From assembly GCA_017406775.1 (NCBI GenBank), contig JAFQXV010000008.1, positions 1 through 35,379 of the forward strand: a stretch of DNA of 35,379 nucleotides. The letters are read 5' to 3'. Each line of letters starts with the position of its first letter. Positions within the stretch are counted from its first letter, which is position 1. Under the pieces are notes generated by a model. That model saw only the letters and a list, made by a program, of their open reading frames with translations, did not search any database and had not been told where the DNA came from. The translations under genes were made by a program, and so were the position numbers. Source of the DNA: Candidatus Saccharimonadota bacterium. Its GTDB lineage: Bacteria > Patescibacteriota > Saccharimonadia > Saccharimonadales > Saccharimonadaceae. Shown piece after piece: positions 1-35,379 of this stretch.

Positions 1-164
1 ATATATATATATATATATATGAACTAAGATTAGATTTAGCGATAAATTTCATAAATATTCCTTATGTTTAGGTAAATTATAACATAAGAAAGATAAACCA
101 TGCAAGTATTGCAATTATTATTAATTATGCTACAATAAACATAACAATAATTAAAGGAATTATT
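1..164. other. AT-rich intergenic start of window
   Basis: The window opens with a run of ten AT dinucleotides (1-20) followed by AT-rich DNA in which I see no gene. The only clear signals are at its right end: an extended -10 (TGCTACAAT, 128-136) and a Shine-Dalgarno sequence for the small gene at 165. Confidence 0.5.
128..158 (+). promoter_or_regulatory. Extended -10 promoter and RBS of the small basic protein
   Basis: TGCTACAAT at 128-136 fits an extended -10. AAAGGA at 153-158 lies 6 nt before the ATG at 165. This is one of the few first genes in the window with a real leader and Shine-Dalgarno sequence. Confidence 0.6.
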
Positions 165-365
165 ATGGCTCAAGCAAAAAGAAAAACTGCCACCAAAACT
201 AAAAAGGCCACGCGTCAGAATCAGGCTCGTCGCCAAGCTACTATACGTACGCATAAGCAACAAGCCGTAGACAACCGCGAAAAGATGCACGTCTACATTG
301 TTACGGCAATGGCAATGATTGCAGGGATTCTACTCTGTGCCAACGCCGCCATGATGATGGCATAG
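165..365 (+). CDS. Small basic single-pass membrane protein, unknown function
   Basis: A 66-residue protein that I do not recognise by family. The first 40 residues are rich in Lys, Arg, Gln and Thr, starting MAQAKRKTATKTKK, and carry a strong positive charge. The last 22 residues are a hydrophobic Ala/Met-rich helix, so it is probably a tail-anchored protein with a basic cytoplasmic part that could touch nucleic acid or phospholipid heads (inference). The start is supported by AAAGGA six bases upstream and by a good -10 at 128-136. It is followed at once by a strong bidirectional terminator shared with mnmA, so it forms a single-gene transcript. Small Lys/Arg-rich proteins are common in this phylum, but no role can be given. 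Confidence 0.7.
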   Translation: MAQAKRKTATKTKKATRQNQARRQATIRTHKQQAVDNREKMHVYIVTAMAMIAGILLCANAAMMMA

Positions 366-367
366 TT

Positions 368-406
368 AAAAAATACCCCCCAAATGAATCTAGGGGGTAT
401 TTTTTA
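368..406. terminator. Bidirectional intrinsic terminator
   Basis: AAAATACCCCC (370-380) pairs with GGGGGTATTTT (393-403) across a short loop, with A and T tracts on both sides. It serves the plus-strand small gene and the minus-strand mnmA, whose stop codon (404-406) lies in the T tract. Confidence 0.9.
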
Positions 407-1639
407 TGCGATAATTCCACCGCCAAGGCAAATCTCGCCATCGTATAATACAGCCGATTGTCCCGAGGCCGGACGCTTAATTTTGTTATCAAAATAAATC
501 GTCTTGCCGTCAAAAGTGGCAGGGATTAATGGTGCACGGTGACGCAGGCGCACCAAGACCGGTGATTTGTCCAATTCGAGGGCATGTCCCGGACGACGAA
601 GCTCGCCGTCCGTGAACGAGCCACCCGTAAAGACGGGCTGGCAAGTGGGCCCGAGAATGGATAAATCACTGGTTCTAAGTATCACATCCTTTAGTTCTAG
701 CTCGTTAATCCATAAATTATCATCGTTCAGATTCTTTGAAACATAGACAATATTATTTTTAGTATCTTTTTTTACTACGTAATATGGCAAGCCGTCGTTA
801 ACTACGCCCTTTTCTCCGTCTAGGCACAGCCCATGACGCTGCCCAATTGTATAAAATATTGCCCCTTCATGATAACCCAACACGCGTTCAGATTCTATTT
901 CACGAATTTCGCCCGGATTAATCTCGATATACTCCTTCAAAAAATCTTTCATCCCTACATCACCCACAAAACAAACACCCATGGATTCTTTCTTGTAGGC
1001 ATTATGCAGTCCCCGCTCTTCCGCCAGCTTCTTCACCTCCGGCTTCTTTATCCCCCCAATCGGGAACAGTGTATGCGCCAGCGCCTCCTCGGAAATGCGA
1101 TAAAGGAAATAGGTCTGATCTTTATTATCGTCCACCGCCCTTAGTAAAACGGGGGCGCTTGAAGATGCTCTTCTCGGGACCATATGCTTGGCCGAACGGC
1201 CTTGAGTGTGTCCCGAGGGGGGCATCTCAAGCGCCAAAGTTCGCGCATAGTGTCCGGTGGCAATAAAATCAGCTCCTCTTTCCTTAGCTTTTTCAAAAAA
1301 GAGCTTAAACTTTATCTCCTGATTGCACATAATGTCTGGATTTGGCGTATTACCTTTTTTAAATTCGTCCAGCATATATTCAACTACTTTTTGACGATAC
1401 TCTTCTTCAAAATCCCAGACTTCAAAATTAATACCAAGTTTAACTGCTACCCGTTTAGCGTCGGCTAAATCCTCTGCCCAAGGACATTTCATGCCAGGAA
1501 GATCCTTAGACCAGTTTTTCATGTATACGCCAGTAACGTCGTAGCCCTGTTCCACTAATAGCATAGCCGAAACGCTAGAATCTACCCCACCGCTCATACC
1601 AACAAAGACTTTGGCGCCATGAAAAAAGGACTTACCCAT
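404..1639 (-). CDS. mnmA: tRNA-specific 2-thiouridylase MnmA, with two palindrome insertions
   Basis: MnmA adenylates and thiolates U34 of the Lys, Glu and Gln tRNAs, using sulfur from a cysteine desulfurase. The PP-loop GMSGGVDSS lies near the N-terminus, the first catalytic Cys is in NPDIMCNQ, the second in SMGVCFVGD, and GHYAR and DNKDQTYFL are also present. I start it at 1639 (MGKSFF), inside the desulfurase stop region (ATGGGTAA overlap); an upstream in-frame ATG at 1699 would add residues coded within the neighbour. At 411 residues it is about 40 longer than typical MnmA. The excess falls at two GC-rich palindromes translated in frame: 1154-1235, before LLRAVDDNKDQ, and 562-669, in the C-terminal beta domain. 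Both lie between recognisable motifs, so the enzyme is probably functional. Confidence 0.95.
   Translation of the reverse strand: MGKSFFHGAKVFVGMSGGVDSSVSAMLLVEQGYDVTGVYMKNWSKDLPGMKCPWAEDLADAKRVAVKLGINFEVWDFEEEYRQKVVEYMLDEFKKGNTPNPDIMCNQEIKFKLFFEKAKERGADFIATGHYARTLALEMPPSGHTQGRSAKHMVPRRASSSAPVLLRAVDDNKDQTYFLYRISEEALAHTLFPIGGIKKPEVKKLAEERGLHNAYKKESMGVCFVGDVGMKDFLKEYIEINPGEIREIESERVLGYHEGAIFYTIGQRHGLCLDGEKGVVNDGLPYYVVKKDTKNNIVYVSKNLNDDNLWINELELKDVILRTSDLSILGPTCQPVFTGGSFTDGELRRPGHALELDKSPVLVRLRHRAPLIPATFDGKTIYFDNKIKRPASGQSAVLYDGEICLGGGIIA
562..669. repeat. In-frame palindromic element G in mnmA 3' part
   Basis: The outer arms 562-590 and about 646-669 are imperfect inverted copies of each other (GTGATTTRTCCA outside, then TTC..GGGC). 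The inside holds two further hairpins: one with ACGGG/CCCGT (about 621-640) and one with GGACG/CGTCC (590-611). Its core differs from that of elements A-D. It is translated as part of MnmA without breaking the frame. Confidence 0.65.
1154..1235. repeat. In-frame palindromic element A in mnmA (core family 1)
   Basis: Arms 1154-1180 and 1210-1235 match as inverted repeats except for three mismatches and one gap. The 29-nt core at 1181-1209 has the inner stem GGCC-GAAC-GGCC and ends TTGAGTGT. It shares 22 of 29 core positions with the copy in tgt. Relative to the gene it is read antisense, yet the reading frame stays open. Confidence 0.85.
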
Positions 1640-2774
1640 TTCTTTTGACCCTTTCTTTTTCGGACTGTACGACTTCGTTAATAATCCTAGCCGCATCATG
1701 GATTTGTTCTTCTGTATTGGTTCTTCCTAGTGAAATACGAAGCGAACCGGCAATTTCGGAATCCGACAGGCCAATAGCCTTTAATACATGTGACCGTACT
1801 CCCTTAGATGTAGCACACGCAGCACCAGTAGAGACGTATACGCCCCTATCTTCTAACAAGAAAATCAACCTCTCTGCATCTAAACCATTATAGCATAAAA
1901 CAATAAAATTGTCAAGCGTATGCTTTTTATTGATTAGCTCATAATCTTTTAACTCTTGTAATAGAATTTTCTTCCAGCCAGCATACTTTTTGCGATTTCC
2001 GTTTACGTGCTCTTTGGCATGTTTTACTGCCGCAGCAAAACCAATTACGCCAGGCACATTTTCAGTTCCAGAACGCAACCCATTTTCCTGGCCGCCCCCA
2101 TAAGTTAAAGGTTTAAGTCTAACATCATGAGATACATACAACGCTCCTACACCTTTAGGTCCATAAACTTTAGCTGCATTAAGTGTTAATAAATCTACGC
2201 CCAGCCTAGATACGCTAATGTCTAATAAATTTAATGCCTGTGAAGCATCGGAGTGTAATAATAGTTGAGTTTTTACGCCTCGCTTCATGCGGTCGATTTT
2301 TGTTTCGCGGATTAAATTTGCTACCTCTGCAAGTGGCTGCAGAACGCCCAGTTCATTGTTAACCAAAGAGATTGAGATTAATTCGATTTGGTCGTTAATC
2401 TTTGACTTCAAATCACTTAAATCAATTATCCCGTTAGATAAAACCTTCACCTCTGTGCCGCCACATTGTTCTGCAATTCTTCGCACCGAATCATGTTCAG
2501 TTGCCAGATACAAGACGGATTCAGCATTTGCTTGAATCGCCGTAAATGCCAAATTATTTGCCTCCGTGGCGCCGGCCGTAATAACCAAATCAGAAGCTTT
2601 AGCCCCAATTGCATGCGCGATTGTGGCTTTGGCGGCCTCATAATCGGATGCTACTTTTTTTGCAGGTAAATATGCGGCGGAGGGATTAAAAAAAACATCG
2701 GAAAAATAAGGCATCATTGCCTCAAGCGCTTCCTTTAAAACTGGCGTAGCAGCTGCATGATCAAGGTAAATCAT
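1632..2774 (-). CDS. Cysteine desulfurase (NifS/IscS family)
   Basis: A PLP enzyme that takes sulfur from cysteine to form a protein persulfide. Seen: the N-terminal YLDHAAATPV, ATEANNLAF, the PLP-lysine segment NAAKVYGPKGVGALY (the usual SxHK is AAK here), and the active-site Cys in the long loop STGAACATSKG followed by RSHVL, which is the class I (NifS/IscS) loop. Length 380 is normal. It overlaps mnmA by 8 bp and is transcribed first, so its main job is probably to feed MnmA, as the YrvO-MnmA pair does in Bacillus. No IscU- or SufBCD-like scaffold gene is in the window. The start is 6 nt after an extended -10 (2781-2789) with no Shine-Dalgarno sequence. Confidence 0.93.
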   Translation of the reverse strand: MIYLDHAAATPVLKEALEAMMPYFSDVFFNPSAAYLPAKKVASDYEAAKATIAHAIGAKASDLVITAGATEANNLAFTAIQANAESVLYLATEHDSVRRIAEQCGGTEVKVLSNGIIDLSDLKSKINDQIELISISLVNNELGVLQPLAEVANLIRETKIDRMKRGVKTQLLLHSDASQALNLLDISVSRLGVDLLTLNAAKVYGPKGVGALYVSHDVRLKPLTYGGGQENGLRSGTENVPGVIGFAAAVKHAKEHVNGNRKKYAGWKKILLQELKDYELINKKHTLDNFIVLCYNGLDAERLIFLLEDRGVYVSTGAACATSKGVRSHVLKAIGLSDSEIAGSLRISLGRTNTEEQIHDAARIINEVVQSEKERVKRNG

Positions 2775-2780
2775 GTTATT

Positions 2781-2789
2781 ATTATAACA
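2781..2789 (-). promoter_or_regulatory. Leaderless-type promoter of the cysteine desulfurase
   Basis: On the minus strand TGTTATAAT is followed by six bases and the ATG at 2774, so transcription should begin at or beside the start codon. Confidence 0.7.
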
Positions 2790-2797
2790 TTTTTTTA

Positions 2798-3223
2798 TCA
2801 GTTTGCAAAGTTAGCCTGAAAGGTAATTTCCTCTTCACCGTCGCGTAAAATCAGCACACCATTATTTTGATCCAAAGTATAATCGTATTCATTTTCTAGA
2901 GTATATAGCCAATCGGTTTCCATTTTTAACTTGCCCCCTTCTAGCGACCAAATAAAATCATAGTCATTAACATGGTTATTAGTAGTTAAGGTACCTTTGC
3001 CAATTTCTTCAAAAGTCCAGATTACACTGGGAACGCAATTAGTCTCCTCCGTAGCGCAATTTGTGCCGTCTACTAATGTCCAGTTTTCTGCCGAAACTAA
3101 ATATTCCCCATCTGCTACACTAGGTCCTTGGTTTAATCTAATTATTAGAAATACTACACCTATAACCAGCGCAATAACCCCAACAATACAAGTAATAATC
3201 GAAATTAACTTCTTTTTGCTCAT
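2798..3223 (-). CDS. Small membrane-anchored extracellular protein, unknown
   Basis: A 141-residue protein with a short basic start (MSKKK), one long hydrophobic helix at about residues 6-28, and an outside part of about 110 residues rich in Trp, Glu, Asp and Thr. Two cysteines (NCATEETNC) could form a small disulfide loop. The C-terminal pattern of short beta strands such as GGKLKMETDW and NGVLILRDGEEEITF resembles lipocalin-like domains that measure or bind small ligands, but I cannot assign a family. It has its own -10 (TGCTAAAAT at 3230-3238) six bases before the ATG and no Shine-Dalgarno sequence. It sits alone between tatD and the desulfurase, transcribed in the same direction. Confidence 0.75.
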   Translation of the reverse strand: MSKKKLISIITCIVGVIALVIGVVFLIIRLNQGPSVADGEYLVSAENWTLVDGTNCATEETNCVPSVIWTFEEIGKGTLTTNNHVNDYDFIWSLEGGKLKMETDWLYTLENEYDYTLDQNNGVLILRDGEEEITFQANFAN

Positions 3224-3229
3224 ATTTTT

Positions 3230-3238
3230 ATTTTAGCA
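3230..3238 (-). promoter_or_regulatory. Leaderless-type promoter
   Basis: Minus-strand TGCTAAAAT lies six bases before the ATG at 3223. Confidence 0.6.
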
Positions 3239-3262
3239 ATAGGGTTTTGATTTTGCAAGGAA

Positions 3263-4006
3263 TTAAAACTTGAATAATTTAGAGGCGTTACCAGTAGTAA
3301 TACTAGCAACTTCTTCTGGACTTAGCTCCAGTTTTTGACTCAGCCACCACGCAATATCTGGCACATAGGTGGGTTTATTTTTCTCACCTCGATGCGGTAC
3401 AGGCGCCAAAAATGGCGCGTCAGTCTCTAGTAGAATTCTTTCAATCGGTGGCGTTGGTAAAGTAGAATAAGTGGCCATGCCGTTCACGCCAACATAAAAA
3501 TCGGTTTCATTAAGAATCCGCCTCAAGTTTTTCTTATTGTCAGAAAAAGAATGAACAACACCGCGTATGGTAGAAAAATTTGCTACTATTGGAAAAAAAT
3601 CATCAAAAGCCTCACGGACATGGAAAGAAATTGGTAAATCATTATCGGCAGCTAGTTGTAACATTTGCTCAAATAATTTAATCTGCGCTGTACGGTCGTA
3701 TCCGTCGTGATGATAGTCTAGCCCAACTTCTCCAATTGCAATCATTGACTCGCAATCACCCGTGAAGATGGGTTCGAGATAGGATAAACTACTAGCTTCG
3801 TTCGGATGTATGCCATAAGTCCAAAACACATTATCGTGATTAGCGGCAAAATCGCGTGCTGCTAGTGAATCTTTATGTGAAGTTCCGATGCAGATTATTT
3901 TTTTTACATTATTTCTGTATGATTCTGCTAAAATTTTTTCTGCTTCGTCAGTATCAAAAAACTCTTTATCGTGCAAATGACAATGAGTGTCAATCAAGTA
4001 AGGCAT
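3263..4006 (-). CDS. tatD: TatD family metal-dependent DNase
   Basis: A TIM-barrel metallohydrolase of the TatD family (3'-5' exonuclease or DNA quality control). Seen: the HxH metal motif at the N-terminus (DTHCHLHD), the metal Glu in IAIGEVGLDYHHDGYD, HVREAFDDF, GVVHSFSDN, and the last metal Asp in LLETDAPFLAP. Length 247 is a little short but complete. It starts six bases after TGCTATAAT (4013-4021), directly behind the stop of typA, so the -35 region lies inside typA. A small hairpin with the same CCCGTnAAGA-type loop as element G is found at 3758-3779. Confidence 0.93.
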   Translation of the reverse strand: MPYLIDTHCHLHDKEFFDTDEAEKILAESYRNNVKKIICIGTSHKDSLAARDFAANHDNVFWTYGIHPNEASSLSYLEPIFTGDCESMIAIGEVGLDYHHDGYDRTAQIKLFEQMLQLAADNDLPISFHVREAFDDFFPIVANFSTIRGVVHSFSDNKKNLRRILNETDFYVGVNGMATYSTLPTPPIERILLETDAPFLAPVPHRGEKNKPTYVPDIAWWLSQKLELSPEEVASITTGNASKLFKF

Positions 4007-4012
4007 ATCATC

Positions 4013-4021
4013 ATTATAGCA
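4013..4021 (-). promoter_or_regulatory. Leaderless-type promoter of tatD
   Basis: Minus-strand TGCTATAAT, six bases before the ATG at 4006 and within 6 bp of the typA stop codon. Confidence 0.7.
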
Positions 4022-4026
4022 CGAGG

Positions 4027-5859
4027 CTAAACTCGGTTTTCGCGCTTCCTTTTGATTGGATCGAGCTGACGCTTGCGTAGTCTTAAAGATTTTGGTGTAA
4101 CTTCAAGTAGCTCGTCATCTAGAAGAAAATCCAAACACTGTTCTAGGGATAGCTGCGTGTATGGCGTTAGCTGAATTGCACCATCTGAAGCGTGAGTGCG
4201 CATATTGGTGAGCTGTTTTTCGCGACAAATATTAATATCGATATCATCCTTCTTATTGGAGAGTCCTACGATCATTCCCTGATATACCGGCACTTGTGGC
4301 GGAATAAATAGCGTGCCTCTAGCCTGTGCGGCGTCTAGCGCATAGGCCGTAGAAACCCCATCCTCAAATGATACCAAGGCGCCGTTTCTTTCTGGGCGAT
4401 AACGTCCTTCCACTGGGCGGTAACCACTGGGGATACTAGACATAATTACAGTGCCCTTTGTCTCGGTAAGTAAATTATTTCTCAGACCAATTAATGCGGC
4501 TGTAGAGATTTTGTAGACAAAACGCGTACTACCAGAAGCGGTAATTTCTTGAGTTTTTAATTCAGCACGCCTAATTCCCAGCTCTTGAGAAACCGCTCCT
4601 ACAAACTCGGGATCAACTTCAATGGTTAAATCCTCCATCGGCTCGCATTTTTTGCCATCGATTTCCCGATAAACTACTTCCGGGCGTCCTGCTTCCAGTT
4701 CATAACCTTCACGGCGCATAGTCTCTATTAATACGGAAAGATGCAATTCTCCGCGTCCAGAAACTTTATAGCCAAGTCCATCCGGTTGCAATTTTAGTGC
4801 GATGTTAGTCTCTAGTTCTTTCTCTAGCCGCTCTGCAATTTGTCGTGAAGTTGTAAACTCGCCCTCCCGGCCTTTTAGTGGTGAAGTATTTGGTCCAATG
4901 TAAATGGACAAAGTTGGTGCTTCTAGCTCAATTGTAGGCAAAGCTTCTGGATTATCACCAGTGGCGATTGTGTCACCAATATTCGCTTCCGAAACACCAG
5001 TTAAGGCAACAATGTCTCCAGCCACTGCCTCCGCTACTTCTTCCTTGCCAAGTCCCTTATAAACAAATAAGTTATCGATTTTGGCCGTTTTAGAGATGGC
5101 TTCTTCCGAATTGTTTGTGCGGTGTAGTATTTTGACGCTCTGTCCCTTTTTTAGCTTGCCTCGGAAGATCTTGCCAATACAATATTTTCCAAGATAATTG
5201 TCGGCAGCGAGCGCAGCTACTAGCAACTGTGCCGAATCAGAATCAGAATCCACATTAGGCGCCGGAATGTCATTAATGATAGATTCAAAAATTACGTGCA
5301 AGTCATTATCTAGAGTAGTAGTCTTACCAGCCCGGCCTTCTCTTGCGATAGCGTAGTATACTGGGTAAAATAGTTGAGATTCATCAGTAGCTAATTCCAA
5401 AAATAGACTTTCAATTTCATTTAAAACTTCTGGAATTCTGGCCGCAGGCTTATCGATTTTGTTGATAATTACCACTGGCTTTAAATTTAGCTCCAAGGCT
5501 TTTTGCAATACAAACTTAGTTTGTGGCATTGGACCTTCTTGTGCATCTACGATTAAAAGCACCCCATCGGCCATATTTAAGGTGCGCTCAACCTCACCAG
5601 AAAAATCCGCATGCCCCGGCGTATCAATGATATTTATTTTGTAGCCATCATAATAAACGCAGGTTTGCTTAGCAGTAATTGTGATGCCGCGCTCATGCTC
5701 TTGATCCATGGAGTCCATTATCAAGGTTTGTTGCATTTCGGCTTGATTATCGCGAAAAGTATGCGATTGCTTAAGTAGGCCATCTACTAAAGTGGTCTTA
5801 CCATGATCAACGTGAGCAATGATTGCTACGTTTCTAATCTTATTTTTATCTAAAGTCAT
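4027..5859 (-). CDS. typA: Ribosome-associated GTPase TypA/BipA
   Basis: A translational GTPase that acts in 50S assembly and stress growth. Seen: G1 AHVDHGKTTL, G2 ERGITITAK, G3 DTPGHADF, G4 INKIDKP, then EF-G-like domains II, III and V and the BipA C-terminal domain ending in RKRQLDPIKRKRENRV. Length 610 is typical. I start it at 5859 (MTLDKNK): the longer frame to 5985 would add a hydrophobic stretch foreign to the family, and TGTTAAAAT (5867-5875) lies seven bases before this ATG. The promoter is divergent from that of the small gene at 5917. Confidence 0.96.
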   Translation of the reverse strand: MTLDKNKIRNVAIIAHVDHGKTTLVDGLLKQSHTFRDNQAEMQQTLIMDSMDQEHERGITITAKQTCVYYDGYKINIIDTPGHADFSGEVERTLNMADGVLLIVDAQEGPMPQTKFVLQKALELNLKPVVIINKIDKPAARIPEVLNEIESLFLELATDESQLFYPVYYAIAREGRAGKTTTLDNDLHVIFESIINDIPAPNVDSDSDSAQLLVAALAADNYLGKYCIGKIFRGKLKKGQSVKILHRTNNSEEAISKTAKIDNLFVYKGLGKEEVAEAVAGDIVALTGVSEANIGDTIATGDNPEALPTIELEAPTLSIYIGPNTSPLKGREGEFTTSRQIAERLEKELETNIALKLQPDGLGYKVSGRGELHLSVLIETMRREGYELEAGRPEVVYREIDGKKCEPMEDLTIEVDPEFVGAVSQELGIRRAELKTQEITASGSTRFVYKISTAALIGLRNNLLTETKGTVIMSSIPSGYRPVEGRYRPERNGALVSFEDGVSTAYALDAAQARGTLFIPPQVPVYQGMIVGLSNKKDDIDINICREKQLTNMRTHASDGAIQLTPYTQLSLEQCLDFLLDDELLEVTPKSLRLRKRQLDPIKRKRENRV

Positions 5860-5866
5860 AGATGCA

Positions 5867-5875
5867 ATTTTAACA
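5867..5875 (-). promoter_or_regulatory. Leaderless-type promoter of typA
   Basis: Minus-strand TGTTAAAAT lies seven bases before the chosen ATG at 5859. It supports that start over the longer reading frame. Confidence 0.65.
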
Positions 5876-5879
5876 TAAA

Positions 5880-5908
5880 TTGACAAAAATAGCAATCCGT
5901 GGTATAAT
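5880..5908 (+). promoter_or_regulatory. Near-consensus sigma70 promoter, leaderless
   Basis: TTGACA (5880-5885), a 17-bp spacer and TATAAT (5903-5908) form a near-perfect housekeeping promoter. The ATG begins at 5917, eight bases after the -10, so the mRNA should be leaderless. Confidence 0.85.
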
Positions 5909-5916
5909 AAAAAAAT

Positions 5917-6114
5917 ATGGCAAGAAATAAACACCGGAAACTCGAGATTTACGAACCCAAGCGGTGCTGGGTAGGCGAACAACATAAAATTTGTTACGAC
6001 TCCCTAGAAGAGGCAGAGATGGCTGCTAGAGTTGCCGAATATGATCATCATGTTAAAGGGCTAACGGTTTACAAATGTGACTATGGTGATCACTATCATC
6101 TAAGTTCTAACTAG
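5917..6114 (+). CDS. Small Cys/His protein, unknown function
   Basis: A 65-residue protein with a basic start (MARNKHRK), a central helix SLEEAEMAARVAEYDHHV, and an end YKCDYGDHYHLSS. The helix followed by YxCxxxxxxHL is the layout of small proteins whose last strand ends in YxCxxCxxxHLTS; here only one Cys of that pair remains, with His residues nearby that could help bind metal. This family comparison is by pattern only. It is strongly expressed judging by its consensus promoter. It converges on the cutinase-VWA gene and their ends overlap by 8 bp. Confidence 0.75.
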   Translation: MARNKHRKLEIYEPKRCWVGEQHKICYDSLEEAEMAARVAEYDHHVKGLTVYKCDYGDHYHLSSN

Positions 6115-7825
6115 CTTTACCCGTATTTGGCGCTTTTGGAATCAATATATCTAGACTAGTAACCGTTAAGTTGGCTTCATTTATTATTGCGCTTACTGCG
6201 TCACCCCTAATTTCGTCACCAATCGGCACCAAAGAGAGCACATTTTTAACACTGCTATCTAGTCCTTCTATTGTAATTTTTTTCTCGTTCGTATACCCCA
6301 GTATGCGGTCGTTTAAGACCACTAAAGTTTTTTCGGTCTCGGAGCTAAAACTAATGGTAGCTTTGCCGTTCACTTCATATTTAACATTATCAATAGAAAG
6401 CGTAGGTTTTGCAACGGGCGCATCTTCTTCAACTCTCGGCAAACTGTCATAACGTTCCATAATATAATCGGTTAATAGATTTAGCTCGTTAAAATTGGTA
6501 ATTACCTTTCCATCCGTCCGATCGGCAATGTCGACATAATAATCGCTAGTACTAGGATCGGTAATGATATAGAAATTTACCGGATCAATTTTTTTACTAA
6601 GTTTAATTACATCGTCAATATTTACGCCGTCGCGATCTGGAGACAAAAATCCGGCATCGGTTAATACTACTAGTGATTTAGTGGCACCATATTTCCACTC
6701 TAGACTCTGCATAGCATTAAAAGAGGCCGACAACATCGATTCTAAAGTATCGCCACCTCCATCCGCTTTAATATCATTAAGTTCAGAGTTAAATTTTTCC
6801 AAGGAACAAGTGTCAAAATTACAACGTTCAAGTACTGGGAACGGGTCGTCTAGATCACGATATTCAAATAATGCCACTCTTCCGCCAGACCCGATTGTCT
6901 CCTTAGCTAGCCTATACGCTTCCTCTTTATATTGGTCTATCATGCTAGACATAGAGCCAGTTGAGTCAATTAGGATGGCCGTATCATGGTGTGAGGCTAC
7001 CCTGTCAGCTATCCTAAAATAGTCAAAAATTTTAGCCGTAATTACTTTGGCCGCGTCCTCATAAAGATGGTCTGAAATATAGCTAGTATGATCATTAATA
7101 CTCAACCTTGAACTACAAAAAATATCTCGTCGGTTACACCAAGTTCCTAATTTGCCGATTAGAGCTTCCGGCTCGTATGGCTCATACGCTCCAAGTAGTC
7201 CTTTATAAGCCTGACAATCTGGCACGTAAGCTCGGTAGTCAGATAGATTCTTGCCTTTGCAAGCATCTGGCATAATTCCTTCACCTTCCGGCAGATAAAT
7301 TTTAGGATCACCAAAAGTGGCCGCATAGACAATACGTTCTGGGTTAAGTTTAGGGAGCGATTTGGAAATAACCATTGCACCCTGCGAATATCCACCGATC
7401 ACGTATTTAGTGTTGGGACAACTCGCGCCATTTATTAACGTTTCAATTTTGGTTACTCCGCTATTCACGCTCTCACCAAACTCGTAACTATCGCCAGAAC
7501 CAAAGTAGGCTCCTAAAGTTACCCCTAAATTGTCTACTCCTACTCCCACTGCTGGATAATCTAAATCAATAAACTCATAATTAATACTCGTGCCAGAAAT
7601 TCTTTCCTCGATATTTTTCTTAAAATCCAAATAATTCGCATCACGATTTAATTCCCCGCCCGAACCTCTTACAAAGACCACTCTTAAATCTGGACAACCC
7701 GTAGCTTGTGCTTTTTGCCAAGTTGGAGAGATAGTCAGCAATGCTGCAGCCGCCACTAAATAACGAATTTTAATTTTGTGTTTTTTGGCTCGGTATACGA
7801 GCAATGGAATTTTTATACCTCGCAT
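6107..7825 (-). CDS. Secreted cutinase-like / VWA fusion protein with terminal APNTG
   Basis: A 572-residue exported protein with three parts. A signal peptide (basic start, YLVAAAALLTIS core, AQA cleavage site) is followed by an alpha/beta-hydrolase of cutinase type with nucleophile GGYSQGAMV, Asp in FGDPKIYLP and His in NDHTSYISDH. Cysteines in pairs suggest disulfides. From about residue 280 there is a von Willebrand A domain with the MIDAS motif DSTGSMSS and a later Asp in LTDAGF, then an Ig-like beta domain. It ends IPKAPNTGKAS, which looks like a sorting motif (LPxTG-like, APNTG) but lacks the usual following helix and charged tail. Cutinases hydrolyse esters of cutin, lipids or acyl glycans. 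In an epibiont a target on the actinobacterial host envelope is plausible (inference). Start: AAAGGAG with 4 nt spacing. Confidence 0.85.
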   Translation of the reverse strand: MRGIKIPLLVYRAKKHKIKIRYLVAAAALLTISPTWQKAQATGCPDLRVVFVRGSGGELNRDANYLDFKKNIEERISGTSINYEFIDLDYPAVGVGVDNLGVTLGAYFGSGDSYEFGESVNSGVTKIETLINGASCPNTKYVIGGYSQGAMVISKSLPKLNPERIVYAATFGDPKIYLPEGEGIMPDACKGKNLSDYRAYVPDCQAYKGLLGAYEPYEPEALIGKLGTWCNRRDIFCSSRLSINDHTSYISDHLYEDAAKVITAKIFDYFRIADRVASHHDTAILIDSTGSMSSMIDQYKEEAYRLAKETIGSGGRVALFEYRDLDDPFPVLERCNFDTCSLEKFNSELNDIKADGGGDTLESMLSASFNAMQSLEWKYGATKSLVVLTDAGFLSPDRDGVNIDDVIKLSKKIDPVNFYIITDPSTSDYYVDIADRTDGKVITNFNELNLLTDYIMERYDSLPRVEEDAPVAKPTLSIDNVKYEVNGKATISFSSETEKTLVVLNDRILGYTNEKKITIEGLDSSVKNVLSLVPIGDEIRGDAVSAIINEANLTVTSLDILIPKAPNTGKAS

Positions 7826-7980
7826 TTTGCTCCTTTGTTAATGTTGCCAGTTTTTAATCATGCTCTTTCAAAAAATACAACCCCCCATAATAAGCCTATG
7901 CTAATTTTTTTTAACATAAGCGTATCGCTAAGCAATACCGCTTTAAGGAACTTTTAGTAAATGTGCTATAATAAACCAGT
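7826..7980. other. Divergent intergenic region
   Basis: It holds the leader and Shine-Dalgarno sequence (AAAGGAG) of the minus-strand cutinase-VWA gene, and on the plus strand TGCTATAAT (7964-7972), the leaderless promoter of the deaminase gene. No further gene was seen. Confidence 0.55.
7964..7972 (+). promoter_or_regulatory. Leaderless-type promoter of the dCMP deaminase operon
   Basis: TGCTATAAT is followed by eight bases and the ATG at 7981; no -35 match is visible. Confidence 0.7.
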
Positions 7981-8526
7981 ATGAGTACACAGAGAGAATG
8001 GGATGAATACTTTATGAAAATAGCCGAGACGGTATCAACCAGGTCCAAAGATCCGTCCTCTAAAATGGGCTGCGTAATTGTAGATCCCAAGAAACGCGTG
8101 GTTTCGTCTGGATATAATGGCATGATTCAGGGCGCAGATGAATCCAAAATGACTTTAGATGAACGCCCCATGAAATACTATTTTGCCACCCATTCCGAAA
8201 TGAATGCGGTAATTTTTGCCCACCAAGATTTACAAGATTGCACGATTTATAACCGTGTTGCTACTTGCGAAAACTGTCTTAAATATTGCCTACAGGCCGG
8301 AATTAAGCGTTTTGTTTATAAAGAACTAAGGGTTCACTCTCACAGTGCAGATCCCCAAAAATCCATGACCAACATAGAAACCGACGAAGCTGTGATTCGT
8401 TTATTAGCCTCTATGCCGGAAGTAAAAACCTTAAACCTAACTAATGGTAAAACCTACATAGAAGATATTCTGGATTCTTATGAATATAATTCGCCCGAAT
8501 ACGCTAGGTTAGCTAAATGGATTTAA
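7981..8526 (+). CDS. Deoxycytidylate (dCMP) deaminase family protein
   Basis: A zinc deaminase that turns dCMP into dUMP, the precursor of dTMP. Seen: the opening REWDEYFMKIAETVSTRSKDPSSKMG, typical of dCMP deaminases (ComEB type), the zinc motif HSEMNAV (usually HAE), and TCENCLKYC for the usual PCxxC. Length 181 is normal, with a C-terminal extension rich in acidic residues. It is the first gene of a run with ung one base later and tmk close behind, so the group controls dUMP, uracil in DNA and dTMP. No thymidylate synthase or dUTPase is in the window. Because the Pro before the first Cys is lost and the HAE is HSE, a relaxed substrate range is possible. Confidence 0.88.
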   Translation: MSTQREWDEYFMKIAETVSTRSKDPSSKMGCVIVDPKKRVVSSGYNGMIQGADESKMTLDERPMKYYFATHSEMNAVIFAHQDLQDCTIYNRVATCENCLKYCLQAGIKRFVYKELRVHSHSADPQKSMTNIETDEAVIRLLASMPEVKTLNLTNGKTYIEDILDSYEYNSPEYARLAKWI

Positions 8527-8527
8527 C

Positions 8528-9175
8528 ATGCACGAAAGCTGGAAGCCATTTTTAGAATCAGAATTCAGTAAACCATATTTCAAAGAACTGGCTAATTTTT
8601 TGCATGAAGCCTACGATACTAAAACGATTTATCCCAAAAAATCTCTAGTATTTTCCGCATTTACTATAGATTTAAATGAGGTAAAAGTTGTGATACTAGG
8701 GCAAGACCCGTACCATACACCCGGCGCCGCACACGGATTAGCCTTTTCTGTTCCTAACTCGGCACCGATTCCACCATCACTGATTAACATTTACAAAGAA
8801 ATCGATAACGACATTGGTCATCATTGTAACAAAACCGGCTATCTAGGCAGTTGGCAAAAACAAGGCGTTTTGCTTTTAAATACGGTCTTAACTGTTGAAG
8901 CGCACAAAGCCGGTTCACATCGTGGTAAGGGTTGGGAAATTTTCACCACAGAAGTAATAAAATATCTTAATGAAACTCGCCCGCATCTAGTTTTTATTTT
9001 ATGGGGACGTGACGCACGTAATAAAAAGAGCTTAATAGACGAAAACAAACACCTTATTTTGGAATCTCCTCACCCTTCGCCACTTTCTGCCTACTCTGGA
9101 TTTTTTGGCAATCATCATTTTTCTCGTGCCAACGAATTTCTTAATTCCCACGGCATGGATAAAATCGAATGGTAA
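8528..9175 (+). CDS. ung: Uracil-DNA glycosylase (family 1)
   Basis: It removes uracil from DNA as the first step of base excision repair. Seen: the water-activating motif GQDPYHTPGAAHGLAFS, the uracil-contact Asn in LLNTVLTVE, WG in FILWGRDAR, and the DNA-intercalating loop HPSPLSAYSGFFG with the catalytic His. Length 215 and all the motifs match UDG family 1. It starts one base after the deaminase stop, so translation is coupled. The placement beside a dUMP-forming enzyme fits a need to clear misincorporated uracil. Confidence 0.96.
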   Translation: MHESWKPFLESEFSKPYFKELANFLHEAYDTKTIYPKKSLVFSAFTIDLNEVKVVILGQDPYHTPGAAHGLAFSVPNSAPIPPSLINIYKEIDNDIGHHCNKTGYLGSWQKQGVLLLNTVLTVEAHKAGSHRGKGWEIFTTEVIKYLNETRPHLVFILWGRDARNKKSLIDENKHLILESPHPSPLSAYSGFFGNHHFSRANEFLNSHGMDKIEW

Positions 9176-9184
9176 TTTAAAACG

Positions 9185-9193
9185 TGTTAAAAT
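9185..9193 (+). promoter_or_regulatory. Leaderless-type promoter of tmk
   Basis: TGTTAAAAT lies seven bases before the ATG at 9201 and just after the ung stop. It supports the start at MYIVIEGQ. Confidence 0.6.
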
Positions 9194-9200
9194 AGATTGT

Positions 9201-9809
9201 ATGTATATCGTTATAGAAGGTCAGGATGGTACTGGTAAATCTACTCAGGCCGAATTACTAAAAGAATACTTTATAAAACAAGGCAAAGAAGTGGCACTAA
9301 TGGAAGAGCCAGACGGTGATTTGCCACAGGCCCATGATTTGCACGATCTAATTTTGAGCCGTGGTTATCACTTAGAATCTCTTACTAACGTCCTATTATT
9401 TACTGCTGCTCGCGTGGAACTTTGGAAAAAAATTGCCGAACCTGTACTAAAAAATGGTGGCATCGTGATTTCGGCGCGTAATTATTGGTCTACTTTAGCC
9501 TATCAAGGATACGGCGAAGGTGTATCGCGTAATAAAATTATCAGACTCACCAAAGAAATGCTCCCCGAAAAATATTTTAAACCAGACTACGGCTTTATTT
9601 TAACAGTTCCAGATCAGTTGCGTGAAGAACGTCAAAAAATCCGTGGTAAAGCTGCCGAAACATTTGAAATGAAAAAACAAGATTTTCAATCTAAGGTCAA
9701 TGCTGCCTATCCTAAAATCGCCCAAGATTTTAACTTAAAAATGGTTGATGCCTCCGGCTCGATCGAAGAAGTATTTAAGAATATAAAAGATAACTTATTG
9801 GTTAAATAG
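9201..9809 (+). CDS. tmk: Thymidylate kinase
   Basis: It phosphorylates dTMP to dTDP. Seen: P-loop EGQDGTGKSTQAELL at the N-terminus, LLFTAARVELW (the usual LLFAADRAxH region), and SARNYWSTLAYQGYG in place of the usual DRYxxSSxAYQG, so the Asp of the DR motif is Ala here. The LID segment EERQKIRGK is Arg/Lys rich. I start it at 9201 because MYIVIEG is where the family begins; a longer frame to 9105 lies within ung. Length 202 is normal. The last codons form the left arm of palindrome H. Confidence 0.9.
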   Translation: MYIVIEGQDGTGKSTQAELLKEYFIKQGKEVALMEEPDGDLPQAHDLHDLILSRGYHLESLTNVLLFTAARVELWKKIAEPVLKNGGIVISARNYWSTLAYQGYGEGVSRNKIIRLTKEMLPEKYFKPDYGFILTVPDQLREERQKIRGKAAETFEMKKQDFQSKVNAAYPKIAQDFNLKMVDASGSIEEVFKNIKDNLLVK

Positions 9810-9945
9810 TTTAACCTTGAGTGAGCCCAAGAATAAAAGATAATTTCACAAGGCGAGCACGGTACTAAAATACCGGCGCAGCCTTGTGAAATTATTTTTT
9901 ATTCCTGGCGCAAAACGAATCGTTAAACTATTTAACCAATTAGTT
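9792..9945. terminator. Nested palindrome H between convergent tmk and ABC genes
   Basis: Outer arms 9792-9815 and 9922-9945 match with one mismatch and overlap the last codons of tmk. Inner arms 9832-9854 and 9881-9903 also match with one mismatch, and the loop contains a small CGGTA/TACCG hairpin. TTTTTT at 9895-9900 follows the inner stem. This is very likely a bidirectional terminator, but it is far larger than one needs to be. Confidence 0.8.
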
Positions 9946-9950
9946 CATTT

Positions 9951-11723
9951 TTACTTTTCAGCAAACTGCGAATTGTATAGTTCGGCATAAAATCCACCAA
10001 GTTTCAAAAGCTCTTCGTGATTCCCCTGTTCCACGATATTGCCATCCCGCATTACTAAAATCAAATCTGAATTTCGAATTGTAGAAAGTCGGTGTGCAAT
10101 TACAAAAGACGTCCTACCATGGGTAAGTTTTTCAAAAGAATCCTGAATCAGCTGTTCTGTGCGGGTATCTACATTGGATGTAGCTTCATCTAGAATCATC
10201 ATCGGTGGATTAGCCACCATCGCCCGCGCAATCGTAATTAATTGCTTTTCACCAGCCGAAATATTATCGGAATCCTCACTGATTTCAGAATGATATGCCT
10301 TTGGTAAAGCCTCAATAATATGATTAACATTAGATACTTTAGCGGCGCGCTTAATATCGTCGAGTGATGCTTTTTGATTACCGTAACGCAGGTTCTCTTC
10401 TACCGTACCAGAAAACAACCAGGTATCCTGCAAGACCATCCCAAACATCTTTCTTACATCGGCCCGTTTCATCTCACGCGTAGGTACACCGTCAATCGTG
10501 ATGCTGCCAGAGTCCGGATCATAGAATCTCATTAGTAGATTAATTAAAGTAGTTTTTCCTGCGCCAGTTGGCCCCGCAATCGCAACCTTCATGCCAGGCT
10601 TGACTTTGACCGAAAAATCTTTGATAATTGGTTGATCTTTAAAATATCCAAAGCTTACATTTTTAAATTCTACTTCGCCTTTTATGCGGCTAATCGTTTG
10701 CGAATTTACCAAATCTGGCTCTTCTTCTGGCTCATTCAAAAATTCAAAAATCCGTTCGCTCGCTGCTAGTAATGCCTGTAACGTAGAAGTAGTAGAAGCG
10801 ATTTCGGTAATTGGACGATTAAAACGCGACACGTATTGAATGAAAGCTTGAATATCGCCAATATTGATACTGCCTTGCACTACAAATACGCCACCCAGGG
10901 CACAAATTGCCACGTAACCTAGATTAGTGAACACATGCGTAATTGGAAAAGAAAGTGAAGAAAAGACTTGGGCCTTTCTTGTAACGGTAGCCAGCTTTTT
11001 GTTGGTAATGGCAAAATCAGCTAGAGCGTCATCCTCATAAGAGTTTGCCTTGATAATAACTTGCCCAGAATAATCTTCCTCAATTTTGCTGTTTAGTACA
11101 CCAAGCGTACTTTGTTGCTCACGGAAATATTTCTGCGCATATTTCATAATTTTAGCCACTACAAATACCGAAATTGGCACCACTACAAAAGATATTAAAG
11201 ATAGCGGTACAGAAATAGTCAACATAATAATCATTACGCCTACGAGTGTAGTTAGGCTTAGGGAAACGTCCGCGATTTCTTGCGACATTGAAGTCGTGAG
11301 TACATCTACATCATTTGCCATTCTAGAGAGCGTATCGCCGTATTGATGTCTATCAAAATAAGCAATTGGTAAACGGGAAATTTTATCCAAAATTTTTTCG
11401 CGGAGTTCTTTGGTATACTTTGCAGAAACCACGGCCAAGATAAAAGCTTGACCATAGTTAAGAGCCGCTGACGCTAGGAATAGTACTATGGCTAAAATCG
11501 CTTTAGCGGTTAATGTTCCCCAATCAATTTCCGGGTAAGTGTTTACCGCAACCGTGGTCATGTCGCCCAATATCTTGGGGATAAATAGACCAAGGATAGC
11601 TGACCCAATAGTTAAAATCACTGCCGCCAGAATCTGGAAACGATATCCACGGATTGATTTCAAAAAGATGACAAATGACTCGCCCATATTTTTTGGTTTG
11701 CCAGAAAGATTATGCTTAGGCAT
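9951..11723 (-). CDS. ABC exporter subunit with the intact catalytic site
   Basis: A 590-residue half-transporter: six membrane helices, then an ATPase domain. Seen: Walker A GPTGAGKTT (about residue 384), Q-loop VLQDTWLFSG, signature NISAGEKQL (not the usual LSGGQ), Walker B MMILDEATSNVD with the catalytic Glu, and switch IAHRLS. It overlaps the 5' neighbour by 8 bp, has GGAGGG before the ATG, and together they make a heterodimeric exporter of the LmrCD / TM287-288 type. Its Walker site pairs with the good signature of the partner, making the active site, while its own poor signature faces the partner's degenerate Walker site. The substrate is unknown; drugs, lipids or peptides are usual. 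Confidence 0.92.
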   Translation of the reverse strand: MPKHNLSGKPKNMGESFVIFLKSIRGYRFQILAAVILTIGSAILGLFIPKILGDMTTVAVNTYPEIDWGTLTAKAILAIVLFLASAALNYGQAFILAVVSAKYTKELREKILDKISRLPIAYFDRHQYGDTLSRMANDVDVLTTSMSQEIADVSLSLTTLVGVMIIMLTISVPLSLISFVVVPISVFVVAKIMKYAQKYFREQQSTLGVLNSKIEEDYSGQVIIKANSYEDDALADFAITNKKLATVTRKAQVFSSLSFPITHVFTNLGYVAICALGGVFVVQGSINIGDIQAFIQYVSRFNRPITEIASTTSTLQALLAASERIFEFLNEPEEEPDLVNSQTISRIKGEVEFKNVSFGYFKDQPIIKDFSVKVKPGMKVAIAGPTGAGKTTLINLLMRFYDPDSGSITIDGVPTREMKRADVRKMFGMVLQDTWLFSGTVEENLRYGNQKASLDDIKRAAKVSNVNHIIEALPKAYHSEISEDSDNISAGEKQLITIARAMVANPPMMILDEATSNVDTRTEQLIQDSFEKLTHGRTSFVIAHRLSTIRNSDLILVMRDGNIVEQGNHEELLKLGGFYAELYNSQFAEK

Positions 11724-13530
11724 ATTCCCTCCTTTGACTAGAAGTGGCCGGTGCCTTGTTGTCGGAGCTGGTCGAGGTGTATTTCCTAGCTAGATCAAGT
11801 TCTCTTTCATATTCTTTATCTGAGAGCTGTGATTTAACAATTTCTTGATAAACCTTGCATTTGCCAAGTAATTCATAGTGTTTACCTTTTCCCATAATTT
11901 TGCCATCATTTAGTACGACAATCTGGTCTGCATCCTTAATGGTGCTGACCCTTTGTGCCACAATTAAAACAACCGCGTTACTAGTAATTTCTTTTAAAGC
12001 AGAGCGTAACTTTTGGTCCGTTTTCATATCTAGGGCTGAAAAAGCGTCATCAAATACATAAATATCCGGCTCTTTGCAAATTGCCCGCGCAATAGAAAGG
12101 CGCTGTTTTTGTCCACCAGAAACGTTGGTGCCACCCTGCGCAATGTGCGAATTATATTTATTGGGTAATTTTTCGATAAAATTCTTTGCCTGCGCAATTT
12201 CGGCGGCTCGCTTGACTTGCTCAATGCTGGCGTTTGGCGCCCCAAATTTAATATTAGATTTAATGGTGCCAGCAAATAACATACCTCGTTGCGGCACTAA
12301 GCCAATCTTCTGCATCAAATCGTGTTTTTCATATTCTTTGATAGATAACCCATTGACTAAAACCTCGCCTTTAGTAGCTTCATAAAATCTTGGTACCAAA
12401 TTAATCAGCGTAGATTTACCAGAGCCAGTAGAGCCAATAAAGGCGGTAGTTTCCCCCGCTACAGCCTTGAAGGAAATATCTTCTAACACATTTTCTTCGG
12501 CCCCAGGATATCTAAAGAAAACGTTTTTAAACTCCACCGAAGCATCTTTTTCTGGCAAACCGTTCGTTTTATCTCGCCAAACAATCTTTTGAGCCTTTTC
12601 TAAAATATCATTAATTCTGTGGGCAGATACATTAGCACGTGGCAACATCACAAAAAGCATAGACATCATCAGAAACGACATCATTACGTGTGATACATAT
12701 TGCGCAAAAGCCGTCATGTTGCCAAGGTAAGCAAAATCTTTCGATAAAAGTGAAATCCCCACCCATGAACAAAGTAAAGTCGTGCCATTAAATATAATAT
12801 TAATTAAAGGATTCTGAAGTTCTAGTACCCGGTCAATAAAAATTAGTAATCTGGTTAGTTGATCATTAGATTTTACAAATTTCTTCTTTTCCAGCCCCTC
12901 ATTATTAAAAGCCCTAATCACTCTTAAACCTGTCAAGTTCTCTCTTGTTAGTAAGGTAATTCTATCTACCAAGTTTTGGAAAATTTTAAATTTAGGTATT
13001 ACGATAGACATAACCATAATAGTGGAGCCGATAATGGCAGCCGTGCCCACTAAAATAATCCAGCTCATGTCCGGTGCAGTTTGCACCGCCATCACGATTG
13101 AAATAATGCAAAAAAGTGGCGCTCTAAGCATCATGGATAAAATCATCATAGTGGTATTTTGTACCTGGTTTACATCATTGGTGGTACGAGTTAACAAAGA
13201 AGCAGTCGTAAAATCTTTTAAATCGGTCATGTTAAAATTTAGTATTTTTACAAATACCGCCGTACGAATATCACGAGAAAAATTGGCTCCCACCCGTGCC
13301 GAAAAATAGCTAGACACAAAAGAAGATACCGCAGAAATTAAAGCCAAAATAATCATGCGTACACCAGTAATCCAAATATAATCGGTATTACCAGGCACAA
13401 TTCCATTATTAATAATTTCTGCCATTAAAGCTGGCAATCTCAAGGTAGTATAAACCTGTACGGCGGTAGCAATAATCAGGATCAAAACCTGCCACCAATA
13501 TGGTTTTAAAAAACGAAAAAGTTTAAACAT
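11716..13530 (-). CDS. ABC exporter subunit with the degenerate catalytic site
   Basis: A 604-residue partner half-transporter with six helices and an ATPase domain. Walker A GSTGSGKST (about residue 368) and the signature NVSGGQKQRLS are good, but Walker B is IYVFDDAFSALD with Asp for the catalytic Glu (about 492), and the switch is VAQRVST with Gln for His. These changes mark the non-hydrolysing site of heterodimeric exporters. A hydrophilic tail of about 30 residues follows. The ATG is one base after the stop of the flippase-type gene, with no clear Shine-Dalgarno sequence, so translation is coupled. The ordering with a lipid-flippase-like protein hints at a lipid or envelope substrate (inference). 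Confidence 0.92.
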   Translation of the reverse strand: MFKLFRFLKPYWWQVLILIIATAVQVYTTLRLPALMAEIINNGIVPGNTDYIWITGVRMIILALISAVSSFVSSYFSARVGANFSRDIRTAVFVKILNFNMTDLKDFTTASLLTRTTNDVNQVQNTTMMILSMMLRAPLFCIISIVMAVQTAPDMSWIILVGTAAIIGSTIMVMSIVIPKFKIFQNLVDRITLLTRENLTGLRVIRAFNNEGLEKKKFVKSNDQLTRLLIFIDRVLELQNPLINIIFNGTTLLCSWVGISLLSKDFAYLGNMTAFAQYVSHVMMSFLMMSMLFVMLPRANVSAHRINDILEKAQKIVWRDKTNGLPEKDASVEFKNVFFRYPGAEENVLEDISFKAVAGETTAFIGSTGSGKSTLINLVPRFYEATKGEVLVNGLSIKEYEKHDLMQKIGLVPQRGMLFAGTIKSNIKFGAPNASIEQVKRAAEIAQAKNFIEKLPNKYNSHIAQGGTNVSGGQKQRLSIARAICKEPDIYVFDDAFSALDMKTDQKLRSALKEITSNAVVLIVAQRVSTIKDADQIVVLNDGKIMGKGKHYELLGKCKVYQEIVKSQLSDKEYERELDLARKYTSTSSDNKAPATSSQRREYA

Positions 13531-13531
13531 A

Positions 13532-14620
13532 CTAAGTTATTTTACCACGTTTCTTTTCTAGGTGCATAAATAGATAAATTAACGCACCGATTATTATATA
13601 TATATAATATGAGAAAAATCGCCATGCTAGCATTGCCCAAAAAATATAACCAGTAGAAAGACCAGAAAATACTAAGAAGAATGTCCCTTCTGCTGCGCCG
13701 GCGTTACCCGGAGTAGGCACAAAATAAACCGCGGCCATCACGGCGGTAGTTGTCGCAAAACAAAGCCAAAAATTAGCATCGCCGCCAAAAGCAGTTAGGA
13801 CAAAAAACGGAATTGAAACAATTAAGAAATTATATCCAATCGAAATTAAAATCGTTCTAACTAATAGCCCAGGAGTTTTGATAATTAATTTTACTGATTT
13901 AGCATACTCAGTTACTTCTGCCTCTACTTTTTCAAGTGTAGTCTTGGGCTCTTTTACGATTCTAATTTTCGACAACAATTTAACTAAAGCTTTAATTATC
14001 TTAGTGGTTGCTTTAGGAAAAAAAGTTGCGCCCATCACCACTACCGGCCAAAAAGCATAAAATAATAGCCCAAACCAAGCCGTAGCCATTAACACTGGAT
14101 TATTAATGGCAAAGCTACCAAACAAAAAACATATTATAGCAATAATCAAAAACCCAATTTGCACCGAAATCATACCAAAGATCGGAACCGCAGTAGAAGC
14201 TCCCTTGGGGAGGCCACTATTTTTGCGCATGTAATAAATCTGAAACGGTTGTCCGCCTACCGCGGCCGGAGTGATATTATCATAATATCTGCCTAGCATT
14301 ACCGTGCGCCTGGCCACTTTTCTCGTCTGCCTAGTATTGGAATTTTCCTTATTGCCAGATAATTTTCTAATCATTAATACGTACTTATGGACATCTAAAT
14401 TTATCGCAAGAATAAAGCATAATGCTGCGGGAATTAGCAGCCACCATTTAATGGACACATCGGTAAGCCTAGCGGCCTCCTTCGAGTTGCCAAATTCTGC
14501 CATCGCAGTAGTAGCAATTACTACAATATTTAATAGTACAAACAAAAAGATAAAAATAGGCTTACGGTTGCGTTTAAAAAAACCAGACTTTTTTTCACTT
14601 TCCGATTTAGTATTGGACAT
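13532..14620 (-). CDS. LPG-synthase-type flippase domain membrane protein
   Basis: A 362-residue polytopic protein of the lysylphosphatidylglycerol synthase transmembrane family (COG0392, UPF0104). Seen: the family motif in YYDNITPAAVGGQPFQIYYM, the KNSGLPKGAS segment, about eight hydrophobic helices, and FVPTPGNAGAAEGTFF near the C-terminus, also a family hallmark. The soluble aminoacyl-transferase domain of MprF is absent, so this is the flippase or transport part alone. It is the second gene of a four-gene minus operon (AI-2E protein, this, two ABC halves), with 2 bp to the upstream gene. The window also encodes phosphatidylglycerol synthesis, which fits a role in moving PG or a glycolipid. 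The substrate is not known. Confidence 0.88.
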   Translation of the reverse strand: MSNTKSESEKKSGFFKRNRKPIFIFLFVLLNIVVIATTAMAEFGNSKEAARLTDVSIKWWLLIPAALCFILAINLDVHKYVLMIRKLSGNKENSNTRQTRKVARRTVMLGRYYDNITPAAVGGQPFQIYYMRKNSGLPKGASTAVPIFGMISVQIGFLIIAIICFLFGSFAINNPVLMATAWFGLLFYAFWPVVVMGATFFPKATTKIIKALVKLLSKIRIVKEPKTTLEKVEAEVTEYAKSVKLIIKTPGLLVRTILISIGYNFLIVSIPFFVLTAFGGDANFWLCFATTTAVMAAVYFVPTPGNAGAAEGTFFLVFSGLSTGYIFWAMLAWRFFSYYIYIIIGALIYLFMHLEKKRGKIT

Positions 14621-14622
14621 CT

Positions 14623-15726
14623 TTAACTTCTAAGGCCTCTTATATTAGGATATTCGTCAATCAGAACACGGACACAACCGGCAATCGGAATTGCAATGAT
14701 TGCACCGAGCAAACCAAACATATACATGCCGATAGTAATTGCGCACAAAATCAAGATTGGTTGCAAATTAAGTGCATCCCCTTGAATCTTAGGCGCAATG
14801 AGGTTGTTTTCTATTTGTGCGTATATTATGTAGATAATAGCAAACACCAAAGCGGCTACCGGGCTGGAGAAAAATAGCACCACGGTAACCAATGTTCCGC
14901 CAATAAACTGGCCAAACATCGGAATCATGTAGAAAATCATCGTAATCATACCCATTGGAATTGCTAGGCTGGGTGAAAAGCCTAGGATTAATGACAGAAT
15001 AAACACAATCACTATAGCGGCACATCCGTCAATCATCGCCACAATCATTTGTCTAGAAACATAAGTAGAAACTACGTTAGCCATCTTAAAGCAAACGTTT
15101 CTAACCACATCAACGGATTTTTTATCATCTCCAGCGCTGAGGCTTGCCCACAAAGAATCAACCATGTCTGGACCCTCTAACAGGAATAGCAGGGTGAGTA
15201 CCAATACTAAAACAATTTTCATTACGATATCCGCAATTCCGCTAACACTAGAAACTAGGTTATCGCCCAAAAGCCCGAGCATATTGTTAGAAATACTGGT
15301 GAGCGAACTAGTAATTTCGTTTTGAAGATTATCTATGCCAATATTTTTACCAAAAGCGTTGATTCCTTCCCAGCCGCCAAAAGTAGATTCAAATGTTTCT
15401 GGCACGTGCTGAAGAAAGCGAGCAGTTTCGTTTACTACCACCGGGCCTACAATAGCGATAATTCCCCCAATTACGGTTACTACGATTAGGTATGCAAAAA
15501 TCGCAGATAAACTCTGATGTTTTTTATCTTTGCCAAAATGCTTAGTGAAAAAATTATTCACTTTTCTTACAAGTGGCTTAAGCGCCAAAGCCAAGAAAAT
15601 TGAAATACCAACTATAATTAAGCCAGTTTGTGCCTTATATAAAAAGAACAAAACTCCTGCTATAATTAATGGTACTAACCAAAACTTAACAAACGTCCTT
15701 AAATCAGTTTCAATTTGTTTTGACAT
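14623..15726 (-). CDS. AI-2E family (TerC/PerM/YdiK) membrane transporter
   Basis: A 367-residue integral membrane protein. Seen: the N-terminal helix pairs, a long outside segment with ARFLQHVPETFESTFGG, the amphipathic middle VVRNVCFKMANVVSTYVSRQMIVAMIDG, and the conserved end helices around IYAQIENNLIAPKIQGDALNLQPILIL, which is the signature of the family (UPF0118). Members export autoinducer-2 in some bacteria, but others move Na+/H+ or unknown solutes, so no substrate is claimed. It is the first gene of its operon and one of the few with a full leader: TGTTATAAT about 20 bases upstream and AAGGAGG six bases before the ATG. Confidence 0.9.
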   Translation of the reverse strand: MSKQIETDLRTFVKFWLVPLIIAGVLFFLYKAQTGLIIVGISIFLALALKPLVRKVNNFFTKHFGKDKKHQSLSAIFAYLIVVTVIGGIIAIVGPVVVNETARFLQHVPETFESTFGGWEGINAFGKNIGIDNLQNEITSSLTSISNNMLGLLGDNLVSSVSGIADIVMKIVLVLVLTLLFLLEGPDMVDSLWASLSAGDDKKSVDVVRNVCFKMANVVSTYVSRQMIVAMIDGCAAIVIVFILSLILGFSPSLAIPMGMITMIFYMIPMFGQFIGGTLVTVVLFFSSPVAALVFAIIYIIYAQIENNLIAPKIQGDALNLQPILILCAITIGMYMFGLLGAIIAIPIAGCVRVLIDEYPNIRGLRS

Positions 15727-15822
15727 TAAACCTCCTTATTAAGCTCATTATAACACAAACACAATTAAAAATGTACTTTTACTTGGCCAAACAATCCCAA
15801 ATGTATCTTAAAAATATAGCTA

Positions 15823-15831
15823 TGCTATAAT
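15823..15831 (+). promoter_or_regulatory. Promoter of queH
   Basis: TGCTATAAT lies ten bases before the ATG at 15842. The leader is too short to hold a preQ1 riboswitch. Confidence 0.65.
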
Positions 15832-15841
15832 AGTATTAATA

Positions 15842-16408
15842 ATGAAACTATTAATGCACACCTGTTGCGCACCATGTAGCGTATACTGTATAGACTCTCT
15901 GCGCTCCGAAGATATCGAGCCAACGCTTTTTTGGTATAACCCTAATATCCACCCATACATAGAATACAAAACCCGTCGTGATTGTCTAAGAGAATATGCC
16001 GATAAGATCGGTATAGAGTTAATTTTGCACGAAGAATATGGCTTGGACGAATTCTGCAAAAATGTATCTAATGATATTAGCAATCGCTGCGTCAACTATT
16101 GTTACCCTAAGCGGCTAAGTGAGACGGTGCGTTACGCCGCAGAAAATGGCTATGACGCTTTTACCACTACTCTGCTAGTTTCCCCCTATCAAAAACACGA
16201 AGAACTAAAAAGAGTTTGCGAAAAATTGGCCCAGGAGTCTGGCATTGAATTTTTGTATCGTGATTTTCGAATAGGATTTCGTGAGGGGCAGCAAAAAGCA
16301 CGTGAGGCGGGCTTATATATGCAAAAATATTGTGGTTGTATTTTTAGTGAAGAGGAACGTTACCAAAAACAAATCAAAAGAGATCTAAGCGAGCTTAACT
16401 TACGCTAG
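15842..16408 (+). CDS. queH: Epoxyqueuosine reductase QueH
   Basis: It reduces epoxyqueuosine to queuosine in tRNA, the final step of the pathway, and is the non-orthologous replacement of QueG. Seen: MHTCCAPCS at the N-terminus (CCxPC, cluster ligands), WYNPNIHPYIEYKTRR, RCVNYCYPKRLSETVRYA, TTLLVSPYQKHEEL, and the C-terminal KYCGCIFSEEER, all hallmarks of the DUF208/QueH family. Length 188 is typical. Its end overlaps the minus-strand cation efflux gene by 14 bp. It works with queA and tgt just downstream, though these have their own promoter. Confidence 0.95.
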   Translation: MKLLMHTCCAPCSVYCIDSLRSEDIEPTLFWYNPNIHPYIEYKTRRDCLREYADKIGIELILHEEYGLDEFCKNVSNDISNRCVNYCYPKRLSETVRYAAENGYDAFTTTLLVSPYQKHEELKRVCEKLAQESGIEFLYRDFRIGFREGQQKAREAGLYMQKYCGCIFSEEERYQKQIKRDLSELNLR

Positions 16409-17513
16409 TATCTATATCAAGTATGATATTAATTTTATATTTTGGAAACTCTTTCTTGACGGCCTTTAAAATCTCTTGGTAGATTTTTTCACGGTCGCCA
16501 GCTTTAAAATCTATTACAATGTCAAAAATAATTGATTTTTGCTTTTTATCAAGTGAGAAACCATGCAATTCGATTACGTGTTGATGCGAAAAAACGATAT
16601 CATGTATCTTTTCATAAACTTCGCGAGTTTCTGGATCGTCTTTATTTACGGAATACACGCCAATCGTGTGTAGCATTATCCCATATCTTTGCATGATGTT
16701 TTTAGTAATACGGCGCGAAAGCTGATCGATATCGTTAACTGTAAGATTGCTGGGTAGTTCAATATGGACTGAGCCCATGTATTGATCAGGGCCATAGTCG
16801 TTTAGTACTAGATCATATACACCCAGTACAGATTTTTCTTTTTCTATTTCGTGTTTAATTTGGTCCATTAACTTTTGGTCGGCGCGTTTTCCGATCACAC
16901 TATCGATCGCTTCTTTTACCAAATCTATACCAGCCTTAATAATATATGCAGAAACAATAATGCTAACATAAGCCTCGATATTGACATTAAAAATCATGTA
17001 TACAATTACGGCTACTAGTACGGAAATAGAAAGTAGACCGTCGTTGAATGCGTCAATCCCGCTTGCCTTTAGTGCGCCAGATTTGATCTTTTCGCCACGT
17101 TTCTTAACAAAGAGACCAAGGATAAACTTGACGATAATGCCAATAACTAAAACGACAACGGTGGCAATATTATATTCAACGTCTTCTGGCTCGGCGATTT
17201 TCTTGACCGATTCCACTAGTGCAGTCAAGCCAGCATAAAGCACGATAGCGGAAACTACGAGCGAAGAGATGTATTCGGCACGACCGTGCCCGTACGGGTG
17301 CTCCTTGTCGGCGGATTTAGTTGCGTATTTTGCTCCCACAATAGTAATAATGCTAGAAAGCGCATCAGTGGTGTTATTCACTGCATCGGTAATAATTGCA
17401 ATGGAGTGCGACAGCAGACCAATTATTGCTTTGGCGACGACTAGTAAAATGTTAGTGATAATGCTCAGTATGCTGATTTTTATTACTTCTGATTCTCTTT
17501 TGGTTTTTCCCAT
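16395..17513 (-). CDS. Cation diffusion facilitator (CDF) family metal efflux protein
   Basis: A 372-residue metal/proton antiporter: six helices, then a long cytoplasmic dimer domain. Seen: DAVNNTTDALSS in helix 2 and GIDAFNDGLLS in helix 5, where the metal residues are D/N and D/D instead of the His-Asp mix of zinc CDFs, and HPYGHGRAEYISS between helices. The lack of His leaves manganese or iron as candidates (inference). An added C-terminal domain of about 80 residues ends in NIILDIDTSVS. I start at 17513 (MGKTKRESE) because TGCTATAAT ends six bases upstream; the longer frame to 17537 begins upstream of that promoter. Confidence 0.92.
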   Translation of the reverse strand: MGKTKRESEVIKISILSIITNILLVVAKAIIGLLSHSIAIITDAVNNTTDALSSIITIVGAKYATKSADKEHPYGHGRAEYISSLVVSAIVLYAGLTALVESVKKIAEPEDVEYNIATVVVLVIGIIVKFILGLFVKKRGEKIKSGALKASGIDAFNDGLLSISVLVAVIVYMIFNVNIEAYVSIIVSAYIIKAGIDLVKEAIDSVIGKRADQKLMDQIKHEIEKEKSVLGVYDLVLNDYGPDQYMGSVHIELPSNLTVNDIDQLSRRITKNIMQRYGIMLHTIGVYSVNKDDPETREVYEKIHDIVFSHQHVIELHGFSLDKKQKSIIFDIVIDFKAGDREKIYQEILKAVKKEFPKYKINIILDIDTSVS

Positions 17514-17519
17514 ACGCCA

Positions 17520-17528
17520 ATTATAGCA
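17520..17528 (-). promoter_or_regulatory. Leaderless-type promoter of the CDF gene
   Basis: Minus-strand TGCTATAAT, six bases before the ATG at 17513. Confidence 0.7.
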
Positions 17529-17558
17529 CACGGCCAAGGTTTATTTTTCTAGAGAAAA

Positions 17559-17567
17559 TGGTATAAT
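17559..17567 (+). promoter_or_regulatory. Leaderless-type promoter of queA-tgt
   Basis: TGGTATAAT is followed by eight bases and the ATG of queA at 17576. No room is left for a riboswitch. Confidence 0.7.
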
Positions 17568-17575
17568 ATATTGAT

Positions 17576-20426
<2,851 letters not shown>

Positions 20427-20428
20427 AG

Positions 20429-20791
20429 TTATTTTTGCCTCCGTTTAATTTCGGCAATTGTTTTTTGACGAAGCTCTTCTGTGGTGACTTTGGCTAGTTC
20501 ATAGTCGCGTAGCTCTTGGATATCTTCATCGCTCAGCGGCATATTCTCGAGCTCAAAAGTAGCTACTACTTCGCGAATACGCTCGTTTGCGGAAATTGGG
20601 TATGCACCGGTGCGGATTGGGAACGGAATACTTTTAGTTTCGTCGGCACGAAGCAGCATCATCCGAATTACATCGGAAGTATTAGTGCCAAGACTTTCAA
20701 AAAGCTTGCCTACGCGCTCCTTCAGGTCCGCCGGCACGCGTACCTGGATTAAATTGTTGGTGGATTTGGTTTTAGCTATAGTATTACTCAT
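20429..20791 (-). CDS. Antitoxin: RelB/DinJ-type DNA-binding part joined to a VbhA-like Fic inhibitor
   Basis: A 120-residue protein with two parts. Residues 13-60 (NLIQVRVPADLKERVGKLFE, LGTNTSDVIRMMLLRA, IPFPI) match the ribbon-helix-helix start of RelB/DinJ antitoxins. Residues 67-120 resemble VbhA: a helix leading to TFELEN (78-83), which satisfies the Fic-inhibition motif (S/T)xxxE(G/N), then an acidic-basic helical tail. The Glu82 would block the Fic ATP site. So the repressor half is of the kind that normally carries a YafQ/RelE neutraliser, while the neutralising half fits Fic. I start it at 20791 (MSNTIAK): TACAAT lies six bases upstream, and the longer frame would run through the promoter. 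It likely represses its own promoter through the palindromes at 20799-20847. Confidence 0.88.
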   Translation of the reverse strand: MSNTIAKTKSTNNLIQVRVPADLKERVGKLFESLGTNTSDVIRMMLLRADETKSIPFPIRTGAYPISANERIREVVATFELENMPLSDEDIQELRDYELAKVTTEELRQKTIAEIKRRQK

Positions 20792-20797
20792 ACTACT

Positions 20798-20847
20798 ATT
20801 GTATGACAATGTAATACAAAAATCAAGCATATATATTATATATGCTT
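20798..20847 (-). promoter_or_regulatory. Promoter and probable operators of the Fic toxin-antitoxin pair
   Basis: On the minus strand TTGATT (20821-20826), 17 bp and TACAAT (20798-20803) form a promoter ending six bases before the antitoxin ATG. Two inverted repeats overlap it: TTGTAT-9-ATACAA at 20799-20819, inside the spacer, and a perfect 23-bp palindrome AAGCATATATA/TATATATGCTT at 20825-20847 over the -35. Both are good sites for autorepression by the ribbon-helix-helix antitoxin. Confidence 0.65.
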
Positions 20848-20873
20848 AAATTTACCATAAGCTAAAGCCGGCA

Positions 20874-20923
20874 AAGGTTAACCTTCCAAAAAACTTGACA
20901 GCCCATTTTACAGATGCTATCAT
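20874..20923 (+). promoter_or_regulatory. Strong sigma70 promoter with upstream palindrome
   Basis: TTGACA (20895-20900), an exact 17-bp spacer and TATCAT (20918-20923). A perfect 12-bp palindrome AAGGTTAACCTT lies just upstream (20874-20885). No ORF begins downstream, which points to a non-coding transcript. Confidence 0.75.
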
Positions 20924-20929
20924 AAAAGC

Positions 20930-20998
20930 ATAAGAGCCTAGCTCTAGGACTAGACTCGAAGTTGGTTGGTTAGCTCGTCATTTACGAGCTAACTTTTT
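20930..20998 (+). ncRNA. Candidate small RNA, about 70 nt, unknown family
   Basis: Starting near 20930 from the consensus promoter, the transcript would hold a 5' hairpin AGAGC-CTA-GCTCT and end at a perfect 10-bp stem, GTTAGCTCGT / ACGAGCTAAC (20969-20993), followed by TTTTT (20994-20998), a textbook intrinsic terminator. The single-stranded middle (GACTAGACTCGAAGTTGG) could pair with targets. It lies between the Fic antitoxin promoter and the end of cysS. It does not resemble 4.5S RNA, tmRNA, RNase P or a tRNA. Function unknown. Confidence 0.5.
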
Positions 20999-21293
20999 AC
21001 TTTGGCTTCTTCCCAGGAAGAGAAAAGTTACGGTAATTCGAAAACGCCATAGCGAAATCGTTATTCCCATCTACAACTCCTTTCTGAGCTTCTAGCTTAC
21101 CTAGACTCGCTGTTTATTGAAGCTCCACACCCGCACGAATCCGCTATGGCGGACTCCTGCCGAGACTAGCCAGACTCCACTAAACCCCAAAGCCAACCTG
21201 GCGCCACTCTACTATATTGCAACAAAAATCTCAACCCCCTACTCGCCAAAAAATTAGCATAAGAATTATGGCGATTTTGATAGTGCTTTTACG
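20999..21293. other. Structured non-coding region 3' of cysS
   Basis: About 295 bp with no gene of normal size. It contains CGCCATAGCG (about 21044-21053) and its exact reverse complement CGCTATGGCG about 90 bp later, a GAGCTTC/GAAGCTC pair, and several short hairpins. On the minus strand there is AAAGGAG seven bases before an ATG (21070) opening a 30-codon frame that ends at 20978, and a second overlapping stop-free frame (21113-20997) whose translation ends NYRNFSLPGKKPK. Either could be a real small protein or a gene relic. Confidence 0.4.
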
Positions 21294-22787
21294 CTAGTTT
21301 AGATATTGCCACACTGGACCGGAAGGAGTATCTTCTACGGTAATCCCCTTTTGTTTTAGGACGTCTCGAATCTCGTCGGAACGAGCGTAATCTTTATGCT
21401 CACGAGCAGCTTGTCGTTCAGAAATTAAGCCACGAGTCTCGTCATCAATATCTGGCGAATCAGAAATTAAATTTAAGCCAAATAATTCATCCACCTTCAC
21501 CCAATCTTCCATCGAAAGTTCAGAAGTATCAATAATAGAAAATGCCTCGGCGGAATTGAGATTGTTATTGACTGCATCAAGAATGGATCCAATAACTAAA
21601 CCTGATTTTTTTGAATGCATAAAATGATTTGAATTTTCAACACGTATATTCCTGACGGACCGGACAGGTTCGTCCCGAAGGGGCGGTTCTGTCCGCGTCC
21701 CAGCGTATGACGTGCTTAAAAATTCAAGTCCAGCATTCGAAAAATTAGGTTTAGTTGCATACGTGCTTTGATGCAACAATGCAATCTTATTTCGCCAATT
21801 CAACCTTCGTTGCTTGGCCGCTTCTAGACTTTCAAAGGTAAAATTGCGCGTGCCTTGGTAATGCCCAGATAATACCCACATTTTAAAGTCCATTGGCGAA
21901 AATCCGCGCTTTGCCAAATCATCTAATGTGTAAATATTACCTAGTGACTTAGATACTTTCTCGCCGTCAATCGTAATAAAATCACAATGCAGCCAATAGT
22001 GCGCCAGTTTTCTGCCAGTCATAGCGTAAGTCTCGGCGATCTCGTTGGTGTGATGAATCGGAATATGATCTATTCCTCCAGTATGAATATCAATTGGCTC
22101 ACCAAGCTCTTTGTTAATAATCGTAGCGCACTCAAGATGCCAACCTGGATAACCAGGTCGTCCTAAATAGTCCCATCGCATGGCGTGTTTTTCGCCCGGT
22201 TTAATAAATTTCCAGACCGCAAAATCCGAGGCGTTACGTTTTTCCTCAGAAAATCCTACCCTAGCCCCCGCCTTTAATCCTGCTAGATCCAACTTGGCAA
22301 AATTAGCATAACTAGAAAACTGGGCTGTATCGTAATAAATTCCATCGCTAGTTTCATAGGTAAAACCATTCTTGGTCATTAGGTCAACCGCCTGCATATC
22401 TTCATCGATATAATCTGTAGCTCTAGCTAAAACGTCTGGTTCAATTAAACTTAAACCGTGATAATCCTTTAGAAATGCCTTGATATAATAATCCGCCACT
22501 TCATAAACGCTTTTCCCTTCTTTGGCGGCACCTTTTTCTAATTTGTCTTCCCCATCATCAGCATCCGAAACCAAGTGTCCCACGTCAGTTAAGTTAAGTA
22601 CACGCTTAACTCGGTAGCCGTCTAGTTTAAGCACTCGCACTAATAAATCCCAATAGATATAGGCAGTTAAATTACCAATGTGGGCATAACTATAAACAGT
22701 AGGGCCACAGGTGTAGATTTTAACCACTCCACTTAGCGGTTTGAAGTCCTCAACCTTACGTTCTGCGGTATTATAAATCCTTAGCAT
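21294..22787 (-). CDS. cysS: Cysteinyl-tRNA synthetase with palindrome insertion
   Basis: It charges tRNA-Cys. Seen: the class I HIGH-type motif YSYAHIGNLTAY after CGPTVYSY (with a zinc Cys), zinc ligands in GWHLECATI and IHHTNEIAE, KVSKSLGN (the KMSKS loop), the DALR-like helices, and a C-terminal tail DYARSDEIRDVLKQKGI typical of CysS. At 497 residues it exceeds the usual 460-470, and the extra is palindrome E (21629-21727), in the linker before the helical domain. It is last in a minus operon after the DHH and hydrolase genes. The ATG lies in the hydrolase stop region (17 bp overlap) behind AAAGGAG. Confidence 0.96.
   Translation of the reverse strand: MLRIYNTAERKVEDFKPLSGVVKIYTCGPTVYSYAHIGNLTAYIYWDLLVRVLKLDGYRVKRVLNLTDVGHLVSDADDGEDKLEKGAAKEGKSVYEVADYYIKAFLKDYHGLSLIEPDVLARATDYIDEDMQAVDLMTKNGFTYETSDGIYYDTAQFSSYANFAKLDLAGLKAGARVGFSEEKRNASDFAVWKFIKPGEKHAMRWDYLGRPGYPGWHLECATIINKELGEPIDIHTGGIDHIPIHHTNEIAETYAMTGRKLAHYWLHCDFITIDGEKVSKSLGNIYTLDDLAKRGFSPMDFKMWVLSGHYQGTRNFTFESLEAAKQRRLNWRNKIALLHQSTYATKPNFSNAGLEFLSTSYAGTRTEPPLRDEPVRSVRNIRVENSNHFMHSKKSGLVIGSILDAVNNNLNSAEAFSIIDTSELSMEDWVKVDELFGLNLISDSPDIDDETRGLISERQAAREHKDYARSDEIRDVLKQKGITVEDTPSGPVWQYLN
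21629..21727. repeat. In-frame palindromic element E in cysS (core family 2)
   Basis: Outer arms 21629-21660 and about 21691-21727 pair imperfectly (TTGAATTTT outside, CACGT and GCGGAC inside). The core contains CTGTCC/GGACAG and a CCCCTTCGGGA hairpin. It shares CCGCCCCTTnGGGACG with element F, not with A-D. Confidence 0.7.
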
Positions 22788-23508
22788 CTAACTCCTTTTT
22801 TAAAAGTTTCTCAAGCTCGATATATTTATCGCGCGTCACCCCATGTCTACCATGAGTCTTAATTGCCACAATATCGCTATTTTTCTTCACTAAGCCAGGA
22901 ACATTGTATGAAGCAATCAACTGATCCTCATCGCCATAAATCAAGGTTACCGGTAATTTTAGCTTGGCTAGATAACTATAATTTTCCTGATCTAGCACTA
23001 TCTTGTCCATAGAATTCATAAAAGCCTTTTCCGCCAAAATGTGGGGATTTTTAATACTAACCGCTTTTTTAAATGCGTCAATTCCTAACATAAAGGCTGG
23101 ATGCTTAAAATCATTCTTGGTATAAATTGGGGGCGATATCAAAATTAACTGAGAAATTTCGTTTTTATAAACTGAGGCATATCGAGTTACGATAAAGGTT
23201 CCAAGCGAATGACCAACCAAGACTAATGGGGTGTTTGCGTCCAGCTCCAGAATCGAATTATGTAACGCCGTAAGCTGATCATCGTAATCGTAATTAAGTT
23301 TGTCGTCTTTTAATGATTTACCAGAACCAAGCAAATCAAACGTCACAAATCTTATGGCGCCGAGTGCCGGAACTTCCTTAAAATGGTCTAGCGCTTTTTG
23401 GTAAGTGGAAGAATCCGAAGCAATTCCGTGAATCATTACTACGGTCAGGGCCTGATTAGGCGCCTTAGAGTCAAAAGTTTTTCTAAGTACTAATTTATTT
23501 TTGTCCAT
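22771..23508 (-). CDS. Alpha/beta hydrolase, substrate unknown
   Basis: A 245-residue soluble hydrolase. Seen: the oxyanion region MIHGIASDSSTYQ, GSGKSLKDD, the nucleophile elbow GHSLGTFIV, an acid in YGDEDQLIAS, and the final His in HGRHGVTRDKY. The set Ser-Asp-His is complete, so it should be active on an ester or similar bond; nothing in the context fixes the substrate. It overlaps the DHH gene by 14 bp upstream and cysS by 17 bp downstream, with GGAG before its ATG, so it is a tight operon member. Confidence 0.88.
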   Translation of the reverse strand: MDKNKLVLRKTFDSKAPNQALTVVMIHGIASDSSTYQKALDHFKEVPALGAIRFVTFDLLGSGKSLKDDKLNYDYDDQLTALHNSILELDANTPLVLVGHSLGTFIVTRYASVYKNEISQLILISPPIYTKNDFKHPAFMLGIDAFKKAVSIKNPHILAEKAFMNSMDKIVLDQENYSYLAKLKLPVTLIYGDEDQLIASYNVPGLVKKNSDIVAIKTHGRHGVTRDKYIELEKLLKKELDAKDL

Positions 23509-24478
23509 CTAATAACTCCGGTATAATTTTTACTAAATCCTTAACGGCGTCTTCGTAGGTCATATCGTAAGTCCTAAAACCAGCCGCCATCGGGTGACCA
23601 CCACCACCAAAATAACCAGCAATCTTATCGGCAACCGGTGCCTCGCTGGTGCAACGAATTTTGCCAGTTAGTTTGCCGTCTGGATAAGTCTTAATTGCTA
23701 CGGCTACCTTTACGCCTTCTACTAAACGCATCTCTTCCAAAATTAAGACGTTAGGGTTGTATTCGTCGGAATATTCACGAATATCTTCCCACGGAATATG
23801 CACGGTGGCGAGCTCTCCATCTAAAGAGTATTCTATTCTATGGATGAGCTCGGCCTTATAATCTAAAATCCGAGGTGATTTTTTCATAAACTCGCGGCGG
23901 CGATCTTCCAGCTCGGAGATGTTTGCTCCTAGTCTAGTTAATTCTGCCGCAATTTCAAAAGTCTCGTCCGTAACCGAGGAGCTAGTAAGCCCCAAAGTAT
24001 CAGACAAAATACCTTGGAAAATTGCTTCAGCTGCGTCTTTATCGATGCTCCATCCACGGTCTTTGGCGATTCGGTAAATCACTTCCGCGCAGGCCGGTCT
24101 AATCTCAATGATGCTCTGGTGCGCAAAATTTAAATCGTCCGGCGTCTCATGATGGTCTAATACAAAAACCGGCGCATTATACAAACGATTTTTGATTGCG
24201 GTGTCGTCTAACAATTTAGACAACAATACTTCCGCGGCCGTATCCACGATAATGTAGCCATCAGCTTTATAGTCGAATTCATTAGTAATGCGTGACCAAT
24301 CGGCAAAATAATGCAGATATTTAGGAATGCCTACTGGGCAATATAAAGAAACTTCCTTCCCTGGCAGTAAATAATCCAGTGCAATCGCCGAACCCAAAGA
24401 ATCTCCATCTGGATTCTCTGCCTGAATGATGCAAATTCTGGTTTTTTCTTTTATAAATTCCTCAAACTCTAAATACAT
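23495..24478 (-). CDS. DHH/DHHA1 family phosphoesterase (NrnA-like)
   Basis: A manganese phosphoesterase that degrades short RNA (nanoRNA), pAp or cyclic dinucleotide products. Seen: NPDGDSLGSAIAL (metal Asps), YIIVDTAAE, the DHH motif in VLDHHETPDDL, and the DHHA1 end GGGGHPMAAGF, the substrate-binding loop. Length 327 is typical of the NrnA/RecJ-like short class. I start it at 24478 (MYLEFEEF), seven bases after TGTTATAAT (24486-24494); the longer frame to 24502 would begin upstream of the promoter. First of three genes with the hydrolase and cysS. Confidence 0.93.
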   Translation of the reverse strand: MYLEFEEFIKEKTRICIIQAENPDGDSLGSAIALDYLLPGKEVSLYCPVGIPKYLHYFADWSRITNEFDYKADGYIIVDTAAEVLLSKLLDDTAIKNRLYNAPVFVLDHHETPDDLNFAHQSIIEIRPACAEVIYRIAKDRGWSIDKDAAEAIFQGILSDTLGLTSSSVTDETFEIAAELTRLGANISELEDRRREFMKKSPRILDYKAELIHRIEYSLDGELATVHIPWEDIREYSDEYNPNVLILEEMRLVEGVKVAVAIKTYPDGKLTGKIRCTSEAPVADKIAGYFGGGGHPMAAGFRTYDMTYEDAVKDLVKIIPELLDGQK

Positions 24479-24485
24479 ATATATT

Positions 24486-24494
24486 ATTATAACA
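24486..24494 (-). promoter_or_regulatory. Leaderless-type promoter of the DHH-hydrolase-cysS operon
   Basis: Minus-strand TGTTATAAT, seven bases before the ATG at 24478. It fixes that start. Confidence 0.7.
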
Positions 24495-24519
24495 AAGACC
24501 AATAAAAAAACCTAATCTA

Positions 24520-24528
24520 TGATAGAAT
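24520..24528 (+). promoter_or_regulatory. Leaderless-type promoter of the HAD-pgsA pair
   Basis: TGATAGAAT lies six bases before the ATG at 24535; the first T and G are 24520-24521. Confidence 0.6.
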
Positions 24529-24534
24529 ATATTT

Positions 24535-24966
24535 ATGACAATTTTTCGTGCGGATAAAAATTTTGAAAGATTCGAAGATGTTACGCCATCTCTATTAAAA
24601 AAAGAAAATGTTAAGCTTTTACTGTGTGATTTAGATAATACTTTGCGCCTTCACTCCGAGAAAGAGCCAGCAGACGAACTCCAGGAATGGATTAAGGACT
24701 GCCACGCTGCTGGAGTTAAGGTGGTAATAATTTCCAATAACGGTCGCAAAAAAATGATGCAAAAGTTTTGTGAGCCAATCAATGTGCCGTGTGTATGGTG
24801 GGCCAAAAAGCCCATGAGTAAAAAACTTACCGAAGCTATGGATAAATATAAAACCCCACCAGAATATACCGTGATGCTGGGGGATAAATGGTCTACAGAT
24901 GTACTAGCGGCCAAATTTGCTGGCGTTAGGGCCTGGAAAGTGGAACACAGGAGATCGGTGGTATGA
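24535..24966 (+). CDS. YqeG-like HAD phosphatase, probable phosphatidylglycerophosphatase
   Basis: A 143-residue HAD-IIIA phosphatase. Seen: motif I LLLCDLDNTL (Asp32, Asp34), motif II IISNNG, the Lys in WAKKPMSKKL, and motif III GDKWSTDVLAAKFAG. YqeG/Gep4 enzymes remove phosphate from phosphatidylglycerophosphate. Here the gene overlaps pgsA by 4 bp (ATGA), whose product is exactly that substrate, so the assignment is well supported by context. Together with CdsA they make phosphatidylglycerol. The TGA stop shows the standard code is used. Confidence 0.88.
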   Translation: MTIFRADKNFERFEDVTPSLLKKENVKLLLCDLDNTLRLHSEKEPADELQEWIKDCHAAGVKVVIISNNGRKKMMQKFCEPINVPCVWWAKKPMSKKLTEAMDKYKTPPEYTVMLGDKWSTDVLAAKFAGVRAWKVEHRRSVV

Positions 24967-25514
24967 GTAAAAAAACAATTACCGGTCCTACTTGGCTTAC
25001 TATTTTAAGGATACTACTAGCAATTTTGTTTATGATTTTCATCCTTTATCCAGCAAGTTGGGCTGTAGTCACGGCATTTATAATATTTATAGTTGCATCT
25101 GTAACAGATAAAATTGATGGACACTGGGCCAGAAAGACCAATAATGTTACGGACCTAGGCGCCTTTCTAGATCCACTAGCAGACAAGATACTAGTTAATT
25201 TAGCCTTGCTGGCTTTAGTGTATTTGCAAGCTGTACCAGTATGGGTATTTGCAATTATTCTGGTACGAGATTTTACTATAGATGGAATGCGGATGTCGGC
25301 AGCCAGAAAAAATATCACTATCTCGGCTTCTTTTTTCGGTAAGTTAAAAACCACCTTCCAGATGATTGCGATATTAATTCTTTTGCTAAGTTTGATCGTT
25401 AATTTAGAATGGATTAAAATTACCGGCGATGTTTTATTGTATATCGCCCTAGCTTTAACGGTTTTTTCTGGCCTAGATTATCTTAAAAAAGGCCGGAAAT
25501 TACTAATAAAATAG
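24963..25514 (+). CDS. pgsA: CDP-diacylglycerol-glycerol-3-phosphate 3-phosphatidyltransferase
   Basis: It makes phosphatidylglycerophosphate from CDP-diacylglycerol and glycerol-3-phosphate. The CDP-alcohol phosphotransferase motif Dx2DGx2ARx8Gx3Dx3D is complete (Asp49, Asp52-Gly53, Ala56-Arg57, Gly66, Asp70, Asp74). About five membrane helices and 183 residues are normal. It follows the PGP-phosphatase-like gene by ATGA coupling, and AGGAG lies nine bases before its ATG. Its 3' end overlaps the convergent cdsA by 32 bp, so the partner enzymes are back to back. An archaetidyl- or phosphatidylinositol-type enzyme has the same motif, but the context favours PgsA. Confidence 0.93.
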   Translation: MSKKTITGPTWLTILRILLAILFMIFILYPASWAVVTAFIIFIVASVTDKIDGHWARKTNNVTDLGAFLDPLADKILVNLALLALVYLQAVPVWVFAIILVRDFTIDGMRMSAARKNITISASFFGKLKTTFQMIAILILLLSLIVNLEWIKITGDVLLYIALALTVFSGLDYLKKGRKLLIK

Positions 25515-26169
25515 TACAAGCAAAAGCGGTAGAATCGATTCTATCCAAAAATCCACCGTGTCCCTCGGAACCGCCTACTAGTATCTCGAGTTTTTTAAAG
25601 AAATCATTTTTGATGATGATTTCGTTAGAATCTTTAACTTCAAACTTACGCTTTAAGAGGCTTTCAAACAAATCACCCATTAGGGCGAGCGGTCCGCATA
25701 GAAGATACATCCAGTCTGTATTAAAATCGCCCCAAAATGCCATTTTAATTAGCACCAATCCTATAGCCATAGTTAGGCCCAGGATCGTACCCTCCCAAGT
25801 TTTATTTTTAGAGACATAAGGAAACGGACGTGACTTCTTAAAGATTTTGCCACCAAAGGCTTTGCCGAATAAATAAGCAAAAATATCGTACCCTGGGACG
25901 CCTAAAATAATATACCAAAAATGATCAACGTCGGTATTAACTACAAAAATCGTTCCCCAAATCAAAAACACAATTTCAAAAATCGCTAAGATAAGTCCGA
26001 GCATGGAGCTTTTTTTACGGAAAAAACTAAATAGTTCCACCATGGCTACCATGGCAAAAAACATAAAAATTAATTTAAAGGGTAGCCCGTGAAAAGTATA
26101 AAGCGCTACCAAGGCGACGGCAAACATGATTGTGCCGACGCTCACCCTAACCTTAAAATTCTTATCCAT
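25483..26169 (-). CDS. cdsA: Phosphatidate cytidylyltransferase
   Basis: It makes CDP-diacylglycerol from phosphatidate and CTP at the membrane. Seen: several hydrophobic helices, then SKNKTWEGTILG, GDLFESLLKRKFEVKDSNEI, and the CdsA signature end GHGGFLDRIDSTAF. At 228 residues it is at the short end of the family (260-300) but all the catalytic motifs are present; the N-terminal helices are reduced. It has its own leaderless promoter (TGATATAAT 26176-26184) six bases before the ATG. It converges on pgsA, whose substrate it makes. Confidence 0.94.
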   Translation of the reverse strand: MDKNFKVRVSVGTIMFAVALVALYTFHGLPFKLIFMFFAMVAMVELFSFFRKKSSMLGLILAIFEIVFLIWGTIFVVNTDVDHFWYIILGVPGYDIFAYLFGKAFGGKIFKKSRPFPYVSKNKTWEGTILGLTMAIGLVLIKMAFWGDFNTDWMYLLCGPLALMGDLFESLLKRKFEVKDSNEIIIKNDFFKKLEILVGGSEGHGGFLDRIDSTAFACTILLVISGLF

Positions 26170-26175
26170 GCCATT

Positions 26176-26184
26176 ATTATATCA
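26176..26184 (-). promoter_or_regulatory. Leaderless-type promoter of cdsA
   Basis: Minus-strand TGATATAAT, six bases before the ATG at 26169. Back to back with the promoter of the acyl ligase. Confidence 0.7.
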
Positions 26185-26198
26185 CTAAAAGAAAATGA

Positions 26199-26207
26199 TG
26201 GTAAAAT
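26199..26207 (+). promoter_or_regulatory. Leaderless-type promoter of the acyl ligase
   Basis: TGGTAAAAT, six bases before the ATG at 26214. Confidence 0.65.
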
Positions 26208-26213
26208 ATAAGT

Positions 26214-27947
26214 ATGCCTTTAGAATTACTTTACAACAAGATTAAAAACACTTTACGCAAAATCGATATGCGTCTAGAGCGTGCCAAATATGGCTATATC
26301 GATAAGCTCTCTAACTCTATTGAATATTTTGACGGTGGCTTATATGACGCCGTTTACGAAGCCTCTTGTAAATGGCCGCACAATGTCGCACTAGACTATT
26401 ATAATATGCAAATCACCTACAAAGATATGATCAAAAAAATCAACAAGGTGGCAGCTGCGCTTAAAGCAATCGGTGCCAAAAAAGGCGATAATATCACCAT
26501 TTGTATGCCTAATACGCCAGAAGAAATCTATATGTTTTACGCCGTAAACGAAATTGGCGCGGTGGCCAATATGGTGCACCCCCTATCTTCCGAAAAAGAG
26601 ATCGAAGATTATCTTAATCAAGCCGGTTCAAAAATTATGTTTTGTATTGATATTGCTTATACCAAGGTAGAGGCAATCATCAAAAATACTTCGATAGAGC
26701 AAGTTATTGTAGTATCAGCTATTCGCTCGATGGATTTTATAGTGCGAGCAGTATATAAGCTCACCAAGGGGCGCAAAAATCATATTAAAAAAGATCAATA
26801 TGTTACCACTTGGGATCGCTTCCTATTTAAAGCTAATAAATATATTGGCAATCCTCACACAAGGGTAGACTCAAACGATGCAGCCGTAATTATGTATTCT
26901 GGCGGTACCACCGGTAAACCCAAAGGCGTTATTCTCTCCAATTTAAATTTTAATGCTCAGGCGCTGGGCGCTAAATATCTAGTACCGGAACTTTTAAAGC
27001 CCTCCCACTCTTTCTTAACTTTCTTACCCAATTTCCATGCATTTGGGCTAGGCGTTTGTATCCATATGCCGTTATATTTTGGCTGCCGAGTAGTATTAAT
27101 ACCGCAATTTAACGCCAAAAAACTCCGCAAGTATATTCGTAAATACCACATCAATATCTTGGTTGGTGTGCCTACAGTGTTTGAGTATTTAACTAAACTT
27201 AAAATGGGTAACAAAGAATTAAAGGGCGTAAAGGGCGTAGTGTCGGGCGGCGATATGATCAGCCTTTCCGCTAAGGAGCGGATTAATGATTTTCTTAAAG
27301 CCCACGGCTCAAAAACAGTGATAGAAAACGGGTATGGCCTAACCGAGGCCTCGGGCGGATTTATCTTCTCGCCACGAAGTGTTGCCGAGGATCCAGATGC
27401 TATCGGCTATCCGTTGCCGGATAATGATGTAATTATTTTAGATCTTAAAACCGGCAAAAAAGCTGCTCCGGGTAAAGATGGCGAAATCGTGGTACGCGGG
27501 CTCTCCGTAATGAAGGGCTATCTAAATAAACCAGAAGAAACCAAAAAAGCTTTTGTAGAAGTAGGTGGCAAAAAATACTTACGCACCGGGGATATTGGCT
27601 ACAAAGACGAAAAGGGTGTTTTCCATTTTCGTTCCAGGTTAAAACGCATGATTATTTCTAACGGTTATAATATCTACCCCGCCAATATAGAAGATGTAAC
27701 CCTAAAATGCACGGCTGTAGCTAGTTGCGCGGTGGTTGGACGTGAAGATGATTTGCGCGGTCAAAAAGTAGTTGTGTTTGTTGTTCCTAAAGAAAATACC
27801 AGTGAAAGAGCTATTAGAAAAGAGCTAAACACTATTTACAAAAAATACCTAGCCAAATACGAAATTCCGCGCGAAATCCGCTTTCTACCTGAACTCCCCA
27901 AAACCAAATTAGCCAAAATCGACTTTAAAGCTCTCGAACAATTATAA
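26214..27947 (+). CDS. AMP-dependent fatty acyl-CoA/ACP ligase
   Basis: An acyl-adenylate enzyme that activates a free fatty acid with ATP and joins it to CoA or ACP. Seen: the P-loop-like MYSGGTTGKPKGVILS, NGYGLTEASGG (A5), LRTGDIGYKDEKGVFHF (A7), SRLKRMIISNGYNIYP (A8), and the final Lys in LPKTKLAKIDF (A10). Length 577 is normal for long-chain enzymes. A start rich in charged residues and the segment KNTLRKIDMRLERAKYG suggests membrane contact. Beside cdsA, pgsA and the PGP phosphatase it suggests that fatty acids taken from the host are activated here and built into phospholipid. Its stop codon is within the left arm of palindrome F. Confidence 0.92.
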   Translation: MPLELLYNKIKNTLRKIDMRLERAKYGYIDKLSNSIEYFDGGLYDAVYEASCKWPHNVALDYYNMQITYKDMIKKINKVAAALKAIGAKKGDNITICMPNTPEEIYMFYAVNEIGAVANMVHPLSSEKEIEDYLNQAGSKIMFCIDIAYTKVEAIIKNTSIEQVIVVSAIRSMDFIVRAVYKLTKGRKNHIKKDQYVTTWDRFLFKANKYIGNPHTRVDSNDAAVIMYSGGTTGKPKGVILSNLNFNAQALGAKYLVPELLKPSHSFLTFLPNFHAFGLGVCIHMPLYFGCRVVLIPQFNAKKLRKYIRKYHINILVGVPTVFEYLTKLKMGNKELKGVKGVVSGGDMISLSAKERINDFLKAHGSKTVIENGYGLTEASGGFIFSPRSVAEDPDAIGYPLPDNDVIILDLKTGKKAAPGKDGEIVVRGLSVMKGYLNKPEETKKAFVEVGGKKYLRTGDIGYKDEKGVFHFRSRLKRMIISNGYNIYPANIEDVTLKCTAVASCAVVGREDDLRGQKVVVFVVPKENTSERAIRKELNTIYKKYLAKYEIPREIRFLPELPKTKLAKIDFKALEQL

Positions 27948-28083
27948 TTAGCTTTTAGGGGTGTCCGGAGGTTACGACCGAGGATGAAGGGCGCGAGCCC
28001 CGTAACGGACCGCCCCTTGGGACGCGGACGACCCGAAGGGTCGACGGGCGCGAGCGACCCGTCCCCTAAAAGCTGATTATAAT
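27941..28083. repeat. GC-rich palindrome F between convergent acyl ligase and recR
   Basis: Arms 27941-27961 and 28063-28083 match at 20 of 21 positions and include the stop codons of both convergent genes, so both proteins end Gln-Leu. The interior is about 100 bp of very GC-rich DNA with sub-hairpins: GGTTACG/CGTAACG, GACCC-GAAG-GGGTC type, GGGCGCGAGC twice. It shares CCGCCCCTTnGGGACG with element E. It probably acts as a two-way terminator, but there is no T tract. Confidence 0.8.
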
Positions 28084-28682
28084 TGTGTCCGGTTTTCTAA
28101 GGCCGCACCAAGAGTAATTTGGTCTGCGTAAGACAAATCTACGCCCAGTGGCAACCCACGTGCCAATCTGGTTAACTTAAGTTCTGGATTTTGTTCATGG
28201 AGTAATTTTTCTAGCAAAAGCGCCGTAGATTCCCCCTCTACAGACGGATTGGTGGCAATAATAACTTCTTTTGCGTTATCGTTATTAACGCGCTTAATTA
28301 ATTCGCCAATGTGCAATTGGTCCGGTGTGATTCCGTCAATTGGCGAAATTGCCCCGCCCAGTACGTGATAAGTTCCTTTATAAGCTTTAGTTTGCTCTAT
28401 CGCATAGATGTCGAGTGGCTCCTCTACTACTAGTATTGTAGTCTTGTCCCGCTCTGGATTGGTATAAAATTCAGACATTTCCTGGTCTTTATCTATCAAT
28501 GCAAAAGTAATTGGGCAGGATTTTACGCCCGTATGTAAGTTTGCTAAGCTTTCCGCAATATTATTAGAAATTTGGGGGTTAGTTTTAAAAAGATAATAAG
28601 CATACCGTTCGGCCGTGCGTGGACCCACGCCAGGCAAAGCAGACAAAGCCTCTATTACGTTTTCTAAAGCCGAAGGCAACAT
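28077..28682 (-). CDS. recR: Recombination mediator RecR with a lost zinc finger
   Basis: RecR helps load RecA at gaps. Seen: the helix-hairpin-helix start ALSALPGVGPRTAERYAYYL, the Toprim core ILVVEEPLDIYAIEQT, GGAISPIDGITPDQL, IIATNPSVEGESTALLL, and the C-terminal LARGLPLGVDLSYADQITLGAALENR. Length 201 is normal. In the usual four-Cys zinc site only Cys56 remains: the CxxC is CPIT, and the second pair region reads MSEFYTNPERD. The protein must hold this fold without zinc. It follows ybaB by 2 bp in the classic ybaB-recR order. Confidence 0.96.
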   Translation of the reverse strand: MLPSALENVIEALSALPGVGPRTAERYAYYLFKTNPQISNNIAESLANLHTGVKSCPITFALIDKDQEMSEFYTNPERDKTTILVVEEPLDIYAIEQTKAYKGTYHVLGGAISPIDGITPDQLHIGELIKRVNNDNAKEVIIATNPSVEGESTALLLEKLLHEQNPELKLTRLARGLPLGVDLSYADQITLGAALENRTQL

Positions 28683-28684
28683 TT

Positions 28685-28990
28685 TTACATTCCGCCAAGA
28701 CCAAGATTACCAAGACCACCCATCAAAGGTTTCATTTTGTCGGTAGCGATTTCTTGGGCTTTGGCGAAACCATCACGCATACAGTTTTCGATCCAGCGCT
28801 CTAGTTCATGAATGTCGTCTAAATCTACCTTTTCTGGATCAATTTTGACTTTTTTAACTTTTAATTCGCCATTAATTTGTACTACTACAGCACCATCACC
28901 GGCTTCTACTTCCACAATTTCGTTTTTTAATTCTTTTTGAGCCTTACGTAACTGATTAAGTAATTTCATTTGGTCCATTGTTTGACCCAT
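28685..28990 (-). CDS. ybaB: YbaB/EbfC nucleoid-associated protein
   Basis: A 101-residue DNA-binding dimer of the YbaB/EbfC family. Seen: the N-terminal coiled coil MDQMKLLNQLRKAQKELKNE, EVEAGDGAVVVQINGELKVKKVKIDP, LERWIENCMRDGFAKAQEIA, and the Gly/Met-rich tail MGGLGNLGLGGM. AAGGAG lies six bases before the ATG, which is one base after the stop of the preceding glycosyltransferase gene. It sits before recR as in most bacteria, but the usual dnaX partner is moved upstream past two other genes. Confidence 0.95.
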   Translation of the reverse strand: MGQTMDQMKLLNQLRKAQKELKNEIVEVEAGDGAVVVQINGELKVKKVKIDPEKVDLDDIHELERWIENCMRDGFAKAQEIATDKMKPLMGGLGNLGLGGM

Positions 28991-28991
28991 G

Positions 28992-30434
28992 TTAATCTCC
29001 TTCTTTTTCTGTATATAGATATATTATATCAGAGTTTTCTCGCATTGGCGAAGTAATTATCCTTTCTAACTTAAGGTGTTCCGGAGTTTTTTCTAAAGCC
29101 CCAATCGTAGCAAAGCCTGCTGTGTCGTCCGGCAATTCATTAATCACTTCTAGCTCGCTAGAAGCTTCTAAGATTTTGTAAAAATCATAGTTATCCTTAG
29201 CCAGTAGACGCCCTTCGTTTAGGTTTTCCCTAATTACATTTAAGTTATAACTAAACTCATTAGCAATATTGGGGTTATAACGATAACCGTAAATATATTG
29301 CAAAAGATTAGGAATAATCATGATACCAAACAAGATAGAGAGTGGAATTGCCGCCGAAATTCTAGCGTAAGGATTTTCCGGGAATAGACCGTACCATTTT
29401 TCCAGAACATATTTAAGTCCGTGTGCAATCAGTATGGATAAAGGCAAAATTAAGAAAATAATTGCATCAGGGTTAAAGCCAGTAATAATCAAACAGAATA
29501 CAATCAAAATCGAAGCAATGGAATTTCTAGAAGCGAAAAATCCTTTAGTAGTAGAAAATAGGCCAATCAAAATTAACGCAAATAGTGGCAGACTGATTAG
29601 TGGTGACAAAAACACACTTTCAGCGGTGCTGCGCCAGGAAAATAGCGGAGATATCGCCTGTCCAATATTGTTAAAAAATTCCGAAATATGGTAATCCTTG
29701 GCAAATAGCAGCTCCATGATTGTGCCGGGATGCTTTACGATACTGAGGCCGAGCAACGTAAAGCCGCCTAGCAGAATTATCCCTACTACTACGAGCGGAA
29801 TCTTGGGTAAATTTTTGACCACAAACCGAAGATGCGGCTGAAAAACTACAAATAACGCGCAAAAAATCGCAAAATACACCATATATGGCGTAAATATAGA
29901 TAAAAGCATGGCAATGGCAAAAACAAAACAGTATAAAGGTTTGGGGCGATTTTCGCCTTGAATTTTAGAACCCAACCAAAGTAGCAGCGTGGGCCAAAAT
30001 ACTAGCATAATTAACGGTGTGCCAGAACCAGCTAGGAACAAAAATGGAGTTGATAGAATGATTAAACAGGACGCCAGTAGTGAAACATTGCTTTTAAACC
30101 AGCGGTTTAAGAGCAAAATCAAAAGGAATCCTAAACCTAGTCCAATCAAAATACTAGGGAGTTTAATGGAAAAAGTAGTTAGACCTAAAAATGTGATGGC
30201 GTATTTTTGTAAAACTCGGTAAGGCAAATCTACTAAATCGCCATTAAGCACACCTTCCCTACCAAGATAATAAGATTTGGTAGCGGAATTAATCTCGGCT
30301 GGCGATAATCCATTTTGCGCAATCATCGGTAGCAAGAATAGGAGTGTAGCAAAAGCCAGCCCTAAAATCGAATAACCAATCACAAATCGATAGCGATATA
30401 AAAAAAGCTTAGAAATAATAATTTTTTTCTTCAC
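28992..30434 (-). CDS. GT-C type membrane glycosyltransferase (family 39-like)
   Basis: A 480-residue protein with about eleven membrane helices and an outside C-terminal domain of about 90 residues. The first outside loop (SPAEINSATKSYYLGREGVLNGDLVDLPYRV; acidic and aromatic) and the helix layout match the ArnT/PMT family that moves a sugar from a lipid carrier to an acceptor outside the cell. The start is GTG at 30434; an ATG two bases upstream is followed at once by TGA. TGTTATAAT (30441-30449) is six bases before the GTG, so it is a new leaderless unit just after dnaB. Sugar and acceptor are unknown; cell wall glycans or glycoproteins are the usual targets. Confidence 0.8.
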   Translation of the reverse strand: MKKKIIISKLFLYRYRFVIGYSILGLAFATLLFLLPMIAQNGLSPAEINSATKSYYLGREGVLNGDLVDLPYRVLQKYAITFLGLTTFSIKLPSILIGLGLGFLLILLLNRWFKSNVSLLASCLIILSTPFLFLAGSGTPLIMLVFWPTLLLWLGSKIQGENRPKPLYCFVFAIAMLLSIFTPYMVYFAIFCALFVVFQPHLRFVVKNLPKIPLVVVGIILLGGFTLLGLSIVKHPGTIMELLFAKDYHISEFFNNIGQAISPLFSWRSTAESVFLSPLISLPLFALILIGLFSTTKGFFASRNSIASILIVFCLIITGFNPDAIIFLILPLSILIAHGLKYVLEKWYGLFPENPYARISAAIPLSILFGIMIIPNLLQYIYGYRYNPNIANEFSYNLNVIRENLNEGRLLAKDNYDFYKILEASSELEVINELPDDTAGFATIGALEKTPEHLKLERIITSPMRENSDIIYLYTEKEGD

Positions 30435-30440
30435 ATAAGT

Positions 30441-30449
30441 ATTATAACA
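30441..30449 (-). promoter_or_regulatory. Leaderless-type promoter of the glycosyltransferase-ybaB-recR unit
   Basis: Minus-strand TGTTATAAT between the dnaB stop (30452) and the GTG at 30434. Confidence 0.7.
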
Positions 30450-30451
30450 TA

Positions 30452-31816
30452 CTATTCGTGAGTTTCGTCGAGCGACATAAAACGTAGTAGTTCCGGATGG
30501 AAGTATAACTTAATTTTACCCACACCACCGTGGCGGTGCTTGGCGATAATTAGTTCGGTAATATGGGTTTCCTCATAATCATCGTCATTCTGGCGATAAT
30601 AATCTGGGCGGTGCAAGAACATCACAAGGTCGGCGTCCTGCTCAATCGAACCAGACTCACGTAGGTCTGAAAGTACCGGACGCGGGTCGTCCCTACCAGT
30701 CACACTACGCGAAAGCTGTGCCAAGGCTACTACCGGGATTTCTAGTTCCCTGGCTAAAATCTTTAGCCCACGAGAAATTTCCGTGACTTCCTGTACACGG
30801 TTACCCTTATAACGATCCGAACCCTGAATTAGCTGCAAATAGTCTACAATCACAATACCGATGTCGTGATCGTGCATGGCGCGTCTGGCTTTATTCCTTA
30901 ACTCTACAATCGTCATCGAGCTAGTATCGTCAATAAAAATCGGGATTTCGTCCATCTCCTCCATGGCATCGCCAATTTGCTGGAATTCCTCATCAGAAAG
31001 ATTTCCTGTGCGCATTTTCCAGTTATCAACTCCAGATACGTCCGAAATCATCCGGTCTACGATTTCATTGCGGGCCATCTCCATCGAGAAAAACAGCACA
31101 CCTTTCTTATTGATGCTGGCGATATTGTAGGCCAAGTTTTGGGCAAAAGTAGTTTTACCCATAGCCGGACGTGCCCCTATGATAATTAAGTCACCTTTTT
31201 GAAACCCAGCAGTTTTTTTATCGATATCCCTAAAGCCGGTTTTAAGTCCTCTTAGGGCTCCCCGGTTTTTGTGGAGTTCGGCAATCCTTTCTAAAGCATC
31301 CGCCAAAAGTTCGTCCATGGGTACATACTCACTACGTACTACTTTATCAGATACCTCAAAGAGCTCGCGTTCGGCTGCGCCCACTAAATTGTCTACATCG
31401 GCGTTTTCTTCATAGGCTTTATTGGCAATTTCTGTTCCAGCTTTTACTAATCGGCGTCGCACCGAGGCTTTTTCTACAATCTCGGCATAGGCTTTAGCGT
31501 GCGAAGCCGCCGGCACAAAATTAGAAAGTTCTGTAAGATACGGTGCCCCACCAATTTCTTTTAATTTTTTATTAGCTTTAAGTTCAGAAGTTAAAGTTAA
31601 GAGATCAATCGGCTTGTGTTGGTCGTATAGACTTAACATAGTTTCAAAAATAGTCTCATGACGTTTGTCATAAAAATCTCGGGGCTTAATAATTGGCAGT
31701 ACTTCCGTAATTACATCGTCAGCTAGCATGATAGCGCCAAGTAAGGATTTTTCGGCTACAATATCTTGTGGCGGCGTTCTGCCTTCCGTTTTAGAATGGG
31801 TTACCTCCTGCGTCAT
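30452..31816 (-). CDS. dnaB: Replicative DNA helicase DnaB
   Basis: The hexameric 5'-3' helicase of the replication fork. Seen: the N-terminal helical domain PPQDIVAEKSLLGAIML, the RecA core with Walker A GARPAMGKTTFAQN, FFSMEM, Walker B IVIVDYLQLI, SRGLKILARELEIPVVALAQLSR, DLRESGSIEQDADLVMFLHR and KHRHGGVG. Length 454 is normal and no intein is present. Its start overlaps dnaX by 26 bp, with GGGAGGTGAGG before the ATG, so it is the third gene of the dnaX unit. Confidence 0.97.
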   Translation of the reverse strand: MTQEVTHSKTEGRTPPQDIVAEKSLLGAIMLADDVITEVLPIIKPRDFYDKRHETIFETMLSLYDQHKPIDLLTLTSELKANKKLKEIGGAPYLTELSNFVPAASHAKAYAEIVEKASVRRRLVKAGTEIANKAYEENADVDNLVGAAERELFEVSDKVVRSEYVPMDELLADALERIAELHKNRGALRGLKTGFRDIDKKTAGFQKGDLIIIGARPAMGKTTFAQNLAYNIASINKKGVLFFSMEMARNEIVDRMISDVSGVDNWKMRTGNLSDEEFQQIGDAMEEMDEIPIFIDDTSSMTIVELRNKARRAMHDHDIGIVIVDYLQLIQGSDRYKGNRVQEVTEISRGLKILARELEIPVVALAQLSRSVTGRDDPRPVLSDLRESGSIEQDADLVMFLHRPDYYRQNDDDYEETHITELIIAKHRHGGVGKIKLYFHPELLRFMSLDETHE

Positions 31817-33164
31817 TTTTTACCTCACCTCCCATTATATCAGAAAATTTATCAAGCAGCTCGTCTTTTTGTGCGCCATTAGGGATATCTCCTACCTCGT
31901 GAATGGTAATTTTTACACCACCAGACGCCTCTACCAAGATTCTTTTATTATTCTCGCGTGAGAGAATAGTCTTAACGATTTTCTTTTCGGGATATAGTTC
32001 TAGCTCACCGTTAATAAATCTGTGTTCGCACTTAATCAGCTGCGAATAAACCGCATCGTTTAGCTCTTGTACTCTTTCAATAAAACCATCAAAGTTAAAA
32101 TCCTTCGGCGTGGTTGTGATAGCAGGGCTAGGAGTAACGCTAGCCTTGGGGGTGGGTCTTGCGGTAGGCTTAGATTTACTGCTAGCAGCAGGCGCCATAC
32201 TTACTGGAGTGGGCTTAGCGTTAAGGGCTGGCCCAGCACCGGCGCTAGTAAGTGCCACCAAAAGCCTAGCCTCGGCAAAAGGTGCCCTAATATCTGGTAG
32301 CTGACTAAGCAAAGGCAAAAACTCGGGTTTAGGACTATCAATAACTCGTTCAATTATTTCTTCCGCTAAAGTTTCTGGCTTGATGCCGCTAGACAGCAAA
32401 TTTTTAAGCTCGCTTGTAATACCATTGAGATCGCCACTAACATATTTATCTAGTAGTAGATTAATCTTCTCGTCTTCGGGCAGCCCAAGGGCGTTTGTTA
32501 CGGCCTCCTTAGTAATCTCATCGTTAGAAAGTGTAGAAATTTGATCTAGTAGCGATAAAGAATCCCTAAACGAACCCCCACCCCGTTTTACAATAATATC
32601 CAGTGCGGCGTCATCAATTTTGATTTTTTCTTGGTCGGAAATTTTGCGTAGATATTTAAACATCGTATCGTGATCCGCTAGCTTAAAGGTATAACTTTGG
32701 GCTCTAGAGGTAATTGTAATTGGCACCTTGTAGGCGTCCGTAGTGGCCATGATAAAAATTACGTGCCTCGGCGGCTCTTCTAGAGTTTTAAGTAGTGCAT
32801 TAAAAGCTTCTTTGGTCAGCATGTGGACTTCGTCTATGATATATATCTTGTATTTGCCGCTAGTAGGAGCAATCATGGCCTTTTCGCGGAGCTCTCTAAT
32901 ATTATCAATACCACGGTTACTAGCCCCGTCGATTTCTACAATATCCACGTAATCGTCTTCTAGCTCATATTTAAAGCCATTTACCTCGTGCGCAAAAATC
33001 CGCGCTACCGAAGTTTTGCCGGTGCCACGCGGTCCCACAAAAAGATAGGCGTGCGAAACCTTCCCTTGTTTTAAGGAATTAGACAAAATATCCGTAACCT
33101 GGGATTGCCCCACCACTTCCGCCAGGGTCTTGGGTCTATATTTACGATATAAAGCCTTAGCCAT
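31791..33164 (-). CDS. dnaX: DNA polymerase III gamma/tau subunit, zinc module absent
   Basis: The clamp-loader ATPase. Seen: YRKYRPKTLAEVVGQ, Walker A GPRGTGKTS (residues 44-52), Walker B IYIIDEVHMLT, sensor FIMATTDAYKVPITITSRAQ, and RGGGSFRDSLSLLDQ. Between Walker A and VEIDGASNRGIDNIREL the family has a zinc module of four Cys; here it is replaced by a short EVNGFKYELEDDYVD with no Cys. After the third domain comes a Pro/Ser/Ala/Thr-rich linker (TARPTPKASVTPSP) and a small C-terminal domain ending VKNDAGGNPF, so the tau part is short (457 residues in all). AGGGG precedes the ATG. Confidence 0.96.
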   Translation of the reverse strand: MAKALYRKYRPKTLAEVVGQSQVTDILSNSLKQGKVSHAYLFVGPRGTGKTSVARIFAHEVNGFKYELEDDYVDIVEIDGASNRGIDNIRELREKAMIAPTSGKYKIYIIDEVHMLTKEAFNALLKTLEEPPRHVIFIMATTDAYKVPITITSRAQSYTFKLADHDTMFKYLRKISDQEKIKIDDAALDIIVKRGGGSFRDSLSLLDQISTLSNDEITKEAVTNALGLPEDEKINLLLDKYVSGDLNGITSELKNLLSSGIKPETLAEEIIERVIDSPKPEFLPLLSQLPDIRAPFAEARLLVALTSAGAGPALNAKPTPVSMAPAASSKSKPTARPTPKASVTPSPAITTTPKDFNFDGFIERVQELNDAVYSQLIKCEHRFINGELELYPEKKIVKTILSRENNKRILVEASGGVKITIHEVGDIPNGAQKDELLDKFSDIMGGEVKNDAGGNPF

Positions 33165-33171
33165 GCTACCC

Positions 33172-33690
33172 CTACAGGGCAGCTTCTACTGCCGCCCACG
33201 TTGCATCATCATTATTGGCAGGAATAGTCACAGAAACTTGCGAGCCCTCACGCAAATGGAAATATGTAACAGAAGCATATAAAATTTGATATTCCTTACC
33301 GGCAACTTCTACAAAATACTTATCATCATGATGAGTAAGCGTACCAATTACGGTGCGACGCTCTACCGGCCCAATCTGCTTATAGAGGAACTTGCCATCT
33401 TCCGTGATGGTGAGTTTCATGATGTCACCCTCTACTAGCTTAGATTTAGAAGCATAGTTAGCTGGTACTGGATAATTTTTGCCATCTGGACCAATCATGA
33501 TCTGCCCATCAAAAATGCCTTCGATAATCTTACCCTCTGGGCCAGAAACCACAGTTTCTCTAGGCGCAGCAATGGTATCCCCATCGCCAAGAATGGAAAA
33601 TAATAGCTCTTTAGCAGCCGACAGATTAGTCTCTGCCTCGCTTAATAGACTACGTAGTCTTTTTATTTGTTTTTCTGGTATTTCAGACAT
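33172..33690 (-). CDS. Conserved protein of the dnaX operon, unknown function
   Basis: A 172-residue soluble protein. It starts with an amphipathic helix (EKQIKRLRSLLSEAETNLSA, coiled-coil like), then a stretch GPEGKIIEGIFDGQIMIGPDGKNYPVPANYASKSKLVEGD, and a small beta domain resembling an S1/OB-like or KOW-like barrel (MKLTITEDGKFLYKQIG, RRTVIGTLTHHDDKYFVEV). I do not recognise a named family. The stop is 8 bp before dnaX, so a link to replication or DNA handling is the best guess. I choose ATG 33690; a GTG at 33693 is also possible. AGGA is nine bases upstream. Confidence 0.8.
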   Translation of the reverse strand: MSEIPEKQIKRLRSLLSEAETNLSAAKELLFSILGDGDTIAAPRETVVSGPEGKIIEGIFDGQIMIGPDGKNYPVPANYASKSKLVEGDIMKLTITEDGKFLYKQIGPVERRTVIGTLTHHDDKYFVEVAGKEYQILYASVTYFHLREGSQVSVTIPANNDDATWAAVEAAL

Positions 33691-33699
33691 CACCTCGCA

Positions 33700-33950
33700 T
33701 CCTGTCTAAATATAGTATTAATATTATATTATATCTCATTTGGCGTAAAGTCAAGATATTTTTAAGAAAGTTTTCCACGGGAAAAACAGTGGTCGCCTGC
33801 AAAATGTTGTAAAAAATACATATAAACATAAGCAGTTATTTTAGGCAATGGAATGGTACCTTTGGGGACCGTAAGCTTGGGCGAGCGCCCTTGAGCGCGT
33901 CCCCAAAGGTACCATTCCATTGCTACTAAGTAAGACTACGTTTAGGCTTA
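33700..33950. other. Intergenic region with dnaX-operon promoter and palindrome D
   Basis: Right of 33690 the minus strand shows AGGA and an AT-rich promoter with TATAAT (near 33733) and TTGACT about 15 bp further upstream. TTTTCC-ACG-GGAAAA (about 33771-33785) is a small hairpin. Element D occupies 33845-33923. No coding sequence is seen. Confidence 0.55.
33845..33923. repeat. Perfect-arm palindromic element D (core family 1)
   Basis: Arms 33845-33869 and 33899-33923 are identical inverted repeats over all 25 positions. The 29-nt core at 33870-33898 has the inner stem GGGC-GAGC-GCCC, flanked by GTAAGCTT and TTGAGCGC, like copies A and B. It lies 27 bp past the stop of the DsbA-like gene. 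It has no T tract in either direction. Confidence 0.9.
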
Positions 33951-35000
33951 TTATTCTGCCACCTTAAACAGCCCAGTATGTTTCTTACCGTCATAAATCA
34001 TGGTAGGAATACCTTTAACATGAATCTGATTTTCTACAATATCACGATTCTCGTTCATTTTAGTGGTAATTTCGTCTAGTTCGCTAATTTCACGGATTTC
34101 TTGAATTTTACCGTTATCTAACCCAGCCTCTTTTAGCCAGCTCTCTAGCTTAGCCCTAGCCTCCTCCTCGGAATACTCATCATTAAACATATTTTGATAC
34201 GAAATTTCATCGTGATTTTTGCCAGTATAAATCCGGTCTATAATTTTAAGAGCTAGCCCAGATTCTATTTGCTCTGCCGCAAACATATAGCGCACGATTA
34301 TGGCAGAATTTTTAAATTTAAAGTTCCCATCTGCATCCTGGATCGCAAAAGGTACCAGCCTTACGTTATAAGTATTAAAGAACCCAGCTTCCTTTTGGTT
34401 GCGATAAGAAATCATACAAACCGAGCAGCCTGGATCAAAGATGTCTACCGCCACTGGCGCATCCTCCGGCTCGTTCACTGCAATGTAGTTAAAGCTGTAA
34501 TCATCTGCATTATAAGAACGGAATTTATCCGGGATAGCCTCAAAAATCTCGCCCCATTCGGCAAACCAACGGCCGGTGGCCTCAAGAGGATTAGAGGGCT
34601 CACTTTCGTCGATCGAACAAACTTCCGAACCCAAAGAGCAAGCCGAGGGCTTAGTTACGTTGCAAGTCCCTAGCGCCCAAAGCGCCAGCAGCGATTTGAT
34701 AGAAATAATAATTGCCCATACTACCACCACCACAATCACTACCGACAAAATTTCTATCACGATAGAAAGCGGCTTAACCCAGTTAGGGTGTTTAATAATA
34801 ATTTTAGAAAGTAGTGTATTTTTAACATCATCTTTAAAGCCGGTTTCGCATTTTTGGAGGCGCATTTTAGTCCATAAACATCCCCAAGAACGCTTTAAAG
34901 TTTTAGTATAAGACTTCCAAAGCTTAGGCTTAAAAATCGACAGAATCGCCACAAACACCCCCACCAGTGCCAAGATAATAAACGCTGCAATACAAACCAT
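33951..35000 (-). CDS. Membrane-anchored DsbA-like thioredoxin-fold protein
   Basis: A 349-residue protein with two membrane helices (about residues 3-23 and 80-110) and an outside thioredoxin-fold domain. Seen: the active-site CxxC in FDPGCSVCMISY, and the cis-Pro region KGIPTMIYDG near the C-terminus with a last strand KHTGLF. An additional cysteine pair (CNVTKPSACSLGSEVC) precedes the domain. It should form or exchange disulfides in exported proteins, such as the Cys-rich cutinase-VWA and FISUMP proteins here (inference). TGGTATAAT (35007-35015) is six bases before the ATG. No DsbB/VKOR gene is in the window, though the N-terminal membrane part might take part. Confidence 0.87.
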   Translation of the reverse strand: MVCIAAFIILALVGVFVAILSIFKPKLWKSYTKTLKRSWGCLWTKMRLQKCETGFKDDVKNTLLSKIIIKHPNWVKPLSIVIEILSVVIVVVVVWAIIISIKSLLALWALGTCNVTKPSACSLGSEVCSIDESEPSNPLEATGRWFAEWGEIFEAIPDKFRSYNADDYSFNYIAVNEPEDAPVAVDIFDPGCSVCMISYRNQKEAGFFNTYNVRLVPFAIQDADGNFKFKNSAIIVRYMFAAEQIESGLALKIIDRIYTGKNHDEISYQNMFNDEYSEEEARAKLESWLKEAGLDNGKIQEIREISELDEITTKMNENRDIVENQIHVKGIPTMIYDGKKHTGLFKVAE

Positions 35001-35006
35001 GACAAT

Positions 35007-35015
35007 ATTATACCA
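35007..35015 (-). promoter_or_regulatory. Leaderless-type promoter of the DsbA-like gene
   Basis: Minus-strand TGGTATAAT, six bases before the ATG at 35000. Confidence 0.7.
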
Positions 35016-35065
35016 TAACGCTGTCGCAGAAATCTAAAGTTCCGTGGGGCTCTTCACAAAACAAA

Positions 35066-35379
35066 CTACGAACCCGTAACCATACACCTAGCCATCCTAC
35101 CGTAATACTTAGTGCTGCTAATGGTACCAGGGTTAACACTACTACTGCCGAAGACCATACTGTAGGCGCCGTTACTATTGCCGGCCGTAGAAGACCAATA
35201 GCCGCCGTAAGAACTACGACCGCTAATAGACGTACCATAAACGTAGCCAGAGTAGACAAAATTCTGAGGATAAGAACGTAATTTGTTAGATGCAGTTCCA
35301 TCGGTAATATTTTGGTCATTATTAAGTTTATAATTTAAATAATAGAATCCTCCAGACGTATTGCCACCCTTAGTGCCAG
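35066..35379 (-). CDS. FISUMP-type surface protein, C-terminal part (gene runs off the window)
   Basis: A 103-residue C-terminal part read from the window edge to TAG at 35066. The frame gives GGFYYLNYKL near the start, then KLRSYPQNFVYSGYVYG, SSYGGYWSSTAGNSNGAYSM, VFGSSSVNPG and RMARCMVTGS at the end. The pattern NFxxSGxxxG...GxYWSST...AYxMxFxSSxVNP...GxxxRC is that of the Fibrobacter succinogenes major paralogous domain (FISUMP), common as secreted repeats in Saccharibacteria. It has no ATG within the window, and an overlapping ORF in another frame (35008-35319) hides it. The N-terminus, with signal peptide expected, lies beyond the edge. Exact function unknown; likely surface or host contact. 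Confidence 0.85.
   Translation of the reverse strand, partial: GTKGGNTSGGFYYLNYKLNNDQNITDGTASNKLRSYPQNFVYSGYVYGTSISGRSSYGGYWSSTAGNSNGAYSMVFGSSSVNPGTISSTKYYGRMARCMVTGS

Follow-up and report, generated by a model that had tools for sequence, protein, structure and literature searches.

A Conserved C-Terminal Tag Without a Membrane Helix on a Secreted Cutinase–VWA Protein of Saccharibacteria, and Its Possible Reading by Sortase

The Locus and the Protein That It Encodes

Saccharibacteria are known as a group of bacteria living on other bacteria. The window analyzed here is the whole stretch of 35,379 nucleotides of contig JAFQXV010000008.1 from a Candidatus Saccharimonadota bacterium, whose genome is called G000 below. 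Its minus strand carries an open reading frame (Table 1) that is confirmed as real and not cut off. The 572-residue product is built, in this order, from a signal peptide, a cutinase domain, a VWA domain with a MIDAS, a beta domain, a disordered linker, and the C-terminal end IPKAPNTGKAS. The structure model of the whole protein (mean pLDDT 82.9) consists of an alpha/beta hydrolase, a VWA fold, and a beta domain at about residues 474–550; residues 552–572 are modeled as a disordered end. Conservation was followed in an alignment of 48 genus sequences: the window protein itself plus 47 drawn from the remaining 66 genus loci, with identities to the window protein of 31–67%. An AQA at residues 39–41 precedes the mature Cys44, and Ala41 is present in 37 of the 48 aligned homologues, a pattern that fits a cleaved Sec signal peptide.

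The neighboring 65-aa ORF has a homologue beside the cutinase gene at many loci of the genus (59 loci match, several of them from the same genome). Elsewhere in the window, at 19854–20830 on the minus strand, there are two adjacent small genes, judged from their translations to encode a Fic/Doc-like protein and a RelB/DinJ-like antitoxin.

Table 1. Features of the cutinase–VWA locus, in positions of the window.
Feature	Position	Strand	Basis or remark
Cutinase-VWA-beta-domain secreted protein	6107..7825	-	572 aa, ATG start, stop TAG at 6107-6109
Ribosome-binding site AAAGGAG	7830..7836	-	sequence read; 4 bases upstream of ATG
Putative signal peptide, residues 1-41	7703..7825	-	by inspection: a basic n-region and a hydrophobic core ahead of an AQA cleavage site
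Cutinase domain, residues 44-265	7031..7696	-	Pfam match, model, structure matches
Catalytic Ser147 (GYSQG)	7385..7387	-	identical in 48/48 aligned homologues
Catalytic Asp234, between Cys230 and Cys237, in WCNRRDIFC	7124..7126	-	identical in 48/48
Catalytic His246	7088..7090	-	identical in 48/48
VWA domain, residues 277-462	6440..6997	-	Pfam, model, structure matches
MIDAS DxTxS, residues 287-291	6953..6967	-	48-row alignment
MIDAS Asp390 (LTDAG)	6656..6658	-	41/48
Beta-strand C-terminal domain, residues about 474-550	6176..6406	-	model secondary structure; no Pfam match
Tailless C-terminal tag PKAPNTGKAS, residues 563-572	6110..6139	-	homologue comparison
Convergent 65-aa ORF	5917..6114	+	8-base overlap with the 3' end of the cutinase gene; conserved neighbor, not part of the tag

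A Cutinase-Fold Esterase Joined to a VWA Domain

The first domain matches the Pfam family Cutinase (PF01083) over residues 44–265 with an E-value of 3.5e-18 and 66.6 bits, against a cut-off of 25.9. Six cysteines (Cys44, Cys136, Cys189, Cys204, Cys230, and Cys237) are kept in all 48 aligned genus rows. The PF01083 family includes cutinases, acetylxylan esterase, Rv3802c, and MSMEG_6394, and the window protein is like them in its fold, in the GYSQG serine, in the aspartate between two cysteines, and in the histidine. It differs from them in its fusion to a VWA and a beta domain, and in a further invariant cysteine pair, Cys189 and Cys204. By its predicted activity, the window protein is a cutinase-fold serine esterase. 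The second domain matches Pfam VWA_4 over residues 284–425 (E 5.7e-10, above the cut-off), and its structure match (Foldseek, re-aligned) is integrin beta3 (3ze2, Z 21.6). The MIDAS is mostly kept in the 48 rows: D287 in 46, T289 in 42 with serine in 2 more (44/48 together), S291 in 43, D359 in 39, and D390 in 41. The VWA domain with its MIDAS is predicted to be a metal-binding adhesion domain. Two claims of the preliminary description, a cutinase-type enzyme with a complete Ser-Asp-His triad and a MIDAS-bearing VWA domain, hold at the level of family match, aligned residues, and modeled fold, and its assignment of the DNA to Saccharibacteria was likewise correct.

The substrate is a question apart from the C-terminal end. 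The preliminary description had pointed to esters and lipids in the envelopes of actinobacterial hosts as possible targets. The structure matches of the first domain, found with Foldseek and re-aligned, are led by the cutinase-like protein 7cc4 (Z 21.2, rmsd 2.4, 184 aligned), followed by the acetylxylan esterase 1bs9 (Z 20.9), Rv3802c (5w95, Z 20.3), and MSMEG_6394 (3aja, Z 19.4). Since these scores are tied or nearly so, no substrate is picked by the fold, and an Rv3802c-type function is indistinguishable in this way from an acetylxylan-type one. It is conceivable, at odds somewhat worse than even, that the enzyme, instead of acting on a bacterial host, works in the rumen on dietary esters such as those of acetylxylan or cutin type. 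The closeness of the cutinase-like, acetylxylan esterase, and mycobacterial matches, which are too near each other to rank, leaves room for this, and the nearest named relatives, all of them Candidatus Saccharibacteria MAGs, come mostly from the guts of sheep, goat, yak, and water buffalo. Against it, homologues occur in 15 of the 61 sampled genera of the family, counted regardless of habitat, and the window protein has no carbohydrate-binding domain matched in Pfam.

Distribution and Counterparts Outside the Saccharibacteria

Of the 295 family genomes sampled, 127 contain a cutinase homologue, as do 69 of the 74 genus genomes, the window's own included. In a sample of the whole phylum, the cutinase profile matched in 11 of 379 genomes, again counting the window's own. 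As to a phage origin, the cutinase–VWA protein was unmatched in phage records and viral contigs, and the pattern of the C-terminal tag gave zero matches in viral contigs.

A tblastn search of plasmid records returned 25 matching records, in all of which less than 80% of the query is covered. An Arthrobacter plasmid matches best (32% over residues 44–492), followed by Rhodococcus. The frame on the plasmid of Arthrobacter sp. zg-Y1110 (NZ_CP104273.1) reads Cutinase-VWA-PKD and ends in LASTG, a helix, and RRRR; the record annotates only the later part of this frame, as a PKD protein. The proteins of Rhodococcus pyridinivorans (WP_268656063.1) and Rhodococcus qingshengii (WP_231783644.1) have the same Cutinase-VWA-PKD order without a helix. 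A frame of this kind on a Rhodococcus pyridinivorans plasmid (L149:2498-4477) ends with GGFPGTGSASGLPGTGSAESIFGR, a PGTG end without a membrane tail. The actinobacterial proteins carry the cutinase and VWA domains in the same order as the window protein and differ from it in their PKD domain and in an identity of 32% at most. Since cutinase–VWA fusions also occur in free-living Actinobacteria, the pairing is peculiar neither to Saccharibacteria nor to episymbiotic life. The preliminary description had presented it as unusual and linked to the host, and had named orthologues in free-living bacteria as evidence against such a link; the plasmid-borne proteins weaken this view, and they do so as distant counterparts. 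The fused enzyme belongs to an already known family with distant free-living counterparts, and it is the tailless, swappable C-terminal tag that is the new part.

In-Frame UGA Codons in a Sister Genus

A separate observation concerns the sister genus g11, where the reading frame of the cutinase homologue contains one to three TGA codons within the gene body at 17 of 34 loci (L102, L104–L107, L111, L206–L214, and others). Most of them align with tryptophan of the relatives, at an E-W-[RK] site and in four further columns, and a few do not. The base directly after the codon is A in 24 of 26 TGA codons versus 85 of 247 TGG codons of the same genes. UGA is a leaky stop when the next base is A. The conserved stretches of housekeeping genes in the g11 loci hold 371 TGG and no TGA, CysS lacks an internal stop in all the g11 genomes that gave a match (23 of 24), and genome G094, with 44 tRNA matches, has a single tRNA-Trp with the anticodon CCA and a five-pair anticodon stem recognized by eye. 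No support for a genome-wide code with UGA as tryptophan came from the genes or from the single tRNA set tested. The codons suggest either a gene-specific readthrough of UGA as tryptophan or an early nonsense stage. In the window's genus, no TGA lies inside the cutinase matches, among the matches listed.

A Short C-Terminal End as the Rule in the Genus

The ends of the cutinase genes were compared at 67 loci of the genus, which represent 66 of its 69 matching genomes; G257 gives two loci, and G247, G268, and G282 were excluded as split or partial. One locus runs off its contig, which leaves 66 complete genes. A C-terminal membrane helix is found in 0 of these 66, and none of their downstream frames supplies one. 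In the window itself, no helix follows APNTGKAS in any frame, so the description of the end as a sortase-like pentapeptide without a helix was accurate. An end of the form P-x-[TSAC]-G lies within the last 16 residues in 60 of the 66 homologues. The usual genus end is [IV]PK[AT]PNTG[KR]x followed by the stop, and it comes after an unconserved linker. The residue at P1 in the 60 tailless ends is Thr in 44, Ser in 6, Ala in 6, and Cys in 4. The number of residues after the glycine is two in 36 of the 60, three in 12, and never more than eight. Lysine or arginine stands directly after the glycine in 37 of the 60 (the window end, GKAS, has one basic residue), and PK precedes the motif in 40. The six exceptions among the 66 comprise three ends without the glycine (PNTS, PNTA, and PDCS) and three in which a PxTG-like motif is followed by a longer, hydrophilic stretch. 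Among 21 named public loci, a set that overlaps the 66, 20 have the same kind of end and one is broken by the contig.

The column entropy is 2.9–3.6 bits over the linker at residues 549–561 versus 0–1.1 bits over P563–G569. Within the motif, Pro566 is kept in 48 of 48 rows, Gly569 in 46, and Thr568 in 39. The preliminary description had called the motif cut off and had considered that a downstream frameshift removed the tail. A motif without its helix at the end of the window protein is what an assembly error, a frameshift, or a premature stop would leave, and this explanation is refuted for practical purposes by the 66 complete genes without a helix, the 60 with the same end, and the 20 of 21 public loci. 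The overlap with the 65-aa ORF was likewise rejected as the cause of the short end: it touches only the last codons and the stop, and lipases at other loci share the short end. In this genus the short end is the norm, and the word “cut-off” is therefore wrong.

It had also been proposed that orthologues be searched for a membrane tail, and here the answer depends on the genus. While the count is 0 of 66 within the window's genus, a hydrophobic C-terminal helix is present at 13 of 16 unbroken homologue loci of other genera and is lacking at L070, L090, and L113. In a cutinase-domain tree of 85 rows, which has several long branches with two actinobacterial rows among them, the tail label changes five times, and at least two of these changes are forced.

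The Same End on Other Secreted Proteins

A scan of the window's genome for P[ND]TG gave 15 places, among them six canonical sortase substrates with a helix and a basic tail; the cutinase was the only tailless protein found. These six helix-tailed proteins carry [AV]P[ND]TG, which the APNTG of the cutinase resembles. Across 80 genus genomes, the DNA pattern for PK[AT]PNTG occurs at 32 places in 28 genomes versus 2 places for the reversed pattern. The 32 places are 27 cutinases (among them the G279 C40 gene and one gene whose end is extended by a long hydrophilic stretch), two secreted hydrolases of the Lipase_3 family (L300 and L301; E 2.6e-7), a third protein (L302), and two helix-tailed proteins (L288 and L298). 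The helix is absent in 30 of the 32, namely the cutinases, both lipases, and L302. The lipases end in PKAPNTGKGY and PKAPNTGYAPINRRF, and L302, which is also secreted, ends in PKAPNTGVVL.

The Lipase_3 family was then searched in the 295 family genomes; 22 match, 21 of them in the genus. The genus set (22 genes, with L300 added) contains 7 tailless genes, 13 with canonical helix tails, and 2 that are unclear: L305, where the helix has an odd extension, and L313, which has masked bases. Like the cutinase, these lipases are secreted ester hydrolases, and the same tailless end is found in 7 genomes; they differ in belonging to another Pfam family and in having the canonical helix tail in 13 genomes. 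All seven tailless lipases end in PK[AV]P[ND]TG plus two to eight residues. Both types of end come after the same domain end, PESIMPILK. In the lipase tree, the tailless label requires six changes, four of them forced by well-supported branches, and tails differ within the pairs L307/L323, L317/L324, and L309/L314. The occurrence of the same end on unrelated secreted proteins, together with its swaps with canonical tails, indicates a modular, swappable C-terminal tag. Kept throughout the genus and on other secreted proteins, the short end gives the impression of a genuine address label, not of a damaged gene.

How the Tag Might Be Read

The known C-terminal tags of the sortase LPXTG, PEP-CTERM, GlyGly-CTERM, PGF-CTERM, and MYXO-CTERM types are described, in the accessible part of PMC11980579, as a motif followed by a hydrophobic helix and a basic end. 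The tailless tag is like these tripartite tags in belonging to a secreted protein, in a Pro-x-Thr-Gly near the C-terminus, and often in basic terminal residues; it differs in lacking the helix that they have between the motif and the basic end. By the tripartite definition in that part of PMC11980579, the missing helix means that the window protein is not a standard sortase substrate. It may nevertheless work like one. Sortases are available: G000 has two, which both best match class C sortases by sequence, the second weakly, and at least one is present in 293 of the 295 family genomes. The same genome holds three clustered helix-tailed P[ND]TG proteins (C10:25883-33358; L037–L039), two of them with SpaA and T-Q ester bond domains; judged by sequence, the cluster is pilus-like, and a class C-like sortase is encoded at C10:13398.

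The best explanation, to which we give a probability of roughly 45%, is a Sec-secreted cutinase-fold esterase with a VWA domain that ends in a modular, sortase-read tailless tag, [IV]PK[AT]PNTG[KR]x-COOH. The protein would be exported and its signal peptide cleaved. An extracytoplasmic sortase encoded in the genome would then read the PNTG of the short disordered tail and cut after the threonine. A fragment only a few residues long, here GKAS, would be released, and the enzyme would become attached to a pilin or to the cell surface, which would make the customary membrane helix dispensable. Going by its domains, the VWA part could hold a partner surface, where the esterase would cut ester-linked lipid or acetyl groups. 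For the reading by sortase speaks the core peptide that is common to the tailless and the canonical tails, which exchange with each other. Several observations speak against it. A substrate without a helix should diffuse away from a membrane sortase. Cysteine at P1 in 4 of 60 tags and the loss of the glycine in 3 of 66 should make for poor cutting. The orthologues of the helix-tailed protein L046, taken from 30 of 67 matching genomes as a control, keep T-G in 30 of 30 and are thus stricter than the tailless tag. The argument from this control that the changes of threonine to Ser, Ala, or Cys exclude a sortase is weakened by the canonical lipase tails, 5 of 13 of which have Ser or Ala at P1, so that the range T/S/A fits the sortases of the genus.

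It is also possible, at a clearly lower probability, that the tag is real and has another reader, a surface receptor or a component of secretion that binds the C-terminal peptide non-covalently. Such a reader would recognize P-K-x-P-N-small-G-basic near the carboxyl end. This would agree with the better conservation of Pro566 (48/48) and Gly569 (46/48) than of Thr568 (39/48), with the near-fixed distance to the C-terminus, and with the PK before the motif and the basic residues after the glycine, which mark the tailless class. A basic residue follows the glycine in 41 of 67 tailless versus 4 of 48 helix-tailed ends, for which Fisher's p of about 3e-9 is nominal because the rows share ancestry. 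Against this, the full PKAPNTG has a normal helix and basic tail in L040/L298 of the window's genome, as does PKTPNTG in G279 (L288), and among orthologues the end swaps with canonical sortase tails.

A simpler account, in which the helix was lost, the enzyme is just released, and the leftover motif has no present function, seems improbable. The absence of the helix in 66 of 66 genes and the degenerate motif in some species are what it would lead one to expect. The motif, on the other hand, persists in sequences that have diverged to about 31% identity, in contrast to the preceding linker. In the lipase, which is unrelated, the tailless end arises repeatedly; each time it carries PK and is more than a helix form that has simply been truncated. 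Repeated exchange with the canonical tail is poorly explained by a leftover and is explained by an alternative sorting end.

A bolder form of the sortase reading is that the genus has a second, tailless class of sortase signals, in which fully exported enzymes are captured from the outside through a bare PKxPNTG-basic C-terminus, as a natural “sortag”. We regard this as rather unlikely, slightly less so than a reader other than sortase. The accessible parts of the literature on Saccharibacteria cutinases, sortases, or LPXTG, on cutinase–von Willebrand fusions, on helix-less sortase substrates, on LPXAG/LPXSG, and on UGA readthrough gave no description of the cutinase–VWA protein or the tailless tag.

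Significance for the Surface Biology of Patescibacteria

If true, a natural “sortag” would give the bacterium a means of fixing enzymes on pili, on its own wall, or even on a neighboring host cell. A conserved helix-less tag that trades places with canonical tails would also change the prediction of secreted proteins in Patescibacteria, where pipelines that require a helix would call the proteins with the tailless tag free or truncated. The tag thereby poses, at the level of a single peptide, the question of how surface enzymes are placed in uncultured bacteria.

Follow-up and report, generated by a model that had tools for sequence, protein, structure and literature searches.

Four palindromic elements in a 35,379-nt stretch of a Candidatus Saccharimonadota genome (contig JAFQXV010000008.1; the whole stretch is here called the window) are closely alike at their center, whereas the long arms that enclose this center pair with each other within a copy and differ from copy to copy. 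The question that they raise is how a family of hairpins can conserve its tip while each member carries arms of its own. The original prediction, made from the letters of the window, took the arms for host sequence copied in inverted form, as though insertion of one constant core duplicated a flank, or else for arms re-made by template switching, and saw in this possibly a new kind of mobile element.

Four hairpins and their host genes

Re-reading of the coordinates and folding placed the four elements where that prediction had them, each as one long hairpin with arms of 22-30 bp. The elements and the genes that hold three of them are as follows:

404..1699, minus strand: mnmA, tRNA 2-thiouridine synthase, host of element A (NCBIfam NF001138, 375 bits), open through the insert
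1154..1235, plus strand: element A hairpin, arms 1154-1175 and 1215-1235, tip 1176-1214, antisense to mnmA
17576..18667, plus strand: queA, host of element B (NCBIfam NF001140 and TIGR00113), open through the insert
18297..18390, plus strand: element B hairpin, outer base GCGCGGGTAGCC / GGGCAGGCCCCGCG, tip 18326-18361
18661..19857, plus strand: tgt, tRNA-guanine transglycosylase, host of element C (NCBIfam TIGR00430, 403 bits, in two stretches), open through the insert
19193..19282, plus strand: element C hairpin, arms approximately 19193-19217 and 19260-19282, tip 19221-19257
33845..33923, plus strand: element D hairpin, arms 33845-33869 and 33899-33923, 25 nt each with 29 nt between them

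The inner hairpins are exactly as first described, namely GGCC-GAAC-GGCC in A, GGCC-GAGC-GGCC in B and GGGC-GAGC-GCCC in both C and D. The perfect arms reported for D were recovered by a repeat finder independently of that reading (100% complementary, against 77% in B and 87% in C), and D is also the best match, at 96.8 bits, to the covariance model described below; no open frame spans it. Elements A, B and C all lie in frame within their genes, B and C on the same strand. The profile alignments are interrupted at the inserts: that of TIGR00420 to mnmA is split, its first stretch stopping at residue 155, where the insert starts, and that of queA breaks after residue 240, at B.

The window contains further palindromes. 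A second palindromic insert in mnmA (564-667) belongs to another tip class and is missing from several relatives. Positions 27938-28086 form a long palindrome with 24-bp arms (96% complementary), in the tip of which is a nested module, CCGCCCCTTGGGACGCGGACGACCCGAAGGGTCG, known from other tip classes, and the mostly intergenic segment 9784-9953 consists of nested palindromes, with 32-nt outer arms enclosing a hairpin with 28-nt arms.

A conserved tip in two phyla

A 26-nt tip pattern, allowing up to three mismatches, occurs at 8 places in the 720 kb genome to which the window belongs and at none when read backwards. A, C, D and five further copies, 8 in all, were the basis of a covariance model that gives 25 matches at E<1 in this genome, about 20 of them below 1e-3; the number of copies is put at approximately 22. 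The excess of forward over backward pattern matches, together with the matches to the model, indicates that the tips are not due to chance and bears out the genome-wide enrichment of the core.

The tip has the form GGAC-C-R-TAA-GCTT-GGGC-GARC-GCCC-TT-GAGYG-Y-GTCC. This structure is conserved and asymmetric: its bulges are asymmetric, its inner hairpin has 4 bp, and a contact of the loop covaries. The single constant core first proposed stands as a conserved tip, but one with several subtypes: B is slightly different, the 3' side of its tip being one base shorter, another subtype has GGACATAAAGACTTGGCCAGAGCGGCCCGGAGCGTGCC, and in some a further hairpin is nested (CGCCCCTTGGGACGCG...). Unique arms also carry larger tips that are built differently. 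A base module resembling GGGTRGCCGAAATG / CATTCGGRCAGGRCCC recurs in the outer stems of distinct tip classes at L138, L137, L022 and L129, as though tips and stems were separate modules.

Across the internal loop, the pyrimidine at position 53 (Y53) covaries with the purine of the loop, with 28 A-T and 35 G-C combinations and no exceptions in Saccharibacteria, and 10 A-T and 16 G-C combinations and no exceptions in the Bifidobacterium genome G133, the copies being related so that Fisher values overstate the evidence; the covariation is weaker in genomes G060-G062. The same two states are present in both phyla. This contact suggests that the form which is recognized is a folded single strand, of either RNA or DNA. 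A known RNA family was rejected as an identity for the element, as Rfam gave no match above the gathering score in the window and, in five element loci searched with a permissive threshold, no convincing one.

The family extends to other Saccharibacteria of the genus: in a sample of 60 genomes it is present in 20 of the 36 from the same genus and in none of the 24 from sister families. When an exact 31-nt degenerate pattern was scanned over about 85,000 species genomes, the matches listed came only from Saccharibacteria, many of them from ruminant rumen and gut, and from three Bifidobacterium species with 14-25 matches each. The presence of the element in Bifidobacterium was unexpected; it is found in 69 of 112 genomes, with up to 41 copies in each, and in 0 of 296 other Actinomycetia (an even sample, under strict search filters). 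Such a patchy distribution is expected of a mobile element.

Spread on sequenced plasmids or on the viral contigs of IMG/VR was rejected, as neither collection yielded a match. One copy with well-paired arms lies near the end of an unannotated human-faeces scaffold labelled bacteriophage (L437 374-462, MT837054.1). In G133, oppositely oriented pairs of copies about 100-250 bp apart (L407, L408, L409, L411, L415, L420 and L424) resemble REP doublets, and near the Bifidobacterium copies at L222, L286, L293 and L348 there is a second repeat, GCTCCCCTCAGTCAGCTTCGCTGACAGCTCCCCTC.

Insertion of the whole hairpin

The elements are about 80-110 bp in size, and of 131 copies gathered from the genus 77 are located in long frames that the element does not interrupt, 42 of them in sense and 35 in antisense orientation; the other 54 are not. 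Read in the sense direction, the tip has a stop codon (TAA or TGA) in two of its three frames; sense copies use the third frame and antisense copies use open antisense frames, as insertion followed by loss of the gene-breaking copies would give.

The proposal that a host flank is duplicated in inverted form when the tip inserts, so that one of the two arms is ancestral, would account for the copy-specific arms. However, both arms are missing from the orthologues of mnmA, queA and tgt that have no insert; element A, for example, is absent with both its arms from mnmA of G001, G009, G010, G020 and others. Relative to these empty genes, those of the genome under study (G000) are longer by about 93-105 nt in queA and 99 nt in tgt, where the hairpins are about 94-96 nt, and by about 66-78 nt in mnmA, where the hairpin is about 82 nt, with the qualification that the empty relatives are only about 80% identical and their loops are not aligned base for base, which blurs the exact junctions. 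The inserted length is nearer to that of a whole hairpin than to that of a tip with a single arm (~60 nt), which argues against an ancestral arm. The near-fixed length of the arms, their consensus and the common arms of a duplicate pair, all described below, also count against the duplication of a flank, and we regard it as highly improbable.

In sister species, the corresponding loops of tgt, mnmA and queA carry other palindromes, which points to these loops being permissive sites; some tgt orthologues carry none. In Bifidobacterium the intergenic regions are too rearranged for junctions to be read at exact empty sites.

Arms that differ between copies and persist at their sites

Among 38 within-genome pairs whose tips agree to 90% or more, nearly all 5' arms are at or near chance similarity. 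In G133 there are 27 copies with 26-bp arms and 0-2 mismatches in each; one identical 35-nt tip occurs in 10 copies and another in 9, and in 84 pairs whose tips are identical, 9-21 of the 26 arm positions match. The claim that arms are specific to each copy thus holds even on identical tips, but the stronger statement that they share nothing does not. Their length is near-fixed, being 24-26 bp in most Bifidobacterium copies, they show a weak position-specific consensus within species, and their similarity within genomes forms a continuum that extends up to 22 of 26 positions. Copies that share arm sequences, which would be contrary to the original prediction, are confined to a few pairs, the clearest being the duplicates L110 and L114: 39 of their 40 arm bases are common, a mirrored G-C to A-T change is seen further out, and the similarity ends at the ends of the arms.

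Other copies point in a different direction. L118 and L121 have about 60 identical tip bases and unrelated outer arms, and in G133 the common inner 8 bases of the arms carry no information on the remaining arm. This raises the possibility that arms are re-made at every copying, with the tip alone being inherited and an arm of ~25 bp and its complement being newly synthesised, for instance by synthesis that is hairpin-primed or switches template; each copy would then be born with perfect novel arms. Besides L118/L121 and the unlinked inner and outer segments, the identical-tip groups of G133, with their well-paired but differing arms, are in keeping with such an origin, as is the observation that pairing of the arms is best in those copies of G060-G062 whose tips are intact. 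Yet L110 and L114 have the same arms, partly common arms form a continuum within genomes, and a position-specific consensus at the level of species is unexpected of arms of arbitrary origin; on this evidence we consider re-making at every copying an unlikely alternative.

The fate of arms at fixed sites was followed in 18 pairs of orthologous copies from closely related Bifidobacterium genomes, in which substitutions per site come to 0.046 in the tip, 0.069 in the arms and 0.062 in the flanks. Orthologous copies show 11 mirrored changes from one Watson-Crick pair to another in 433 arm pairs, against a mean of 4.1 and a maximum of 10 in 5000 shufflings; a separate tally of orthologous alignments counted 12 in about 480 arm pairs. 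Arms thus persist at their site and, as these changes exceed the null expectation, change there in matched pairs, be it through templated (template-switch) correction, selection for pairing or both. Template switching has been found to create and maintain hairpins in work that concerns RNA genes (PMC8794818). Of the template switching first proposed, the corrective form would give just such mirrored changes, while the form that re-makes arms at each copying keeps the low probability assigned to it above.

Copies also decay at orthologous loci. In G060-G062 the arms have more mismatches the further the tip has decayed (Spearman 0.33, P 0.01); in Saccharibacteria this trend is weak and does not reach significance. 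At one pair of orthologous Bifidobacterium copies from two species (L297 1501-1581 and L335 501-581) the tip is inverted between the same flanks. Apparent tip swaps at L295/L363 and L298/L361 were not used, as independent elements are equally possible given the common arm consensus.

A probable mobile element whose arms need only pair

On balance, we favor as probable a non-autonomous palindromic mobile element of the RPE/REP kind, in which the tip is constrained and the arms need only pair and drift by mirrored changes. The tip would be the presumed target of a putative trans-acting protein, the arms would be required solely to pair over a near-fixed length of about 25 bp, and the whole hairpin would insert. 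The insertions that survive would be those that fall in tolerant protein loops and neither shift the reading frame nor introduce a stop. In place and over rounds of copying, the arms would then drift by mirrored changes, arising from intrastrand template switching that corrects one arm from the other, from selection for pairing or from both. Copies with decayed tips would stop spreading, and over many copy generations the arms would become unrelated with the tips unchanged. What we infer from these sequence comparisons is mobility by means of a trans-acting protein, the tip as the site that it targets, and how the mirrored changes come about.

Drift of this kind needs many rounds of copying and selection on the tip, a plausible requirement for a family that turns over and has tens of copies. 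Orthologous tips change nearly as fast as flanks, and therefore the identical tips with differing arms in G133 would need deep genealogies and tip selection, if the arms are not re-made. The absence of linkage between the inner 8 bases and the rest of the arm in G133, and the unrelated outer arms of L118/L121, also weigh against a mobile element with drifting arms, as do the facts that no transposase was found and that no insertion was observed between strains.

A RAYT/Y1 transposase was rejected as the mover in Saccharibacteria, as PF01797 was detected neither in G000 nor in any other element-bearing genome among the 44 searched, with positive controls. A reverse transcriptase was likewise rejected, because G003, G004, G010, G018 and G020 carry elements and have no detected reverse transcriptase; genes for this enzyme are frequent in the genus and rare in the sister families of the sample. 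The genome of the window encodes one with a 309-aa gene upstream (L433 200-2397).

The tip could instead be conserved for a host function rather than for mobility. In the fullest version of this idea the hairpins are structured RNAs or DNA sites that serve the host and are under selection locus by locus, mobility being rare. The mirrored changes at fixed loci and the covarying loop contact are compatible with it, and so is a mild excess of G.U (139) over A.C (88) that Saccharibacteria show on the tip strand, also where the gene runs opposite, although this excess may partly be an artefact of the search model and is absent from Bifidobacterium (56 to 49). Copies in many unrelated genes and in both orientations, their decay at orthologous loci and their absence from many genomes of the same genus make selection at each locus distinctly unlikely. 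A purely mRNA-level role was rejected, as the G.U and A.C counts do not track gene orientation.

Relation to known palindromic elements

In the open-access literature that we searched for palindromic repeats in Saccharibacteria or Bifidobacterium we found no account of this hairpin family. It joins two gut lineages of different phyla, one of which has small genomes, and provides a case outside Rickettsiales of palindromic inserts being tolerated in frame in core genes, among them genes of tRNA modification. The patchy, mobile-like distribution agrees with the mobile element first envisaged, but in kind the family resembles RPEs and REPs.

Rickettsia palindromic elements (RPE) have the whole unit, including the arms, conserved between copies. 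Here only the tip is conserved and the arms are specific to each copy, being near chance similarity in most within-genome pairs whose tips agree to 90% or more. In other respects the two are similar, both being palindromic elements of about 100 bp that are found between genes and in frame in conserved protein genes, with no dedicated transposase known. RPEs measure 105-146 bp (PMC2229807), and the present elements fall slightly under that range; their hosts are Saccharibacteria and Bifidobacterium, and the comparison with RPEs is one of descriptions.

REPs carry GTAG or CGTC tags, are 20-40 bp long and in some cases have an associated RAYT, the stems of the CGTC families measuring 8-9 bp (PMC3733652). 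The present elements share with them the nature of palindromic repeats and, in Bifidobacterium, the head-to-head pairs; partly conserved bases at the foot of the Bifidobacterium hairpins (GGA/GTA before, GGTCA/GTCA after) may correspond to the tags, and are not evident in the Saccharibacteria copies. They differ in their variable stems of 24-26 bp, in their complex tip and in that the Y1 (RAYT) domain was not found in the element-bearing Saccharibacteria of the sample. With bacterial MITEs (PMC2229807) they have in common that they are small, non-autonomous, dispersed and fold into long hairpins; however, no terminal inverted repeats are common to the Saccharibacteria copies, no parent element was found, and no target duplication was demonstrated, the empty-site alignments being too divergent for a short one to be seen.

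The hairpins attributed to template switching (PMC8794818) are similar in that perfect stems are maintained by mirrored changes, but those belong to RNA genes and the present ones to a dispersed repeat family. With dozens of copies per genome that have identical tips and paired but differing arms, this family constitutes a natural test of how pairing in hairpins persists, in which selection, templated correction and re-making on movement may be told apart.
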